In this document: piece by piece, positions 1 through 64,000 of the stretch
Numbering within the stretch: position 1 is the stretch's first letter
Layout of the letters: every line of letters starts with the position of its first letter
From: Pseudomonas helvetica
Lineage (GTDB): Bacteria > Pseudomonadota > Gammaproteobacteria > Pseudomonadales > Pseudomonadaceae
Direction: 5' to 3'
Length of the DNA stretch: 64,000 bases
NCBI RefSeq assembly: GCF_039908645.1
Contig: NZ_CP150917.1
Coordinates: 1,832,501 to 1,896,500 of the forward strand
Notes under the pieces: model-generated
Seen by the model: the letters and a program-made list of their open reading frames with translations, nothing else
What the model was told of the DNA's origin: nothing
The model's database searches: none
Position numbers and translations under genes: made by a program

Positions 1-62
1 TCAAGATGTAACGATTCAGTACAGACCGAGCCTTGCCTAGAGTCGAGGGCCATGCTTAGCTG

Positions 63-75
63 ACTAATAATTAGT
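63..75. promoter_or_regulatory. palindromic operator candidate for the MarR regulator
   Basis: A perfect 6-1-6 palindrome (ACTAAT-A-ATTAGT) lies 34 bases before the MarR-type start codon. AT-rich palindromes of this size are typical MarR-family operators and such regulators often repress themselves. The palindrome is seen directly; its use by this regulator is inferred from position only. Confidence 0.45.
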
Positions 76-108
76 TTCAGCCTATTTCAGTCTAACCATG
101 AGTTTTTT

Positions 109-543
109 ATGCCGTTAACCGATCAACACCGTTTTGGCATGCAGTTGGCGCAGATGTCTCGCGGCTGGCGCGCCGAACTGGATCGCCGTCTTGCCGGTCT
201 TGGCCTGTCCCAGGCCCGCTGGCTGGTGCTGTTGCACCTGGCGCGTTTCGAAGAAGCCCCCACTCAGCGTGAGTTGGCACAAAGCGTCGGTGTTGAAGGA
301 CCGACACTGGCGCGCCTGCTCGATAGCCTGGAAACCCAAGGCCTGGTGCAGCGTCAGGCGGTGGCGGAAGACCGCCGGGCGAAAAAGATCGTGCTGTGTG
401 CGCCCGCCCGTCCCTTGATCGAACAAATTGAAACCATTGCCGCCGAGTTGCGCCATGAGCTGTTCGAGGGTGTCAACGAGGAAGATATGCGGGTGTGTAT
501 GCGGGTCCATGGGCACATTTTGGCCAATCTGGAAAAATCTTGA
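109..543 (+). CDS. MarR/SlyA-family transcriptional regulator
   Basis: A 144-residue protein of normal MarR length. The winged helix-turn-helix covers about residues 30-100 (TQRELAQSVGVEGPTLARLL as recognition region, then the wing with AEDRRAKKIVL), flanked by helical dimerisation segments. MarR proteins bind palindromic operators as dimers and release DNA on binding small phenolic or oxidising ligands; the ligand here is unknown. The ATG at 109 has no strong ribosome binding site. A perfect AT-rich palindrome lies just upstream, which fits autoregulation. No divergent target gene is visible because the window starts 108 bases upstream. It is transcribed toward the FimV-like gene with a 120-base gap. 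Confidence 0.85.
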   Translation: MPLTDQHRFGMQLAQMSRGWRAELDRRLAGLGLSQARWLVLLHLARFEEAPTQRELAQSVGVEGPTLARLLDSLETQGLVQRQAVAEDRRAKKIVLCAPARPLIEQIETIAAELRHELFEGVNEEDMRVCMRVHGHILANLEKS

Positions 544-670
544 GGCATAACCACACCGCAGACTTTTGAGAACTGGCGCAGAGCAGACTATAAGAACTAC
601 CAGGCAATTACGTGTTCACACTGGACGTGCGAATGCGCACAGGTTGATTCTGGTTAGCTAAGGAATGCTC

Positions 671-2326
671 ATGCTCGAGAGTTTGCAGTCTGTGTTACGG
701 CGCTCCGTCAGCCTGTTGTCGGTCGCCGGTGCCTTGAGTTACTCCGCATTGGCACCCGCGTTGGGGTTGGGCGACATCACGTTGCACTCAGCCTTGAACC
801 AGCCGTTGAATGCCGAAATCGCCTTGGTCGATCCCGGTGCCCTGAGTGACGGTGAACTCTCGGTCAGCCTGGCGACGGCGGATGAGTTCGCCCGCGCCGG
901 TGTCGAGCGAGTGTTTTTTCTCAACGACCTGCGTTTTACCGTCGTTTTGCGTGGCAATCGCAGCGTGATTCGGGTGGTGTCCAGCAAGCCGGTCAATGAA
1001 CCGTTCCTGAATTTTCTGGTGCAGGCGAACCAGCCCAATGGGCATCTGCTGCGCGAATACACGCTGCTGATCGATCCACCGGGCTCACCGGGGATCGTAC
1101 CGGCGAGTGATGTCGAGCCAGCCCCGGCGATCAGCCAGCAACCCACTGCTGCCGCACCCGCCAAAACGCCAGCTGTTGCTCCAGCGAGCACGGCGCCTGC
1201 GGCTACCGATCCGACTTCCGAATCGCTGGCAGCCAGCGTCCTGGAAAACCAGCAACTGAAACAAACGATCGATCAGTTGAACACCCGGCTACAAGCCCAG
1301 GATGAACAGATCGCCAGCCAGCGCAAGCAAGTCAGCGATCTGCAAACCGAGTTGGCCGAAGCCAAAAAACCTTTACCCGCCCCCGTCATTCCCGTCGTGC
1401 CAATTCCGGTGCCCATAGCCGCTGTGGATGAGACGAGCAGTGGTTGGGCGTTGTGGCTGATCGGCGGCCTGTTGGTGCTTGGCGTGCTATTGCTACTGGG
1501 CCTGTTTGCGCTCCGTCGGCGGCGGGTACAGCCTGTATCAGCACCCGCGCCGCGACATGAGCCGGTGGTCAGTCGGGGAGCGCCCGATAGTGCACAGAAA
1601 CCATCGATTGAGCTTTCTGCGACGCAGTCTCCCCCTGCGAACCGCGAAACCGCTCATGGGGCAGAAGTGCTTGAGGGCGTCGGTATCTACCTGACCTATG
1701 ACCGCTACGCCGAGGCGGCCAGTCTATTGCGCGAAGCCTTGCTCAAAGAGCCGCAGCGCAGCGATTTGAACCTGAAACTGTTGGAGGTGCTGGGACTGCA
1801 GGGCGACAGCGCAGCTTATTCGGAGCATGAAAACAGTTTGCATGAAGCGGGTTACAGTGCCGAGGTGCTGGAGCAGATTCGCGCACGTTCGCCGAAACTG
1901 GCCAGTGCACAATCGTTGGCGACTCTTGAGTCGACGGCTGAAACGACGGCTGAACCTGCTGCCTCGGTAGAGGATGAGTTCCAGTTGAATCTGGATGACT
2001 TGTCGATGGATTCGAGCTGGGATCTGGCCTGTCCGTCCGACACAACAGCGGCAATGGCTGAACCCGTGGATCAGCTGGAACCGTTGGACGATGGCTTTCT
2101 CGACGATTTCGCCGATGCATCGCCGCCTCTGGAACTTGAGCCGTTGTCGGGCGGGCTCGCAGTGCCTGAGCACGAAGAGATCCACCCCGGCAAACTGGAA
2201 GAGGCGCAGAACTGCATCGACGACGGTGATCTGGACAGCGCCATTGCGCTATTGAACGAGTTACTCAAGGACAGTGACGAATCCTTGAAGCAAACCGCCC
2301 GCAGCCTGTTGGCCAGCATACGCTGA
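671..2326 (+). CDS. FimV-family inner-membrane protein
   Basis: About 551 residues. After a hydrophobic export signal (about residues 8-28) comes a FimV N-terminal domain beginning near LGLGDITLHSALNQPLNAEI. It is followed by a Pro/Ala-rich linker, a coiled coil (about 190-235), a single membrane segment (about 258-282), an acidic cytoplasmic region and the conserved FimV C-terminal helix pair ending near ALLNELLKDSDESLKQTARS. FimV proteins organise polar machinery such as type IV pili. This copy is much shorter than P. aeruginosa FimV (about 900 residues) and shows no clear LysM domain, so it is a FimV paralogue rather than FimV itself. ATG 671 is preferred over ATG 665 because AGGA at 660-663 is properly spaced from it. 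Confidence 0.8.
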   Translation: MLESLQSVLRRSVSLLSVAGALSYSALAPALGLGDITLHSALNQPLNAEIALVDPGALSDGELSVSLATADEFARAGVERVFFLNDLRFTVVLRGNRSVIRVVSSKPVNEPFLNFLVQANQPNGHLLREYTLLIDPPGSPGIVPASDVEPAPAISQQPTAAAPAKTPAVAPASTAPAATDPTSESLAASVLENQQLKQTIDQLNTRLQAQDEQIASQRKQVSDLQTELAEAKKPLPAPVIPVVPIPVPIAAVDETSSGWALWLIGGLLVLGVLLLLGLFALRRRRVQPVSAPAPRHEPVVSRGAPDSAQKPSIELSATQSPPANRETAHGAEVLEGVGIYLTYDRYAEAASLLREALLKEPQRSDLNLKLLEVLGLQGDSAAYSEHENSLHEAGYSAEVLEQIRARSPKLASAQSLATLESTAETTAEPAASVEDEFQLNLDDLSMDSSWDLACPSDTTAAMAEPVDQLEPLDDGFLDDFADASPPLELEPLSGGLAVPEHEEIHPGKLEEAQNCIDDGDLDSAIALLNELLKDSDESLKQTARSLLASIR

Positions 2327-2330
2327 GCTC

Positions 2331-2401
2331 CTGTAGGAGCATGGCTTGCCAGCGATGGCGTCCGTGAGATCGCTATCGCCAGCAAGCTGTGCTCCTACAG
2401 G
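2331..2401. repeat. REP/BIME inverted pair (CTGTAGGAGC type)
   Basis: Two inverted copies of a Pseudomonas REP sequence: CTGTAGGAGCATGGCTTGCC on the left and a near reverse complement ending GTGCTCCTACAG on the right. It begins a few bases after the FimV-like stop codon and may protect the transcript 3' end. A second pair of the same family lies near 19058-19147. Confidence 0.8.
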
Positions 2402-2523
2402 TGTCGCGCAGCCATCAATTTTCGCAATACCTGCGATCAGTACGTCTGCCCAAGGCTCAGGTAGATCGAGCGGCAAAGGCGGCTATCATAGCGGCGCCAT
2501 CGAGTTCAGGAGTCCAGCACGCC

Positions 2524-2811
2524 ATGACCACGCACAAACCGGAAGTTGTCATCACTTACTGCACGCAATGCCAGTGGCTGTTGCGCGCCGCCTGGCTGGC
2601 CCAGGAGCTGCTCAGTACCTTCAGTGATGATCTGGGCAAAGTTTCACTGGTGCCGGGAACTGGCGGGGTGTTTTTCATTACCTGCGACGGGGTGCAGATC
2701 TGGGAACGCAAGGCCGATGGCGGCTTCCCGGAAGCCAAGGTGCTCAAGCAGCGGGTCCGGGATCAGATCGATCCCGACCGCGATCTCGGACACAACGATA
2801 GAACTCAGTGA
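2524..2811 (+). CDS. SelT/SelW/SelH (Rdx) family thioredoxin-fold protein
   Basis: A 95-residue protein with a single short thioredoxin-like domain. The redox motif is CTQC near residues 13-16, with cysteine where animal selenoproteins carry selenocysteine. Downstream segments VPGTGGVFFITCDGVQIWER and GGFPEAKVLKQRVRD match the Rdx family core. The physiological substrate of bacterial members is not known. ATG 2524 gives the normal family length; longer upstream frames lack family similarity. Its end overlaps the convergent EamA gene by 7 bases. Confidence 0.85.
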   Translation: MTTHKPEVVITYCTQCQWLLRAAWLAQELLSTFSDDLGKVSLVPGTGGVFFITCDGVQIWERKADGGFPEAKVLKQRVRDQIDPDRDLGHNDRTQ

Positions 2812-3698
2812 GAGGCGGCTTCGGCCGTCACGCTTTTCTTGCTTGAGCTGCCAGACAGACTGCTGGACAGCACAATCGCGATGATGATCAGCGCACCGCC
2901 AATCAACATCCGCAGTGTCGGATTCTCACCGAACAGCAGCCATGCGACGGTGATGCCGTAAACCGGCTCCAGGGCAAACACCACCGCGGCGGTGCGAGCC
3001 TTGATCACCGCCAGGCTAGCCACGAACAGGCTGTGGGCGACGCCGGTGCAGAACACCCCGAGCAGACCGATCCACAGCCAGTCGATGGCGCGCACCTCAC
3101 TCAAGCCCGGTGCTGCCACCGGCAACAGGCAGAGGGCGACCACTACGTTCTGACACAGCGCTGCCTGCACGGCGGGTATACGCCCGGAGCTGGCACGGTT
3201 GGTCAGCGACAGCAAGGCGAACAGCAGGCCCGAGCCCACCGCCCAGAGCAGACCGCTGGTGGCTTCGCTGGCGAGGTCGAAATCCGGCGTAACCAGCACC
3301 AGGCCGACGCTCACCAGCACCACCAGGAGGATTTCATTGGCGCGGATTCGCTCGCGGAAGATCAGGCCTTCAAGGATCACCGTGAACGCCGGAAAACTGG
3401 CAAAGCCCAGGGTTGCAATCGCCACGCCGGCAACTTTCACCGCAATGAAAAAACTCACCCAATGCCCGGCCAGCAACAGGCCGCTGAGGAGCAGGCGACG
3501 CCAGTCCACGGCTTCGAGTTTCTGCCAGCCAGTGCTGCTGGCGAAACGGGCAAAGAATGCCAGAGCGATCACCGCGAATGCCGCACGGCCAAAGACAATG
3601 ATGGCAGGGGAGGCCGCGGCGAGTTTGCCGAACACACCCGTCAGGCCAAACATCAATGCGCCGATATGCAGGGCGCCAAGGGCGGTACGCGGAGTCAT
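2805..3698 (-). CDS. EamA-type (DMT superfamily) inner-membrane transporter
   Basis: About 297 residues made almost entirely of ten hydrophobic segments arranged as two EamA repeats (about 10-135 and 150-285). DMT exporters move amino acids or other small metabolites out of the cytoplasm; the substrate cannot be read from the sequence. The start at 3698 (MTPRTALGAL) is chosen because AAGGATTGAA precedes it; a longer frame to 3767 lacks a ribosome site. The AraC regulator encoded immediately upstream on the same strand (ending at 3790) is a likely partner. Confidence 0.85.
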   Translation of the reverse strand: MTPRTALGALHIGALMFGLTGVFGKLAAASPAIIVFGRAAFAVIALAFFARFASSTGWQKLEAVDWRRLLLSGLLLAGHWVSFFIAVKVAGVAIATLGFASFPAFTVILEGLIFRERIRANEILLVVLVSVGLVLVTPDFDLASEATSGLLWAVGSGLLFALLSLTNRASSGRIPAVQAALCQNVVVALCLLPVAAPGLSEVRAIDWLWIGLLGVFCTGVAHSLFVASLAVIKARTAAVVFALEPVYGITVAWLLFGENPTLRMLIGGALIIIAIVLSSSLSGSSSKKSVTAEAASH

Positions 3699-3789
3699 TT
3701 CAATCCTTAATCCATAGAGGCAATGACGACATTGAACCGCGTGACGGCCTGATCTGTCTGTCGTCAAACTCGCGTTTTTTATCGTCAGC

Positions 3790-4548
3790 CTAGCGCTTGC
3801 CCGCCGTACGACGCAGTGCGCCCGGCGAGGCGCCGAACTCGCGCATCACCGCTGCGGCGAAGGCGCTCTGGGAGCCATAACCGACACGGCAGGCGACTTC
3901 GCCGATGGGCAGCGCGGATTCACGGAGCAACTTCACCGCGATATGCAGGCGGCGACTGCGGATGTAATCCATCGGCGTCTGTCCGCATTCAGCGACAAAG
4001 CGTGCGTGCAGACGTGCGCTGGACAGCCCGGCGATACGCGCCAGATCGGCGACTTGCAGCGGATAGGCGGCGTATTGGTCGATGTGCGCGTTGAGCGCGG
4101 CGTAAGGCAAGCGGCGCCCGGCGATGCTGCTTGGCGCGGCGTTGTTGAGGCTGGCGAGCAACAATACGGCGCCTTGCTGGGCGATCAGCGGGTCTGCGAC
4201 CGGGCTGCTCGCCAGCCAGCTCACCAGCTGGCTTTGCCCGGCATCCAGCGGCAAGCGTCCGGGGTTGTCGAGCAAGCGCCGACTGGCCTCGGCATGCTCG
4301 CCCAATGATTGCGAAACCCATTGGTCGCTCGGCACATCGAGCACCAGGCAGCGGCTGCCATTCGGGCTGCCGCAAGCGTGATGAGCACCTGCCGGTACGA
4401 CCACAAAACTCTGCTGCACCACCTGGCTGCCATGACCGCCGACCTCGAAGTCGAGCGCGCCCGACAGGCCGAACACCAGTTGCGCGTGGTCATGGCTGTG
4501 GACGATCAGGTCGTGGGTGTACTGGCGTAGCGTGAGGATCGGTCTCAT
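3790..4548 (-). CDS. AraC-family transcriptional regulator
   Basis: About 252 residues. The N-terminal half is a cupin-like sensor with HSHDHAQLVFG near residues 15-25, and the C-terminal 100 residues hold two helix-turn-helix motifs (LARIAGLSSARLHARFVAE and EVACRVGYGSQSAFAAAVMR). The start at 4548 (MRPILTLRQY) has an AGGAGA ribosome site. The next gene downstream on this strand is the EamA transporter, a common regulator-exporter pairing, so control of that transporter is inferred. The ligand is unknown. Confidence 0.85.
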   Translation of the reverse strand: MRPILTLRQYTHDLIVHSHDHAQLVFGLSGALDFEVGGHGSQVVQQSFVVVPAGAHHACGSPNGSRCLVLDVPSDQWVSQSLGEHAEASRRLLDNPGRLPLDAGQSQLVSWLASSPVADPLIAQQGAVLLLASLNNAAPSSIAGRRLPYAALNAHIDQYAAYPLQVADLARIAGLSSARLHARFVAECGQTPMDYIRSRRLHIAVKLLRESALPIGEVACRVGYGSQSAFAAAVMREFGASPGALRRTAGKR

Positions 4549-4682
4549 CGCAGTCTCCTGGGCAGACTCGCAGTCTACACCGGCCGCGCCTGGGTCCGGG
4601 TTGTCATCAGACTGCCGTATTTGTGTCATGGGCTATTAATCGCTGCGGTGCAAGCTTGCGAAAAATCTCGCAGAGGTTGCCC

Positions 4683-5498
4683 ATGACCAGCGCCGAACGT
4701 GCAAAACCCAGCCGTAAACAACGCGTGCGCACCTTGTGGATCTCCGATGTGCACCTCGGCACCCGGGATTGTCAGGCCGAGCATTTGTCACAGTTTCTCA
4801 AGGGCTATCAGGCTGACAAGATCTATCTGGTCGGCGACATCATCGATGGCTGGAAGCTGCGCAGCGGCATGTACTGGCCGCAGGCTCACACCAACGTCAT
4901 TCGCCGTTTGCTGACCATGAGCAAGCGCGGCACCGAGGTGATTTATATCACCGGCAACCACGACGAGTTTTTGCGGCGTTATTCGAAGCTGATCCTGGGC
5001 AATATTCAGTTGGTGGACGAGGCGGTCCACGTCACCGCGGATGGCCGGCACCTGTTGGTGATTCATGGCGATCAGTTCGATGTGATCACGCGTTATCACC
5101 GCTGGCTGGCGTTTCTCGGCGACTCGGCCTATGAGCTCACTCTGACCCTCAACCGCTGGCTCAACCACTGGCGTGCACGGTACGGCTACGGTTACTGGTC
5201 GTTGTCGGCGTACCTCAAGCACAAAGTCAAAACCGCGGTCAGCTTCATCAGCGATTTCGAAGAGGCCATCGCCCACGAGTGTGTCAAACGCGAGCTGCAC
5301 GGGGTGGTTTGCGGGCACATCCACCACGCGGAAATCCGCAAGGTCGGTGAGGTGGATTACCTCAATTGCGGAGATTGGGTGGAGTCGTGCACGGCCTTGA
5401 TCGAGCATTTGGACGGCACGATCGAGTTGTACCGGTTGGCGGATGCGCAGGCGCGCGAGGCACAACTCAAGGCCGTTAAGGTTGCTGAACCGGCTTGA
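4683..5498 (+). CDS. LpxH-like UDP-2,3-diacylglucosamine diphosphatase family metallophosphoesterase
   Basis: A 271-residue calcineurin-like phosphoesterase. Metal-binding motifs occur in order: DVHLGT, GDIIDGW, GNHDEF, HGDQFD and GHIHHA, which supply the usual two-metal site. The family includes LpxH, which cleaves UDP-2,3-diacylglucosamine in lipid A synthesis, but this subgroup is longer than LpxH and is often a second copy, so the substrate is uncertain. The start at 4683 (MTSAERAKPS) follows GAGGTTGCCC. A REP pair follows the stop codon. Confidence 0.8.
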   Translation: MTSAERAKPSRKQRVRTLWISDVHLGTRDCQAEHLSQFLKGYQADKIYLVGDIIDGWKLRSGMYWPQAHTNVIRRLLTMSKRGTEVIYITGNHDEFLRRYSKLILGNIQLVDEAVHVTADGRHLLVIHGDQFDVITRYHRWLAFLGDSAYELTLTLNRWLNHWRARYGYGYWSLSAYLKHKVKTAVSFISDFEEAIAHECVKRELHGVVCGHIHHAEIRKVGEVDYLNCGDWVESCTALIEHLDGTIELYRLADAQAREAQLKAVKVAEPA

Positions 5499-5517
5499 TC
5501 CGACAGGTTTAGCTTTT

Positions 5518-5659
5518 GTGGCGAGGGAGCTTGCTCCCGCTCGACCGCGAAGCGGTCGTAATCCGGCAATCGCGATCCATCCGAATACTCGCGGCGGCTG
5601 ACATCAGGGTCGCTTCGCCCGAGCGCGGACCGACCCGCGGGAGCAAGCTCCCTCGCCAC
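5518..5659. repeat. REP inverted pair (GTGGCGAGGGAGC type)
   Basis: The unit GTGGCGAGGGAGCTTGCTCC at the left edge is repeated in reverse complement at the right edge, with further small palindromes between. It occupies the space between the convergent phosphoesterase and HD-domain genes. The same family recurs at 25128/26609 (split by an IS) and at 30937-31067. Confidence 0.85.
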
Positions 5660-5674
5660 AGGTCCGCGGATATT

Positions 5675-6265
5675 TCAGACCGGTGCGTATTCTTCCATCG
5701 CTGCCATGTAGATCGAGTTTTTCGGCCGGGCAAACAGGCGTTCCATCATCGGTTCGAAGAAACTCAGCGGCAGGGTCTTGTAGTCTGGATCAAAGGCTGC
5801 CGCGTCATACCTGGCGCAGAACTCGAGGGTTTGCCGGTACTGCGGGTGTTCGCGAAACTGCTCGCGCAGGTGCCGGTCCATGCCCAGGTGATGGAAAAAA
5901 TAGTAGCCCTGGAAAATCCCGTGCTTTTCGACCATCCACAGGTTTTCAGGGCTGACGAATGGCTTGAGGATCGCTGCCGCAATGTCCGGGTGGTTGTAGG
6001 AGCCAAGGGTATCGCCAATGTCGTGGAGCAGCGCACACACCACGTATTCCTCATCCCGGCCATCGCGCCAGGCGCGGGTGGCGGTTTGCAGTGAGTGGGT
6101 CAGCCGATCGACCGGGAAACCGCCAAAATCACCCTCCAGCAGTTTCAGGTGCGCCACAATCCGTGTCGGCAATTGTTTGGCGTAGGCACTGAAGTCCGCG
6201 GCGATGATCGCCCAGTCTTCCTGCGTACCCTCCTTCATGTGGGTGAAACGGGCGTGCGCATTCAT
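5675..6265 (-). CDS. HD-domain metal-dependent phosphohydrolase family protein
   Basis: A 196-residue soluble protein. An HD signature is visible in ALLHDIGDTLGSYNH near residues 83-97, with an upstream histidine in THSLQTATRAW and a downstream HHLGM segment that may complete the metal site. HD proteins of this size hydrolyse nucleotides or other phosphorylated metabolites; the substrate here is unknown. The ATG at 6265 has AGAGGATAG upstream. The gene may be co-transcribed with the DUF962 gene about 100 bases upstream on the same strand. Confidence 0.75.
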   Translation of the reverse strand: MNAHARFTHMKEGTQEDWAIIAADFSAYAKQLPTRIVAHLKLLEGDFGGFPVDRLTHSLQTATRAWRDGRDEEYVVCALLHDIGDTLGSYNHPDIAAAILKPFVSPENLWMVEKHGIFQGYYFFHHLGMDRHLREQFREHPQYRQTLEFCARYDAAAFDPDYKTLPLSFFEPMMERLFARPKNSIYMAAMEEYAPV

Positions 6266-6364
6266 CAGCTATCCTCTTATTGTTTACGAAGGGACGTCGT
6301 GCAGTGTAGAGCTTGGATCCAATGCTGCACTGGCCAAGTGGGACGGCTTGATGGCCCGGCGAGC

Positions 6365-6676
6365 CTAGAAAGGCACTTTGCCGAGGATCATGTCGCGATA
6401 CATGATGAAGTCACCGAGCAGGCTGTAAAACGGATGCTGGAATGTCGCTGGCCGGTTTTTTTCAAAGAAAAAGTGTCCGACCCAGGCGAAGCTGTAGCCG
6501 GCCAGAGGCAGGGCCAGCAACAACAGCCAGGCACCTTTGCCGATAGCGAAGGCCAGGATGAAAAGCACCAGGCTGGTGCCGACAAAGTGCAGGCGTCGGC
6601 AGACACTGTTGCTGTGTTCGCTGAGGTAATACGGGTAAAACTCGGCGAAGCTGCTGAAACGTTTGATGTTTTCCAC
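6365..6676 (-). CDS. DUF962 (Mpo1-like) membrane protein
   Basis: About 103 residues. It begins ENIKRFSSFAEFYPYYLSEH, then has two or three hydrophobic segments (LVLFILAFAIG and WLLLLALPLAGYSFAWVGHF) and the conserved FFEKNRPATFQHPFYSLLGD region. The family includes yeast Mpo1, a dioxygenase acting on 2-hydroxy fatty acids; histidines in RLHFVGT, VGHFFFE and FQHPF are consistent with that fold. The GTG at 6676 gives the usual family length, but ATG codons at 6748 and 6757 would add about 27 residues and cannot be excluded. Confidence 0.75.
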   Translation of the reverse strand: MENIKRFSSFAEFYPYYLSEHSNSVCRRLHFVGTSLVLFILAFAIGKGAWLLLLALPLAGYSFAWVGHFFFEKNRPATFQHPFYSLLGDFIMYRDMILGKVPF

Positions 6677-6836
6677 GACTGCATTCTCTGTGGTTATTGT
6701 TCTGCCGAGCGGATGTTCTGCGGGCAGCTTATTTAAGTCTAGAGTCATCAGTGGCAACAGCCAGTGACCTTGGGCGCCACTTTAGTATCCTTCTGAAATT
6801 GGCCGTGATGCGCGGCACATCAAGTAAGAAAACGCC

Positions 6837-7898
6837 ATGAGCGAACGAACGACTTCTGCAAGCTGGGCGATGGGGATTGTCAAGGCACTGGAGATGGACG
6901 GCCTGGATTGCCGGGTCTTGTTCAAACAGCTGGGGCTCGACTACGCGGCGCTGAATGATCCGGATGCGCGCTTTCCTCAAGATTCGATGACGCGACTCTG
7001 GCAGCGTGCGGTAGAGCTGTCCGGCAACCCGGCAATCGGTCTGAACATGGGCAAGTTGGTCCGCCCGGCATCGTTTCATGTGGTCGGTTATGCCTTGATG
7101 TCGAGCCAGACCCTGGCGGAAGGTTTTCAGCGCCTGGTGCGTTATCAGCGGATCATCGCCGAAAGCGCCGACCTGAGTTTTCGCCTGTTACCCGAAGGGT
7201 ATGCACTGATTTTGACGGTGCATGGCGACCACCTGCCGCCCACCCGACAAAGTGCCGAAGCGTCACTCGCCTGTGCGCTGGGCTTGTGTGGCTGGCTGAC
7301 CGGGCGCACCTTGCAGCCACGCAAAGTGCTGATGCAGGGCGATCAACCCCAAGACCTCGAACCTTACAAATTTGCCTTTCATGCGCCGCTGGAGTTCAGC
7401 GCGCCTTATGACGCGCTGATTTTCGAACGGGCAGACATGGAAGCCCCGTTGCCGACTGCCAACGAGGCGATGGCGTTGTTGCACGACCGGTTTGCCGGCG
7501 AATACCTGGCGCGGTTTTCTGAAAGCCAGGTTACCCACAAGGCCCGGCAAGTGCTCTGTCGCCTACTGCCGCAAGGCGAGCCCAAGCGCGATACAGTGGC
7601 GCAAACCCTGCACTTGTCCCAGCGCACCTTGCAGCGACGCTTGCAGGAAGAGGGCACGAGTTTTCAGACGCTGCTCGACGACACGCGCCGCGAGTTGGCC
7701 GAGCAGTACCTGGCGCAACCGAACATGACCCTGCTGGAAACTGCCTATCTGTTGGGGTTCGCCGATCCGAGCAATTTCTTTCGGGCTTTTCGGCGCTGGT
7801 TCGATACCACGCCCGGCGAATACCGGACGCGGTTGATGGACGCGCCCAAAGAACTCAGTGACGCCAGAACGCCGGGATACACAGCACAAACACGGTAA
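6837..7898 (+). CDS. AraC-family regulator of the OruR/ArgR-like group
   Basis: A 353-residue protein: an N-terminal effector domain (about 20-210) of the arabinose-binding AraC subgroup and a C-terminal double helix-turn-helix (about 255-345, with LHLSQRTLQRRLQEEGTSFQ and AYLLGFADPSNFFRAFRRW). Members of this group regulate ornithine, acyl or lipid metabolism genes. It is transcribed away from the DUF962 gene across a gap of 80-160 bases. Its last 44 bases overlap the 3' end of trkH on the opposite strand, so the two genes end tail to tail inside one another. Confidence 0.85.
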   Translation: MSERTTSASWAMGIVKALEMDGLDCRVLFKQLGLDYAALNDPDARFPQDSMTRLWQRAVELSGNPAIGLNMGKLVRPASFHVVGYALMSSQTLAEGFQRLVRYQRIIAESADLSFRLLPEGYALILTVHGDHLPPTRQSAEASLACALGLCGWLTGRTLQPRKVLMQGDQPQDLEPYKFAFHAPLEFSAPYDALIFERADMEAPLPTANEAMALLHDRFAGEYLARFSESQVTHKARQVLCRLLPQGEPKRDTVAQTLHLSQRTLQRRLQEEGTSFQTLLDDTRRELAEQYLAQPNMTLLETAYLLGFADPSNFFRAFRRWFDTTPGEYRTRLMDAPKELSDARTPGYTAQTR

Positions 7899-9309
7899 TG
7901 ATCTCCAGTCGCCCGAGCAGCATGCCGAGGGACAGAATCCACTTGGCGGCGTCGGGCAGGCTGGCGAAGTTACCGGACGGTCCGATGGTTTCACCCAGTC
8001 CCGGACCCACTCCGGAAACCGTACTGGCGGCACCGGTCAAGGCGGTCATCCAGTCCACGCCCAGCAGCGACAGCGCCAGGGCGATGGCGCAAATGGTGAT
8101 TGCAAAGAAGAACGAAAACGTCAGGATCGAACGCACAATTTCTTCGTCGAGACGATGACCGTTGTACTTCTGCTTGATCACCGCACGGGGGTGGATCAGT
8201 TGGTTGAGGTTAGCCTTGAGCAGGATAAAGGCCACCTGGAAACGGAAGATCTTGATCCCGCCAGCGGTCGACCCAGAGCAACCACCGACAAAGCCCAGAT
8301 AGAAAAACAGCATCAATGAGAAGGTACCCCACAAGCTGTAGTCCCCCAGCGCGAAACCGGTGGTGGTGACCACCGAGGTGACGTTCAGCGCAACGTGGCG
8401 CAGTGCGTCCAGCCAATGCAGGTCGGTGGTCCACCAGTACCAGGTGCCGAGTACCAGCCAGGTCACCAGCAGCATGCCGAGTAACCCCTGCACTTGCTGA
8501 TCCTTGATCAGCGCCCGTCGATTGCCGCGCAAGGTCGCCACGTACAAGGTAAATGGCAGGCTGCCGAGAATCATGATCACCACCGCGACCCAGTGCACAG
8601 CCGGTTGCGTCCACTTGGCCAGGGACTGGTCGGAGGTGGAGAAGCCGCCAGTGGATATTGCCGACATCGCATGGTTGACGGCATCGAACGGGCTCATGCC
8701 CGCCCACCAGAACGCCAGGCTGCCGAGGATGGTGATGCCGACGTAGGCGGCGACGATCAGCCGGGCCACCATGTGCGAACGCGGCATGACCTTTTCGGAA
8801 CGGTCCGACGACTCGGTCTGAAACAGCCGCATGCCGCCGATGCGTAGCAGTGGCAGAATCGCGACCGCCATGCCGATAAAGCCGATACCGCCGAGCCAGT
8901 GCAGCAACGAACGCCACATCAGGATTCCCGGAGACATGCTGTCCAGGCCGCTGAGCACAGTAGAACCGGTGGCGGTGATGCCTGACATGCTTTCGAAAAA
9001 CGAGTCGGTGTAGCTGATGTGCTGGGTTAGCAGAAATGGCAAGGCGGCGAATATGCAGACCACCACCCAGCTCGACACCGTGAGCAGGTACATGTCCCGC
9101 GGGCGCAGGTGTATATGCTCTGGTCGCCCGGGGATGACCAGCGCCAGGCCGGCGAGAAAGGTAATCATGCTGGCCCAGAGGAACGACGGCAGGTCGCTGG
9201 TGCGGTCGTAAATCAGCAGGGTTGCCATCGGCACAACCATGCTGATGGCCAGGGTGATCAGGAAGATGCCGATGATGAAACCAATGATCCGTAAGGTCGG
9301 CAACGCCAT
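7855..9309 (-). CDS. trkH: TrkH-family potassium uptake protein
   Basis: A 484-residue integral membrane protein with the four pore-loop repeats of the Trk/Ktr/HKT superfamily: SGITATGSTVLSGL, MSAISTGGFSTSDQS, TSVVTTTGFALGDY and ASTVSGVGPGLGE. These glycines form the K+ selectivity filter. It would work with a cytosolic TrkA, which is not in this window. Length matches the family. The start at 9309 (MALPTLRIIG) is the only one that keeps the first membrane helix complete. The C-terminal codons overlap the convergent AraC gene by 44 bases. Confidence 0.93.
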   Translation of the reverse strand: MALPTLRIIGFIIGIFLITLAISMVVPMATLLIYDRTSDLPSFLWASMITFLAGLALVIPGRPEHIHLRPRDMYLLTVSSWVVVCIFAALPFLLTQHISYTDSFFESMSGITATGSTVLSGLDSMSPGILMWRSLLHWLGGIGFIGMAVAILPLLRIGGMRLFQTESSDRSEKVMPRSHMVARLIVAAYVGITILGSLAFWWAGMSPFDAVNHAMSAISTGGFSTSDQSLAKWTQPAVHWVAVVIMILGSLPFTLYVATLRGNRRALIKDQQVQGLLGMLLVTWLVLGTWYWWTTDLHWLDALRHVALNVTSVVTTTGFALGDYSLWGTFSLMLFFYLGFVGGCSGSTAGGIKIFRFQVAFILLKANLNQLIHPRAVIKQKYNGHRLDEEIVRSILTFSFFFAITICAIALALSLLGVDWMTALTGAASTVSGVGPGLGETIGPSGNFASLPDAAKWILSLGMLLGRLEIITVFVLCIPAFWRH

Positions 9310-9429
9310 GAAGTCCGCTCGGGCTGATAGGGAAGGGCGCCATTCTACCTGCGAGGCAGGGCATGTAAACCGGCATCCCGGCGGCAGTTGCCGCTAGAAT
9401 AGCCAGACATTTTTTTCAGGAGGTGGCCG

Positions 9430-9996
9430 ATGCAGGCTCTCGACGCTTTGCTCAACCGTGTATCCGTTCCGCGTTTGCTCGACCCGGCGCCCACCGCAGC
9501 ACAACGGGAAGTGTTGTTTTGCGCGGCCATGCGCGCGCCGGATCACGGGCATTTGCAGCCGTGGCGTTTTCTGACGGTCGAAGGCGCGGCGCGCGAGCAA
9601 TTGGGCGAGATACTGGCTGAGGCTGCACGCCTGCAAGACGCCGATGTGCCTCAGGCCCTGGTGGACAAGGCGCGCAATGGCCCGCTGCGTGCGCCGTTGG
9701 TCGTCGTTGTGGTGGCGCACGTTCAAGACCACGTCAAAGTGCCAAAGTCCGAGCAGTTGCTGGCGGCAGGTTGTGCGGCCCACGCTATCTTGCTGGCGGC
9801 TTACGCTCAGGGGATCGGCGCGGTGTGGCGTACCGGTGAGCTGGTCTATTCGGCGCATGTGGCCCAGGGGTTGGGCCTGGCCGAAGGTGAAGAAGTGATT
9901 GCGTTCCTTTACCTGGGCACACCGCAGAACGAACCGCGGGTGGCCGGGAAAGTCGATCTCGCCGAGTTTGTCAGCGCCTGGCCTGCCAAGCCCTGA
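9430..9996 (+). CDS. nitroreductase family protein (YdjA-like)
   Basis: A 188-residue flavoprotein of the short YdjA-type nitroreductase branch. The FMN-binding start is seen in RVSVPRLLDPAPT and AAMRAPDHGHLQPWRFLTVEG, and the C-terminal half has AAHAILLAAYAQGIGAVWRT and a GTP-rich segment FLYLGTPQNEP. These enzymes reduce nitro compounds or related substrates with NAD(P)H as homodimers. The gene has a good AGGAGG ribosome site and ends head-on against the cpxA-like gene, separated by a palindromic repeat. Confidence 0.88.
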   Translation: MQALDALLNRVSVPRLLDPAPTAAQREVLFCAAMRAPDHGHLQPWRFLTVEGAAREQLGEILAEAARLQDADVPQALVDKARNGPLRAPLVVVVVAHVQDHVKVPKSEQLLAAGCAAHAILLAAYAQGIGAVWRTGELVYSAHVAQGLGLAEGEEVIAFLYLGTPQNEPRVAGKVDLAEFVSAWPAKP

Positions 9997-10000
9997 ACAT

Positions 10001-10032
10001 GATCGTCCCCACGCGGGAGCGTGGGGATGATC
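10001..10032. repeat. short palindromic repeat between convergent genes, possible bidirectional terminator
   Basis: GATCGTCCCCACGC and GCGTGGGGATGATC are near-perfect inverted arms around a GGGA loop. It sits exactly between the stop codons of two convergent genes. No T-run follows, so it is either a REP-like element or a structure that blocks exonucleases rather than a classic terminator. Confidence 0.6.
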
Positions 10033-10033
10033 G

Positions 10034-11380
10034 TTACGGTGCGATACCGGGCTCTAATGGCAGCTCCAGGCTGGCAATGAATCCACCTTCCGGGCGATTG
10101 GCCAGAATCAGGCTGCCGCCGTGGCGCTCTGCCGCTCGACGGGCGATGGCCAATCCCAGGCCATGTCCGGGGGCGGTCTGGCCGGGTGCCCGAAAAAACG
10201 GCTCGCCCAATTGCTTCAAATGCTCGGCTTCTACACCGGGGCCGTGGTCGCGCACGCTGATCACAATCCGATCTCCCTGACGCAATGCCAGCACTTCAAT
10301 CGGTTGTCCTGCCGGATTGAAGCGCTGGGCGTTGCGCAACAGGTTGTCCAGCGCCCGCTCGATCATGGTCGGCCAGCCCTTGAGGCTTAATTGCCGTTCG
10401 GCTTCGATACGGATGCTTTGCTCTGGCGCGCCAAGCTGAGCGTCTTTTTGCACAGTATTGAGTAGCGCGTTGAGGTCGACCGCTTCGGCACTTGCGTTGT
10501 CGGCGTCGACCCGTGCCAGCACCAGGATTTCACTGATCAGTGCTTCCAGACGATCACATTCGCGGGTCAATCGTGGCCAGAGTTTTCCGCGTTCTTCGGG
10601 ACCGGCCCGTTCCGCAAGCGCCAGGGCGATGCGCAACCGGGCCAAGGGTGAGCGCAGTTCGTGAGACACGTCGCGCAGCAGTTGCCGCTGGCTGCCGATC
10701 AGGCTTTGCAGGCGTGCGCCCATGCGGTTGAAGTCGTTGGCCAGCACGCCAAACTCGTCACGCCGGTTGGCCAGCCGCGCCAGGCTGTTTTGCTGATAGG
10801 TCGTCTGACCGAGATCGTGCACCGCGCCGCGCAAACGGCTCAGCGGGCGGGTGATGGACAGCGTCACCAGCAGGCTGAACAGTGTCAGCACCACCAAGGC
10901 AATCGCCAGCGCACTGAAGGGCCAAAGCAGGCTGTTGCGGTGCCAGGCGTTGAGCTCTGGATGCGGAATACGGTAGATCAGCAAGTAGGTTTCGGCGCTT
11001 TTCGGGCTGGTGTACTCGACGGTCAGACGCCGCCAGGGCAGGTGACGGCCGCTGTCGTCGGGGTTGTCGTTTTGCCGTGCTTCCAGGGCTGCCGCGCGGC
11101 GAGGAAAGGTCCCGCGCACCACCGGGTCACCACCTTCGTTCAGTACCTGAACATCGATGTGGTAACGCCGTTTGCGTTGTTCGAGCAAGGCTTGTGCCGC
11201 GTCCTCGCCTTTTTCTTCGTAGAGCTGCGTCCACTCTTGCGCCAGGGTATTGAGGCCCGGGTGGCGACTGAGAATCCAGGCGTCCTGGTTCAACATGTGC
11301 CCGAGCAGGATCGACAACCCTGCAACCAGAGCGATGGCCAGCCAGAAACTGGCAAGGATGCGCCAGAACAATGAACGCAC
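10034..11380 (-). CDS. cpxA: CpxA-type sensor histidine kinase
   Basis: A 448-residue kinase. Membrane segment 1 is at about 8-28, a periplasmic domain runs to about 150, membrane segment 2 is at about 152-175, then come HAMP, the dimerisation/phosphoacceptor domain with H in LLRDVSHELRSPLARLR, and the ATPase domain with LDNLLRNAQRF (N box), VRDHGPGVE (G1) and GHGLGLAIARR (G2). The operon order regulator, Spy-like protein, kinase matches PA3204-PA3206 of P. aeruginosa and supports the Cpx assignment. It would sense envelope protein stress and control the CpxR-like regulator. Confidence 0.85.
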   Translation of the reverse strand: MRSLFWRILASFWLAIALVAGLSILLGHMLNQDAWILSRHPGLNTLAQEWTQLYEEKGEDAAQALLEQRKRRYHIDVQVLNEGGDPVVRGTFPRRAAALEARQNDNPDDSGRHLPWRRLTVEYTSPKSAETYLLIYRIPHPELNAWHRNSLLWPFSALAIALVVLTLFSLLVTLSITRPLSRLRGAVHDLGQTTYQQNSLARLANRRDEFGVLANDFNRMGARLQSLIGSQRQLLRDVSHELRSPLARLRIALALAERAGPEERGKLWPRLTRECDRLEALISEILVLARVDADNASAEAVDLNALLNTVQKDAQLGAPEQSIRIEAERQLSLKGWPTMIERALDNLLRNAQRFNPAGQPIEVLALRQGDRIVISVRDHGPGVEAEHLKQLGEPFFRAPGQTAPGHGLGLAIARRAAERHGGSLILANRPEGGFIASLELPLEPGIAP

Positions 11381-11447
11381 GGTAAGTCCTCAAACAAAGA
11401 AAGCCCAATGGCGATTGACCATTGGGCTGGGGAGAAACGCTAGAGCA

Positions 11448-11888
11448 TTATTGCGTTTTTTGCGGTTGTTGGGCTTTCCAGGCCTGGAACTGCTCCCATT
11501 CGGCTTTGCGTTCGGCCTGCTTCTTTTGGATCGCATCGAACTTCTGCTGTTGGTCCGGCTTGAGAAGGGCACGAATGTCCTTCTCGGTTTTCTGGCTGCC
11601 GGCCGCCATTTGGTCTTTCATGGCCTGCTGATCGGCTGGCGAGAGTTTTTGCAGGTACTGCTCGACCAACTCTTTACGTGCATGCATCTGCTCGCCGATC
11701 AATTTGCGAATCTGCTCGCGTTGTTCGTGGCTGAGGTTCAACTCTCTGTACATGCCTTTGCCGCCATGCATGTGCTCGCTGTAGCCGTGGCCTTCCATTG
11801 GGCCCATCGGGCCTGGGCCTTCTGGTGCAGCCATGGCAATGGTTGGCAGTGCAGCGGCGAACATCAAAGCGATAAGGGTCTTGCGCAT
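11448..11888 (-). CDS. Spy/CpxP-family periplasmic chaperone-like protein
   Basis: A 146-residue precursor with a signal peptide (MRKTLIALMFAAALPTIAMA). The mature part starts with a Gly/Pro/Met/His stretch (GPGPMGPMEGHGYSEHMHGG), which may bind metal. The rest is helical, with two LTxxQ-like motifs, LNLSHEQREQIRKL and LLKPDQQQKFDAI, that define the Spy/CpxP fold. Members bind unfolded proteins, and CpxP damps the CpxA kinase. Its place between regulator and kinase, with a CpxR box just upstream, supports feedback control. The start at 11888 is fixed by the signal peptide and an AAGGAGA site. Confidence 0.88.
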   Translation of the reverse strand: MRKTLIALMFAAALPTIAMAAPEGPGPMGPMEGHGYSEHMHGGKGMYRELNLSHEQREQIRKLIGEQMHARKELVEQYLQKLSPADQQAMKDQMAAGSQKTEKDIRALLKPDQQQKFDAIQKKQAERKAEWEQFQAWKAQQPQKTQ

Positions 11889-11970
11889 GGTGTGTCTCCT
11901 TGTCTCGTTCCCGGTGTGTTCCGGATGAGTACAGAATACGGAGATCAAGGTCAGCGGCGGTCAGCAGAGC

Positions 11971-11986
11971 GTAAAGCTTGGGTAAA
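11971..11986 (+). promoter_or_regulatory. CpxR-box-like direct repeat upstream of the spy-like gene
   Basis: GTAAA-GCTTGG-GTAAA, two perfect CpxR half-sites six bases apart, reading on the plus strand in the 104-base gap between cpxR and the spy-like gene. The known CpxR consensus is a tandem GTAAA repeat with a spacer of about five or six. The match and its position strongly suggest Cpx control of the spy-cpxA part of the operon. Confidence 0.65.
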
Positions 11987-11992
11987 GACGGT

Positions 11993-12670
11993 TCAGAGGC
12001 TGTAGTAATAACCACGGCTGCGCAGGGCAACGATGCGCGGGCGACCGTCGGGGTGCGGGCCGATCTTTTTGCGCAGGTTGCTGACGTGCATGTCCAGGCT
12101 GCGGTCGTACAGGGTCAGCTTGCGCCCCAGGGCGATCTGCGCCAGCTCCTGCTTGTCCAGCGGTTCGCCGGGTTGCTTGAGCAGGGCTTCGAGCAGGCGA
12201 CTTTCCGAGACGGTCAGGGTGAATTCCTGGTCGTCGATGCTGACCACGCCGCGGACCGGGCTGAAGCACAGGTCGCCGAGTTCCATCTGGCTGGACACCG
12301 CTGCCGGATGGCTGCGTCGCAGCACCGCACGCAGGCGCGCGGTCAGTTCTCGGGGATCACAAGGCTTGGCCAGGTAATCGTCGGCGCCCAGTTCCAGCCC
12401 GAGGATCCGGTCCAGCGGCTCGCCACGGGCCGAGAGCATCAGCACCGGCAGGTCCGGGTGGTCGTTGCGCAACTGCTTGAGCAGCTCCAGACCGCTGCCG
12501 TCGGGCAGCATCACATCCAGCACCACTGCTGCCGGCGCAGACTCGGCCAAGGCGCGGCGCGCACTCAGACCGTCGTGGCAAGCGTGCACGACAAAACCTT
12601 CCTGGCTCAGCCAACTGCTCAGGAGCTCACACAGCTCCTGGTCATCATCAATTAGTAACAGCTCGCTCAT
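11993..12670 (-). CDS. cpxR: OmpR-family response regulator, CpxR-type
   Basis: A 225-residue regulator: receiver domain (1-115) with the acidic pair in LIDDDQEL and the phosphoacceptor Asp in AVVLDVMLPDGSGLELL, lysine in LAKPCDPREL, then a winged-helix DNA-binding domain (about 125-222) with LYDRSLDMHVSNLRKKIG. It is the first gene of regulator-spy-kinase. A CpxR-like tandem GTAAA site lies just downstream of it and before the spy-like gene. The membrane protein gene ending at 12678 is only 7 bases upstream, so read-through from there is likely. Confidence 0.88.
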   Translation of the reverse strand: MSELLLIDDDQELCELLSSWLSQEGFVVHACHDGLSARRALAESAPAAVVLDVMLPDGSGLELLKQLRNDHPDLPVLMLSARGEPLDRILGLELGADDYLAKPCDPRELTARLRAVLRRSHPAAVSSQMELGDLCFSPVRGVVSIDDQEFTLTVSESRLLEALLKQPGEPLDKQELAQIALGRKLTLYDRSLDMHVSNLRKKIGPHPDGRPRIVALRSRGYYYSL

Positions 12671-12677
12671 GACTCAC

Positions 12678-13088
12678 TCAATTTAGCCATTGCCGACGTG
12701 TTCTACGTCCACCACTGGCGAAGATACCGCAGAGCAGGGCCAATAGCGCTACTCCGGCGCCAGTGACGAACCACTGCTGTTGATCGGTCAGCAGGCGCGG
12801 CAGCGGGTTTGCCTGGGCTTCCTTGAGTTGCAGCTTGAGGCGCTGATTCTCTTGGCGTAACCGGCCCAGCAAGGCGCTTTCGCGTTCGTTATCGGCGTTT
12901 TGCAGTTGTTTGTTCAGCTCTTCTCGTTGCCGCTCGCTCTCTTTCAAGCGCTGCTGCAATTCGGTGATCTGGCTTCCGGCGCTTAACGACAGAGGCGTTG
13001 AATAGCCTGAGTCCGAATGCTCTTCGGCATGGGCGAAGGCCCCGATCGATAACGTGACCAACAGCAGACACAGCGGACCTTGGCGCAT
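12678..13088 (-). CDS. small exported coiled-coil protein with C-terminal membrane anchor
   Basis: 136 residues: an N-terminal signal peptide (MRQGPLCLLLVTLSIGAFAHA), a long predicted coiled coil (about residues 40-95, ITELQQRLKESERQREELNK onward), a membrane helix (WFVTGAGVALLALLCGIFAS) and a basic tail. The overall plan resembles YgiM-type proteins without the SH3 domain. Homologues in pseudomonads are sometimes labelled translation initiation factor 2, which nothing here supports. The start at 13088 has an AGGAGTTT site. It ends 7 bases before cpxR, suggesting a link with the envelope-stress operon. The function is unknown. Confidence 0.75.
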   Translation of the reverse strand: MRQGPLCLLLVTLSIGAFAHAEEHSDSGYSTPLSLSAGSQITELQQRLKESERQREELNKQLQNADNERESALLGRLRQENQRLKLQLKEAQANPLPRLLTDQQQWFVTGAGVALLALLCGIFASGGRRTRRQWLN

Positions 13089-13196
13089 CGAAACTCCTGA
13101 TTCCAATCGAGTGTTGGGCAGGTTGTCGGCCGTGGAACGAGAATAATGAGCAATTGAACACGCGATGAACCGAAGGTTCATCGCGCAGAGGCCGGG

Positions 13197-13496
13197 TTAT
13201 GGCAGGACTTGCTTGAACGGTTTGACCAGAACATTGGCGTAGACGCCTGCGGCGATATACGGATCGGCGTCGGCCCAGGCCTTGGCGGCTTCCAGGGAGG
13301 TGAACTCGGCAACGATCAGGCTGCCGGTGAAACCTGCTGCGCCCGGATCATTGCTGTCGATGGCAGGGTGCGGACCAGCCAGGACCACGCGGCCCTCGGC
13401 CTTGAGCTGTTGCAGCCGCTCGATGTGGGCAGGGCGCGCAGCCAGGCGGTTTTCCAGGGAGTTGGCGACGTCTGTAGCAATGATTGCGTAAAGCAT
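13197..13496 (-). CDS. YciI family protein
   Basis: A 99-residue protein with the YciI fold: [10 protein letters not shown] at the start, the histidine-containing [25 protein letters not shown] and the aspartate in [19 protein letters not shown]. The family forms small dimers related to dienelactone and muconolactone-type barrels, with a proposed His-Asp pair; the reaction is not established. It starts 2 bases after the yciB stop codon, so the two are almost certainly co-transcribed, an arrangement common in pseudomonads. Confidence 0.9.
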
Positions 13497-13497
13497 G

Positions 13498-14094
13498 TCA
13501 GTCCTCGGTTTTTGGCGTAGAAGTGTCGGCGTCGTGCAGGTGGCGGGACAGGTAAATGCCCTGGCCGACCAGGAACAGCAGGGTCATGCCCAGGCTGCCG
13601 AAGACTTTGAAGTCGACCCAATAGTTCTGGAAGGTGAACGCAACGAACAGGTTGGCCGCGCCACAAAACAGGAAAAAGCCGATCCAGGCGATGTTCAAAC
13701 GGCTCCAGACCAGGTCCGGCAGGGTCAGCGCATGGCCCATGATGCGTTTGATCAGCAACTGCTCGCCGATGAAGTGGCTGCCGATAAAGGCCAGGGCGAA
13801 CAGCCAGTTGACCACCGGCGCTTTCCATTTAAGGAAGGTTTCGCTGTGGAACGCCAGGGTCAGGCTACCGAAGACCAGGCAGGCGATCAGGGTCAGCCAC
13901 TGGCTCTTTTCCAGCTTGCGCTGCTTGATGAACAGCGTGCCGTAGACCACCAGGGAGCTGGTGATCAGCATCGCAGTGGCGCTGTAAATGCCGCCTACGG
14001 TCAGTGGATAACCGGCGATGTCGACGACCCGTGGATCGATTTTGAAGACGATGAAAAACAGCAGAAGCGGGATGAAGTCGATGAATTGTTTCAC
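13498..14094 (-). CDS. yciB: YciB/IspZ inner-membrane septation protein
   Basis: A 198-residue protein with five to six membrane helices, beginning [17 protein letters not shown] and containing the conserved [24 protein letters not shown] and [17 protein letters not shown] segments. YciB family proteins contribute to cell-envelope synthesis and septation in other bacteria. The GTG at 14094 gives the standard family length and replaces an unlikely longer frame to 14133. It is the first gene of a minus-strand run and is divergent from the PHP phosphoesterase gene, 87 bases away. Confidence 0.88.
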
Positions 14095-14181
14095 AGTGGC
14101 AGCCAGAAGCAGGATGTGGCGGCATAATAACAAACATATTGAGTCGCGAAAGCGCCAGCTGATTTGAGGTTACACAGTCCT

Positions 14182-15045
14182 GTGAATGTTGATTTGCACT
14201 GCCATAGCACGGCCTCCGATGGCGCCCTGGCGCCTGCGGTACTGGTTGCGCGTGCGTTCGAGAAAGGCGTGCGAGTCCTGGCCTTGACCGATCACGACAC
14301 CCTTGAAGGCCTCGACGAGGCCCGCAGCGCTGCGGTTGCGTTGGGGATGCAACTGATCAACGGCGTCGAATTGTCCTGTACCTGGGGGGGCGCGACCATC
14401 CATGTGCTCGGTTACGGGTTCGACGTCAATGCCCCGGCGCTGGTCGAGGCGATTGCCAAATTGCGTGACGGGCGCTGGCTGAGGTCCGAAGAAATCAGCC
14501 GCAAGCTCGAACTCAAGGGCATGCCGGGCGCGCTGGAAGGCGCGCGGGCTATCCAGCAGGAGCTTGGTGACAGCGGTAATGCGCCGGCCCGACCGCACTT
14601 TGCCGACTATTTAGTCCGTGCAGGCTTCGTCAAGGACCGTGCCGAAGCCTTCCGCAAGTGGCTGGGCGCCGGCAAGCTGGGGGACGTCAAGCAGCACTGG
14701 CCGACCCTGGAAGAAACCGTCGAAACCCTGCGCGCTGCCGGGGCCTGGGTGAGCCTGGCGCATCCTTGGCACTATGATTTCACCCGCAGCAAACGCCGTC
14801 GCCTGATTGCCGACTATATTCAAGCAGGCGGCCACGCAATCGAGGTGGTCAATGGCCATCAGCCGGCCGAGCAGGTCGGCAGCCTGGCTATTCTTGCGCG
14901 TGAGTTCGGTCTGCTGGTCAGTGCCGGCAGTGATTTCCATGGACCCGGAGGCTGGTCCGAGATCGGCGAGTACCGCCCACTCCCGGAGGACCTGCCACCA
15001 CTTTGGTGTCGGTTCAAACATGACCCAGCCGTTATTGCCGTCTGA
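14182..15045 (+). CDS. PHP-domain phosphoesterase (RNase AM/YciV type)
   Basis: About 287 residues forming a PHP metal-dependent phosphoesterase: DLHCHSTASDG at the N-terminus, ALTDHDTLEGL, CTWGGATIHVLGYG, SLAHPWHYD and the C-terminal SAGSDFHGPGG provide the multi-metal site. E. coli YciV/RNase AM acts on 3',5'-bisphosphonucleotides and RNA 5' ends, and this protein has the same length and motifs. GTG 14182 (GAGG site about 12 bases upstream) is preferred to a TTG at 14164. It heads a plus-strand cluster with yciO, scpA and scpB. Confidence 0.88.
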   Translation: MNVDLHCHSTASDGALAPAVLVARAFEKGVRVLALTDHDTLEGLDEARSAAVALGMQLINGVELSCTWGGATIHVLGYGFDVNAPALVEAIAKLRDGRWLRSEEISRKLELKGMPGALEGARAIQQELGDSGNAPARPHFADYLVRAGFVKDRAEAFRKWLGAGKLGDVKQHWPTLEETVETLRAAGAWVSLAHPWHYDFTRSKRRRLIADYIQAGGHAIEVVNGHQPAEQVGSLAILAREFGLLVSAGSDFHGPGGWSEIGEYRPLPEDLPPLWCRFKHDPAVIAV

Positions 15046-15058
15046 ACAGGTAGACAAT

Positions 15059-15688
15059 GTGAGTCAATTTTTCCAGATTCATCCGGAAAACCCGCAAGCG
15101 CGCCTGATCAAACAGGCTGTCGAGATCATCCGCAATGGCGGGGTAGTGATTTATCCTACTGACTCGTCCTACGCCATTGGTTGCCAGATCGGTGACAAGA
15201 ATGCTGTGGAGCGCGTGCGTCGGCTACGTCAGCTGGATGAAAAGCACAATTTCGCGCTGATTTGCAGCGACCTGTCACAGCTGGGGCTGTTCGCCAAGAT
15301 CGACACCGGCACCTTCCGCTTGCTCAAGGCCCACTTGCCGGGGCCGTACACGTTTATTCTCAACGCCACTCGCGAAGTGCCGCGTCTGCTGCTGCACCCG
15401 AAGAAGCGCACCATCGGACTGCGGGTGCCGAGCCATCCGATTGCCCTGGCGCTGCTCGCAGAGCTGGGTGAGCCGCTGATGAGCGTGACCCTGATCATGC
15501 CCGGCGACACCGACCCGTTGAGCGATCCGTATGAAATGCGCCAGTTGCTTGAGCATCAGGTCGACCTGATCATCGACGGCGGTTTTGGCGGTATCAAAGC
15601 CTCCACGGTGATCAACCTGGCCGATGGCGAGCCAGAAGTGATTCGCGTCGGTTGCGGTGACCCTGCACCGTTTACGGTTGAGGCCTAG
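15059..15688 (+). CDS. yciO: YciO/YrdC/Sua5-family protein
   Basis: A 209-residue YrdC-like protein. Visible family features are GGVVIYPTDSSYAIGCQIGD, RLRQLDEKHNFALICSDLSQ, LPGPYTFIL and KRTIGLRVPSHPIA. Sua5/TsaC members make threonylcarbamoyl-AMP for tRNA modification; YciO is a paralogue whose main role is less certain. GTG 15059 (protein start SQFFQIHPENPQ) with AGG eight bases upstream is preferred to ATG 15020, which would lie inside the preceding gene. Its stop codon directly abuts the scpA start. Confidence 0.85.
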   Translation: MSQFFQIHPENPQARLIKQAVEIIRNGGVVIYPTDSSYAIGCQIGDKNAVERVRRLRQLDEKHNFALICSDLSQLGLFAKIDTGTFRLLKAHLPGPYTFILNATREVPRLLLHPKKRTIGLRVPSHPIALALLAELGEPLMSVTLIMPGDTDPLSDPYEMRQLLEHQVDLIIDGGFGGIKASTVINLADGEPEVIRVGCGDPAPFTVEA

Positions 15689-16507
15689 ATGTCCGCAGTA
15701 GAGCCCGTCGATAGCCAGGCCGGGGCACAGCAAGAGCTGCCGTTCGCCATGGTCTATGGCCAGGCGGTCATGGAAATGCCGCTGGACCTGTACATTCCGC
15801 CGGACGCGCTGGAAGTCTTCCTTGAAGCCTTCGAAGGCCCGCTCGACTTGCTGCTGTACCTGATCCGCAAGCAGAACATCAATATCCTCGACATTCCGGT
15901 GGCGGAAATTACCCGGCAGTACATGGGCTATGTCGAGTTGATGCAGTCGGTGCGCCTGGAACTGGCTGCCGAGTATCTGGTGATGGCGGCGATGCTCGCC
16001 GAGATCAAGTCGCGGATGCTGCTGCCGCGCTCGGCCGAGATCGAAGAGGAAGAAGACGATCCGCGTGCCGAGCTGATCCGGCGCTTGCAGGAGTACGAAC
16101 GCTTCAAGGCCGCGGCTGAAGGCATCGACGGCCTGAGCCGGGTCGGCCGCGATGTGGTGGTGCCCAAGCTCGATGCCCCGCAGGCGATGGCGCGCAAATT
16201 GCTGCCGGACGTGAGTCTGGAAGAGTTGCTGATGTCCATGGCCGAAGTGCTGCGCCGTGGCGATATGTTCGAAAGCCATCAGGTCAGCCGCGAGGCGTTG
16301 TCAACGCGCGAGCGCATGAGCGATGTGCTGGAACGGCTCAAGGGCGGCGGTTTTGTGCCTTTTGTCGAGCTGTTCACCGCCGAAGAAGGACGCTTGGGTG
16401 TGGTCGTGACCTTTATGGCGATCCTCGAACTGGTCAAGGAATCCTTGGTCGAGCTGGTGCAGAATGAGCCGTTTGCGGCTATCCATGTGCGGGCGCGAGC
16501 CGAATAA
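15689..16507 (+). CDS. scpA: segregation and condensation protein A
   Basis: A 272-residue kleisin of the bacterial SMC-ScpAB condensin. The kleisin core begins at FLEAFEGPLDLLLYLIRKQ (about residue 46), followed by NINILDIPVAEITRQYM, AAEYLVMAAMLAEIKSRMLLP and the C-terminal winged helix with FVPFVELFTAEEGRLGVVVTFMA. It bridges SMC heads and binds ScpB. The ATG directly follows the yciO stop codon, and scpB starts 12 bases after its own stop codon, as expected for the co-transcribed partner. Confidence 0.95.
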   Translation: MSAVEPVDSQAGAQQELPFAMVYGQAVMEMPLDLYIPPDALEVFLEAFEGPLDLLLYLIRKQNINILDIPVAEITRQYMGYVELMQSVRLELAAEYLVMAAMLAEIKSRMLLPRSAEIEEEEDDPRAELIRRLQEYERFKAAAEGIDGLSRVGRDVVVPKLDAPQAMARKLLPDVSLEELLMSMAEVLRRGDMFESHQVSREALSTRERMSDVLERLKGGGFVPFVELFTAEEGRLGVVVTFMAILELVKESLVELVQNEPFAAIHVRARAE

Positions 16508-16519
16508 CGAGCAAAATCA

Positions 16520-17512
16520 ATGAATCTGAGTGAACCCCGCGAGCTGGCGCCACTGCTTGAAGCCTTTCTGTTGGCCTCGGGAAAGCCGCAGTCGATGGAG
16601 CGTCTGTACGAACTCTTCGAGGAGGGCGAGCGCCCGGAGCCGCCGGTCTTCAAGAAGGCCTTGGCGATTCTCGCGAAATCCTGCGACGGTCGGGCTTTTG
16701 AGCTGAAGGAAGTCGCCTCGGGCTACCGTCTGCAAATTCGCGAGAAGTTCGCGCCCTGGGTCGGACGTCTGTGGGAAGAGCGCCCGCAGCGCTATTCCCG
16801 GGCGATGCTGGAGACCATGGCGTTGATCGCCTATCGTCAGCCGATCACCCGTGGCGAGATCGAGGATGTGCGCGGCGTGGCGGTCAACAGCCACATCGTC
16901 AAGACCCTGCTGGAGCGTGAGTGGATCAGGATCGTCGGTTATCGCGACGTACCGGGCAAGCCGGCGATGTTCGCCACCACCAAGGCGTTCCTCGATCATT
17001 TCAACCTGAAGAACCTCGACGACCTGCCACCGCTGGCCGAACTGCGCGAGCTGGAACCCGAGCCGATGCTCGAGTTCGACGACGCACCGGTGCCGCAGGG
17101 CCTGCAAGAACTGGCCGATGCCAGCGCCGAGCCGGAAGAACCGAAAGACGAGACCAGTTTCCATACCTTGCTGCTCGAACTGGACTCGATGGAAGAGGGG
17201 ATCAAGACCGACTTCGACGACTTGCTGCGTGACGGCGCGGTCAGCGACAGCGAGCCGCAATCGCCCGTTGATGCGCCCGTCGAAGTGGCGGTAGAGACCG
17301 AGCACCAGGTTGAAGCCGAGGCCGAAACTGAAGAAGTTGAGGAGGAGGCTGAAGACGACATCCTCGGCGTTGCCGAAGCTCGGGAGAAACTGCTCGCCGC
17401 CGTCGCCGCGTTGGAGCAGTCCAAACCCGAACCCGAACCCGAGCTGAGCGACGAAGAAGCCGAAGCCCAGGCCCTCGCCGAAGCGATCGAGAACGAACGC
17501 CGTCAGTTTTAG
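16520..17512 (+). CDS. scpB: segregation and condensation protein B with long acidic tail
   Basis: A 330-residue protein. The first about 175 residues are the two winged-helix domains of ScpB (LLEAFLLASGKPQSMERLYE, YSRAMLETMALIAYRQPITR, VKTLLEREWIRIVGYRDVPG). The rest (about 180-325) is a low-complexity, strongly acidic tail rich in Glu, Asp, Ala and Pro. ScpB dimers bind ScpA in the SMC condensin. Typical ScpB is about 180-200 residues; the extension is a feature of pseudomonads and may modulate contacts with DNA or SMC, which is inference. Confidence 0.93.
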   Translation: MNLSEPRELAPLLEAFLLASGKPQSMERLYELFEEGERPEPPVFKKALAILAKSCDGRAFELKEVASGYRLQIREKFAPWVGRLWEERPQRYSRAMLETMALIAYRQPITRGEIEDVRGVAVNSHIVKTLLEREWIRIVGYRDVPGKPAMFATTKAFLDHFNLKNLDDLPPLAELRELEPEPMLEFDDAPVPQGLQELADASAEPEEPKDETSFHTLLLELDSMEEGIKTDFDDLLRDGAVSDSEPQSPVDAPVEVAVETEHQVEAEAETEEVEEEAEDDILGVAEAREKLLAAVAALEQSKPEPEPELSDEEAEAQALAEAIENERRQF

Positions 17513-17710
17513 GATTGAGGGGCGCCCAAAGATCCTTGCGCACCACCGGTCGGCGGAAAAACAATTAACTGACCGTTTATCCGCTAGTCTCTGATGCGCG
17601 AGCGGCGTCATGCGCGTATGATTCGCGACCCTTCGGCGATCCTTTCGCCCAAAGACCAGATTTCAAATCTTCAGGCCATGCCTGAACAGACCACACCGGG
17701 AGGTGCCCAG

Positions 17711-18994
17711 ATGAGTATCAACGACCAGAAAGACGACCAGGAAATCGGCCCAGCAGGCGAAAAACTGCAGAAAGTCCTCGCCCGTATCGGTGTCGGCTCG
17801 CGCCGCGACGTAGAAGCCTGGATCAGTCATGGCCGGATCAAGGTCAACGGCAAAGATGCCACCCTTGGCCTGCGAGTCGACCTGCACGACGCCATCACCA
17901 TCGATGGCAAGGTGATCAAGCGTGAAGAAGCGGCCGAATCGGTCCGCCGCGTGATCATGTACAACAAACCCGACGGCGAAATCTGCACCCGTGACGACCC
18001 GGAAGGCCGTCCGACCGTGTTCGACAAAATGCCGAAACCCAAAGAAGGCCGCTGGATCAACATCGGTCGTCTGGACATCAACACCACCGGTTTGCTGATG
18101 TTCACCACCGACGGTGAACTGGCCAACCGCCTGATGCACCCATCCTACGAAATGGACCGTGAGTACGCGGTACGTGTTCGTGGTGAAGTCGACGACGAAA
18201 TGATCGAGCGTCTGAAGGCTGGCGTCGTTCTCGAAGACGGCCCGGCGAAGTTCACCGACATCAAGCAGGCTCCAGGTGGCGAAGGTTTCAACCACTGGTA
18301 CCACTGCGTGGTGATGGAAGGTCGTAACCGTGAAGTTCGACGTCTGTGGGAATCCCAGGGGCTGGTGGTCAGCCGTCTGAAGCGCGTGCGTTTCGGTCCG
18401 GTGTTCCTCAACTCTGACCTGCCGATGGGCCGCTGGCGCGAAATGAGCCAGTACGAAGTCGACGTACTGAGTGCTGAAGTCGGTTTGACCCCGGTGGCTA
18501 TGCCGCAAATGAACGCCAAGAGCAAAGACAAGCTTGAGCGTATGCAGCGCAAGTCGTCGCGCCCGGTCGGCAAGAGCGAGCGCGTGCGGACCCTGCGTCC
18601 AGCGACTGGTGCTCCAGCGGCTGCTGGTCCGCGTCCAGCGCGCGAGCCGCAGATTGAAGGCGAGCGTCCGGCTCGCAAGCCGGCACCACGTCAGGACGGC
18701 GAGCGCGGTCCACGCACTCCGCGTCCGGCCAACGGTCGCACTGAACGTGGCGAAGGCCGCGGTGCTCCGTCCGGTGGTCGCAGCGATCGCGGTGCGCCGG
18801 CAGGTCGTGGTGAGTCGGGTCGCGGTACGCCAGTGGCAGACCGTCCGTCCGACACCAAGCGCCCGGCCAAGCCTGCGCCGAAAAAGCGTCCGGGCATCGT
18901 CCTGGTCGACCGTGATGCGCCATCGGGCAAGCGTCGCGGCGCACCGGCCGGTTCCGGTCAGCGTCCTGGCTTTGGTCGTCGCAAGCCGGAATAA
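17711..18994 (+). CDS. rluB: 23S rRNA pseudouridine synthase RluB with basic tail
   Basis: About 427 residues. An S4 RNA-binding domain (about 15-75, EKLQKVLARIGVGSRRDVE) precedes the RsuA/RluB/E/F catalytic domain, whose motif GRLDINTTGLLMFTTDG carries the catalytic aspartate. After about residue 260 comes a repetitive, highly basic tail of Arg, Gly, Pro and Ala. RluB makes the pseudouridine near position 2605 of 23S rRNA. ATG 17711 is chosen because GGGAGGTG stands at the right distance; an ATG at 17678 is possible. A strong terminator follows. Confidence 0.92.
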   Translation: MSINDQKDDQEIGPAGEKLQKVLARIGVGSRRDVEAWISHGRIKVNGKDATLGLRVDLHDAITIDGKVIKREEAAESVRRVIMYNKPDGEICTRDDPEGRPTVFDKMPKPKEGRWINIGRLDINTTGLLMFTTDGELANRLMHPSYEMDREYAVRVRGEVDDEMIERLKAGVVLEDGPAKFTDIKQAPGGEGFNHWYHCVVMEGRNREVRRLWESQGLVVSRLKRVRFGPVFLNSDLPMGRWREMSQYEVDVLSAEVGLTPVAMPQMNAKSKDKLERMQRKSSRPVGKSERVRTLRPATGAPAAAGPRPAREPQIEGERPARKPAPRQDGERGPRTPRPANGRTERGEGRGAPSGGRSDRGAPAGRGESGRGTPVADRPSDTKRPAKPAPKKRPGIVLVDRDAPSGKRRGAPAGSGQRPGFGRRKPE

Positions 18995-19010
18995 TCGGTA
19001 AGCGCTCCAT

Positions 19011-19048
19011 AAAAAACGCCAACCCTCGGGTTGGCGTTTTTTTTTTGC
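19011..19048 (+). terminator. rho-independent terminator of rluB
   Basis: AACGCCAACC and GGTTGGCGTT form a perfect stem around CTCG, followed by an uninterrupted run of ten T residues and preceded by an A run. It begins 17 bases after the rluB stop codon and may act on both strands. Confidence 0.92.
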
Positions 19049-19057
19049 CTCTTTGGA

Positions 19058-19147
19058 GCATCGCGGGCAAGCCTTGCTCCTACAGATTTACCTCCATTTT
19101 CAAGATCACCGCAAAACCTGTAGGAGCATGGCTTGCCCGCGATGACG
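19058..19147. repeat. REP/BIME inverted pair (TGTAGGAGC type)
   Basis: CATCGCGGGCAAGCCTTGCT followed by CCTACAG on the left, and CTGTAGGAGCATGGCTTGCC followed by CGCGATG on the right, are inverted copies about 35 bases apart. It is the same family as 2331-2401, and lies between the rluB terminator and the convergent aminopeptidase gene. Confidence 0.8.
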
Positions 19148-19172
19148 TCAGCCGCGTCACCACTGAACTCGC

Positions 19173-20135
19173 TTAGAACACAAACCGCCCATCAAACACC
19201 GGCTTGTCATCCAGCGCCAACACGCCGCTGGCGAAGATCAGGTCCAGGTGATGGCTGCCCTTGGCGCCACCGCCCAACCCCAGGTGGAGGCCGCAATGGC
19301 GCTCTTCGAAGCCGGCGTTGCGCGCATACAGGTCCTTGACGCCCTCGTTGGTGCCGATCCCCAACTCCTCGATGCGTCGGTTGGAAGGATTGGCATCCAG
19401 GTATTTGTTGAAGTCATGTTCCAGCCCCGGCACTTGCGTGGCGATTCGGCTGATGGTCGAGTTCTCGATCCACAATTCCAGCGGCGATTCGAGCACACCA
19501 TATTTGCGGGCGAAAGGAATGGTGCCGAGGAAGGTACCGACGAACTTTACCTGGCCATTGATGGCTTCGCTGTGGGTGGCGATCTCGCCGGGCGCCAGAT
19601 CGAAGTTGCCGACGCCGTTGATATTGGTCCACTTCTTGATGCTGCTCAGCGGTGTTTCAAAGTAAGAGCCATGTCGATCACTGAAGCTCAGGGTGGTGGC
19701 CTGGGACATGCGCTGGATCAGATGGCTGTTGAGCCCGGCGATACGTTGCGGCGTGACACTGAAGGTGTCGTAGAAGTAATCGCCGTAATCCTTGAACAGC
19801 AGCGACTTCTTCCAGTGGTCGGCCATGACGCTTTGCAGGGCGCGAACAAACTCGGGGCCGTCCGGGCGCGGGTTGGGCAGGGTCGACGAGTCATAGAAGA
19901 AAATGTACAGATCGCAGTCGGCAATCGCCTGCGCCAGGGTTTGGGTTGGTTCGAGGTCCAGGCGCATGGCGCTGAAGTGAAATGGCTCGTTGGTCGCTTG
20001 CTCGATGATCGCGCCGGTCAACGCCTCGTAAGGTTGCGTATGCCCAAGCAAGACCTTGGCCGGACGTACGCCAACGAGGGCAGGGTGGTGTTCGAGGTAG
20101 TAAAGGAAATGCGAAATGGCGCGGAGTCTTTCCAT
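19173..20135 (-). CDS. M29-type (leucyl) aminopeptidase-like protein, short form
   Basis: A 320-residue protein whose C-terminal half reads like the catalytic domain of M29 aminopeptidases (AmpS/AmpT). APGEIATHSEAINGQVKF supplies the first glutamate, RRIEELGIGTNEGVKD the second, and GLHLGLGGGAKGSHHLDLIF the histidines and the H-x-D pair, so all expected metal ligands appear present. The N-terminal domain is shorter than in AmpT (about 410 residues in full). M29 enzymes remove N-terminal residues using Co/Zn. A 45-codon peptide gene lies 67 bases upstream on the same strand with a strong hairpin between. The ATG at 20135 has AGGGAGGA upstream. A role in processing that peptide is inferred, not shown. 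Confidence 0.65.
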   Translation of the reverse strand: MERLRAISHFLYYLEHHPALVGVRPAKVLLGHTQPYEALTGAIIEQATNEPFHFSAMRLDLEPTQTLAQAIADCDLYIFFYDSSTLPNPRPDGPEFVRALQSVMADHWKKSLLFKDYGDYFYDTFSVTPQRIAGLNSHLIQRMSQATTLSFSDRHGSYFETPLSSIKKWTNINGVGNFDLAPGEIATHSEAINGQVKFVGTFLGTIPFARKYGVLESPLELWIENSTISRIATQVPGLEHDFNKYLDANPSNRRIEELGIGTNEGVKDLYARNAGFEERHCGLHLGLGGGAKGSHHLDLIFASGVLALDDKPVFDGRFVF

Positions 20136-20163
20136 GAATCCTCCCTGACAGTCAGCGAATAGT

Positions 20164-20194
20164 GGCAGGTACGACCGGCCGGCACGTACCTGCC
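20164..20194 (-). promoter_or_regulatory. intercistronic hairpin between the peptide gene and the aminopeptidase gene
   Basis: GGCAGGTACG and CGTACCTGCC form a perfect ten-base stem with an 11-base loop that is itself palindromic (CCGGCCGG). It starts 9 bases after the peptide stop codon and ends before the aminopeptidase ribosome site. There is no T-run. Such structures usually stabilise the upstream message or partly stop transcription so that a small upstream product is made in excess. Confidence 0.6.
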
Positions 20195-20202
20195 TGGATA
20201 TC

Positions 20203-20340
20203 TTACAAAGGCCACATCGCCGTGCCGAACGGAACGACCGCGTCGGCTTGCATCATTTCAACAGCAGCGTCATGGGTCGGCGCTTCAAACCACTCGTCCA
20301 GTTGCAGTTCGGTTTCCAGGTCTTTATTCATTGCTTGCAT
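20203..20340 (-). CDS. 45-residue peptide encoded ahead of the M29-like aminopeptidase (possible precursor peptide)
   Basis: Reading from ATG 20340, preceded by AGGGAGA at normal spacing, the frame encodes 45 residues and stops with TAA. It starts MQAMNKDLETELQLDEWFEA, continues with PTHDAAVEMMQADAVV and ends PFGTAMWPL. The peptide is acidic with no signal peptide, membrane segment or cysteine, and its last residues are hydrophobic and aromatic. It looks like the leader-plus-core layout of ribosomal peptide precursors, though a small regulatory subunit is also possible. A very AT-rich stretch upstream probably holds its promoter. The family is not recognised. Confidence 0.6.
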   Translation of the reverse strand: MQAMNKDLETELQLDEWFEAPTHDAAVEMMQADAVVPFGTAMWPL

Positions 20341-20399
20341 AGTGAATCTCCCTGATAGCTTTAAGGTTGAATGACGGTGCTGTTTTCAGTGCATGAATA

Positions 20400-20600
20400 A
20401 ATCATTGCGACTGAAAAAACTGCCGCTTACTTGCGGGACTTCACGGTCTGGCAAGTGGTTGGAAACCTAGTCCAGTACTTTTTAAAATACAATTTAAAAT
20501 TTAAATTCAATTGCGGTGAAATTTTTATTCCGTTTTTTGTTGTCTGTTTTTTCAATTAAAAACAAAACGCTAACTCGGTCTCATCGGCAGGAATGGGGCT
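20400..20600. other. AT-rich intergenic stretch, likely promoter region for the peptide/aminopeptidase pair
   Basis: Base composition falls sharply here, with runs such as TTTTAAAATACAATTTAAAA and AAATTTAAATT around 20480-20510 and T-rich DNA to about 20580. It lies upstream of the minus-strand peptide gene. No coding frame is convincing. The composition contrasts with the G+C-rich neighbours and could mark a strong promoter, a silencer-protein binding region or acquired DNA. Confidence 0.5.
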
Positions 20601-20851
20601 GCTGTCAATTTGCAGTCGGCCTCCAGAAAGATCTGTTGTGGAAAAAATACGTTACGCCTCGTAAAGGAAGCTTTACGAAAAGCCGCGTTCTGCGCCATGG
20701 ATTCGGGTTGCAGTGAGGGCTGTAAGGAAAAGCTTCCGGTTGGCGCTCGGTCATACGGTTTGCAGGGCTCTGGTCCGCTTGTTTCAAGACGGTTTCAGCG
20801 GTGAGATGCGCCCATGCCTGTCGTGCAGGTGCATAACAAGAAGGAGGCGCA

Positions 20852-20998
20852 ATGAACGCCGTGAGTCATCTCCATCTCTCTTCGAGGGACGATTTTTCCA
20901 TCGTCCCCGTCAACGACCCGCAAAGGTCTGAGCCTTTTTTTGCAGCCGTCCGGGCTCCCCGAGGCGGACACAGGCAATCCCGGCAAACGACACGCTGA
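20852..20998 (+). CDS. possible 48-residue peptide with perfect ribosome site
   Basis: ATG 20852 is preceded by AAGGAGG at ideal spacing and opens a 48-codon frame ending at TGA 20996-20998. It starts MNAVSHLHLSSRDDFSIV and ends in an Arg/Gln/Gly-rich stretch. No family is recognised. The frame contains an 8-base-pair hairpin (20886-20907) and a T7 run (20935-20941) after small inverted repeats, so the region may be an RNA element with a translated leader rather than a stable protein gene. Confidence 0.4.
   Translation: MNAVSHLHLSSRDDFSIVPVNDPQRSEPFFAAVRAPRGGHRQSRQTTR
20886..20907 (+). promoter_or_regulatory. hairpin inside the small ORF upstream of the permease
   Basis: GGGACGAT and ATCGTCCC form a perfect stem around TTTTCC. 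Shortly after it, GACC-GGTC and AAGG-CCTT short inverted repeats lead into a run of seven T residues at 20935-20941, which resembles a weak intrinsic terminator on the plus strand. This could be the end of an upstream small transcript or an attenuator. Confidence 0.4.
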
Positions 20999-21009
20999 TT
21001 CAGCGGTGT

Positions 21010-21038
21010 CTGGCAGCAGGGGGTTACAGGTGTACAAT
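21010..21038 (+). promoter_or_regulatory. sigma-70-like promoter for the leader and aromatic permease
   Basis: CTGGCA (-35, 4 of 6 matches) and TACAAT (-10, 5 of 6 matches) are separated by exactly 17 bases. Initiation near 21045 would give a leader transcript of about 245 bases before the permease start, including the 20-codon leader ORF. Confidence 0.5.
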
Positions 21039-21166
21039 GCGCCGCGTTTTAACTGTGACCTCCCTGCGTAACTGCGCAAACTCAAGGCTATCCGCTTTGT
21101 TAACTCCGCCGCGCCACAAGCGTGTCGGGTTCGATTTCGTCACAGATAAAAACAAACAGGTGACGC

Positions 21167-21229
21167 ATGACCGGTAAAAAAACGCTGAACTCCTGGTGCC
21201 TGCGCTGGGGTTTGATCCGCGCTGCTTGA
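21167..21229 (+). CDS. 20-residue Trp-containing leader peptide candidate
   Basis: ATG 21167 follows CAGGTGACGC and opens a 20-codon frame ending in TGA. The middle is LNSWCLRWGL, so two tryptophans fall within five codons in a 20-residue peptide. It ends 60 bases before the aromatic amino acid permease start and lies in its predicted 5' untranslated region. This is the typical layout of amino-acid-responsive attenuation or ribosome-stalling leaders. No clean terminator/antiterminator pair is obvious by eye, so the mechanism is open. Confidence 0.5.
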   Translation: MTGKKTLNSWCLRWGLIRAA

Positions 21230-21289
21230 TCCTGATCCGAGCGGCAACGTCTTAACGAACATTATCAAACCTTGCGTGAGACCCTTTTC

Positions 21290-22711
21290 ATGAGTGGACA
21301 AAACTCGCATTCAGGTACGCTTCAACGCGGCCTGAAAAATCGCCATATTCAACTGATCGCCCTCGGTGGCGCGATCGGTACCGGATTGTTCCTGGGCTCT
21401 GCCGGTGTGCTGAAATCGGCCGGCCCGTCGATGATTCTCGGTTACGCAATCTGTGGCTTCATCGCTTTCATGATCATGCGCCAACTGGGCGAAATGATCG
21501 TTGAAGAGCCGGTGGCCGGCTCGTTCAGCCACTTTGCGCACAAGTACTGGGGCGGTTTCGCCGGCTTCCTGTCGGGCTGGAACTGCTGGATCCTGTACAT
21601 CCTGGTGGGCATGTCGGAACTGACTGCGGTCGGCAAATACGTGCACTACTGGTGGCCGGATGTCCCGACCTGGGCCTCGGCTGCAGTGTTCTTCGTGATG
21701 ATCAATGCGATCAACCTGGCTAACGTCAAAGTCTTTGGCGAAGCTGAGTTCTGGTTTGCGATCATCAAGGTCGTGGCGATCGTCGGCATGATTGCCCTGG
21801 GCAGCTATCTGCTGGTCAGCGGCCATGGCGGCCCGCAAGCCTCGGTGAGCAACCTGTGGGAACACGGTGGGTTCTTCCCGAATGGCGTCAGTGGTCTGGT
21901 GATGGCCATGGCGATCATCATGTTCTCCTTCGGCGGCCTGGAAATGCTCGGTTTCACCGCAGCAGAAGCCGACAAGCCGAAAACCGTGATCCCGAAAGCC
22001 ATCAATCAGGTGATCTACCGGATCCTGATTTTCTACATCGGCGCCCTGGTGGTTCTGCTGTCGCTGACTCCGTGGGACAGCTTGCTGGTGAGCCTGAATG
22101 CGTCCGGCGATGCCTATAGTGGCAGCCCGTTCGTTCAGGTGTTCTCGATGCTGGGCAGCAAGACCGCGGCGCACATCCTTAACTTCGTGGTGCTGACTGC
22201 TGCGCTGTCGGTGTACAACAGCGGCACCTACTGCAACAGCCGCATGTTGCTGGGCATGGCTGAACAGGGCGACGCCCCGAAAGGCCTGGCGAAGATCGAC
22301 AAGCGCGGCGTGCCGGTGCGTTCGATCCTGGCCTCGGCCGCGGTAACGTTCGTTGCGGTGGTGATGAACTACCTGATCCCGCAGCACGCGCTGGAACTGC
22401 TGATGTCGCTGGTGGTTGCAACGCTGGTGATCAACTGGGCGATGATCAGTTTCTCGCACTTCAAGTTCCGCCAGCACATGAACCGCACCAAACAAACGCC
22501 GTTGTTCAAGGCGCTGTGGTACCCGTACGGCAACTACATCTGCCTGGCGTTCGTGGCCTTTATCCTGTGCATCATGCTGATGATCCCGGGTATCCAGATC
22601 TCGGTCTACGCGATTCCGGTGTGGGTCCTGTTCATGTGGGTCTGCTACAACATCAAGAACAAACGCAGCGCTCAGCACGCGTTGAATGCTGCGGCTTCTG
22701 CAGTGAAGTAA
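21290..22711 (+). CDS. aromatic amino acid permease (AroP/PheP type, APC superfamily)
   Basis: A 473-residue transporter with 12 membrane helices. The AAT-family start is LQRGLKNRHIQLIALGGAIG followed by TGLFLGSAGV; other conserved parts are GEMIVEEPVAGSFSHFAHKY, the NCWILYILVGMSELTAVGKY segment and FSFGGLEMLGFTAAEADKP. These match AroP/PheP-like proton-coupled importers of Phe, Tyr and Trp better than basic or GABA permeases. ATG 21290 has no strong ribosome site nearby. The long 5' leader with a Trp-containing short ORF suggests regulation by aromatic amino acid supply. A terminator follows. Confidence 0.85.
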   Translation: MSGQNSHSGTLQRGLKNRHIQLIALGGAIGTGLFLGSAGVLKSAGPSMILGYAICGFIAFMIMRQLGEMIVEEPVAGSFSHFAHKYWGGFAGFLSGWNCWILYILVGMSELTAVGKYVHYWWPDVPTWASAAVFFVMINAINLANVKVFGEAEFWFAIIKVVAIVGMIALGSYLLVSGHGGPQASVSNLWEHGGFFPNGVSGLVMAMAIIMFSFGGLEMLGFTAAEADKPKTVIPKAINQVIYRILIFYIGALVVLLSLTPWDSLLVSLNASGDAYSGSPFVQVFSMLGSKTAAHILNFVVLTAALSVYNSGTYCNSRMLLGMAEQGDAPKGLAKIDKRGVPVRSILASAAVTFVAVVMNYLIPQHALELLMSLVVATLVINWAMISFSHFKFRQHMNRTKQTPLFKALWYPYGNYICLAFVAFILCIMLMIPGIQISVYAIPVWVLFMWVCYNIKNKRSAQHALNAAASAVK

Positions 22712-22728
22712 CGCAGAAAGCAGAAACG

Positions 22729-22760
22729 ACAAACCCGGCCATGTGCCGGGTTTGTTGTTT
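22729..22760 (+). terminator. rho-independent terminator of the permease gene
   Basis: AAACCCGGC and GCCGGGTTT form a nine-base-pair stem around a CATGT loop, followed by TGTTGTTTT. It begins about 20 bases after the permease stop codon. Confidence 0.85.
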
Positions 22761-22855
22761 TCAGGGTTCATACAAAACTCTGTGGGGACGAGCCTGTAAT
22801 CTCCTTCAGGCTATTCGGGTATCCTGATGCACTCCTAACGCGGATACGCTTTTCC

Positions 22856-23269
22856 ATGCTGGTGATTTCCAACAACGTGCATCTGCCGGATGCCGAGATC
22901 GAATTGACCGCCATTCGTGCGCAAGGTGCGGGTGGGCAGAACGTCAACAAGGTCTCCAGCGCGGTGCACCTGCGCTTCGATATTCCGGCGTCATCCTTGC
23001 CGGAGTTCTACAAGGAGCGCTTGCTGGCGCTGCGTGACAGTCGGATTACCAGCGACGGCGTGATCATCATCAAGGCCCAGCAGTACCGCACGCAGGAGGC
23101 CAACCGCGCCGATGCGCTGGCGCGACTGACCGAGTTGATCCTCAGCGCCACCAAGGTTGAAAAGAAGCGTCGTCCGACCAAGCCGACCCTGGGTTCGAAG
23201 AAGCGTCGGCTGGAGTCAAAAACCAAGCGCGGCTCGATCAAGGCCGGGCGCGGCAAAGTCGACTTCTAG
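22856..23269 (+). CDS. arfB: alternative ribosome-rescue factor B (peptidyl-tRNA hydrolase)
   Basis: A 137-residue class-I release-factor-like protein without a codon-recognition domain. The catalytic GGQ is seen in [20 protein letters not shown] near residues 25-28, and the C-terminal tail is the strongly basic, ribosome-entry-channel tail ([20 protein letters not shown] and onward). It frees stalled ribosomes by hydrolysing peptidyl-tRNA. The length is normal for ArfB/YaeJ. Its stop codon overlaps the convergent MFS gene by 4 bases. Confidence 0.95.
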
Positions 23270-24465
23270 GGCACTTCGCGCTCTTCACGATACTTTGGTG
23301 ATTGCCGGTACAGGTAGAAGCTGAGCATCAAACCGCTCAGCGCGGCGAGGGCGGCGAACAGGAAGATCGAGGCAAAGCCGAATCCGGCCGCGATGGCGCC
23401 CGCCAACGGCCCGGTGATCCCCAATGACAAGTCGATGAACAGCGAGTAAGCGCCGACTGCCGCGCCACGGCTGGAGGCGGGCACCAGATTCACCGCTTCC
23501 ACGCCCAGCGCCGGGAACACCAGCGAGAAGCCGAACCCGCTCAACGCCGCGCCTGCCAGTGCCCAGTGTGCGTCCGGGGCCAGCCACAACAGCAACAGGC
23601 CAAGGGTTTCGACCGACAGGCAGGCAATGGCCACGCGAAAACCGCCGAGGCGATTGATCAGGTTACCGAACAACAGGCGCGCGCCAATGAAGCAGGCGCC
23701 GAACAGGCTCAGGCAGAGCACGGCGTTGTCCCAGTGTCGGGTGGCGTAATACAGGGTGATGAAGGTGGCGATGGTGCCGAAGCCGATCGAGCCCAGCGCC
23801 AGTCCACAGCCGTGGGGCAGCACCCGCCCCAGCACATGCATGAACGGCAGGCGTTCGCCGGCAACGATCGGCGCCGCGGTTTTTGGCCAGGCCAGCAGCA
23901 GCCCCAACGCTGCCAACAACAGAATGCTCACGCCCATGCTCCACAGCCCCAAGTGATGCACCAGCAGCACGCCGAGCGGTGCGCCGACCGCCAGCGCACC
24001 GTAACTGGCGATGCCGTTCCAGGAGATAACCTTGGCGGTATTCGCTGCGCCGACCCGACCGATGCCCCAACCAATCGATCCCGAACCGACCAGGCTTTCG
24101 GCACTGCCCAGTACCAGTCGGCCGATCAGCAGGCTGATCAGGCTCAAGGTCGGCAGGTTTTGCGTCCAGGCCGACAGCAGCATAAACACGCCGCTCAAGC
24201 CGCAGCCCGCCAGGCCGATCATTACCGCGCGTTTGCTTCCCTGGTTGTCGATGATCCGTCCTGCGTACGGGCGGCTGAGCAGGGTGGCGAGGTATTGCAC
24301 ACTGATCACCAGGCCCGCGATCACCGCGCCAAAGCCCAGGTCGCTGTGCACGTAACCCGGCAACACGGCTAAGGGGATGCCGATATTCAGATAGCCGATG
24401 AAGGTAAACAGGACGATGGAAACGACTTGCAGCGTGACCGCCATGGGGCGCTGAGGATCTGGCAT
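23266..24465 (-). CDS. MFS transporter (YfcJ/YhhS-like)
   Basis: A 399-residue major facilitator protein with 12 hydrophobic segments. The inter-helix loop motif is [21 protein letters not shown] near residues 64-84, and a similar region ([15 protein letters not shown]) begins the second half. The family comprises putative drug or sugar efflux permeases; the substrate is unknown. The start at 24465 lacks a strong ribosome site, and an alternative ATG at 24444 would remove seven residues. Nothing around it suggests a pathway. Confidence 0.88.
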
Positions 24466-24580
24466 GGGAATGGGTCCACGGGACAGCAGGATAGATAGGC
24501 TGCTTATGATACCGGTGGTTGGATGCGCAGAGGGGGAGAAATTGGTGCCGGGTGTCGATCGTTGTGTTGCCTGGCCGGAA

Positions 24581-24763
24581 TCAGGATTTGGCAGGTGCGA
24601 CCAGTTGCGTGGTTACCAGTGCGGCGAGGGCGTTTTCCTGGCTGCCGAAGCGGGTCAGGAGCAGGGCTTGCTTCTCGGGTGTCAGGCGGTTCCAGACATC
24701 GATCATCTTTTCGGCAGTGCCGATCAGTACGCTGGCCTGGCTTTCGGTGAAGGTGTCGCTCAT
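24581..24763 (-). CDS. 60-residue hypothetical protein
   Basis: A compact helical small protein starting [20 protein letters not shown] and containing [20 protein letters not shown]. It lacks a signal or membrane segment. The start at 24763 has AAGGACC upstream. It follows a 43-residue gene on the same strand, with a perfect 13-base-pair hairpin between them. The family is not recognised; a small regulatory or stress protein is possible. Confidence 0.6.
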
Positions 24764-24785
24764 GTGCGGGTCCTTGGTTCAGGCT

Positions 24786-24819
24786 GTGTGGAAAGCGCAT
24801 GAGTTAGCGCTTTCCACAC
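24786..24819 (-). promoter_or_regulatory. perfect 13-bp hairpin between two tiny genes
   Basis: GTGTGGAAAGCGC and GCGCTTTCCACAC pair perfectly around an 8-base loop. On the minus strand it lies after the 43-residue gene and directly before the ribosome site of the 60-residue gene. No T-run follows in either direction, so it is more likely a regulatory or stabilising structure than a terminator. Confidence 0.6.
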
Positions 24820-24838
24820 GGTCTGGGTAGTGCTTTTT

Positions 24839-24970
24839 TCAGTCTTCGCTGTCGGCCTTGCGGCTGCCAGTGGCTTCTTTCGGCTCGGGCTTATGGGCAC
24901 CGGCTTGTTGCGGGGTTGTCTGCGCAGTTTCGTGCAGGCTTGGGAAGGGGAGATTAGGAATCTCGTGCAT
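24839..24970 (-). CDS. 43-residue hypothetical peptide
   Basis: ATG 24970, preceded by GAGGAGC, opens a 43-codon frame ending TGA at 24839-24841. It starts MHEIPNLPFPSLHETAQTT and has a Lys/Glu-rich polar end (KPEPKEATGSRKADSED). It has no membrane segment and looks disordered. It is followed on the same strand by a hairpin and the 60-residue gene. It is not recognised. Confidence 0.5.
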   Translation of the reverse strand: MHEIPNLPFPSLHETAQTTPQQAGAHKPEPKEATGSRKADSED

Positions 24971-25127
24971 GTTGGTTGCTCCTCGCAAGGTCTGTTTTTA
25001 AATCGCTGTGTAGATCCGCGCTTTTAAAAAGCCTGGGCAGGATACAGCAGGGGAGATGACAGAAAGACTTTTATCTCCCTTTGTTGCGACGGATGGCCGC
25101 ATGCGGTACCCGTGCTTTGAAGCATTT

Positions 25128-25170
25128 GTGGCGAGGGAGCTTGCTCCCGCTGGGCTGCGGAGCAGCCCCA
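25128..25170. repeat. left half of a REP pair separated by an IS insertion
   Basis: GTGGCGAGGGAGCTTGCTCC at 25128 onward matches the REP family at 5518 and 30937, and is followed by the small palindrome TGGGCTGCGGAGCAGCCCCA. Its inverted partner is found at 26609-26631 on the far side of the IS256-family element. Confidence 0.8.
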
Positions 25171-25244
25171 AAAGTAAGGTAATGAGTTTGTTCAGTTAAA
25201 GCTCGAATGCAGGCTTTTCGACCACTGCGTGCTCGAGCGGGAGC

Positions 25245-26608
25245 GGGGGTGTCAGAAATTTTGTGTTCGGGCATAACATGAGCAAGAGGTGCATGTATGC
25301 CAACCAAAAAGAAACCTGCGTTGCGAGAGCTGCCGAAAATCCCGAAAGAGCTGCTCGAGCAATTCACCGATGGACCGATGACCGCTGAAGCCATCGAGGA
25401 CGCGTCTGCGGCGTTCAAGAAGGCTTTGATCGAGCGAGCCCTGAGTGCTGAGCTCGGGCATCACTTGGGCTATCCGCCGGGCGCGCAGCGTCCAGAGGAT
25501 GAAACCAATCAGCGCAACGGCAAAAGCGGCAAGACGGTTCTAACCGGCGACGGCCCGCTCCGACTGGATATTCCTCGCGACCGGGACGGCAGTTTTTCCC
25601 CTATCCTGATTCCCAAACACGAGCGCCGCTACACCGGGTTCGATGACAAGATCATCGCCATGTATGCCCGTGGAATGACTGTCAGAGAGATCCGTGCGTT
25701 TCTTTCAGAGCAGTACGGTACTGACGTTTCTCCCGACTTCATCAGCTCGGTAACCGACGAGGTCATGGCAGAGATCGGTGCATGGCAACAGCGGCCTTTG
25801 GAGCCGATGTACCCGGTGATTTTTTTCGATGCTCTACGGGTCAAAATCCGCGAAGAGGGGCTGGTTCGCAACAAGGCGATCTACTTGGCCCTAGGTGTTT
25901 TGCCTGACGGAACACGCGATATTCTCGGCATTTGGATAGAAAATACCGAGGGCGCCAAATTCTGGATGAAGGTGTTCAACGACCTCAAGACACGCGGCGT
26001 CGAAGACGTGTTGATTGCTGTGACCGATGGCCTTAAAGGCATGCCAGAAGCGCTCAACGCCGTATTTCCAGACACGACACTGCAAACATGCGTTGTCCAT
26101 CTGATCCGCAACAGTCTTGATTACGCAGCCTGGGATAAACGCCGCGAACTGGCCAAGGCGCTCAAACCGATCTATCAGGCAGTCACCGCCGAAGCGGCTG
26201 AGCAGGCGCTGGATGCGTTTGAAAACGGGCCATGGGGCAAGCAGTATCCGACGGTAGTGGCGGCTTGGCGCCGCGCTTGGGATCGTGTGATTCCATTTTT
26301 CGTGTTCCCGCCGGCGATCCGAAAAGTGATCTACACGACTAACGCCATTGAGAGCATCAACGCTCAGCTGCGCAAGATCATCAAGACCCGCGGCCACTTC
26401 CCGACCGACGATGCGGCAACGAAACTGATCTGGCTTGGGCTACGCAATATCACCGCAAACTGGGGCTCAGCGGCACATGACTGGAAAAGCGCGATGAATC
26501 AATTTGCGATTCTGTACGGAGATCGATTTATCAGGCCGACCTGGTAAAAGCACGGCCTGCCTGACGGCAGGCCGTTACCGGCCCGCACACAAAATATCTG
26601 ACAGTCCC
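25245..26608 (+). mobile_element. complete IS256-family insertion sequence with 8-bp target duplication
   Basis: A 1364-base element. The 28-base terminal inverted repeats (25245-25272 and 26581-26608) match at 24 positions: the left starts GGGGGTGTCAGAAATTTT and the right, read inward, GGGACTGTCAGATATTTT. The 8-base direct repeat GCGGGAGC flanks it at 25237-25244 and 26609-26616. Eight-base duplications and GG-starting ends are usual for IS256. It carries one intact transposase gene. The target is the right-hand member of a REP pair, 42 bases beyond the phhC stop codon. Confidence 0.92.
25297..26547 (+). CDS. IS256-family transposase
   Basis: A 416-residue mutator-type DDE transposase. After an N-terminal domain (KALIERALSAELGHHLGYPP) the catalytic acids are visible in VIFFDALRVKIRE, AVTDGLKGMPEAL (with CVVHLIRNSLDYA downstream) and TNAIESINAQLRKIIKTRG. 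The frame is complete, so the element is probably still active. A hairpin (CGGCCTGCC/GGCAGGCCG, 26553-26574) follows the stop codon inside the element. Confidence 0.95.
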   Translation: MPTKKKPALRELPKIPKELLEQFTDGPMTAEAIEDASAAFKKALIERALSAELGHHLGYPPGAQRPEDETNQRNGKSGKTVLTGDGPLRLDIPRDRDGSFSPILIPKHERRYTGFDDKIIAMYARGMTVREIRAFLSEQYGTDVSPDFISSVTDEVMAEIGAWQQRPLEPMYPVIFFDALRVKIREEGLVRNKAIYLALGVLPDGTRDILGIWIENTEGAKFWMKVFNDLKTRGVEDVLIAVTDGLKGMPEALNAVFPDTTLQTCVVHLIRNSLDYAAWDKRRELAKALKPIYQAVTAEAAEQALDAFENGPWGKQYPTVVAAWRRAWDRVIPFFVFPPAIRKVIYTTNAIESINAQLRKIIKTRGHFPTDDAATKLIWLGLRNITANWGSAAHDWKSAMNQFAILYGDRFIRPTW

Positions 26609-26631
26609 GCGGGAGCAAGCTCCCTCGCCAC
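26609..26631. repeat. right half of the REP pair, beginning at the target duplication
   Basis: GCGGGAGCAAGCTCCCTCGC, followed by CAC, is the reverse complement of the REP unit at 25128-25150. Its first eight bases are the IS target duplication. It lies between the IS and the phhC stop codon. Confidence 0.8.
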
Positions 26632-26649
26632 AAGGAGCCTGCCAGGGAT

Positions 26650-27843
26650 TTACTTGCAGACGTCAGCGAAAGCTTGCGCCAGCAAATCCAGACGTGTCGC
26701 ATCAATCCCGGCGACGTTGGCACGACCGGAGCTGACCATGTACACGCTGTGATTCTCCCGCAGGTTTTTCACCTGCGCCGGCGTCAAACCGGTGTAGGAA
26801 AACATCCCGCGTTGCACGCCGATATGCGCGAAGCGTTCACCCAAACCGTGTGGCTCCAGCGCTTCCACCAGGCCCGAGCGCAACTGCGCGATGCGCAAAC
26901 GCATGGCTTCCACTTCATCGGCCCACAGCTGTTTCAGCTCCGGGTCGCCGAGGATGGTTGCCACCACGGCGGCGCCGTGATCCGGTGGTGTCGACCACAG
27001 GTTGCGGGCGATGTTGGCCAATTGGCTGCGGATATCCACCAGCTTTTCGGCATCCTTCGCGCAGACGATCAGTGCACCGGTGCGGTCGCGGTACAGACCG
27101 AAGTTTTTCGAGCAGGAACTGGTGATCAGTAGCTCGGGCAGCTCGGCGGCAAACAACCGCACCGCCCAGGCGTCCTGCTCCAGACCATCGCCAAAACCCT
27201 GATAAGCGAAGTCGATCAGTGGCAGCAGTTCGCGGCTGCGAACCACCTCCAGCACTCGGCGCCAGTCATCGTGGGACAGGTCGAAACCGGTCGGGTTGTG
27301 GCAGCAGGCGTGCAGCAGCACCACATCGCCCTTGGGAATCAGGTTCAGGGTCGCCAGCATCGCTTCGACATCGAGGCGATTGTCGCTGCCCACGTACGGA
27401 TAGTGGCTGACCTTGAGGCCGGCAGTGGCGTAGATGGTTTCGTGAATCGGCCAGGTCGGGTTGCTCAGCCAGATGCCACGCCCCGGCAGGCAGTGCGCAA
27501 TGAAGTCGGCGCTCAGGCGCAAGGCGCCGGTGCCGCCCGGGGTTTGGGTCGCGCCGGCTCGCTGCTCGGCGATCAGCGTGGAATCGGCGCCGAGCACCAG
27601 CTCATTGATCACTTTGCCGAAAGCCGGGTCACCGTGACCGCCGATGTAGGTCTTGGTGGTCTGACGATCCACCAGGCGCAGTTCGGCGAGTTTCACCGAC
27701 TGCGGAATCGGGGTCAGGCCCTGGGCGTCCTTGTAGACGCCCACGCCAAGGTCGAACTTGCACGGATTGCTGTCCTGCGCATAGGCCTCCATCAGGCCGA
27801 GAATCGGGTCGCCGGGTACTCGGCCGATGGCGTCGAAATGCAT
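26650..27843 (-). CDS. phhC: aromatic amino acid aminotransferase
   Basis: A 397-residue class I PLP aminotransferase (TyrB/AspC type). The start [20 protein letters not shown], the AGATQTPGGTGALRLSADF segment, the Asn/Asp/Tyr of CCHNPTGFD and DFAYQGFGDG, the PLP lysine in TSSCSKNFGLYRDR and the C-terminal arginine in SSGRANVAGI are all present. It converts tyrosine to 4-hydroxyphenylpyruvate (and acts on Phe) in phenylalanine breakdown. Its ATG overlaps the phhB stop codon as TAATG, so the two are translationally coupled. Downstream there is only a REP and an IS. Confidence 0.93.
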   Translation of the reverse strand: MHFDAIGRVPGDPILGLMEAYAQDSNPCKFDLGVGVYKDAQGLTPIPQSVKLAELRLVDRQTTKTYIGGHGDPAFGKVINELVLGADSTLIAEQRAGATQTPGGTGALRLSADFIAHCLPGRGIWLSNPTWPIHETIYATAGLKVSHYPYVGSDNRLDVEAMLATLNLIPKGDVVLLHACCHNPTGFDLSHDDWRRVLEVVRSRELLPLIDFAYQGFGDGLEQDAWAVRLFAAELPELLITSSCSKNFGLYRDRTGALIVCAKDAEKLVDIRSQLANIARNLWSTPPDHGAAVVATILGDPELKQLWADEVEAMRLRIAQLRSGLVEALEPHGLGERFAHIGVQRGMFSYTGLTPAQVKNLRENHSVYMVSSGRANVAGIDATRLDLLAQAFADVCK

Positions 27844-28199
27844 TATTTGCGGCCCTCGGCGTCTTTGGCCACTTCGTCAGTGCGCGCGGCCATGATGAAG
27901 TCGTTGCGGTGCAAGCCTTTGATCGAGTGGCTCCACCAGGTCACGGTGACTTTGCCCCACTCGGTGAGCAGGCCTGGGTGGTGGCCTTCGGCCTCGGAGA
28001 TTTCACCCACGGCGTTGGTAAAGGCCAGGGCGAATTTGAAATTCTTGAACAGGAAGACTTTTTCCAGCTGCATCACGCCATCGCGAACTTCGATGTTCCA
28101 GTCAGGGATCTGCTTGATCAGTACCGGCAGTTCTTCGTCACTGACTTGTGGGGCATCGGCACGGCAGGCTTCGCAATGGGCTTGGTTCAGAGCGTTCAT
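27843..28199 (-). CDS. phhB: 4a-hydroxytetrahydrobiopterin dehydratase
   Basis: A 118-residue pterin-4a-carbinolamine dehydratase. The family signature is [20 protein letters not shown] followed by [15 protein letters not shown]; the histidine pair and downstream His are the catalytic residues. It regenerates the pterin cofactor used by PhhA. It lies between phhA (80 bases upstream) and phhC (overlapping by 1 base), the standard Pseudomonas phh order. Confidence 0.95.
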
Positions 28200-28279
28200 G
28201 GTTTATTCCTGAATTCGGTTCTTGTTAGACGTTGTTACTTTTTACGGGCATTTGCAAGGTTGCCGCGACTGCGGCGCTC

Positions 28280-29071
28280 TCAGGCCGCCTTGGGTTTAGG
28301 CGGAAACTTGGGTGCGTGCAGACCCAGCTGCATGCCTTGCTGGACCATGCCCATGATGTCCTCGTGGGCCAGATCGAACAGGCGCTTGAGGTTCGGCAGG
28401 ACAAAGTACAGCGGTTGCAGGATGTCGATGCGATACGGCGTGCGCATCGCTTCCAGCGGATCAAAGGCTTGATGCTCCGGTTCGCCGGACAGGCTGTACA
28501 CGGTTTCTTTCGGCGAGGAGAGGATGCCGCCGCCGTAGATGCGTTTGCCTTGCGGGGTGTCGACCAGGCCAAACTCGATGGTCATCCAGTACAGGCGCGC
28601 CAGATAAACGCGTTCTTCCTTGGAAGCCTGTAGGCCGAGTTTGCCGTAGGTGTGGGTGAATTCGGCGAACCAAGGGTTGGTCAGCAGCGGGCAGTGCCCA
28701 AAGATCTCGTGGAAAATGTCCGGCTCTTGCAGGTAATCCAGTTCTTCGCGAGTACGAATAAAGGTCGCGACCGGAAACTGCTTGCTGGCCAGTAATTCAA
28801 AGAAGGTCTGGAATGGAATCAGCGCCGGTACCCGGGCAACTTGCCAGCCAGTGGTCTCGCCGAGGACTTTGTTGATTTCGTCGAGTTGCGGAATGCGGTC
28901 ATGGGGCAGGCCGAGTTTTTCGATGCCGTCCATGTATTCCTGGCACGCACGACCCTCGAGCACTTTCAGCTGGCGAGTGATCAGCGTGTTCCACACTGCA
29001 TGTTCTTCAGCGGTGTAGTGAATAAAACCTTGCGCATCGGGCTCGCGGGCCACGTATTGCGTCTGCTTCAT
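28280..29071 (-). CDS. phhA: phenylalanine-4-hydroxylase
   Basis: A 263-residue monomeric bacterial phenylalanine hydroxylase. The iron ligands are seen in PDIFHEIFGHCPLL (two histidines) and WMTIEFGLVDTP (glutamate), and the pterin/substrate region is YGGGILSSPKETVYSLS. It converts Phe to Tyr with O2 and tetrahydropterin. The start at 29071 (MKQTQYVARE) has an AGGAGA site and gives the length known for P. aeruginosa PhhA. It is the first gene of phhABC, divergent from phhR, with a TyrR/PhhR-like box between them. Confidence 0.96.
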   Translation of the reverse strand: MKQTQYVAREPDAQGFIHYTAEEHAVWNTLITRQLKVLEGRACQEYMDGIEKLGLPHDRIPQLDEINKVLGETTGWQVARVPALIPFQTFFELLASKQFPVATFIRTREELDYLQEPDIFHEIFGHCPLLTNPWFAEFTHTYGKLGLQASKEERVYLARLYWMTIEFGLVDTPQGKRIYGGGILSSPKETVYSLSGEPEHQAFDPLEAMRTPYRIDILQPLYFVLPNLKRLFDLAHEDIMGMVQQGMQLGLHAPKFPPKPKAA

Positions 29072-29194
29072 GCTGCTCTCCTGCAAAGGGATACGTTCTT
29101 GTTATGTCTGTTGCCTATGGACCTAGAGATAACCCGAAGTGTGCGACCTTGCAGCAGGTTTGGAGCGTTGCGCGTAGGAGAATTCCCTGATTTT

Positions 29195-29212
29195 CGTAAA
29201 GTATTCGTTACG
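29195..29212. promoter_or_regulatory. TyrR/PhhR-box-like site between phhA and phhR
   Basis: CGTAAA-GTATTC-GTTACG resembles the known TGTAAA-N6-TTTACA operator with 9 of 12 matches and correct spacing. It sits 124 bases upstream of phhA and 141 bases upstream of phhR, where an enhancer-binding activator would be expected to act on one or both genes. Confidence 0.5.
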
Positions 29213-29352
29213 GATGGGCGGCTGTGGCGTAGGTATTGAGATTTTCTGGTTTTAAAAGGCCCTGGGCTGTCACATAATCTTGACAACAAACTTTGCGCCT
29301 CGGCAGAAAAATCCTCGCCATGCGCCTCATTTACCACCGTTCGGGCCTTTAT

Positions 29353-30915
29353 ATGCGTATCAAAGTCCACTGCCAGAACCGCATCGGTATCCTGCGCGAC
29401 ATTCTCAACCTGCTGGTGGAGTACGGGATCAACGTCGCCCGGGGTGAGGTCGGCGGCGAGCATGGCAACGCGATCTATCTGCATTGCCCGAACCTGATCA
29501 ACCTTCAGTTCCAGGCACTGCGTCCGAAGTTCGAGGCCATCACCGGTGTGTTTGGCGTCAAGCGCGTAGGGCTGATGCCCAGCGAGCGTCGGCACATGGA
29601 GCTGAACGCCTTGCTCGGCGCGCTGGAGTTTCCGGTGCTGTCGATCGACATGGGCGGCTCGATCGTCGCGGCCAACCGTGCCGCCGCGCAATTGCTCGGG
29701 GTGCGGGTGGACGAGGTGCCGGGGATTCCCTTGTCGCGGTATGCCGAGGACTTCGATCTGCCGGAGCTGGTTCGCGCCAATAAATCGCGGATCAATGGCT
29801 TGCGGGTCAAGGTCAAAGGCGACGTGTTCCTCGCCGATATCGCGCCGTTGCAATCGGAGCATGACGACAGCGAGGCCATGGCTGGTGCGGTGCTGACGTT
29901 GCACCGGGCGGACCGGGTCGGCGAACGCATCTATAACGTGCGCAAGCAGGAGTTGCGCGGTTTCGACAGCATTTTCCAGAGCTCCAAAGTCATGGCCGCG
30001 GTGGTGCGTGAAGCGCGGCGCATGGCGCCACTGGATGCGCCACTGCTGATCGAGGGCGAGACTGGCACCGGTAAAGAACTGTTGGCGCGCGCCTGCCATC
30101 TGGCCAGCCCGCGTGGACAGTCGCCGTTGATGGCGCTCAACTGTGCCGGGTTACCAGAATCGATGGCCGAGACCGAGCTGTTCGGTTATGGCCCAGGGGC
30201 GTTCGAAGGGGCGCGCGCCGAAGGCAAGCTCGGGCTGCTGGAACTGACGGCGGGCGGTACGCTGTTTCTCGATGGTGTCGGGGAAATGAGTCCGCGCTTG
30301 CAGGTGAAATTGCTGCGGTTCTTGCAGGACGGTTGCTTCCGCCGGGTCGGCAGCGATGAAGAGGTTTACCTGGATGTGCGGGTGATCTGCGCCACCCAGG
30401 TCGATTTGTCTGAACTGTGTGCCAGCGGTGAATTCCGTCAGGATCTTTACCATCGATTGAATGTGCTTTCGCTGCACATCCCGCCGCTGCGTGAATGCCT
30501 CGACGGTCTGACGCCGCTGGTCGAGCACTTTCTCGATCAGGCCAGTCGGCAGATTGGTTGTCCACTACCGAAGCTGGCACCGGCGGCGATGGAGCGGCTC
30601 AGTCATTACCACTGGCCGGGCAATGTCCGGCAGTTGGAGAACGTGCTGTTTCAGGCGGTTTCGCTGTGTGACGGCGGCACGGTCAAGGCGGAGCATATTC
30701 GCCTGCCGGATTACGGCGTGCGCCAGCCTCTGGGGGATTTCTCGCTGGAAGGCGGGCTGGACGAGATTGTCGGGCGTTTCGAAAAGGCGGTGCTGGAGCG
30801 GTTGTATTCCGAGTACCCGAGCAGTCGCCTGTTGGGCAAGCGCCTCGGGGTTTCTCATACCACCATCGCCAACAAACTGCGTGAATACGAAGTCGGTAAA
30901 GAACCGGGCGCATAG
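29353..30915 (+). CDS. phhR: sigma-54-type/TyrR-like activator of aromatic amino acid catabolism
   Basis: A 520-residue TyrR-class regulator: an N-terminal ACT domain (MRIKVHCQNRIGILRDILNL), a PAS domain (about 80-185), a central AAA+ domain with Walker A GETGTGKELLARA and Walker B GGTLFLDGVGEM, and a C-terminal HTH (SSRLLGKRLGVSHTTIANKL). The GAFTGA loop that contacts sigma-54 is replaced by GAFEGA in YGPGAFEGARAE, as in PhhR. The start at 29353 matches known PhhR; the frame could be read from 29293 but that adds 20 unsupported residues. It activates phhABC when Phe or Tyr is abundant. Confidence 0.95.
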   Translation: MRIKVHCQNRIGILRDILNLLVEYGINVARGEVGGEHGNAIYLHCPNLINLQFQALRPKFEAITGVFGVKRVGLMPSERRHMELNALLGALEFPVLSIDMGGSIVAANRAAAQLLGVRVDEVPGIPLSRYAEDFDLPELVRANKSRINGLRVKVKGDVFLADIAPLQSEHDDSEAMAGAVLTLHRADRVGERIYNVRKQELRGFDSIFQSSKVMAAVVREARRMAPLDAPLLIEGETGTGKELLARACHLASPRGQSPLMALNCAGLPESMAETELFGYGPGAFEGARAEGKLGLLELTAGGTLFLDGVGEMSPRLQVKLLRFLQDGCFRRVGSDEEVYLDVRVICATQVDLSELCASGEFRQDLYHRLNVLSLHIPPLRECLDGLTPLVEHFLDQASRQIGCPLPKLAPAAMERLSHYHWPGNVRQLENVLFQAVSLCDGGTVKAEHIRLPDYGVRQPLGDFSLEGGLDEIVGRFEKAVLERLYSEYPSSRLLGKRLGVSHTTIANKLREYEVGKEPGA

Positions 30916-30936
30916 CCTGTGATGGACGAGCTCTTT

Positions 30937-31067
30937 GTGGCGAGGGAGCTTGCTCCCGCTCGGGCGCGAAGCGGCCGCAACTTCCGTCGGCGGGTAATGC
31001 CTGCTGGAACTTCATTGTTGTTTTTGGGGCTGCTTTGCAGCCCAGCGGGAGCAAGCTCCCTCGCCAC
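30937..31067. repeat. REP inverted pair (GTGGCGAGGGAGC type)
   Basis: GTGGCGAGGGAGCTTGCTCC at the left edge and its reverse complement GGAGCAAGCTCCCTCGCCAC at the right edge. The space between holds smaller palindromes such as GGGGCTGCTTTGCAGCCC. It follows phhR and is the third copy of this family in the window. The remaining 31068-31210 shows nothing recognisable. Confidence 0.85.
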
Positions 31068-31210
31068 GGTGAATGTGTCGCGTGTAAAAGGCCGACACTT
31101 GCCGTAAGCGGCATAACCGCGCCGGTTTTTCGTCTTTGATGCCATTGCCCATTCTCCTCCAATTCCTCTCAAGTCCTTTGTTTATAGGGCTTCGAACCCC
31201 TGCGTGAAAG

Positions 31211-31228
31211 TTGGTCTGCAAATTGCTT
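31211..31228 (+). promoter_or_regulatory. sigma-54 promoter candidate for flgFGHIJKL
   Basis: TTGGTCTGCAAATTGCTT carries the invariant GG (31213-31214) and GC (31225-31226) ten bases apart; the -12 element TTGCTT is ideal and the -24 element TTGGTCT is moderate. It lies 56 bases before the flgF start. RpoN/FleQ control of this operon is known in pseudomonads. Confidence 0.65.
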
Positions 31229-31283
31229 GAGGCTCAACAGTACAGCGGTGGGCGGCAAACGTCCGACATGCAGAGGAAAGACT

Positions 31284-32024
31284 GTGGACAAGTACCTTTA
31301 TGTGGCAATGACCGGCGCCAGCCAGAACGCACTGGCGCAAAAGGCTCATGCCAACAACCTGGCGAACATCTCCACCAACGGTTTTCAGAAAGACCTGGAG
31401 CAGGCGCGGTCGATGCCGGTGTTTGGCGACAGCTTTCCGGCGCGAGCGTTTGCCCTGTCCGAACGTCCGGCCACCGACTTCTCTCCAGGCGCGATGATTG
31501 AAACCGGTCGCGACCTTGATGTAGCGGTTCAGGGCAGCGGCTGGATTGCCGTACAGAATCCGAGCGGTGGTGAAAGCTATGTGCGCACCGGCAGCCTGAA
31601 TGTCGACGCCTTGGGCGTGTTGCGCGCCGGCAACGGCATGCCGGTCATGGGCAACGGTGGCCCGATTGCCGTGCCGCCCGAGCAGAAAATCGAAGTCGGC
31701 CAGGACGGCACCATCAGCATTCGGTCAATGGGTGAAGGTCCGCGCGTCATCGCAGAAATCGACCGCATCAAGCTGGTCAACCCGGACATCAAGAACATGA
31801 CCAAGGGGCTGGACGGTTCGATCAACACCGCAGACGGCAAGCCGGCACCGGTCGATGCCAATGTGCAACTGGTGTCGGGCTTCCTTGAGTCGAGCAACGT
31901 CAATGCCGTTGAAGAGATGACTTCGGTGTTGGCCTTGTCCAAGCAATTCGAGCTGCACATCAAGATGATGAACACCGCCAAAGACGACGACCAGGCCATG
32001 GCTCGGGTCTTGCAGATCAGCTAA
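31284..32024 (+). CDS. flgF: flagellar proximal rod protein FlgF
   Basis: A 246-residue rod protein. It starts at a GTG (DKYLYVAMTGASQNALAQKA) with AGAGGAAAG upstream and contains the rod-family motif AHANNLANISTNGFQKD, then GWIAVQNPSGGESYVRTG and the C-terminal NVNAVEEMTSVLALSKQFEL. It forms part of the proximal rod of the flagellar basal body. It heads flgFGHIJKL; flgB-E are not in this window, showing that the rod genes are split into two operons as in other pseudomonads. Confidence 0.96.
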   Translation: MDKYLYVAMTGASQNALAQKAHANNLANISTNGFQKDLEQARSMPVFGDSFPARAFALSERPATDFSPGAMIETGRDLDVAVQGSGWIAVQNPSGGESYVRTGSLNVDALGVLRAGNGMPVMGNGGPIAVPPEQKIEVGQDGTISIRSMGEGPRVIAEIDRIKLVNPDIKNMTKGLDGSINTADGKPAPVDANVQLVSGFLESSNVNAVEEMTSVLALSKQFELHIKMMNTAKDDDQAMARVLQIS

Positions 32025-32069
32025 TTATCAGAACGTCGCGCCGTAAAACAGGCGCACGAGGAGAATTGA

Positions 32070-32855
32070 ATGCTTCCGGCTCTATGGGTTGCCAAAACAG
32101 GTCTGTCCGCCCAGGACACCAACCTGACGACTATTTCCAACAACCTGGCAAACGTATCGACCACGGGTTTCAAGCGTGACCGTGCCGAGTTCCAGGACTT
32201 GTTGTACCAGATCAAGCGTCAGCCAGGCGCCCAGTCGACCCAGGACAGCGCACTGCCGTCGGGTCTGCAATTGGGTACCGGTGTGCGCATTGTCGGCACT
32301 CAGAAAAACTTCACCGCCGGTAGCCTGCAAACCACCGACCAACCGCTGGACATGGCGGTCGACGGTCGCGGTTTCTTCCAGATCCTGCAGCCGGATGGCA
32401 CCACCGCCTACACCCGTGACGGTACGTTCCACCTGGACTCCAATGGCCAGATCGTCAACGCCAGCGGCTTTGCCCTGGAACCGGCCATCGTCATTCCGAA
32501 CAATGCACAGACCTTCACCGTCGGTCGTGACGGCACCGTGTCGATCACCGTTCCAGGCGCTGCTGCCGCGCAAGTGATCGGCAACCTGCAAACCGCCGAC
32601 TTCATCAACCCGGCCGGTCTGCAGGCGATGGGCAACAACCTGTTCCAGGAAACCGCCGCCAGTGGCGCGCCGCAAATCGGTACGCCGGGCCTGAACGGTT
32701 TTGGTACCACGCTGCAGAACACCCTGGAAACCTCCAACGTCAGCACCGTTGAAGAGATGGTCAACATGATCACCACTCAACGCGCTTACGAGATGAACTC
32801 CAAGGTGATTTCTACCGCCGACCAGATGCTCTCGTTCGTAACGCAGAATCTGTAA
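32070..32855 (+). CDS. flgG: flagellar distal rod protein FlgG
   Basis: A 261-residue distal rod protein, the standard length. ISNNLANVSTTGFKRDRAEF is the rod signature, DMAVDGRGFFQILQPDGTTA is the conserved core and SNVSTVEEMVNMITTQRAYE the C-terminal helix needed for assembly. An AGGAGAATTGA site precedes the ATG. It follows flgF by 45 bases and precedes flgH by 51. Confidence 0.97.
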   Translation: MLPALWVAKTGLSAQDTNLTTISNNLANVSTTGFKRDRAEFQDLLYQIKRQPGAQSTQDSALPSGLQLGTGVRIVGTQKNFTAGSLQTTDQPLDMAVDGRGFFQILQPDGTTAYTRDGTFHLDSNGQIVNASGFALEPAIVIPNNAQTFTVGRDGTVSITVPGAAAAQVIGNLQTADFINPAGLQAMGNNLFQETAASGAPQIGTPGLNGFGTTLQNTLETSNVSTVEEMVNMITTQRAYEMNSKVISTADQMLSFVTQNL

Positions 32856-32906
32856 TCAAGTCTATGAGGCGGCATGAAGCCGCCTGCAACACCGTGAGGT
32901 AGGGTC

Positions 32907-33587
32907 ATGAATCGCTTTGTATCTGTTCTCGCATTGAGTGGGATCGCCGTGCTCGCGGGCTGCGTCGGTCCGACGCCGAAGCCCAATGACCCGTACTACG
33001 CGCCCGTGTTGCCTCGTACACCGCTGCCTGCAGCGGCGAACAACGGCTCGATCTATCAGGCCGGTTTCGAGCAGAACCTGTACAGCGACCGCAAGGCGTT
33101 CCGGGTCGGTGACATCATCACCATCACCCTGAACGAGAAGACCCAGGCCAGTAAAAACGCCAACTCCCAGGTGGACAAGACCAGCAAGGCCGGAATCGGT
33201 CTGACCTCGTTGTTTGGTGGCACCCCGGCCGCCAACAGTCCGCTGAGTCTGGGTGCCAATTACAACGGTGACCGCGCCACCAAGGGCGACAGCAAGGCAG
33301 GGCAGGGCAACAGTCTGGTCGGTTCGATCACCGTCACCGTTGCCGACGTGCTGCCCAACGGCATCATTGCCGTGCGTGGCGAGAAGTGGATGACCCTCAA
33401 CACCGGTGATGAGCTGGTGCGCATTGCCGGTCTGGTCCGGGCAGACGATATCGCTACCGATAACACGGTGCCGTCGACGCGTATCGCTGATGCACGGATC
33501 ACCTATTCGGGCACCGGTTCGTTTGCCGACGCGAGTCAGCCAGGCTGGTTCGACCGTTTCTTCCTAAGCCCGCTGTTCCCTTTCTAG
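32907..33587 (+). CDS. flgH: flagellar L-ring lipoprotein FlgH
   Basis: A 226-residue precursor lipoprotein with the signal and lipobox [10 protein letters not shown], so Cys19 is the lipidated residue. The L-ring core is seen in [40 protein letters not shown] and [20 protein letters not shown]. It forms the outer-membrane bushing of the flagellar rod. Its stop codon is followed within a few bases by the flgI start region. Confidence 0.97.
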
Positions 33588-33602
33588 GTGATGAAACGAC
33601 TC

Positions 33603-34712
33603 ATGTTTAATTTCAAGCACCTGATGGCGGCCGTGTTGTTGCTGTCCACCTCCCTCGGCGTTCAGGCCGAGCGGTTGAAGGACATCGCCAGTATTTCGGG
33701 CGTGCGTTCCAACCAATTGATCGGCTACGGCCTGGTCGTCGGGCTTAACGGCACGGGTGACCAGACCACGCAAACCCCGTTCACCCTGCAGACCTTCAAC
33801 AACATGCTCTCGCAGTTCGGCATCAAGGTGCCGGCCGGCTCTGGCAACGTGCAGTTGAAGAACGTCGCGGCAGTGTCGGTCAGTGCCGATTTGCCGGCGT
33901 TTGCCAAGCCGGGTCAGCAGGTCGACATCACCGTATCCTCGATCGGCAACTCCAAGAGCCTGCGTGGCGGCACCTTGCTGCTGACGCCGCTCAAGGGTAT
34001 CGACGGTAACGTCTATGCGATCGCCCAGGGCAACCTGGTGGTCGGTGGTTTTGATGCTGAAGGTCGCGACGGTTCGAAGATTACCGTCAACGTTCCGTCG
34101 GCCGGTCGCATCCCGGGTGGTGCTTCGGTCGAGCGTTCGGTGCCGAGCGGTTTCAATCAGGGCAACAGCCTGACCCTGAACCTCAATCGCTCCGACTTCA
34201 CCACCGCCAAGCGCGTGGTCGACAAGATCAACAACATGCTCGGCCCTGGTGTTGCACAGGCGATTGATGGCGGTTCGATTCGCGTCACCGCGCCGCTCGA
34301 TCCGAGCCAGCGCGTCGACTACTTGTCGATCCTGGAAAACCTCGAAGTCGATCCGGGTCAGGCGGTGGCCAAGGTCATCATCAACTCGCGGACCGGCACT
34401 ATCGTGATCGGCCAGAACGTCAAGGTTTCACCCGCCGCCGTGACTCATGGCAGCCTGACCGTAACCATCACCGAAGACCCGATTGTCAGTCAGCCAGGAC
34501 CTTTGTCCAACGGTCAGACCGCCGTCGTGCCGCGTTCCCGGGTCAATGCTCAACAGGAAGCCAAGCCGATGTTCAAGTTTGGCCCTGGTACCACGCTGGA
34601 CGAGATTGTCCGTGCGGTGAATCAGGTCGGCGCGGCGCCGGGTGACTTGATGGCGATCCTTGAAGCATTGAAGCAGGCTGGCGCCCTGCAAGCCGACCTG
34701 ATCGTGATCTGA
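33603..34712 (+). CDS. flgI: flagellar P-ring protein FlgI
   Basis: A 369-residue precursor with a signal peptide ([20 protein letters not shown]), then [20 protein letters not shown] and [18 protein letters not shown], hallmarks of the P-ring protein. The periplasmic P ring surrounds the rod in the peptidoglycan layer. ATG 33603 gives the usual 369-residue length; in-frame GTG 33588 and ATG 33591 directly after the flgH stop codon would add four or five residues and have a closer AGG. Confidence 0.95.
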
Positions 34713-34713
34713 T

Positions 34714-36018
34714 ATGGCGAACATGGATCTTCACAAGAGCGGGTTGGTCAGCAGCGGCGATTCGGGGTCGTACTCGGACCTGAACCGGCTTAACCAGCTC
34801 AAGGTCGGTGACAAGAACAGCGATGCGAACATGCGCAAGGTGGCGCAGGAGTTCGAGTCGCTGTTCCTCGGCGAGATGCTCAAGTCCATGCGCTCGGCCA
34901 CCGAGACCCTGGGCAAGGACAATCCGCTCAACACGCCTGCGGCCAAGCAGTACCAGGAAATGTACGACCAGCAGTTGGCGGTTTCCATGTCTCGTCAGGG
35001 TCATGGTATCGGTCTGGCCGACGTGCTGATGCGCCAGATGTCGAAGAACAAACCGCTGGCGCCGGGCGAGGCGGCGGCAATGTCTGCGGCCAAGCAGGAA
35101 GCAGCGAAAGCGGCAGTATCAACGCCGGTGGCTGCCGGTACGGTGGGCACCGACGGGCCGTTGTCTCGGCTCAATGGCCAGCGGCCGTTGTGGGCGTCGC
35201 GTGCGGTCAATCCGCCGCAGCAATCGCTCGATGGGCACCGCAATGACGTGGCGATGCTCAATCAGCGTCGTCTGGCGCTGCCGCCGAAACTCGCGGATCG
35301 CTTGCTCGCCGGCCTGGTGCCGTCGGCATCGACGACCGCTGCGACCAGCGCAACGGCGCTCAACAACATCCAGGCGCCTCAAGGCATGAAGACCGGCTCC
35401 GGTCCGCTGTTCAATGGCGATTGGCTGGCCTCGCAAACGGATTCGGGATCGAGCGGGCGGATGCAGATTTATGGTCGTGCCATGGCTCAAATTCCGCTGG
35501 CGCCGGCGAAGAAAGCCTTCAGCTCTGCCGACGAATTCGTCAATACGATGATGCCGATGGCCAAGGAAGCCGCCGACCGCATTGGCGTCGATCCGCGTTA
35601 TCTGGTGGCCCAGGCAGCCCTGGAAACCGGTTGGGGTAAATCGGTCATGCGTGCCCAGGATGGCAGCAGCAGTCATAACCTGTTCGGCATCAAGGCCGGC
35701 AGCAGTTGGACGGGCGATTCGGCGCGGGCGATCACCAGCGAATTCAGGAATGGCGAGATGGTCAAGGAGACGGCCGAGTTCCGTTCCTATGCCTCTTACA
35801 AGGACAGCTTCCATGACCTTGTGACATTGCTGCAAACCAATAATCGCTATCAAGATGTTGTGAAGTCGGCCGATAACCCAGAACAGTTTGTACGCGAGTT
35901 GCAAAAGGCCGGGTATGCAACCGACCCGGGCTACGCCCGCAAGATTTCGCAGATAGCCAAGCAGATGAAGAGTTACCAGAACTACGCTGCGGCGGGCTCT
36001 TCCACGACGCCTTTATAG
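34714..36018 (+). CDS. flgJ: peptidoglycan hydrolase and rod-assembly protein FlgJ
   Basis: A 434-residue dual-domain FlgJ. The N-terminal rod-binding domain (about 45-110) shows VAQEFESLFLGEMLKSMRSA and NTPAAKQYQEMYDQQLAVSM; a variable linker follows; the C-terminal GH73 glucosaminidase domain (about 270-420) has LVAQAALETGWGKSVMRAQD with the catalytic Glu and SHNLFGIKAGSSWTG. It opens the cell wall for rod growth. An alternative ATG at 34723 would drop three residues. It follows flgI almost without gap. Confidence 0.95.
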   Translation: MANMDLHKSGLVSSGDSGSYSDLNRLNQLKVGDKNSDANMRKVAQEFESLFLGEMLKSMRSATETLGKDNPLNTPAAKQYQEMYDQQLAVSMSRQGHGIGLADVLMRQMSKNKPLAPGEAAAMSAAKQEAAKAAVSTPVAAGTVGTDGPLSRLNGQRPLWASRAVNPPQQSLDGHRNDVAMLNQRRLALPPKLADRLLAGLVPSASTTAATSATALNNIQAPQGMKTGSGPLFNGDWLASQTDSGSSGRMQIYGRAMAQIPLAPAKKAFSSADEFVNTMMPMAKEAADRIGVDPRYLVAQAALETGWGKSVMRAQDGSSSHNLFGIKAGSSWTGDSARAITSEFRNGEMVKETAEFRSYASYKDSFHDLVTLLQTNNRYQDVVKSADNPEQFVRELQKAGYATDPGYARKISQIAKQMKSYQNYAAAGSSTTPL

Positions 36019-36041
36019 GCATAAGGTATAAGGTCTGAATC

Positions 36042-38105
36042 ATGAGTTTGCTCAATATCGGGATGTCGGGGTTGAATGCGGCCTCATCGTCTTTGGCGGT
36101 GACCGGCAACAACATTGCCAACGTTGATACGGCCGGCTATTCGCGTCAGCAAACCGTGCAGAGCAGCAAGGCCTCGATTCAGTACGGCAATAACGTATTC
36201 ATCGGCACGGGCACGACCCTGGCTGACGTGCGTCGTGTGTATAGCGCCTACCTCGACACCCAGTTGCAGACCAGCACTTCGCTTAACGGCCAGGCATCGT
36301 CCTATCTGGGGCAGGTTACGCCGGTCGACACGATGCTGTCCGACAGCAACACCGGCCTCAGTGGCTCACTGCAGAAGTTCTTCACGTCCCTGCAAGCGGT
36401 CGCGACCAAGCCTACCGATGATGCGTCCCGCCAATCGGTGATGACCAATGCCAAGGCCCTGAGCGATCGCTTCAACTCGATTTCCAAGCAGTTGACCGAC
36501 CAGAACACCGGCATCAACTCCAACCTCGCGGACATGGCATCCCAGGTCAATAAACTGGCGACCACGATCGCCCAGTACAACCAGCAGATTTCTCAAACAG
36601 CGGGTAGCAACACCAGCAACAGCAGTGGCCCGAGCGACCTGCTCGACAAGCGTAACGAGGCGGTCCGCCAGCTTTCCGACCTGGTCGGTGCCCAGGTTGT
36701 CGAGCGCGGCACCAACTACGACGTCTACATCGGCAGCGGTCAGCCGTTGGTGATGGGCGGCACCACTAATACCCTGGAAACCGTACCGGGCAAGACTGAT
36801 CCGACTCAGTCGACACTCCAGTTGAATCGTGGCTCGAGCGTCATCGATATTACGTCGGTGGTGACGACCGGTCAGGTGGGTGGCTTGCTGAGTTATCGCA
36901 GCGAAGTGCTCAACCCGGCAATTAACGAGCTGGGGCGAGTGGCACTGGTTGTCGCCGATCAGATGAACCAGCAGCAGGCTCAGGGCATCGACCAGAACGG
37001 CGACTTTGGTTCGGCGATCTTCAACAACATAAACAGTGCCACGCTGATCTCGCAGCGCAGCATTGCCCAGGCGGGTAACAGCGCCGGTTCCGGCAACCTC
37101 AATGTCACTATCAACGACACGGGCAAGCTGACCACCAGCGATTATAAGGTGACCTTCACCAGCGCCACGAACTACAGCGTTACGCGCTCCGACGGCACCA
37201 ACATGGGCGCCTTCAGCACCACCACCACACCGGCTCCGGTGATCGACGGCTTCAGCATGACGCTCAATGGCGGCGGTGCCATGAGCGCCGGCGACACTTT
37301 CAAGGTGACGCCGACCCGCAGCGGTGCCAGTGATATCCAGACGGTGATCACCGATCCGAAGAAGCTCGCCGCGGCTGCGCCTCTGAGTGGTGTCGCCAGT
37401 GCCAACAACAAAGGCACCTATACCCAGCCGACGTTGACCAGCACCCTGGATATCTACAATCCAGCGGCCAATGCCGACCTGCAAACCGGGCTCAAGTATT
37501 CGACGCCGGTCAAAGTGGTGTTCGATCCTGCCGGTGCCGGGACCCAGGGTTACAAGCTTTTCGACGCCAAGGGCGGGCTCATGGGCTCGGGCACCATCGT
37601 TCCCGGTCAAAGCAATACCCTGAACCTGCAAGTGAACATGGTCGATAGCACGGGTGCTGCGATCATGGACAACTCGGTCGTGCCGCCAGTGCAGAAGACC
37701 TTCTCGGTTCAAACAACGGTCAATGGTTCGCCCGCTGACGGTGAGAGCTTCAGTATTTCGTTGGTCGGTGCCAACTCTTCGGACAACCGCAACGGCACCG
37801 CCCTGGTCGGTTTACAGACCAAGCAAACGGTGGATACCGGCTCGGTGAGCAAGGGGCTCAGCCTCTCGGACGCCTACGGCAAACTGGTGTCCAACGTTGG
37901 CGCCCAGGCGGCTCAGGCCAAGTCTGACGGCGATGCCGCCACGGTGATTCTGACCGGTGCCAAGAATGCCCGCGATGCCCTGTCGGGTGTCAACCTCGAT
38001 GAAGAGTCCGGCAACCTGGTGAAATACCAGCAGTACTACACAGCCTCATCGCAGATCATCAAGGCTGCACAGGAAACTTTCAGCACGCTGATCAACAGTA
38101 TTTAA
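36042..38105 (+). CDS. flgK: flagellar hook-filament junction protein FlgK (HAP1)
   Basis: A 687-residue hook-associated protein. The N-terminus LLNIGMSGLNAASSSLAVTG and NNIANVDTAGYSRQQTVQSS, and the C-terminus SGVNLDEESGNLVKYQQYYT and ASSQIIKAAQETFSTLINSI, are diagnostic. The central domains (about 230-560) are Ser/Thr/Gly-rich and variable. It is a typical length for Pseudomonas FlgK. The filament junction is built from FlgK and FlgL, encoded next. Confidence 0.97.
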   Translation: MSLLNIGMSGLNAASSSLAVTGNNIANVDTAGYSRQQTVQSSKASIQYGNNVFIGTGTTLADVRRVYSAYLDTQLQTSTSLNGQASSYLGQVTPVDTMLSDSNTGLSGSLQKFFTSLQAVATKPTDDASRQSVMTNAKALSDRFNSISKQLTDQNTGINSNLADMASQVNKLATTIAQYNQQISQTAGSNTSNSSGPSDLLDKRNEAVRQLSDLVGAQVVERGTNYDVYIGSGQPLVMGGTTNTLETVPGKTDPTQSTLQLNRGSSVIDITSVVTTGQVGGLLSYRSEVLNPAINELGRVALVVADQMNQQQAQGIDQNGDFGSAIFNNINSATLISQRSIAQAGNSAGSGNLNVTINDTGKLTTSDYKVTFTSATNYSVTRSDGTNMGAFSTTTTPAPVIDGFSMTLNGGGAMSAGDTFKVTPTRSGASDIQTVITDPKKLAAAAPLSGVASANNKGTYTQPTLTSTLDIYNPAANADLQTGLKYSTPVKVVFDPAGAGTQGYKLFDAKGGLMGSGTIVPGQSNTLNLQVNMVDSTGAAIMDNSVVPPVQKTFSVQTTVNGSPADGESFSISLVGANSSDNRNGTALVGLQTKQTVDTGSVSKGLSLSDAYGKLVSNVGAQAAQAKSDGDAATVILTGAKNARDALSGVNLDEESGNLVKYQQYYTASSQIIKAAQETFSTLINSI

Positions 38106-38118
38106 GGAGTCGTAATTC

Positions 38119-39687
38119 ATGCGCATTTCTACCGCCCAGTATTACGAAACGACCGCTGCCAACTATCAGCGTAATTACAACAATGCAATCAAGACCAGTG
38201 CCGAAGCGAGCAGCCTGACCAAGGTCAATACCGCCGCCGATGATCCGATTGGTGCTGCGCGCTTGCTTCAGCTCGGCCAGCAGAGCGCAATGCTCGATCA
38301 GTACGCCGGCAACATCAGCAGTCTCAAGGGCGCATACAGTCAGTCCGAAACCGCGTTGAGCGCGATTGGCACCGCCTTGCAGCGGGCCAAGGAACTCGCG
38401 CTGGGCGCCAGCAACGGCACGCAGACCGATGCGGACCGTAAGGCTGCGGCCCAGGAGCTGGGGCAGATCCAGAGCCAGGTGTTGGGCCTCATGAACAGTC
38501 AGGATGCCAACGGTAACTACCTGTTCGCCGGCTCCAAAACCAGTACGCCTCCGTACACGGCAAACTCCGATGGCACCTACAGCTACAACGGTGACCAGTC
38601 CGACGTGAACCTGGCCATCGGCGACTCCATGTCGGTTGCCAGCAACATCACTGGTTGGGATGCCTTCCAGAAGGCGAGCAACACCAGCCGCTCTCTGACC
38701 ACCATGACCGCACCTGCGGTGGATGACGGTCGGGTGACGCTGTCCAGCGGCCAGATCAGCAACACCGGAACGTTCGATTCCAAGTTCACCGCCGGTCAAC
38801 CTTACACCGTGAATTTTGTCAGCAGCACCCAGCTGCAGATCACTGATGCGCTGGGTAACGATGTCACTGCCGAGGCCAGCCAGAACGGTGTGATCAGCAA
38901 TAAGGACGCCTCTAACCAGACGGTCAGCTTCCGCGGTGTGGACCTGACGCTGAACATCAATCTGAAGCCTGGTGATACCGTTCCAGACACAGTGATCGCC
39001 GGCCACAGCTTCCAGTTGGCGGTCAAGCCCGACACCATCAGCGCTTCGCGTAGCCCGGGTAACCCGTCCACGGCAGTGATTTCCGGTGCAACCACGAGCA
39101 ACCCGACTGCCTATAACAGCACCTTCCCGACTGGCGGCGCGATTCTCAAGTTCACCAGTGCCACGGCTTACGATCTTTATGCATCGCCGATCACGGCGAC
39201 CAGCAAGCCCGTGTCTTCGGGCACCATGGCCGGTTCTACGGCGACAACTGCAGGGGTTACGTTTACGCTCGGCGGTACTCCGGCAGCCGGCGATCAGTTT
39301 GTTGTTCAGTCTAACAACCACCAGACCCAGAACGTTCTGGACACTTTGGGGCAGTTGCAGGCTGCGTTGAATACCCCGGCGGATAACAATCCGGTCGCCT
39401 TGCAAAAAATGCAGGCGGCCGTCGCGTCGGGCTTGGGCAACCTGGACACCGCTTCGGCGCAGGTGGGCTCGGCAATCACTGCGGTGGGCGTGCGCGGTCA
39501 GGCCCTGGATGATCAGACGACAACCAACCAGAGTCTCGTCCTGGCCAACACCACCAGCCAGTCGGCTATCCGCGACTCTGATCCGGCCGAAGTCATGACC
39601 CGTCTGACGTTGCAGCAAACCATGTTGCAGGCCGCGCAACTGGCGTTCAGCAAAATCAGTCAGCTGGGTCTGTTCAACAAGATCTAA
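38119..39687 (+). CDS. flgL: flagellar hook-filament junction protein FlgL (HAP3), long form
   Basis: A 522-residue flagellin-like junction protein. Conserved ends are MRISTAQYYETTAANYQRNY with VNTAADDPIGAARLLQLGQQ, and the C-terminal DSDPAEVMTRLTLQQTMLQA and QLAFSKISQLGLF. The middle (about 150-420) is an extended variable insert with beta-rich repeats, making it longer than P. aeruginosa FlgL (about 440). The insert probably forms extra surface domains. It is the last structural gene before the glycosylation island. Confidence 0.95.
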   Translation: MRISTAQYYETTAANYQRNYNNAIKTSAEASSLTKVNTAADDPIGAARLLQLGQQSAMLDQYAGNISSLKGAYSQSETALSAIGTALQRAKELALGASNGTQTDADRKAAAQELGQIQSQVLGLMNSQDANGNYLFAGSKTSTPPYTANSDGTYSYNGDQSDVNLAIGDSMSVASNITGWDAFQKASNTSRSLTTMTAPAVDDGRVTLSSGQISNTGTFDSKFTAGQPYTVNFVSSTQLQITDALGNDVTAEASQNGVISNKDASNQTVSFRGVDLTLNINLKPGDTVPDTVIAGHSFQLAVKPDTISASRSPGNPSTAVISGATTSNPTAYNSTFPTGGAILKFTSATAYDLYASPITATSKPVSSGTMAGSTATTAGVTFTLGGTPAAGDQFVVQSNNHQTQNVLDTLGQLQAALNTPADNNPVALQKMQAAVASGLGNLDTASAQVGSAITAVGVRGQALDDQTTTNQSLVLANTTSQSAIRDSDPAEVMTRLTLQQTMLQAAQLAFSKISQLGLFNKI

Positions 39688-39758
39688 GGGGGCCTGGCGC
39701 GAAAGCGCCCGGTCGTAAACCGCCGAATACCAATCGCCTTTTTTCAGCGGTTTCAGGG

Positions 39759-39778
39759 GCTCACCCGACCGGGTGAGC
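39759..39778 (+). promoter_or_regulatory. hairpin between flgL and the glycosylation island
   Basis: GCTCACCC and GGGTGAGC form a perfect eight-base stem around GACC, in the 113-base gap between flgL and the first glycosyltransferase. No T-run follows, so it may reduce rather than end transcription. No convincing promoter was seen in the gap. Confidence 0.45.
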
Positions 39779-39801
39779 GTCCGCCGCTTGAGAGCCCCGC
39801 C

Positions 39802-42800
39802 GTGAATCCAGTCCCGTTAGTCAGCCTCGTCATTCCCGCCTTCAATCCACGCTTCTTTGCTCAGGCTCTGCGCAGTGCCCTGGTCCAGCATTACGCCAAC
39901 CTCGAAATCATTGTGTGCGACGACAGTCGCGGCGATGAGATCCGGCAGGTTGTCGAGTCGCTGACGGGCGATGCAGCAGAGCGCGTGCGGTATGTGCGAA
40001 ACCCGCAGACGCTGGGGTTTGTCGGCAATCTGCAGGCGTGCCTGGGCGAGGCAAAGGGCGAGTACATCAAGTTTCTCTGTGATGACGATCAGCTGTCGCC
40101 TGCGTGTATCGAGCGCCAGGCGCAGGTCCTGACCGAGCAGGCGGACATCAATCTGGTGCTGGCCCAGCGCGTGTTCTGGGATGCGGATGATCACCCGCTG
40201 CCATCACGTCTGGAGAACAGCACACTGTCGCCGGAGTGCGGGATATTCAAGGGCGATGACCTGCTGGCGATTTTCGAGAGCTTCCCGGTCAACTTCCTCG
40301 GTGGTTTCAGCAGTGCGCTGTTCCGCCGCAAGGATGTGCAGGAACTGATGCCGGCCTTGACTCAACCTGGCCATTGCTTTGTCGCGTCGCTCGATCTGGC
40401 CTTGTACATCTGCCTGATGCGCCGGGGCAACATGGCTCAGCTCAACTACGTGTTGAGCGTCGAGCGCTTGCATCCGGAGCGTTTGATTCGTCAGCAGCCG
40501 ATGAAAGATGCGGCGGAGCTGGAAAAGCACTGGCTGGTGCAAATGCTCAAGGTTCGTGGTGGCGAGGATGCACCGGCGGGAGGCTGGGTTCGTTTCCTGC
40601 CACTGAGTCGTGCCGAAGAGGCGCCGCGAATCTGGGAGGAGTTGCCCCTGAGTCGGACGCTGGGGAATCGCCAGGCCAGCCAGGAATATCGGGTGGGTAT
40701 CGCCAGCGAGAGTTTTTCCCAGCTGTACACGCAATGGCTGGCGTGTCGCACACTCAGTGAGACTCAGCGACATCTGTTGCCGGAAACCGTCGCCGGTTGG
40801 TCGCGGCAACCGAAAATCGTCCCGATCATCATCGATGATCAGTCCAGTCGTGCCAACCTGGATCTCACCCTTAAAAGCCTTGCCGGACAGCTCTATGCGC
40901 CAGAGCTGATCCTGGTGTTGTCCAGCGCCTGTACCGAAGCGCAGCTCGAAGAGCGGGTGTTCAACCTGCCGTTGCAGGAGGATTGGTGCGCGCAGCTCAA
41001 CGCATTGCTGGCGCAGCTCGACGGGGTTGACTGGTTCTATGTGCTGCGTGCCGGCGATCGTCTGGTGGAGCCGGCGCTGTTGCTGCTGGCCGAGCGCGTC
41101 AGTGCGTCACCGAGCGCATTGTGTGTGTATGGCGACGAAGGCGGATTGCGCGACGGTGAGTCGGCAGACCCGGTCTTCAAGCCGGATTTCAACCTGGACC
41201 TGATGCGCAGTTATCCCTATGTCGGGCGATCCCTGGCGTTCCAGCGTGAGCGATTCCTGGCGCTGGGTGGATTCAATTCAAGCTATGGCGAGCTGGCGCC
41301 TCACGATGTGCTGTGGCGCATGGTCGAGGACAGTGGCGTGGAGGTCGTCGAACATATTGCCGAGGTGATGCTGGAGTCGACACTCGGCCTGGCACAGTGG
41401 CTGGCGCTGCCCGACGTCATTGAACTCAATCCGCAAGTGTTGGAGGCACATCTTCAGCGATTGAATATTGCCCATGAGATTCGCCAGGGCAGTTTTACCT
41501 TGCTCAATCGTGTCGATTACCTGCACGCCGAGCGGCCGCTGGTGTCGATCATCATTGTCTGCAAGGACCAGTTGTCAGTGCTGCAACGGTGTGTCGAAAG
41601 CCTGTTGGAGAAAACCGCCTACAGCGAGTACGAGTTGCTGCTGGTCGACAACGGCAGTGAGTCTGCGCAGACGCTTGAGTGGCTGAGTGCCATGGCCCAG
41701 TTGGGCAGCGACCGGTTGAGGGTGCTGACGTATCCGCCGCAGGGGAATCTCGCGGCGACGCGCAACTTTGCGGCGCAGCAGGCTCGCGGTGAATACCTGC
41801 TGATGCTCGACCCGTATGTGGTGGTCACTCGTGCGGACTGGCTGGGTGAGTTGCTCAATCATGCGCAGCGTCCAGAAGTCGGTGTCGTCGGGGCCAAGCT
41901 GTTCAATCCTGACGGTTGCGTGCTGCATGCCGGGCTGATTCTCGGGCTGCAAGGGCCGGCCGCTTCACCGTTTTACGCCGACTCGCTTAACGCGGCGGGC
42001 TACATGCACCGCTTGCAGGTGGTTCAGGACCTAAGCGCTGTCGGTGCTGATTGCCTGATGGTGCGCAAGGCAATATTCGAGAGTGTCGGTGGGCTGCAGG
42101 CGCAGGATTTTGCCTTGACCCTCAACGAGGTGGACCTGTGTTTGCGGGTCCGTCAGAACGGCTATCTGGTGGTGTGGACGCCGTACGCCCAGTTGGCCCT
42201 CGGGACACAGCCTGCTGTCGTCCCGGACAAAGCCGAGTTGGCGCAACGCACGCAAGAGCAGGAAACCTTCTACCGGCGCTGGTTGCCCATTGTTGCTCGC
42301 GACCCGGCGTACAACCCGAACCTGATGCTCAATACGCCAGGGGGTTCCAGTTACAGCCTGGAGCCAGGCTTGCGCACCGGCTGGAGCCCGTTTTCCGTTC
42401 GCCAGTTACCGAACATCATGGCGCTGCCGGTCAACTCCTCGGCAGTCGGTCACTATCGGGCGATCCAGCCGCTGGTTGAACTGCAGAAGGCGGGTCGGGC
42501 GACCGGGCGGATCTACTACGATCTGCCGTCGATCATCGAGATCGAGCGTGAGGCGCCGGACGTCATCATCCTGCAAGGGCGCTACAGTGAAGGGCCGGTC
42601 AACGAGATCGCCGCCTTCAAGCCCTACACCAACGCCCGACTGATTTTCGAGCTGGATGACTATGTCATCAAGGCGCCGAAGAAGAACGCACACATTCGCA
42701 ATATGCCGGACCACGTCGAGATGGAGCGTCTGGTCCGTCGTGGTATCGGCCTGTGCGATCGGGTGGTGGTGTCGACCCAGCCACTGGCCGATGCGTTGTC

Positions 42801-43398
42801 GTCGATGCATCACGACATTCGGGTTGTGCCGAACATGCTCGCCACTCATCTTTGGGATGGCCTGCGCAGCCAGCGCCGCACCTCGAAAAAGCCACGGGTA
42901 GGCTGGGGGGGCGGTACCAGTCACTCGGGCGACCTGGCGATCATCGCTGACGTCGTTCGCGAGCTGGCCAACGAGGTGGATTGGGTGTTCTTCGGCATGT
43001 GTCCCGAAGAATTGCTGCCTTACATGCATGAGTTCCATGGCGTGATCGACCTCAGTGTCTACCCGGCGAAACTGGCTAGCCTGAACCTCGACCTGGCGCT
43101 GGCGCCGCTGGAGTTTCATATTTTCAACGACTGCAAGAGCAACCTGCGCCTGTTGGAGTACGGTGCTTGCGGCTACCCGGTGGTGTGTACGGATACCGAG
43201 GCCTATCGGGGTTATCTGCCGTGCACTCGGGTTGTCAGCAACAGCACCGAGGAATGGTTGCAGGCCATTCGCATGCACCTGGCGGACCCGGATGCCAGCT
43301 ACCGAATGGGCGATGAACTGCGCGAAGCGGTGCTGCGCGACTACATGCTGCGCGGGGATAACGTGCGGTACTGGGAAAATGGCTGGTTGGCCGACTGA
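39802..43398 (+). CDS. giant multidomain glycosyltransferase (GT2-GT2-GT4 type), flagellar island
   Basis: A 1198-residue protein starting at GTG. Domain 1 (about 1-230) is a GT2 fold (PLVSLVIPAFNPRFFAQALR; DDSRGD; KFLCDDDQLSP with DXD). About 335-560 looks like a degenerate second GT2. Domain 3 (about 575-810) is another GT2 (RPLVSIIIVCKDQLSVLQRC, LVDNGS) whose usual acidic triad is LMLDPYVVV. Domain 4 (about 865-1190) is GT4-like with FHIFNDCKSNLRLLEYGACG. It resembles the large flagellin glycosyltransferases at this locus in P. syringae and probably builds the flagellin glycan in the cytoplasm. Acceptor and donor are unknown. Confidence 0.85.
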   Translation: MNPVPLVSLVIPAFNPRFFAQALRSALVQHYANLEIIVCDDSRGDEIRQVVESLTGDAAERVRYVRNPQTLGFVGNLQACLGEAKGEYIKFLCDDDQLSPACIERQAQVLTEQADINLVLAQRVFWDADDHPLPSRLENSTLSPECGIFKGDDLLAIFESFPVNFLGGFSSALFRRKDVQELMPALTQPGHCFVASLDLALYICLMRRGNMAQLNYVLSVERLHPERLIRQQPMKDAAELEKHWLVQMLKVRGGEDAPAGGWVRFLPLSRAEEAPRIWEELPLSRTLGNRQASQEYRVGIASESFSQLYTQWLACRTLSETQRHLLPETVAGWSRQPKIVPIIIDDQSSRANLDLTLKSLAGQLYAPELILVLSSACTEAQLEERVFNLPLQEDWCAQLNALLAQLDGVDWFYVLRAGDRLVEPALLLLAERVSASPSALCVYGDEGGLRDGESADPVFKPDFNLDLMRSYPYVGRSLAFQRERFLALGGFNSSYGELAPHDVLWRMVEDSGVEVVEHIAEVMLESTLGLAQWLALPDVIELNPQVLEAHLQRLNIAHEIRQGSFTLLNRVDYLHAERPLVSIIIVCKDQLSVLQRCVESLLEKTAYSEYELLLVDNGSESAQTLEWLSAMAQLGSDRLRVLTYPPQGNLAATRNFAAQQARGEYLLMLDPYVVVTRADWLGELLNHAQRPEVGVVGAKLFNPDGCVLHAGLILGLQGPAASPFYADSLNAAGYMHRLQVVQDLSAVGADCLMVRKAIFESVGGLQAQDFALTLNEVDLCLRVRQNGYLVVWTPYAQLALGTQPAVVPDKAELAQRTQEQETFYRRWLPIVARDPAYNPNLMLNTPGGSSYSLEPGLRTGWSPFSVRQLPNIMALPVNSSAVGHYRAIQPLVELQKAGRATGRIYYDLPSIIEIEREAPDVIILQGRYSEGPVNEIAAFKPYTNARLIFELDDYVIKAPKKNAHIRNMPDHVEMERLVRRGIGLCDRVVVSTQPLADALSSMHHDIRVVPNMLATHLWDGLRSQRRTSKKPRVGWGGGTSHSGDLAIIADVVRELANEVDWVFFGMCPEELLPYMHEFHGVIDLSVYPAKLASLNLDLALAPLEFHIFNDCKSNLRLLEYGACGYPVVCTDTEAYRGYLPCTRVVSNSTEEWLQAIRMHLADPDASYRMGDELREAVLRDYMLRGDNVRYWENGWLAD

Positions 43399-43429
43399 TA
43401 CGCCCTGCCTTCGGAGCTGCCGAAGGCTG

Positions 43430-43870
43430 CGATCTTTTGACCTTGGCAGCCGACCCATCTCTCGCAGATGTACACAGTCCAGCTGTGGGAGCCGGGCTTG
43501 CCCGCGATGGCGGCCTGGCAGCCGACCAATCTCTTGCAGGTGTACATATCCATTCCTGCGGTAACGGCCACTTACGGTTTCGCTCTTACAGCGACTCCCT
43601 TTGGCAGACGCCCCAAAGGAAGCAAAGGTCTTCGCCCCAAGCGTACGGCTCCTCGCCTAGGCTCGGCGTCCCCTCACTCCGGTGTCCATCAGGGGGCATC
43701 GCCTACGGTCTGCTTCGCGACGACCTCCTCTCGATGTGTTCGACTGCGTCGAACGGCGCTGCGCGCCCACCCCCTGATGAACACCTCCACTCGGCCTCCC
43801 GAAGGGGCGGGTGGATCAAGATCAAAAGCTGCAGGCGAGCTAACGCTCGGCCTGTTGAGTGGTGAAGGCG
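43430..43870. repeat. Pseudomonas-type long intergenic repeat
   Basis: This stretch between the giant glycosyltransferase and the CDP-sugar cassette holds REP-like pieces (GTGGGAGCCGGGCTTGCCCG near 43484) and then a conserved-looking block with ACTCCCTTTGGCAGACGCCC, CAAAGGAAGCAAAGGTCTTC and GCTAACGCTCGGCC. The block resembles one I know from intergenic regions of the P. fluorescens group, where it gives rise to false ORFs. The open frames here have no ribosome sites or domain. It may have been a recombination point at the edge of the sugar cassette. Confidence 0.6.
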
Positions 43871-43953
43871 AGCCGCTTCATTGCGGGTGGTTGATATCTG
43901 CAGCCTGCGTCAGCTCCAGTTCCTGTGTCAGCGCTAGCTGGCGCGTTTCCTGC

Positions 43954-43979
43954 AAGTCCCCCTCAAAATCGCCATAAAT
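43954..43979 (+). promoter_or_regulatory. sigma-28 promoter candidate for the CDP-sugar cassette
   Basis: CAAG, a 14-base spacer and GCCATAAA lie 116 bases before rfbF. The consensus in pseudomonads is TCAAG-N14-GCCGATAA, so the spacing is exact and the -10 is partial. It would tie sugar synthesis to flagellin timing. The same layout, with a better -10, precedes fliC. Confidence 0.4.
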
Positions 43980-44094
43980 CGAGCATGTGCGGTGCAGCCA
44001 GAGAGTGATGGGTGCAGCCTCATACGATTTATCCAGACGGTCGCAAAGCCTTGCAGGGCTTGGGCTGGCGCTGTGACGAACAAGAGGGGACAAG

Positions 44095-44868
44095 ATGAAG
44101 GCAGTTATTCTGGCGGGTGGCCTGGGCACGCGGATCAGCGAAGAGTCGCACCTCAAGCCCAAGCCGATGATCGAGATCGGCGGCAAGCCAATTCTCTGGC
44201 ACATCATGAAGCAGTATTCCGCACACGGAATTCACGACTTCGTGATTTGCCTGGGCTACAAGGGCTACGCGATCAAGGACTTCTTCGCCAACTACTTCCT
44301 GCACACCTCTGACGTCACCTTCGACATGTCGAACAACCGCATGGACGTTCACCAGAACTACAGCGAGCCTTGGCGTGTCACCTTGATCGACACCGGCGAA
44401 GAAACCATGACCGGTGGCCGTTTGCGTCGTGCCAGCCGCTATCTGGAAGATCAGGAAGCGTTCTGCTTCACCTATGGCGACGGTGTTTCGGACCTCAATA
44501 TTGGTGCCCTGGTGGATTTTCACTTGAGCAGCGGCAAGCTGGCGACGGTTACGGCGGTACAGCCACCAGGACGTTACGGCGCGCTGGAGCGCGACGGTGA
44601 TCTGGTGCGCGGTTTCACCGAGAAGCCTCGCGGTGATGGCGGCTGGATCAACGGTGGCTTCTTTGTCTTGTCGCCCAAAGTGCTGTCGCTGATCAAAGCC
44701 GACGAGACGGTCTGGGAATCCGAACCGCTGATGACCTTGGCGGCCGAGGGGCAACTGAACGCTTTCCAGCACGATGGTTTCTGGCACCCGATGGACACCC
44801 TGCGTGACAAGAATCATCTGGAGCACCTGTGGCAGAGCGGGGAGGCCCCATGGAAGCAGTGGGACTGA
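44095..44868 (+). CDS. rfbF: glucose-1-phosphate cytidylyltransferase
   Basis: A 257-residue nucleotidyltransferase. The pyrophosphorylase signature [20 protein letters not shown] followed by [11 protein letters not shown] is at the N-terminus, and the CDP-glucose-specific segments [20 protein letters not shown] and [17 protein letters not shown] follow. It makes CDP-glucose from CTP and glucose-1-phosphate, the entry step of CDP-deoxysugar synthesis. Its 3' end overlaps rfbG by 19 bases, so it starts a tightly coupled cassette of seven genes inside the flagellar island. Confidence 0.95.
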
Positions 44869-45932
44869 GTTCGCAATTCTGGCGCGGCAAGCGGGTACTG
44901 GTCACCGGTCACACCGGTTTCAAAGGCAGTTGGTTGACGCTTTGGCTGCAAAGCCTGGGGGCTGAGGTCACAGGCTTTGCCCTGGACCCGTCCACCGAAC
45001 CGAGTCTGTTCGAACTGGCGCGCGTTGCTGAAGGCATCAACGATCAGCGCGGTGACTTGCGTGACCTGGCGGCCTTACTGGAACTGATCGCCGAGGCTCA
45101 GCCAGAAATCGTCCTGCATCTGGCAGCGCAACCATTGGTGCGCGAAGGCTACCGTGACCCGCTCGGGACTTACTCAAGCAACGTCATGGGAACGCTCAAT
45201 CTGCTGGAAGCGATTCGTCAGATCGGCGGGGTGCGCGCGTGCGTGCTGGTGACCACAGACAAGGTCTACGCCAATCAGGAATGGCTGTGGCCCTATCGCG
45301 AGAACGAAGCCCTTGGCGGCCATGATCCTTACAGCAGCAGCAAGGCCTGTTGCGAGTTGTTGGCGCAGTCTTACGCAGCTTCGTTTTTCCCTGCCGAGCG
45401 GCATGCCGAGCACGGTCTGGCACTGGCCACTGCGCGTGCCGGGAATGTGCTCGGTGGCGGCGATTTCGCCCCGGAACGTCTGATCCCCGATGTGCTCAAG
45501 GCGTGGTCGGCGAATGAACCGGTGACCCTGCGTTATCCACAGGCCGTTCGCCCTTGGCAGCACGCGCTGGAACCGCTGGCCGGTTACCTGCAACTGGCGG
45601 CGGGTCTGTATGAGCAGGGTCCGAAATTCGCCGGTGCGTGGAACTTCGGGCCGAGTGAAAGCGATATGTGCAGCGTCGGTGAGGTGGTCGAACTGCTCTC
45701 CAGGCGTTGGCCGCACGCGCGAGGTTTGCGTGTCGAACCGAGCGAGTTGCATGAGGCCGGCCTGTTACGCCTGGACAGCAGTCGCGCCCGTCAGTTGTTG
45801 GCATGGCAGCCGCGCTGGTCGCTGCAAGACTGTCTGACGCACACTCTGGATTGGCACCTGGCCTGGGAAAATGGCGATGACATGCGTGCCATCACGCTGC
45901 ACCAGCTGAACCTGTATCGGGGGCCGCTGTGA
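44850..45932 (+). CDS. rfbG: CDP-glucose 4,6-dehydratase
   Basis: A 360-residue SDR enzyme. The nucleotide-binding [20 protein letters not shown], the active site [11 protein letters not shown] and the catalytic [11 protein letters not shown] (Tyr and Lys) are visible. It forms CDP-4-keto-6-deoxyglucose. ATG 44850 follows GGGGAGG and lies inside the end of rfbF. Its stop codon overlaps the GTG start of the epimerase gene. No RfbH-type 3-dehydrase gene is nearby, so the product is unlikely to be a 3,6-dideoxyhexose. Confidence 0.94.
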
Positions 45933-46489
45933 GTGAGTTTTGCATCAGTGCGTTACCTCTCCAGGGCTTGTTCAGTGTTCAGCACAAACGTCATGAAGAT
46001 CAGCGCGGGCACTTCGCCCGGTTGTTCTGCGAGAGCAGCCTGAACGCCTTTGGCGAGTCGTTCCATATTCGTCAGATCAACCAGTCCTGCACCCGTGAGC
46101 GCGGCAGCGTGCGCGGTTTGCATTATCAGAATGCCCAGGCCCCGGAAGCCAAGCTGATCACCTGCCTGCGCGGTGAAGTCTGGGATGTTGCGGTCGACCT
46201 GCGACCGGACTCGGCGACCTTTTTGCAATGGCACGCCGAGCACCTGCGCGCCGGTGATGGTCGCAGCCTGTTGATTCCAGCAGGTTTCGCCCATGGCTTT
46301 CAGACCTTGAGCGACGATGCCGAGCTGCTCTATTTGCACAGCGCCGATTATGCGCCGGATCACGAGGGCGGCCTGTCGGTGCTCGATCCGCGTCTGGCGA
46401 TTGCCTGGCCCGAGCCTGTCAAAAATCTGTCGACCCGGGATGCCGCCCATCCCTGGCTGGATGACCAATTCCCTGGAGTGCGTCTATGA
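45929..46489 (+). CDS. dTDP-4-dehydrorhamnose 3,5-epimerase family protein (acts on a CDP-ketosugar)
   Basis: A 186-residue RmlC-type cupin. HKRHEDQRGHFARLF, QINQSCTRERGSVRGLHYQN (catalytic His) and VWDVAVDLRPDSATFLQWHA are the family motifs. RmlC epimerises at C3 and/or C5 of 4-keto-6-deoxy sugars. With CDP-4-keto-6-deoxyglucose made by the previous gene, a CDP-linked substrate is inferred. The GTG start overlaps the rfbG stop codon (GTGA), and its own stop codon overlaps the next ATG. Confidence 0.85.
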   Translation: MSEFCISALPLQGLFSVQHKRHEDQRGHFARLFCESSLNAFGESFHIRQINQSCTRERGSVRGLHYQNAQAPEAKLITCLRGEVWDVAVDLRPDSATFLQWHAEHLRAGDGRSLLIPAGFAHGFQTLSDDAELLYLHSADYAPDHEGGLSVLDPRLAIAWPEPVKNLSTRDAAHPWLDDQFPGVRL

Positions 46490-47712
46490 ATTGCCGAGGT
46501 TGCGGCACCCCGTTGGCGTTGCCATTGATCGATCTGGGCACCTCGCCGCCGTCCAACGCGTACCTGCGGGCGGAGCAGTTGGAGCAGGCCGAGCAATGGA
46601 TCCCGTTGAAGGTCGCGGTCTGCCAGGAGTGCTGGCTGGTGCAGACCGAGGACTACACCCGCGCTGACAGTCTGTTCGATGCCGACTATGCGTATTTCAG
46701 TTCGTTTTCCAGCACCTGGCTGGCCCATGCCGATCGGTATGTGGCCGAGATGGTCGAGCGTTTCGGGCTGACCGCCGACAGCCGTGTGGTGGAAATTGCC
46801 GCCAACGATGGCTACTTGCTGCAGTACGTTGCACAACGCGGTATCCGTTGCCTCGGCGTCGAGCCGACCCGCAGCACAGCACAGGCCGCGCGGGAAAAAG
46901 GCCTGGACATACGCGAGCTGTTCTTCGGTCGCGACAGCGCCTCGCAGTTGCTGAGCGAAGGCTGGGGCGCGGACCTGATGGCCGCCAACAATGTGCTGGC
47001 GCATGTGCCGGACATCAATGATTTTCTCGGCGGTTTCGCGACGCTGCTCAAGCCCACGGGCGTGGCGACGTTCGAGTTTCCGCAGTTGCTGACGCTGATG
47101 GCCGGGCAGCAGTTCGACACCCTTTACCACGAGCACTATTCCTATCTGTCGCTGACCGCCGTGCAACGTTTGTGCGAGCGCAATGGCCTGGAAGTTTTCG
47201 ATGTCAGTGAGTTGCCGACCCATGGCGGCTCACTGCGGGTGTTCGTGCAGCGTGCCGAGGGTGTGCGCCGTGAAGTAACGCCTGCCGTGCAACAACAGTT
47301 GCAGGTCGAGCAGGCGGCCGGAGTCAAAACCGCTGCTTACTACACGACCCTGGCCCCGGCCGCGGAACAGATCAAACACGCACTGCTGCGTTTCCTCTTA
47401 CAGGCCAAGGCCGAGGGCAAACGCGTAGTCGGTTATGGCGCCGCCGCCAAAGGCAATACCTTGCTCAACTATGCCGGGGTCAAGCCAGACCTGCTGGCCT
47501 GGGTCGCGGATGCGAGTCCGCACAAGCAAGGAAAGTTCTTGCCGGGCAGTCGCATTCCGGTGGTGTCTCCCGAGCGGATTGAAATCGAGAAACCGGACTA
47601 TGTCCTGGTGCTGCCATGGAACCTGCTGGACGAGATCACCCAGCAATACGCAGTTGTCCGCAGTTGGGGCGGGCGTTTTGTCGTTGCCATTCCGGAGTTG
47701 AGCTTCAGATGA
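46486..47712 (+). CDS. sugar C-methyltransferase (NovU/TylC3/TcaB9 family)
   Basis: A 408-residue SAM-dependent methyltransferase. The N-terminal zinc site is CRGCG and CQECW (CxxC pairs near residues 3-6 and 39-42); the SAM-binding core is VVEIAANDGYLLQYVAQRGI; the catalytic region FPQLLTLMAGQQFDTLYHEH and the C-terminal domain with VVGYGAAAKGNTLLNYAG follow. Relatives add a methyl group at C3 of NDP-4-keto-6-deoxysugars. It is coupled to the epimerase (ATGA overlap), which predicts a branched-chain sugar. The exact carbon methylated cannot be read from the sequence. Confidence 0.88.
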   Translation: MNCRGCGTPLALPLIDLGTSPPSNAYLRAEQLEQAEQWIPLKVAVCQECWLVQTEDYTRADSLFDADYAYFSSFSSTWLAHADRYVAEMVERFGLTADSRVVEIAANDGYLLQYVAQRGIRCLGVEPTRSTAQAAREKGLDIRELFFGRDSASQLLSEGWGADLMAANNVLAHVPDINDFLGGFATLLKPTGVATFEFPQLLTLMAGQQFDTLYHEHYSYLSLTAVQRLCERNGLEVFDVSELPTHGGSLRVFVQRAEGVRREVTPAVQQQLQVEQAAGVKTAAYYTTLAPAAEQIKHALLRFLLQAKAEGKRVVGYGAAAKGNTLLNYAGVKPDLLAWVADASPHKQGKFLPGSRIPVVSPERIEIEKPDYVLVLPWNLLDEITQQYAVVRSWGGRFVVAIPELSFR

Positions 47713-48830
47713 GCCGAATTCACTACACCAAGCCCAGTGTGGGCGAGCTGGAAGCCAAGTACGTGCTGGATGCTGTGCAGCATGGCTGGGGCGAGCGTTG
47801 CTACGAATACATCACACGTTTCGAGAAGTCCTTCGCGCAGCACATGGGCGTGCCCTATGCCATCGCGACCTCCAGCTGTACCGGCGCCTTGCACATGGGC
47901 ATGGCCGCATTGGGAATCGGTCCGGGCGATGAAGTGATTCTGGCCAACACCAACTGGATCGCCTCGGCGGCCCCTATCGATTACCTGGGCGCGACGCCGG
48001 TTTTTGTCGACGTGTTGCCGGACAGCTGGTGCCTGGACCCGGAGCAGGTTCGGCAAGCCATTACGCCACGGACCAAAGCCATCGTGGCGGTGCATTTGTA
48101 CGGCAACCTGTGCGATCTGGACACGCTGCTTGCGATCGGCCGCGAGAACGGGATTGCGGTCATCGAAGACGCCGCCGAAGCCATCGGCTCGCAATGGCGT
48201 GGTAAAGCCGCGGGTTCGTTGGGGGCCTTCGGCGCCTTCTCCTTTCATGGCACCAAGACCATGACCACCGGGGAAGGCGGGATTTTCGTGACCTCGGACA
48301 AGGCGCTGTATGACCGAGTGCTGACACTCTCCAACCACGGTCGGGTCAGTGGCAGCACGCGGCAGTTTTGGCCGGATTTCATTGGTTTCAAATACAAGAT
48401 GAGCAATCTGCAGGCCGCCATCGGTTGTGCCCAGATCGAACGTGTCGATGAGCTGATTGCCCGCAAACGCGCGATCTTCGATCGGTATGCCCAGGGGCTG
48501 CTGGATATCCCGTTGCTGTCCATGAACCCGCAACCTGAGCATTCCAGGAACGGTTACTGGATGCCCACCGTGGTGTTCCATGAAAGCACCGGTATTACCC
48601 GAGAGTTGTTGATCGAAGCCTTTCAAGCAGCGGATATCGATGCCCGGGTATTTTTCTGGCCATTGTCGGCGCTGCCGATGTTTGCCGATAAGCCGGTGCA
48701 CACGCCGATGGCTGTCTCGCTGTCGGAACGGGCGATCAATCTGCCGAGCTACCACGACATGACCGACGCTGATCAACAGCGGGTGATCGAGGTGATTCGC
48801 ACGGTCTGCCAGCAAAGGAATGTGCTGTGA
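47709..48830 (+). CDS. DegT/DnrJ/EryC1/StrS PLP-dependent sugar aminotransferase
   Basis: A 373-residue aminotransferase of the NDP-sugar group. [20 protein letters not shown], the aspartate in [20 protein letters not shown] and the PLP lysine in [15 protein letters not shown] are present, with the C-terminal NLPSYHDMT segment. It resembles perosamine-synthetase-type enzymes that aminate a 4-keto carbon. In this cassette it should aminate the C-methylated CDP-4-keto sugar. It overlaps the previous stop codon (ATGA) and the next start. Confidence 0.9.
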
Positions 48831-49492
48831 AGGTCTACCTGTTGGGGGCGGCAAACCCTGAAGCCGTGCGGATGATTGGTTCCGTCAAACGAGCCAACCC
48901 TGCCATGGAGTTTGCCTTTCTCGACAACGATGCAGTCAAGCACGGCACGCTGTTTCATGGCGTGCCGGTGATCGGTGGGGTAGAGCGTGTGGCCGACTTG
49001 AAAGGCCCGGACACGCACTTCGTGAACCTGATCACCCGCGACACCAGAACCCGTTACGAGACGACGCGGCAGATCATCGAGGCCGGCGGAACACTGGGCA
49101 ACTTCCTGCACCCCGGCATCGATCTGAGCATGACGCGCATGGGCACCGGCAACTATCTCCAGGAAGGCGTGATCATTCAGGCCGAAGTGTCCCTGGGCGA
49201 TAACAGCAGCATCAGCTACGGCAGCCTGATCGGGCACGAAGGCCGCATCGGGCACAGCGTATTCATGGCGCCCGGAGTAGCCATCGCCGGCTGTGTCGAA
49301 GTGGGGGACGGGGCTTTCATCGGCACTAACGCCACCATTCTTCCGCGTTTGCGCATTGGTCGCTGGGCAACGGTCGGCGCCGGCGCCGTGGTCACCCGGA
49401 ACGTTCCCGACTATGCCGTTGTCGTCGGCAATCCCGCACGAATTATCAAGACTCAGGCCGTCCCTTATCAGGACGGTCGGGTTTTCAACTAA
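48827..49492 (+). CDS. NeuD-type sugar N-acyltransferase (left-handed beta-helix)
   Basis: A 221-residue protein: an N-terminal nucleotide-sugar-binding half ([20 protein letters not shown]) and a C-terminal hexapeptide-repeat beta-helix ([40 protein letters not shown]). It ends with the typical [14 protein letters not shown]. The histidine in IGHEGRIGH is the likely catalytic base. Such enzymes transfer acetyl or hydroxyacyl groups to the amino group of a 4-aminosugar, following the aminotransferase. The start is GTG overlapping the previous stop codon. The acyl donor is unknown. Confidence 0.87.
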
Positions 49493-49517
49493 CAACACCC
49501 CGTATCGGAGCGTTTGC

Positions 49518-50246
49518 ATGAATCCTCATGAGCAGTTTCGCGAAGAAGTAAGCCAGAACATCGAAGGCTTGCAGCAAGACAAAAAACTTCAGTCCGAGTC
49601 GCTGGACTGGGTCGGTGTCACGGCCAAGCACAAATACACCTACAACTTCAGCTGGATGGGCCGGCCGATCATTCAGTTTCCCCAGGACATGGTTGCCATG
49701 CAGGAAATCATCTGGGACCTGCGCCCGGATGTGATCGTCGAAACGGGCATCGCCCACGGCGGCTCCCTGGTGTTTTACGCCTCGATGCTGGAACTGATCG
49801 GCCACGGCGAAGTGCTAGGTGTGGACATCGACATTCGTCAACACAACCGCGATGCCATTGAAGCCCACCCGATGGCGCGCCGGATCAGCATGATCCAGGG
49901 TTCGAGCATCGATCCGGCCATCGTTGAAGAAGTGCGTGCACGGGTGGCTGGCAAGAAAGTGCTGGTGGTTCTGGACTCCAACCATACCCACGAACACGTG
50001 CTTGAAGAGTTGCGCCTGTACGCACCGTTGGTGTCGGTCGGCAGCTACTGCGTGGTGATGGACACCGTGGTCGAAGACATGCCGGAAGATGCTTTCCCGG
50101 ATCGTCCGTGGGGCAAGGGTGATAACCCGAAAACTGCGGTCTGGGCCTACCTGGAAGAAAACCGCGATTTTGAAATCGATGCGCGGATTCACAGCAAGCT
50201 GCTGATCACCGTGGCGCCGGACGGCTATCTGCGTCGGGTTCGTTAA
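49518..50246 (+). CDS. CmcI-family SAM-dependent O-methyltransferase
   Basis: A 242-residue protein of the cephalosporin hydroxylase/rhamnosyl O-methyltransferase family. The SAM pocket VIVETGIAHGGSLVFYASML, EVLGVDIDIRQHNRDAIEAH and the metal-binding VVLDSNHTHEHVLEELRLYA are evident. It probably O-methylates the sugar or a glycan end. It is the last gene of the CDP-sugar cassette, 25 bases after the acyltransferase, and 55 bases before the second giant glycosyltransferase. Confidence 0.85.
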   Translation: MNPHEQFREEVSQNIEGLQQDKKLQSESLDWVGVTAKHKYTYNFSWMGRPIIQFPQDMVAMQEIIWDLRPDVIVETGIAHGGSLVFYASMLELIGHGEVLGVDIDIRQHNRDAIEAHPMARRISMIQGSSIDPAIVEEVRARVAGKKVLVVLDSNHTHEHVLEELRLYAPLVSVGSYCVVMDTVVEDMPEDAFPDRPWGKGDNPKTAVWAYLEENRDFEIDARIHSKLLITVAPDGYLRRVR

Positions 50247-50301
50247 GCAACGACATCATTGTTGAGTTCATCGGGCGATACGCCGGTTGTGGGGAGAAAT
50301 T

Positions 50302-53232
50302 ATGCAAGGCAAGTGCGGTTCTGAAAGCGGATTACCATTGAACGAGTTGTTGACGGTGGTACTCATCACCCACAACCGACCGGCCTTTGCGCGCCGGGCG
50401 GTGAAGTTCTACAGCACCTTGCCTTGCAGGATTCTGGTGCTGGACTCTTCGAGCCAGGTCACCGATGGCATCGACGGCGTGTACCCCACGGTCGACTATC
50501 AGCACCTGCCGCAGTACGGTTACTGGGGCATTCGGGCCAAGCTCGACTACGGCGTGCAGCAAGTCACCACGCCGTACATGGTGTTTGCCGCCGACGATGA
50601 CTTCATCGTGCATGACGCCCTCGACGCTTCGGTATCGTTCCTGGAAGAAAATCCGGATTACGGCATGTGCCATGGCTATTGCCTGATGTACCTGACCCTG
50701 GCCAACAGCGTGAGCTACTACCGCCGGGACAAGAAGGTCTGTGAAGACTACTCGTCCGAACGTGCGCAGGACCGGGTCATCGATTTCATGCACCAGTACA
50801 TCCCGCCGTTCTATGCGGTTCACCGCACCGAGCTGTTGCGTGACTGGTACGCGCTCATGCCAGAGAACACCATCTTCGAATGGCAGGAAATCGGCCATGC
50901 GTACTACATGCTGGCAATGGCCAAGGCGCGAATTCTGCCGATCCCGTATGTGGTGCGAGAGGTCAATTACATTGAGTCGGAGCACAACACCGAGATCTAC
51001 AGCACCCTGACCCTTGCCGATGCCAAGTCGGTAGCGGACCGTGAAGCGTTCGCCCAATTGCTGGCGACGTTGCCGAGTAGCCGCACCGGTCTTGACGCGG
51101 AGCAGGCCAGGCAACTGGCACTGGACAGTTTCGAGGCGCTGGCCGACAGCTTGCGCAACCGTCGGGCGTTGACTGCCGAGCCGATTTTCGAATCGCGCTG
51201 GAACAATGTGCAGAAGGGGCCAGATCGCCAATTCGGGCTTTTGCAATATGTCGAAATGCCTTTCTACAATCAAAAGTTCTTCGACCTGTTGAGCCAGTTC
51301 GAATTTCTGCTTCACGCCATGCCGGCCGGCCGCGTTCAGCTTCAGGGGCTCGAAGGTATCTGGACGATGCAGGCTGACATGATGCGGCCCCGCAACAACG
51401 ACACCCCTGAAAGCGTTATCGAGCGACTGGGGCACGCGTACGGCAGCAACCCGTTCAACCGTCAGGTGGTCAAGCGCCTGGCGCAGCAGTTGGAGCTTCT
51501 GGGCGAAGCGGACGACGCGCGGGACATGTTTGCCTGGGCCGAGCGCCTGGACGCGGTGACGACCCAGGGCAACGACGAGGTGTTCGGTGCCATGCGCTCC
51601 GGTCGCCTGCTCAAGTGGCTGGCGGCGCGCGCCCCGGACGCTGACGAAGTCGCTGCGACGTCACGTTATCTGGCCGCCCACAACGGCGGTCCACAGTTTG
51701 GCATTCTGGTGCTGGACCTCGACAACGACGCGGCCAAGCTGCAGATCACCCTCGACAGTTTGCTGGAAGGCCACAACCATGCCTTCAAGATCGTGGTGTT
51801 CACCACCGGTGAGCCGCTGGCGGCAACGACGGTGCACAACACGCTGCATTTCGTTCGCGTAACCCCGGCCAACCATGTCGACAAGCTCAATCAGATCGCG
51901 CGTCAATCGCCGTGCGACTGGCTGCTGCTGACCGAGGCGGGGGACGAGTTCACTGCTGGTGGTTTGTTGCGCGCAGGTCTGGAACTGCACGCCGCGCCTG
52001 ACTGTCGAGCAGTGGCGGCGGACGAGATTCAGCGTGACACCAATGGCGCGCTGATCGATGTGTTCCGCCCAGGCTTCAACCTCGATTTGCTGCAAAGCCT
52101 GCCAGCGCTGATGGCGCGGCATTGGCTGATCCGCAAGGATGTGTTGTTGGAAGCAGGCGGTTACCAGGCCGACTTCAGCAAGGCACTGGAGTTCGACCTG
52201 CTACTGCGCATCATCGAGCAGGGCGGCCTGGCCTGGCTGGCTCATCTGGACGAACCGTTGCTGATCGCCCGGGCGCCGGTGCTGGAAGACAACGCCCACG
52301 AGCGCCAGGCGTTGATCCGTCACCTTGCGACCCGTGGCTACAAGGCGCAAATCAGCTCCGCCGAGCCTGGTACTTATCAAATCGATTACCGTCATGCCGA
52401 GCGTCCGCTGGTGTCGATCATCGTGGCCAGCCAGGACAACCTGGCGCAGCTGCAACGTTGCCTGACCGGCATTGTGCAACGAACCCGCTACACCCGTTAC
52501 GAAGTGCTGATCGCCGATAACGCGAGCCAGTCACCGGACATCCTTCGATGGCTGGACGGCCTCGGGCAGCCGGGCGACAAGATTCAAGTCCTGCGGGCGC
52601 ACGAGCGTCTCAGCCTGTCGGCGTTGTACAACGAGGCCAGTCAGCAGGTCCAGGGTGAATACCTGGTGCTACTGGCGGCGGACAGTGAAGTGGTCAACCC
52701 GAACTGGCTCGAATCCCTGCTCAACCAGGCCCAGCGCCCGGAAGTCGGGGTGGTTGGCACCAAGCTGCTGGATCACGACGGCAAGGTGACTCAGGCCGGG
52801 CTGATTCTGGGCATGAACGATGGCGTCGGTTCGGCTTTCGTTGGCGAGTCCAAGGATGCCAAAGGCTATATGAACCGTCTGGTGCTGGAGCAGAACTATT
52901 CGGCCGTTTCGGCTGTATGCCTGATGATCCGCAAAGCGCTGTTCGACGAGGTTGGCGGGCTGGACGAACAGGCGTTTGCCAATGCCTACGGCGATGTCGA
53001 CCTGTGCCTCAAGGCAGGTCAGGCCGGCTATCTGGTGGTATGGACACCGCAAGTGCAGGTTATCCATCCTGGCACCTTGCCCGATGCACCGCAGGCGCTT
53101 GCGGCCTTGCGTGAAAAATGGGCCGGGCCGTTCCAGCACGATCTGGCGTACAACAAGAACCTCGCCCTGACCGGCAAGGGTTTCACTCTTGGCAATCCGA
53201 CCAGCGTGGATTGGGCGCGGTTGCTGGTTTAA
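50302..53232 (+). CDS. giant two-module glycosyltransferase of the flagellar island
   Basis: A 976-residue protein. Module 1 (about 1-310) is a TIGR00180-like glycosyltransferase (LLTVVLITHNRPAFARRAVK, MVFAADDDFIVHD with the metal motif). A helical middle (about 310-480) has a TPR-like stretch. After a degenerate GT2-like part (about 485-650), module 2 (about 660-960) is GT2 (RPLVSIIVASQDNLAQLQRC) with an atypical acidic motif LLAADSEVV. It is related in its C-terminal half to the protein at 39802. The start at 50302 has a GGGGAGAAA site. It probably adds successive sugars of the flagellin glycan. Confidence 0.82.
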   Translation: MQGKCGSESGLPLNELLTVVLITHNRPAFARRAVKFYSTLPCRILVLDSSSQVTDGIDGVYPTVDYQHLPQYGYWGIRAKLDYGVQQVTTPYMVFAADDDFIVHDALDASVSFLEENPDYGMCHGYCLMYLTLANSVSYYRRDKKVCEDYSSERAQDRVIDFMHQYIPPFYAVHRTELLRDWYALMPENTIFEWQEIGHAYYMLAMAKARILPIPYVVREVNYIESEHNTEIYSTLTLADAKSVADREAFAQLLATLPSSRTGLDAEQARQLALDSFEALADSLRNRRALTAEPIFESRWNNVQKGPDRQFGLLQYVEMPFYNQKFFDLLSQFEFLLHAMPAGRVQLQGLEGIWTMQADMMRPRNNDTPESVIERLGHAYGSNPFNRQVVKRLAQQLELLGEADDARDMFAWAERLDAVTTQGNDEVFGAMRSGRLLKWLAARAPDADEVAATSRYLAAHNGGPQFGILVLDLDNDAAKLQITLDSLLEGHNHAFKIVVFTTGEPLAATTVHNTLHFVRVTPANHVDKLNQIARQSPCDWLLLTEAGDEFTAGGLLRAGLELHAAPDCRAVAADEIQRDTNGALIDVFRPGFNLDLLQSLPALMARHWLIRKDVLLEAGGYQADFSKALEFDLLLRIIEQGGLAWLAHLDEPLLIARAPVLEDNAHERQALIRHLATRGYKAQISSAEPGTYQIDYRHAERPLVSIIVASQDNLAQLQRCLTGIVQRTRYTRYEVLIADNASQSPDILRWLDGLGQPGDKIQVLRAHERLSLSALYNEASQQVQGEYLVLLAADSEVVNPNWLESLLNQAQRPEVGVVGTKLLDHDGKVTQAGLILGMNDGVGSAFVGESKDAKGYMNRLVLEQNYSAVSAVCLMIRKALFDEVGGLDEQAFANAYGDVDLCLKAGQAGYLVVWTPQVQVIHPGTLPDAPQALAALREKWAGPFQHDLAYNKNLALTGKGFTLGNPTSVDWARLLV

Positions 53233-53261
53233 GTCTGGCGCACAGGTAAAAGGATCGCGGC

Positions 53262-54263
53262 ATGTTCAACGGTAAATCGATTTTCATCTCCGGCGGCACC
53301 GGTTCGTTCGGGCGCATGTTCATCCGGCGTTTGCTCGAGCAGTACCAGCCCAAACGGGTGGTGGTGTTCTCGCGCGACGAACTCAAGCAGTACGAGATGC
53401 AGCAAACCTTCAATGCACCGTGCATGCGTTACTTTTTGGGCGATGTGCGCGATGCCGAGCGTTTGCGTCAGGCGATGCGCGGGATCGATTACGTGGTGCA
53501 TGCCGCTGCCCTGAAACAGGTGCCTGCGGCGGAATACAACCCCACTGAATGCATTCGTACCAACGTCAATGGCGCAGAAAATATCATCGCTGCTGCCATC
53601 GATAACGGTGTGAAGAAAGTCGTTGCACTGTCCACCGACAAGGCGGCCAGCCCGATCAACCTGTACGGTGCGACCAAGCTGCTCTCGGACAAGTTGTTCG
53701 TGGCGGCGAACAACATCGCCGGTGATCAGCAAACCCGGTTTGCGGTGGTGCGCTACGGCAATGTGGCCGGGTCACGCGGCTCGGTGGTGCCGTTCTTCAG
53801 CAAACTGATCGCCGAGGACGCGAAAGAACTGCCGATTACCGACGAGCGCATGACCCGCTTCTGGATCACTCTCGATCACGGTGTGCAGTTCGTGCTCGAC
53901 AGCTTCGCGCGGATGCATGGCGGGGAGGTTTTCGTGCCGAAGATTCCGTCGATCCGCATTGTCGACCTGGCACGCGGCATGGCTGAGCATATGCCGCACA
54001 AAGTCGTCGGGATTCGTCCGGGTGAAAAGCTCCATGAATTGATGGTGCCGCTGGATGACGCACGGATGACCCTGGAATTCGAGGACCACTACACCATCGA
54101 ACCGTCGATTCGTTTTACTCACGTCGACATTGATTTTTCGCTGGACGGCGTGGGTGAGCAGGGACGGCGCGTGAGCGAAGACTTCGAGTACCGCTCCGAC
54201 ACCAACTCGCATTTCCTCTCGGTCGGACAGATCGCCGAGTTACACGCTGGGTTATCGGCATGA
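53262..54263 (+). CDS. pseB: UDP-N-acetylglucosamine 4,6-dehydratase (5-inverting)
   Basis: A 333-residue SDR dehydratase. ISGGTGSFGRMFIRRLLEQY is the cofactor site, AALKQVPAAEYNPTECIRTN the substrate region and LSTDKAASPINLYGATK the catalytic Asp-Lys-Tyr set typical of inverting PseB. It makes UDP-2-acetamido-2,6-dideoxy-L-arabino-hexulose, the first step of pseudaminic acid synthesis. It is followed directly by pseC (4-base overlap). Confidence 0.95.
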   Translation: MFNGKSIFISGGTGSFGRMFIRRLLEQYQPKRVVVFSRDELKQYEMQQTFNAPCMRYFLGDVRDAERLRQAMRGIDYVVHAAALKQVPAAEYNPTECIRTNVNGAENIIAAAIDNGVKKVVALSTDKAASPINLYGATKLLSDKLFVAANNIAGDQQTRFAVVRYGNVAGSRGSVVPFFSKLIAEDAKELPITDERMTRFWITLDHGVQFVLDSFARMHGGEVFVPKIPSIRIVDLARGMAEHMPHKVVGIRPGEKLHELMVPLDDARMTLEFEDHYTIEPSIRFTHVDIDFSLDGVGEQGRRVSEDFEYRSDTNSHFLSVGQIAELHAGLSA

Positions 54264-55417
54264 TTCCTTACGGTCGGCAAAGCCTGGATCAGGCGGACAT
54301 CGACGCCGTGGTTGCCGTGTTGCAGTCTGACTGGCTGACTCAAGGGCCGACCATCGAGCGTTTCGAACAGGCCATGGCCCAGCGCTGCCAGGCGGATTAT
54401 GCGGTGGCGGTGTGTAATGCCACAGCGGCCTTGCACATTGCTTGTCTGGCGGCGGGGCTCGGGCCAGGCGATCGCTTGTGGACCACGCCGAATACCTTTT
54501 TGGCCTCGGCCAATTGCGGTCGTTATTGCGGCGCCGAGGTGGACTTTGTCGATATTGACCCGCTGACCTGGAACCTCGATGCCTACGCCCTGAAAGCGAA
54601 GCTGGAAACGGCAGAGGACAACGGCACGCTGCCTAAAGTGCTGGTAGCGGTGGCGTTCTCCGGGCAGAGCTGCGACCTGCGCATGATCGCCGAACTGGCC
54701 GAGCGCTATGGCTTCACAGTGATTGAGGATGCGTCCCACGCGGTGGGTGCGTCTTATGCCGGGCGTCCGGTGGGGTGTGGTGAGTTCGCGGCGATGACGG
54801 TGTTCAGCTTCCATCCGGTGAAAATCATTACCAGTGCCGAAGGTGGCATGGTCCTGACCAATCGCCGGGACCTGGCCGAGCGCCTGCAACGCCTGCGCAG
54901 CCACGGCATGACTCGCGATCCCGAGCAAATGACCGAAGCCAGTCACGGTCCCTGGTACTACCAGCAGGTGGAACTGGGCTTCAACTACCGCATCACCGAC
55001 CTGCAAGCGGCCCTCGGGCTGTCGCAGTTGAACAAGCTGGATGACTTCATCGAGCGCCGGCGTGAGTTGGCGGCGCGTTATGACCGTTTGCTGGCGTACC
55101 TGCCATTGACCTTGCCCAGCGCTCAGCCCGAGGCCGAGTCGGCATGGCATCTGTATGTGGTGCGTCTGCAACTCGATCGTATCAACCTCAGTCATCGACA
55201 GGTGTTTGAAGGCCTGCGAGCGGCCGGGGTAGGGGTGAATCTGCACTATATTCCGGTGCATTTACAGCCGTACTATCGGGACCTGGGTTTCGCCGAAGGT
55301 GATTTCCCGCAGGCCGAGCGTTACTACGCGGAGGCCATCAGCCTGCCGCTGTTTCCGTTACTCAGCGACGAACAGCAGGACTACGTGGTCGAGCAATTGC
55401 GCCGGCTGACCGAATAA
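54260..55417 (+). CDS. pseC: UDP-4-amino-4,6-dideoxy-AltNAc transaminase
   Basis: A 385-residue DegT-family PLP enzyme. MIPYGRQSLDQADIDAVVAV starts it; AVCNATAALHIACLAAGLGP, the aspartate in VIEDASHAVGASYAG and the PLP lysine in FSFHPVKIITSAEGGM follow. The HPVK motif is typical of PseC. It aminates the PseB product. The ATG overlaps the pseB stop codon. The C-terminal YIPVHLQPYYRDLGF matches sugar aminotransferases. Confidence 0.95.
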   Translation: MIPYGRQSLDQADIDAVVAVLQSDWLTQGPTIERFEQAMAQRCQADYAVAVCNATAALHIACLAAGLGPGDRLWTTPNTFLASANCGRYCGAEVDFVDIDPLTWNLDAYALKAKLETAEDNGTLPKVLVAVAFSGQSCDLRMIAELAERYGFTVIEDASHAVGASYAGRPVGCGEFAAMTVFSFHPVKIITSAEGGMVLTNRRDLAERLQRLRSHGMTRDPEQMTEASHGPWYYQQVELGFNYRITDLQAALGLSQLNKLDDFIERRRELAARYDRLLAYLPLTLPSAQPEAESAWHLYVVRLQLDRINLSHRQVFEGLRAAGVGVNLHYIPVHLQPYYRDLGFAEGDFPQAERYYAEAISLPLFPLLSDEQQDYVVEQLRRLTE

Positions 55418-55448
55418 TTGCTGCCATGGCGGCGAATGGGAATGTGTG

Positions 55449-56069
55449 ATGCGCGAACTCAGTGAGCAGGAAAAATTCTGGCAAGGCGATTTCGGTAACC
55501 AGTACATCGACCGCAACGTCGGCCAGCCGTTGGTGGCGGCCAACCTGGCCTTGTTTGCCAAGGCTCTGACCCGGGCCGGGCGTATCGAAAGCCTGGTGGA
55601 GCTTGGCACCAATGCCGGCAATAACCTGCAGGCGCTGCGTCAGTTGTTGCCGCAGAGCGAGCTGTTTGGCGTGGAGATCAATGCCAGCGCGTGCGCCCAG
55701 GCGCAGGCGCTGGGGATTGCGCAGATCTGGCACGGTTCGTTGTTCGATTTTCCCCTCGAACGCACCTTCGACCTGACCCTGAGTAAAGGCGTGCTGATTC
55801 ACCTGGCACCGCAGCTGCTGCCAGCGGCCTATGCGCAGCTGTATGAACTGAGTCGGCGCTACATCCTGATCGCCGAGTACTACAACCCGGCGCCGGTCGA
55901 GGTGTCGTATCGCGGTAACAGCGGCAAGCTGTTCAAGCGCGATTTTGCCGGTGAAATGCTTGATCGCTATGATGACTTGCAACTGCTGGATTACGGGTTT
56001 GGTTACCACCGCGACCCGCAATTTCCGGTGGATGATGTCACCTGGTTTCTTCTGGAAAAACGCCGTTGA
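55449..56069 (+). CDS. class I SAM methyltransferase, pseudaminic acid-associated methylase type
   Basis: A 206-residue methyltransferase. It starts MRELSEQEKFWQGDFGNQYI, typical of the methylase often found in Pse clusters, with a SAM core LVELGTNAGNNLQALRQLLP and GVLIHLAPQLLPAAYAQLYE. It may methylate the pseudaminic acid residue or an N-acyl substituent on it. The substrate is unproven. ATG 55449 is chosen; GTG 55446 is one codon earlier. Its stop codon overlaps the TTG start of pseF. Confidence 0.85.
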   Translation: MRELSEQEKFWQGDFGNQYIDRNVGQPLVAANLALFAKALTRAGRIESLVELGTNAGNNLQALRQLLPQSELFGVEINASACAQAQALGIAQIWHGSLFDFPLERTFDLTLSKGVLIHLAPQLLPAAYAQLYELSRRYILIAEYYNPAPVEVSYRGNSGKLFKRDFAGEMLDRYDDLQLLDYGFGYHRDPQFPVDDVTWFLLEKRR

Positions 56070-56773
56070 GCAACGTCGCCATCATCCCGGCCCGCGGTGG
56101 CAGCAAACGCATACCGCGCAAGAACCTCAAGCCGTTCGACGGCGTGCCGATGATTGTCCGTTCGATCAAAACCGCTCTCGATTCGGGGTTGTTCGCCCAG
56201 GTACTGGTCAGCACTGACGATGATGAAATCGCCGACCTGGCCCGCGCCAGTGGTGCGCAGGTACCGTTTATGCGCCCGGCGGCGCTGGCTGATGACTTCA
56301 CCGGCACCGCGGCGGTGATTGTCCATGCACTGGAAGAACTGCATCGACAGGGCAGTGACTTTGATTACGCCTGTTGCATTTACGCCACCGCGCCTCTGCT
56401 GCAAACGCGGTTTCTGCAACAGGGTTTGCAGCGGCTGGAACTGCACCCGGACAAGTCGTTCGCGTTCTCGGTGTGCGACTTCGGTTTTCCGGTGCAGCGT
56501 GCCCTGACCCTTGACGATCAGGGCGCCTTGAGCGCGTTGTACCCGGAATTTCGTAATACGCGCTCCCAGGATTTGCCGCCGGCCTATCAGGACGCCGGGC
56601 AGTTCTATTGGGGCCGCAGCAGTGCCTGGTTGCGCGGCGATGTGTTGTATTCAACCCGGAGTTTGCCGGTGATCCTGCCGCGCTATCTGGTGCAAGACAT
56701 CGACACCCTCGAAGACTGGAAGCGCGCCGAGTACCTGTACGCTGCACTGAAGGCTGGCGGTGAATTGCAATGA
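56066..56773 (+). CDS. pseF: pseudaminic acid cytidylyltransferase
   Basis: A 235-residue CMP-sugar synthetase. NVAIIPARGGSKRIPRKNLK is the CTP-binding signature; LVSTDDDEIADLARASGAQV, RPAALADDFTGTAAV and IYATAPLLQTRFL continue the family pattern. It activates Pse as CMP-Pse. The start is an unusual TTG at 56066 overlapping the methylase TGA, supported by the conserved SNVAIIPARG beginning. The pseG start overlaps its stop codon. Confidence 0.93.
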   Translation: MSNVAIIPARGGSKRIPRKNLKPFDGVPMIVRSIKTALDSGLFAQVLVSTDDDEIADLARASGAQVPFMRPAALADDFTGTAAVIVHALEELHRQGSDFDYACCIYATAPLLQTRFLQQGLQRLELHPDKSFAFSVCDFGFPVQRALTLDDQGALSALYPEFRNTRSQDLPPAYQDAGQFYWGRSSAWLRGDVLYSTRSLPVILPRYLVQDIDTLEDWKRAEYLYAALKAGGELQ

Positions 56774-58275
56774 GAGTGCTGATCCGTGCCGACGCCTCGC
56801 CGACCATTGGCAGCGGCCATATCGCCCGCTGCCTGACCCTGGCCAGAGCCTTGCGCCGGATGGGCGCGCACGTGGCGTTCGCCTGTCGACGGTTGCCTGG
56901 GCATCGGCTCGACAGTCTCGCCGCTGAAGGCTTTGAAACCTTTGCGCTGCCGGAGCGCTATCCCGACGAAGACCCGCTGCAAGCCATCGAGAGCCTGCTG
57001 CCGTGGCAGGCAGACATCGCCGCGCTGGGACAAGTGCTAGAGCAGCAGGCGGCTTTCGACTGGATCATTGCCGACCATTACGGCCTCGATCACCACTGGC
57101 AGACCGCCGCCCGCCGTTGGGCGCCACGGATCGGCGCAGTGGATGATCTGGCGACGCGCACCTATAGCGTCGATCTGTTGCTCAACCAGAATCTTTCCGG
57201 CACGCCAGAGGCCTATGCTTCGCTGCTTGCCCCCGGATGCCAGACATTGCTTGGCCCGCGCTTCGCCATGTTGCGCGATGAATTCTGCTGTCCGGCGATT
57301 GAAATCAAACCTCGGGCCAAACGCGTATTGGTGAACTTCGGGGGCTTCGATGCGGCGAAGCAGACTCACCATGCAATGCTCGCGTTGAGCGATTTCCCTG
57401 AGCTGCAAGTCGACTTCGTCGCCGGTGCCGACAACCCGGCGTGGGAGCAGATGCAGGTGCTGGCGGCCAGTCGCCCGAACTGGCGTTTGCAGCGTTTTGT
57501 CAGCGATTTTTACCGGCTGATGACCGAAGCCGACCTGTTTGTCGGTGCCGGTGGCGGCACCAGTTGGGAGCGGGCGGCCATGGGGCTGCCGACGATTTGC
57601 ATTGCGGTGTCGAATAATCAGCAGGCCAATGGCGAGGTCATGGCGACTTCGGGCGCCCATGTGTTCCTGGGCGCGCGGGAGCAGGTCAGCGTCGAGCAAC
57701 TGCGCCAGGCCATCGGTTTTGTCACAGGTAATCAGGGCCTGCGCCAGAGTCTGGCCGAACGCTCCCGGCAACTGGTCGATGGCCGTGGTGCGCAACGGGT
57801 CGCGGCGGCGCTGGTCGGTGCGGTGCTGCCGGTGCGCAAGGCAACGCAGAATGATGCGCGCCTGTTGTTCGATGGCCGTAATGCCGAGGCGGTACGGCGC
57901 TGGTCGCAGGACAACTGCAGCATCGACTGGCAAGCACACCAGGCCTGGCTGGCCGCGAGTTTGAGCAATGAGCAGTGCTTGCTGTTGATTGCCGAGGCCG
58001 GTGATGGCCCGGTTGGCGTGTTGCGCTACGACCTTGAAGGGGTGAGCGCCGAAGTCTCGATTTATTTGTTCGGAGGTCGTTTCGGCCTGGGCTGGGGCAG
58101 GGCGCTGCTGGCCCGTGGCGAAGCCTTCGTGACGGCCCATTGGCCGCAAGTACGCACCATCACCGCGCAGGTGTTGCCTGCCAACCGGTCGTCGCTGAGC
58201 CTGTTTCGCGAAGCCGGTTTTACCCAGAGCGCTTGTGTGTTCACGCGCGTATTGAAGGAACACAGACATGACTAA
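56770..58275 (+). CDS. pseG: PseG hydrolase fused to a GNAT acetyltransferase (PseG-PseH-type fusion)
   Basis: A 501-residue protein. Residues 1 to about 345 are the UDP-sugar hydrolase PseG: RADASPTIGSGHIARCLTLA, DHYGLDHHWQTAARRW, GAVDDLATRTYSVDLLLNQN, VNFGGFDAAKQT and VGAGGGTSWERAAMGLPTIC. Residues about 350-501 are a GNAT fold (LPVRKATQNDARLLFDGRN at its start, GVLRYDLEGVSAEVSIYL and GLGWGRALLARGEAFV as acetyl-CoA region, VLPANRSSLSLFREAGFTQS at the end). No separate pseH gene is seen, so the fused domain most likely performs the PseH N4-acetylation that precedes the hydrolysis. The start overlaps pseF and the end overlaps pseI. Confidence 0.9.
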   Translation: MRVLIRADASPTIGSGHIARCLTLARALRRMGAHVAFACRRLPGHRLDSLAAEGFETFALPERYPDEDPLQAIESLLPWQADIAALGQVLEQQAAFDWIIADHYGLDHHWQTAARRWAPRIGAVDDLATRTYSVDLLLNQNLSGTPEAYASLLAPGCQTLLGPRFAMLRDEFCCPAIEIKPRAKRVLVNFGGFDAAKQTHHAMLALSDFPELQVDFVAGADNPAWEQMQVLAASRPNWRLQRFVSDFYRLMTEADLFVGAGGGTSWERAAMGLPTICIAVSNNQQANGEVMATSGAHVFLGAREQVSVEQLRQAIGFVTGNQGLRQSLAERSRQLVDGRGAQRVAAALVGAVLPVRKATQNDARLLFDGRNAEAVRRWSQDNCSIDWQAHQAWLAASLSNEQCLLLIAEAGDGPVGVLRYDLEGVSAEVSIYLFGGRFGLGWGRALLARGEAFVTAHWPQVRTITAQVLPANRSSLSLFREAGFTQSACVFTRVLKEHRHD

Positions 58276-59320
58276 CTTCAAGATTGGCGACCGGATGATC
58301 GGTGCCGATGCGCCGCCATTCATCATCGCCGAGATGAGCGGCAACCATAATCAGTCGCTGGACGTTGCGTTGCAGATCGTCGAGGCTGCGGCCAGGGCCG
58401 GCGCGCATGCCTTGAAATTACAAACCTACACCGCCGAGACCATGACTCTGGACCTGGATCAAGGTGAGTTTTTCATCAAGGACCCCAATAGCCTGTGGGT
58501 CGGCACTTCGTTGTATGCGCTGTATGAGAAGGCGCATACGCCGTGGGAATGGCACGCGCCGATCTTTGCCCGAGCCAAAGAGTTGGGCATGCTGGCGTTC
58601 TCGACGCCGTTCGATGACACCGCCGTGGATTTTCTCGAAAGTCTCGACGTGCCGGCCTACAAGATCGCCAGTTTCGAGAACACTGACCTGCCGTTGATTC
58701 GTCGAGTCGCCGCCACTGGCAAGCCACTGATCATTTCCACCGGCATGGCCAGCATTGCCGAGCTGGATGAAACCGTGCGTGCGGCACGTGCGGCCGGCTG
58801 CAAGGACCTGGTGCTGCTCAAATGCACCAGCACCTACCCGGCCACGCCGGCCAACAGCAATGTGCGAACCATCCCGCACCTGCGCGAGCTGTTTGGTTGC
58901 GAAGTGGGGCTGTCCGATCATTCGATGGGTGTCGGGGTCTCGGTGGCGGCGGTGGCCCTTGGGGCGACGGTGGTGGAAAAACACTTCACCCTGGACCGGG
59001 CTGCCGGAGGCGTCGACGCGAGTTTCTCGCTGGAGCCGGCCGAGCTGGCCAGCCTGGTGGTCGAGACCGAGCGCGCCTGGCAGGCCATGGGCCGGGTGCA
59101 TTATGGCGTCACCGACGCCGAGCAAAAGTCGCTGGTGTACCGTCGTTCGCTGTACGTTGCCCAGGACATGGCCGCCGGTGAGGTGTTCACGTCACAGAAC
59201 CTGCGAGCCATTCGCCCGGGGTTGGGACTGGCACCCAAACACGCTGAAAGCATTATCGGACGACGTGCACGCGGGCCTTTAAAGCGCGGCACAGCGCTGG
59301 CCTGGTCGCTGATCGAATGA
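58268..59320 (+). CDS. pseI: pseudaminic acid synthase
   Basis: A 350-residue NeuB-family synthase. PFIIAEMSGNHNQSLDVALQ and AHALKLQTYTAETMTLDL begin the TIM barrel, LKCTSTYPATPANSNVRTIP and GLSDHSMGVGVSVAAVALGA follow, with the metal-bound His in VVEKHFTLDRAAGGVDASFS. The C-terminal antifreeze-like SAF domain (about 290-350) is present. It condenses 6-deoxy-AltdiNAc with phosphoenolpyruvate to give Pse. The ATG overlaps the pseG end by 8 bases. Confidence 0.95.
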   Translation: MTNFKIGDRMIGADAPPFIIAEMSGNHNQSLDVALQIVEAAARAGAHALKLQTYTAETMTLDLDQGEFFIKDPNSLWVGTSLYALYEKAHTPWEWHAPIFARAKELGMLAFSTPFDDTAVDFLESLDVPAYKIASFENTDLPLIRRVAATGKPLIISTGMASIAELDETVRAARAAGCKDLVLLKCTSTYPATPANSNVRTIPHLRELFGCEVGLSDHSMGVGVSVAAVALGATVVEKHFTLDRAAGGVDASFSLEPAELASLVVETERAWQAMGRVHYGVTDAEQKSLVYRRSLYVAQDMAAGEVFTSQNLRAIRPGLGLAPKHAESIIGRRARGPLKRGTALAWSLIE

Positions 59321-59453
59321 GCGCTTGTGCGGCTGATTGCGCAAAATAGCGTGACCTGTGAGTCATAACGGGCATCTTCACTGTATTGTATTGATCGGAA
59401 AGATGGCGCCTGGCCGGTAATCGGCTCAGTGATAGCCCTTTAGGCTTTCCGTG

Positions 59454-59472
59454 GTTGCCCGTTGCGGGCAAC
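59454..59472 (+). promoter_or_regulatory. hairpin in the leader of the KAS III gene
   Basis: GTTGCCCG and CGGGCAAC pair around a TTG loop. It lies 75 bases before the KAS III start, in the 226-base gap after pseI. No T-run follows. The rest of the gap shows no convincing promoter, so the structure may modulate read-through from the pse operon. Confidence 0.35.
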
Positions 59473-59546
59473 GCAAAATCTATGTGTCGGCGCCCCTCGA
59501 TTCGTGCGAACGGGGGTATTCAGCTGTTTATTATTGGGAAGCCGTA

Positions 59547-60473
59547 ATGATTGGCATAAAGAGCATTGCGAGCTACGTACCTGTAGCCGGCGTGGACAAT
59601 TACGCACAAGGTGCAAAATTCGAAAAGGATGAGGAATTCATCCTGGGCAAGATCGGTTCCGCTTTCCTGCCGCGTAAAGACGCCGGGCAGGAAACTTCGG
59701 ACCTGTGTGTCGAAGCGGTCAACACGTTGTTTGCCAACAACCCGACGCTCAAGCGCGAATCGATTGACGTGCTGATCGTTGTTACCCAGAACGGCGACGA
59801 AGAAGGTCTGCCGCACACCGCTGCGATCGTTCAGGACAAACTTGGCCTGCCCACCACCGTTGCCGCTTTCGATATCTCCCTGGGCTGCTCCGGCTACGTG
59901 TACGGCATCTACGCGATCAAGGGCTTCATGGAAGCCGCAGGCCTGAAGAACGGCCTGTTGGTGACCGCCGACCCTTACTCGAAAATCGTCGACCCCGAAG
60001 ACCGCAACACCACCATGCTGTTCGGTGATGCCGCCACCGCGACCTGGATGGGCGAAGATGCTCCGTGGCAGTTGGGCAAGGCCAAGTTCGGCACCGACGG
60101 TTCTGGTGCACCGCACCTGAAAGTCACTGACGGAGTGTTCTTCATGAACGGTCGTCAAGTGTTCAACTTTGCATTGCTGAAAGTCCCGGCGCATTTGCAC
60201 GAGCTGCTCGACGAGTCCGGTCTGCACGCCGACGATATCGATGCATTCTGCATTCACCAAGGCAGTGCGGCGATTGTTGACGCCGTGGCGCGGCGTTTTG
60301 AAGGTGATCCGGAGAAATTCATCAAGGACATGGTCGAGACCGGTAATACCGTGTCTTCGAGCATTCCGTTGTTGCTGGAAAAACACGTACTTGACGCCAA
60401 ATGGAAGCGCGTTGCACTGAGCGGTTTTGGTGTGGGGCTCTCGTGGGGCTCGGCGATTATTTATCGCCCATGA
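59547..60473 (+). CDS. 3-oxoacyl-ACP synthase III (KAS III) homologue of the flagellar island
   Basis: A 308-residue FabH-type thiolase-fold enzyme. The catalytic Cys is in FDISLGCSGYVYGIYAIKGF, the His in IDAFCIHQGSAAIVDAVARR and the Asn in VETGNTVSSSIPLLLEKHVL, so the active triad is complete. It differs from housekeeping FabH in its start (MIGIKSIASYVPVAGVDNYA). A related gene is present in the P. syringae flagellin glycosylation island. A likely role is supplying a short acyl chain for decorating a glycan sugar, which is inference. A terminator follows. Confidence 0.88.
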   Translation: MIGIKSIASYVPVAGVDNYAQGAKFEKDEEFILGKIGSAFLPRKDAGQETSDLCVEAVNTLFANNPTLKRESIDVLIVVTQNGDEEGLPHTAAIVQDKLGLPTTVAAFDISLGCSGYVYGIYAIKGFMEAAGLKNGLLVTADPYSKIVDPEDRNTTMLFGDAATATWMGEDAPWQLGKAKFGTDGSGAPHLKVTDGVFFMNGRQVFNFALLKVPAHLHELLDESGLHADDIDAFCIHQGSAAIVDAVARRFEGDPEKFIKDMVETGNTVSSSIPLLLEKHVLDAKWKRVALSGFGVGLSWGSAIIYRP

Positions 60474-60489
60474 GCTAGATCCTGTGGCA

Positions 60490-60533
60490 AAAAAATAGCG
60501 TTCAAGGTGTAACCTTGAACGCTATTTTTTTGC
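60490..60533 (+). terminator. rho-independent terminator after the KAS III gene
   Basis: ATAGCGTTCAAGGT and ACCTTGAACGCTAT form a perfect 14-base stem around GTA, with an A run before and a run of seven T residues after. It closes the pse/KAS III transcription unit ahead of the Maf gene. Confidence 0.93.
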
Positions 60534-60554
60534 CTGAATGAATATCGAGGCCGC

Positions 60555-61847
60555 ATGAGCGACAGCGTTGAAGACAATTTCCAGGTGATAGAGCGTCGCT
60601 GGCCGGCGCTGCATGTACGGTTGATGACTGAAGACAGTGCGGCGGTTCAGGCTGAGCTGGTGGAAGGTTTGGGGTCGACCCTGAGCATTGCCGGTATCCA
60701 GCTCACCAGTCGCCATGACCGTACGCGTGAAGCGCGGTTGCAAGCGGCCAGTCTGCCGCCGGCAAGCGAGGTGGTGCATGTCTACGGTACAGGGCTGGGT
60801 GACTTGCAGTCAGTACTGCTTGAAAACGCCGAGCTTCAGCGTTTGTACGTGCATATCCTCAATGGCGCGATTTTCTCGTTGACGTTGCAGTTGCTCGATC
60901 AGCGGCAGTGGTTGAGTGATCCTCGGGTCGAGTTGATCTATGCCGGCGACTTGTCGGACATCCACCTGCCGTTTTTTGCATTACCGTCCGAGATGCTGCT
61001 GGCAGATGATTTCAATGCCAAGATTCGGGATCGGCTGATCAGCGAAGTGCACCTTACCTTCAATAACCGTGAGTTCGATCCGCAGTCTCCAGCGATCATT
61101 GAGCGGCTGGAGGAGAGTCGTGAGCTCGTCGGCAGCGATCGCGATGTGGCCGAGTTGTTCGCGACGTGTACCGGTCGGGAAGTCTATGTGATCGGCACAG
61201 GGCCAAGCCTTGAGCAGCATTTCGATCAGCTCCGGGCGATACGCGAGCGTGATCAGCGGCCGTTGTTCATCAGTGTCGATACGGCGTACCGCCCATTGCG
61301 CGAGCATGGCATCCGGCCGGATCTGGTGGTCAGTATCGACCGACGCATCAGCTTCAGGCACTTGCCGCCCGAGGACACCGGCAACATCCCTTTGGTGTAC
61401 CTGCCAATGAGCGACCCGCAGGTATTGAAGGCCTGGCAGGGCACGCGTTATGTCGGGTATTCCGCCAGCCCGGTCTATGCCGCTATTCGCCAACAGATCA
61501 GCAAGGCTGAACTGTATGTCGGTGGCAGCGTGATCCATCCGGCAGTGGATCTGGCGGTGAAGATGGGCGCGGACCGGATTACCCTGTTCGGTGCCGATTT
61601 TGCGTTCCCGATGAACAAAACCCATGCCGGCTGGAACGATGGTGATCTGGGGCCGGGGGTGAACCAGGCCAAGCACTGGGTGCTTGATGGGCATGGGGTG
61701 CGGGTCAGGACGCAGTTGAACTTTCGCAGTTATCTGTGTGAACTGGAGCGCTACATCGCCGGGCATCCGCAGGTGCGCTTTTTTAACAGCAGCCGGGCAG
61801 GGGCGATGATCGTGGGAACGACGTTCAATCAGGAGTTCGTGCAATGA
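60555..61847 (+). CDS. Maf-type motility-associated glycosyltransferase (DUF115/MptE-like)
   Basis: A 430-residue protein of the motility accessory factor family. The DUF115 core (about 205-370) starts EVYVIGTGPSLEQHFDQLRA and has ISVDTAYRPLREHGIRPDLV, SIDRRISFRHL, VGGSVIHPAVDLAVKMGADR and ITLFGADFAFPMNKTHAGWN. Maf proteins transfer pseudaminic or legionaminic acid from CMP-sugars to flagellin Ser/Thr. It is located between the Pse genes and fliC, exactly where the transferase would be expected. Its stop codon overlaps the next small gene (ATGA). Confidence 0.88.
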   Translation: MSDSVEDNFQVIERRWPALHVRLMTEDSAAVQAELVEGLGSTLSIAGIQLTSRHDRTREARLQAASLPPASEVVHVYGTGLGDLQSVLLENAELQRLYVHILNGAIFSLTLQLLDQRQWLSDPRVELIYAGDLSDIHLPFFALPSEMLLADDFNAKIRDRLISEVHLTFNNREFDPQSPAIIERLEESRELVGSDRDVAELFATCTGREVYVIGTGPSLEQHFDQLRAIRERDQRPLFISVDTAYRPLREHGIRPDLVVSIDRRISFRHLPPEDTGNIPLVYLPMSDPQVLKAWQGTRYVGYSASPVYAAIRQQISKAELYVGGSVIHPAVDLAVKMGADRITLFGADFAFPMNKTHAGWNDGDLGPGVNQAKHWVLDGHGVRVRTQLNFRSYLCELERYIAGHPQVRFFNSSRAGAMIVGTTFNQEFVQ

Positions 61848-62116
61848 GCGAGCTTGCACAATGTGTCATCGATTGTCGGCAGTGTGCCGGGTTGTTTCGT
61901 CTCGGGCGCGACGTCGAGGCTGCGCTGACCATGGTCGATGTGTTCGATAAGGTGCAGGACCTGCTTTGTCAGGCCCCTGAAGATATCCAGTTGCAATGGG
62001 CGCAATTGCTCATGTCGATGCTGGCCTCCCAGGAAGCGCAGGACTGGCTGGGGTTGGCCGACACCATGGAGTATGAATTGATCGACTTGCTGGACGCGAT
62101 TCACGCTCACCTCTGA
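61844..62116 (+). CDS. 90-residue hypothetical protein coupled to the Maf glycosyltransferase
   Basis: A small, probably all-helical acidic protein: MSELAQCVIDCRQCAGLFRL, then EAALTMVDVFDKVQDLLCQA and DWLGLADTMEYELIDLLDAI. It overlaps the Maf stop codon and precedes fliC by about 250 bases. The helical character and position suggest a flagellin chaperone or a Maf accessory factor, but it lacks FliS-specific motifs that I can recognise. Four cysteines (three in the first 15 residues or so) are unusual for its size. The family is not recognised. Confidence 0.6.
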   Translation: MSELAQCVIDCRQCAGLFRLGRDVEAALTMVDVFDKVQDLLCQAPEDIQLQWAQLLMSMLASQEAQDWLGLADTMEYELIDLLDAIHAHL

Positions 62117-62256
62117 ACCGTTTTTGCCGGCCAGGCGATCTCCTCGCTCTTCTGTCGCCGGCATTTCCCTGACGTCATTTTTCTCTCGTGGGTCTCGTGC
62201 AGGCCTTTGTTTTCGCGGGGGTGGCAGTGTGATGGCATTTTTTTTCAAAAAAGCCC

Positions 62257-62283
62257 TCAAGCAACCTGCAATCGCGACGATAA
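62257..62283 (+). promoter_or_regulatory. sigma-28 (FliA) promoter of fliC
   Basis: TCAAG, a 14-base spacer and GACGATAA match the flagellar sigma-28 consensus TCAAG-N14-GCCGATAA with one mismatch. It lies 81 bases before the fliC start, giving a short leader with the GAGGAACTCACC ribosome site. Confidence 0.85.
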
Positions 62284-62363
62284 CTACTACGAAGGTTCTC
62301 TAGGCCACACCCGGCGGTTGCCAGGGCCGGAAGCCGCAGTACCCAACCAACGAGGAACTCACC

Positions 62364-63215
62364 ATGTCTTTAGGCGTAAACACTAACGTCGCTTCTCTGT
62401 CTGTTCAGAAGAACCTGAACAATGCCGCTAACGCGCTGCAGACCTCCATGACTCGCCTGTCTTCCGGCCTGAAAATCAACAGCGCCAAAGACGACGCTGC
62501 TGGCCTGCAGATCGCTACTCGTATGAGCAGCCAGATCCGCGGTCAGACCGTAGCTATCAAAAACGCCAACGACGGCATCTCGATGGCTCAGACTGCTGAA
62601 GGCGCTCTGCAAGAGACCACCAACATTCTGCAACGTATGCGTGAACTGGCTCTCCAGGCACGTAACGGCACCAACGGCACTGCTGACCAGTCCGCGACCA
62701 ACGCGGAATTCACTCAGATGTCCGACGAGCTGACCCGTATTTCCCAGGCCACCAACCTGAACGGCAAAAACCTGCTGGACGGTTCCGCCGGCAGCATGAC
62801 CCTGCAAGTGGGCTCCAACACCGGTACTGCCAACCAGATCACTCTGACCCTGAGCACCAAGTTCGACGCCGTCAGCCTGTCGGTAGGTAGCGGTACTACT
62901 GTTCTGACCGGTGCTACCAGTGCTACTGCTGCTACCAACATCGACGGTGCAATCACCGCAATCGATGCTGCAATCGCCTCTGTTGGTGCTGTTCGTGCAA
63001 ACCTGGGTGCTTCGCAAAACCGTCTGACCAGCACCATCTCCAACCTGCAGAACGTCAACGAAAACGCCACCGCTGCACTGGGTCGCGTACAAGACACCGA
63101 CTTCGCAGCAGAAACTGCTCAGCTGACCAAGCAGCAAACCCTGCAGCAAGCTTCCACCTCGGTTCTGGCTCAAGCCAACCAACTGCCTTCCGCTGTACTG
63201 AAGCTGCTTCAGTAA
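62364..63215 (+). CDS. fliC: flagellin FliC, short form
   Basis: A 283-residue flagellin. Conserved ends: SLGVNTNVASLSVQKNLNNA and RLSSGLKINSAKDDAAGLQI at the N-terminus, QDTDFAAETAQLTKQQTLQQ and ASTSVLAQANQLPSAVLKLL at the C-terminus. The variable surface part (about 150-210) is small and Ser/Thr-rich (SGTTVLTGATSATAATN), offering O-glycosylation sites for the island's products. Codon use is strongly biased, as in highly expressed genes. It has a sigma-28 promoter and is followed by a terminator. Confidence 0.97.
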   Translation: MSLGVNTNVASLSVQKNLNNAANALQTSMTRLSSGLKINSAKDDAAGLQIATRMSSQIRGQTVAIKNANDGISMAQTAEGALQETTNILQRMRELALQARNGTNGTADQSATNAEFTQMSDELTRISQATNLNGKNLLDGSAGSMTLQVGSNTGTANQITLTLSTKFDAVSLSVGSGTTVLTGATSATAATNIDGAITAIDAAIASVGAVRANLGASQNRLTSTISNLQNVNENATAALGRVQDTDFAAETAQLTKQQTLQQASTSVLAQANQLPSAVLKLLQ

Positions 63216-63231
63216 TTTCGGAATGAGTTTT

Positions 63232-63269
63232 GGCGAGGGAGTGTGCTGGTCGCGCTCTCTCGCCTTTTT
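63232..63269 (+). terminator. terminator after fliC
   Basis: GGCGAGGGAGTG and CGCTCTCTCGCC form a stem with minor mismatches around a 10-12-base loop, followed by TTTTTA. It would stop most fliC transcripts before flaG and allow some read-through. Confidence 0.8.
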
Positions 63270-63288
63270 ACGTTAAGAGGTGATGGAT

Positions 63289-63651
63289 ATGGACATGAGC
63301 GTGAAGCTGAACTTGTCTTACCCGACTGCTCAGCCGGCAAGTACGACGGTCGATAAAACGGCTGCAGCACCTCGTAGCAGCAGTGACAGCGTTCAGGCTG
63401 TGGCTGGAAGTAAGGGCGCGGACGCGGACGCGCAGAAGTTGAAACTGGCCGTGCAAGAGATCGAGAAGTTCGTACAGTCGATCAAGCGTAACCTGGAGTT
63501 CTCTATCGATGAGGCTTCCGGCAGGGTGGTCGTGAAGGTGATTGCCACCGAATCAGGTGAAGTGGTGCGACAAATCCCTTCCGAAGAAGCGTTGAAGCTG
63601 GCGGACAGTTTGAATACGGCGAGCAACGTACTGTTCGACGCAAAAGCCTGA
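63289..63651 (+). CDS. flaG: flagellar protein FlaG
   Basis: A 120-residue FlaG-family protein. The first half is Ala/Ser-rich and variable; the conserved C-terminal domain contains NLEFSIDEASGRVVVKVIAT and VVRQIPSEEALKLADSLN. FlaG affects filament length. Among the closely spaced starts (GTG 63280, ATG 63283, 63289, 63295), ATG 63289 has the best spacing from AAGAGG. It lies between fliC and fliD as in other pseudomonads. Confidence 0.92.
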   Translation: MDMSVKLNLSYPTAQPASTTVDKTAAAPRSSSDSVQAVAGSKGADADAQKLKLAVQEIEKFVQSIKRNLEFSIDEASGRVVVKVIATESGEVVRQIPSEEALKLADSLNTASNVLFDAKA

Positions 63652-63734
63652 CAACTGGCATGAATAGTGGTTGCACGTTCATTTGACGACTTGAGTGGTC
63701 AAAAGACTGGCGACAGACAGAAAGGGAGAAGCAC

Positions 63735-64000
63735 ATGGCAAGTCCAATTTTACCGGGTACAGGGCTGGGTTCCGGCCTGGATATCGGTTCGATCGTTACA
63801 GCTTTGGTCAACAGCGACAAGTCGGCCAAGCAGACCCAGATCACCACTCAAGGCACGCTCAACACCTCGAAAATTTCCGGTGTGGGTTCGCTCAAAAGTG
63901 CCTTGGCCGCTTATCAGGCTGCCATGGACAAGCTCAATAGCTCGACAAGTCCTGCGTTTGGCGGGTTTGCGGCTACCTCGTCGACGCCGGCGACCTTGAC
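63735..64000 (+). CDS. fliD: flagellar filament cap protein FliD, 5' part
   Basis: The first 88 codons are present and the gene runs off the window end. It starts MASPILPGTGLGSGLDIGSI, the conserved FliD opening, with VTALVNSDKSAKQTQITTQG and the coiled N-terminal region following. FliD caps the growing filament and guides flagellin folding. A GGGAGAAGCAC ribosome site precedes the ATG, and it follows flaG by 83 bases. Confidence 0.93.
   Translation, partial: MASPILPGTGLGSGLDIGSIVTALVNSDKSAKQTQITTQGTLNTSKISGVGSLKSALAAYQAAMDKLNSSTSPAFGGFAATSSTPATL

Follow-up and report, generated by a model that had tools for sequence, protein, structure and literature searches.

A co-inherited peptide and CgnB-like M29-fold protein of Pseudomonas as a probable small peptide-modification pathway

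A 45-codon gene and a 320-codon gene on the minus strand of a Pseudomonas genome form a strict co-inherited pair, which is probably a very small peptide-modification pathway, since the two genes travel together and the protein resembles one that contributes to making an unusual peptide natural product. More specifically, we favour with fair confidence that the pair is a minimal crocagin-like RiPP unit, composed of a precursor with an acidic leader and a near-invariant PF(G/A)TA(M/L)W core, and of a CgnB-like metalloprotein, with no linked oxygenase. The CgnB/CgnE protein family is already known from its founding paper of 2023. In the literature searched we found no strict two-gene unit that has an acidic, near-invariant precursor and lacks a linked oxygenase, and no match to the core motif strings. 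The unit is not described in the text of PMC10070186 consulted, although the supplementary list of the crocagin work may contain members.

The window, the whole 64,000-nt stretch that was analysed, covers positions 1832501-1896500 of a single-contig 6.44-Mb genome. Both ORFs described in the earlier note are present on its minus strand with Shine-Dalgarno-like sites. The peptide ORF (20203..20340, calculated pI 4.05) reads as precursor-like, with a C-terminal PFGTAMWPL that is near-invariant among relatives, and has an AGGGAG (20348..20353) 7 nt 5′ of its ATG, where GGAG recurs in 22 aligned upstream regions. The protein ORF (19173..20135) has an AGGGAGG (20140..20146) 4 nt 5′ of its ATG. Further upstream, a conserved minus-strand block (20430..20490) contains CTAGGTTT and an inverted repeat, CTTGC...GCAAG. 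This block, whose consensus letters recur in 70% or more of the 22 Pseudomonas upstream regions aligned, may be a promoter and 5′ leader; a simple scan of the minus strand gave no sigma-70 match in 19000-20700. The unit is flanked by a pseudouridine-synthase gene (17594-18994, plus strand) and an amino-acid permease gene (21272-22711, plus strand). Pfam assigned the five window neighbours to ScpB, pseudouridine synthase, amino-acid permease, an RF-1-domain protein and an MFS transporter, and so found no oxygenase, protease or classical modifying enzyme among them, in agreement with the earlier note. As for anti-phage defence, PADLOC gave no match at E ≤ 0.1. Just 3′ of the protein gene lies a 31-nt inverted repeat, 94% complementary (19059-19144), which we take to be a REP-like element.

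Co-inheritance and selection of the peptide and the protein

We searched 249 Pseudomonas genomes, one per species, and found the protein in 91 and the peptide profile in 90, both counts being made on the same number of genomes under the same handles. The peptide was present in 90 of the 91 protein-bearing genomes and in none of the 158 others searched; among the matches listed, every genome with the peptide also has the protein, and a single genome (G047) accounts for the difference. There, the protein is reduced to its last 30 residues, the sequence fits a deletion that also removed the peptide, and no peptide was found elsewhere in the genome at E ≤ 1. In a second family, labelled Burkholderia-type from its members L039-L041, the short protein (E < 1e-100) occurs in 26 of 249 genomes and the peptide in the same 26, with a copy ratio of 29:29 and three genomes carrying two of each; the protein search gave 32 matches in this family, and the six left over come from distant homologues (E 9.9e-19 to 8.8e-4) that lack the peptide. 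The gammaproteobacterial family f27 has the protein in 4 of 149 genomes and the peptide in three of these, and in the fourth (G551) the protein gene reaches the contig end. In G661 the order is reversed, with the peptide gene about 275 bp downstream of the protein gene, and the link between peptide and protein is therefore independent of one fixed arrangement. A phylum-wide sample of 398 genomes held a close copy of the protein in seven and a distant copy in one. A contig search for relatives of the protein returned 223 matches, of which the best 80 were all from Pseudomonas and all had the peptide upstream; the closest named relative among the matches listed was that of P. fluorescens FW300-N2E3 (98% identity).

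The peptide evolves under purifying selection, with a dN/dS of 0.081 (2,842 pairs of Pseudomonas 45-codon copies), which in the Pseudomonas pairs divides into 0.226 for residues 1-13 and 0.046 for residues 14-45. Values of 0.071 for the protein (300 pairs) and 0.103 for the 40-codon Burkholderia-type peptide (449 pairs) were obtained, all of these being summaries rather than tests because the pairs are non-independent. As a control, we took the 16 ORFs of at least 30 aa that lie 5′ of the protein gene and looked for matches to them at eight loci. At the three most distant loci (L039, L176 and L170), matches came only from the peptide ORF and its antisense ORFs; at the five Pseudomonas loci other ORFs matched too, because the DNA itself is similar. 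Taken together, the dN/dS values and this control rule out a chance ORF, and the peptide is a real gene. The conservation of the peptide beside the protein, with both its ends conserved, is what the earlier note had named as support for its reading.

Neither the peptide nor the protein of the window has a Pfam or NCBIfam match at E ≤ 1. A set of 62 distinct peptide sequences was collected from 168 loci, in places several per genome, with a pattern that required the F(A/G)TAxW motif. L14, W17, H23, M29, M30, A34, F38, T40, A41 and W43 are invariant in 62/62, the invariance of F38, T40, A41 and W43 being partly by construction; V27 is Ile in four sequences and P37 is Ala in one. The G661 peptide, which lies outside this set, ends in VPVGTAMWPI and carries His23→Phe, Met29→Ile and Phe38→Val. 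Many antimicrobial RiPP precursors have a variable core, whereas the window peptide is near-invariant across species. Such a core would suggest one unchanging product whose role is conserved, like PQQ, rather than an arms-race antibiotic.

Fold and metal ligands of the protein

An AF2 model of modest confidence (mean pLDDT 68.4, pTM 0.50, weakest around the metal site) predicts an M29/NicX/CgnB fold for the protein, as the earlier note had proposed, and a second model (80 rows) was less confident. NicX gave the highest fold score, and M29 enzymes scored slightly above CgnB. In a comparison of lengths only, the protein has 320 residues versus 397-413 in the M29 entries, so that it is also shorter, by about 80-90 residues, as had been noted. 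The putative metal ligands E184, E257, E278, H284, H296 and D298 are invariant in 9/9 diverse aligned rows and in 80/80 Pseudomonas rows. By order and spacing, they correspond to E161, E252, E274, H280, H291 and D293, which hold two Zn in CgnB (PMC10070186). The spacing from the third Glu to the His is 6 in both proteins; the two histidines are 12 apart in the window protein and 11 apart in CgnB, as against 33 in the M29 enzyme whose residues are given in PMC7023490.

As described in PMC10070186, CgnB and CgnE have no Pfam match and show an M29 fold without much of the N-terminal dimer interface, two of the CgnB ligands being lost in CgnE. The precursor CgnA, with an Ile-Tyr-Trp core, is bound by each of them. 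In the chemistry proposed there, the CgnC dioxygenase hydroxylates the Tyr C-beta of the core, CgnB acts as a metal-dependent eliminase that removes water, and the Trp indole adds. The same paper reports a Tyr/Trp pattern for the two-copy crocagin-like clusters and notes glycosyltransferases and decarboxylases in crocagin-like clusters.

The window protein is like CgnB and CgnE (6zsv and 6zsu) in its predicted M29-like fold, its absence from Pfam and its full metal-ligand hexad, the last as in single-copy members; like CgnB, it has a short Tyr-free loop between the two metal histidines, and as in the crocagin system a short precursor ORF with a Trp near its C terminus is adjacent. However, the Pseudomonas units have one copy instead of a B plus an E, with no linked CgnC-type alphaKG dioxygenase, CgnD or CgnL. 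CgnA has a basic leader and a Tyr-Trp C terminus, whereas the window peptide is acidic with no Tyr before its Trp. Peptides of the window type, which are near-invariant, end in PF(G/A)TAxW(P/A) plus 0-1 residue, compared to xYW in crocagin; Trp43 is invariant, is not preceded by Tyr and is followed by one or two residues, which places these peptides outside a C-terminal Tyr-Trp core definition. A sequence profile matched CgnB and CgnE at the C-terminal motif only (6zsv, E 0.41; 6zsu, E 0.79), and hence the link to these proteins rests on the fold, the ligand pattern and the shared motif. On this model-based comparison, the protein most likely belongs to the CgnB/CgnE-like branch rather than to the aminopeptidases.

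A covarying intercistronic hairpin

Between the two genes lies a stem-loop (20164..20194, minus strand) made of a perfect 10-bp inverted repeat with arms at 20164-20173 and 20185-20194. The hairpin is as the earlier note described it, except that it starts 8 nt after the peptide stop codon and not 9. The folding energy computed for the 67-nt RNA between the genes is -30.7 kcal/mol, versus a shuffled mean of -20.6 (z -3.1), and 1/200 shuffles was as good. When 22 distinct Pseudomonas intercistronic regions were aligned, they gave one 11-bp helix in which 92.5% of 239 cells are paired, compared to 33-47% in slid control helices, a comparison biased in favour of the helix since it was derived from the same 22 sequences. 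Cells changed on both sides numbered 49, against a shuffled mean of 15.2, with 0/500 shuffles as high, and the helix covariation score was 0.538 versus 0.230; two of the five covariation measures (pairs with a double change and further pair types) were no higher than in the shuffles. The intercistronic hairpin thus covaries across Pseudomonas.

Folding of 19 representative loci gave a hairpin of different spelling in the intercistronic region of 18, and these take in both units of the Burkholderia type as well as two genera from family f27; the locus without one (L174) has only 17 nt of intercistronic sequence with the start chosen. A known RNA family was not recognised, since the five Rfam matches listed for 18900-20900 all lie below the gathering threshold. 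A T run follows the hairpin in some loci (L176 and L172) and is absent in others, so both attenuation and RNA processing are possible. The hairpin is compatible with more precursor than protein being made, and it may tune the precursor-to-protein ratio by attenuation, processing or protection of a 3′ end.

A candidate crocagin-like unit, its alternatives and its relatives

In the reading that we favour, the small ORF would encode a precursor whose leader is acidic (...ELQLDEWFEAPTHDAAVEMMQADAVV) and whose C-terminal core, short and fixed, is built around PFGTAMW. The product of the second ORF, which has an intact two-metal ligand set, would belong to the CgnB/CgnE-like branch of the M29/NicX fold. 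This protein would bind the acidic leader and present or modify the core PF(G/A)TA(M/L)W, the likeliest site being Trp43 and Thr40, both invariant, or their vicinity, leading to one fixed small product. Since no oxygenase is linked, either a partner would be encoded elsewhere, perhaps together with a protease and an exporter, or the metalloprotein would act alone. In one version of the latter, the CgnB-like protein would dehydrate Thr40 and Trp43 would close the ring, a two-gene and oxygenase-free form of crocagin chemistry giving an indole-bridged peptide. Thr40 could be dehydrated directly because its beta-hydroxyl is already present, three residues before Trp43; we regard this analogy as a long shot.

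The earlier note had paired a peptide precursor with a dedicated maturation peptidase. The precursor half is well supported, and CgnB and CgnE, the closest precursor-binding relatives, are RiPP proteins; the peptidase half is weak. A true hydrolase of the M29 kind, trimming or degrading a peptide that might itself serve as signal, inhibitor or protease-activated regulator, would agree with the slightly better match to the M29 fold than to CgnB and with the fold and the glutamate, histidine and aspartate ligands shared with the aminopeptidases AmpT (2ayi), AmpS (1zjc) and PepS (4ics). It would also agree with the distant homologues, of which L183 passes the Pfam Peptidase_M29 cut-off of 27 (29.6 bits, E 4e-7; L181 fails with 19.4 bits), and 10 long-homologue loci have a Tyr in a His-His loop of 19-23 residues, which in none of the five checked stands at His+7. 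However, the M29 catalytic set is EEHYHD (PMC7023490), and in all 170 motif-bearing loci of the short family, that of the window among them, the two metal histidines have no Tyr between them, the His+7 residue being A, E, A and Q in four rows. The loop falls short of that in the PMC7023490 M29 enzyme by about 20 residues, the ligand spacing is that of CgnB, Pfam Peptidase_M29 does not match the window protein at E ≤ 1, and a dedicated peptide partner sets it apart from the M29 aminopeptidases. Moreover, CgnB has the same ligand set, and aminopeptidase activity was not observed for it in the work reported in PMC10070186. We therefore consider a hydrolase very unlikely for the window protein, this argument being weaker for the long homologues because of the distribution of the loop Tyr.

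The peptide might instead stay unmodified, as a permanent small subunit, activator or inhibitor of a two-subunit metalloenzyme that acts on another substrate. Its conservation from residue 14 on, beyond the core (dN/dS 0.046), and the matched copy numbers in the Burkholderia-type family would suit such a role, but the PF(G/A)TAxW tail is conserved as strongly as the putative leader, distant homologues adjoin peptide-modifying enzymes with different short ORFs, and CgnB and CgnE are reported to bind a precursor (PMC10070186), which leaves a subunit unlikely. A special case of the RiPP-unit reading makes the protein an Fe(II) dioxygenase like NicX that oxidises the core Trp with no separate oxygenase. 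NicX, a 2,5-dihydroxypyridine dioxygenase (7cn3 and 7cup), has the top fold score and a similar length (347-349 residues in the entries), and an HxD is common to the two proteins in a comparison made via the reported NicX ligands only. These Fe(II) ligands are His265, Ser302, His318 and Asp320 and the substrate is a free small molecule (PMC7910607), whereas the three CgnB glutamates are retained in the window family, so we judge this variant quite improbable.

If the pair is a RiPP unit, it is a common one (90/249 Pseudomonas genomes sampled and 26/249 in the Burkholderia-type family), and it could be overlooked by cluster-finding tools because it lacks the usual marker enzymes. With two genes, it would offer a simple system for the role of CgnB-like M29-fold proteins, which is left open in the crocagin paper (PMC10070186). 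The pfl/pos RiPP clusters of Pseudomonas, as described in PMC12636437, likewise join a precursor to dedicated modifying enzymes and include an alphaKG-HExxH-type protein, a kind that also adjoins one distant homologue (L181). Unlike the present unit, they have an unrelated precursor (consecutive Gln, ARMD) and unrelated enzymes, with no CgnB-like protein described in that account.

An all-against-all comparison of 18 neighbourhoods found no pathway-partner-like gene, besides the CgnB-like one, common to the Pseudomonas and Burkholderia units. In Burkholderia arboris (L039), Pfam identified the five neighbours as a flavin reductase, an MFS transporter, a GNAT protein, an AraC-type regulator and a GMC oxidoreductase. 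The transporter, the flavin reductase and the GMC oxidoreductase lie less than 4 kb away on other transcription units and are not common to other lineages. Two further candidates were set aside. A TPR plus GT9-like putative glycosyltransferase lies directly 3′ of the protein gene in 5/5 units seen of the IPFATALWA subtype (L172, L174, L175, L176 and G1024:C3:515116-517835; five genomes, three genera). Its copies are 57-100% identical, and the Pfam GT9 match is weak, as one of four passes (22.2 bits versus 22). Since a test of 24 Pseudomonas genomes gave no match to it at E ≤ 1e-6, it is a feature of the subtype only and not a general partner. A 2OG oxygenase adjoins L172 only; a homologue occurs in 11 of 34 genomes, among them the unit-bearing G005, G019, G050 and G074 and the unit-lacking G002 and G016, and is absent from G000. 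It does not track the unit in these 34 genomes, which argues against it as the missing CgnC.

The long homologues are 22-28% identical to the window protein, and some adjoin recognisable peptide-modifying enzymes. A tblastn search of plasmids with two of them returned two records named ‘aminopeptidase’ and Burkholderia units that were already known. The clearest neighbourhood (L182 in G884, 2366-6992) is a RiPP-like cluster of MFS-like, radical SAM/SPASM and CgnB-like M29-fold proteins and a flavoprotein, with a short ORF that ends in DLDWICNFGC. Its radical SAM protein and its flavoprotein are above the Pfam cut-offs, while their NCBIfam matches (a RiPP maturase as the best for the former, E 5.7e-44; CoaBC and then the CypD RiPP decarboxylase, E 1.7e-6, for the latter) are below theirs, and the MFS-like protein scores 33.1 bits versus a cut-off of 33.4. 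In L181 (G649, 4969-7003), the CgnB-like protein adjoins an alphaKG-HExxH-type hydroxylase-like protein (39.8 bits versus a cut-off of 40). In L042 (G050, 5350-9491), a genome that also has the two-gene unit, the neighbours are presumably cupin-like, aldolase-like and dehydrogenase-like genes; L043 and L183 have no recognised peptide-modifying neighbour. A short ORF precedes the protein gene in all five of these loci (L182, L181, L042, L043 and L183), and such ORFs, seen to be conserved only between the near-identical L167 and L168, are at most suggested precursors.

Some copies of the protein gene are degraded. In Pseudomonas sp. TH15 (L044/L130), the frame stops early with an intact peptide gene alongside, and another copy (L197 in G1050) is heavily decayed.
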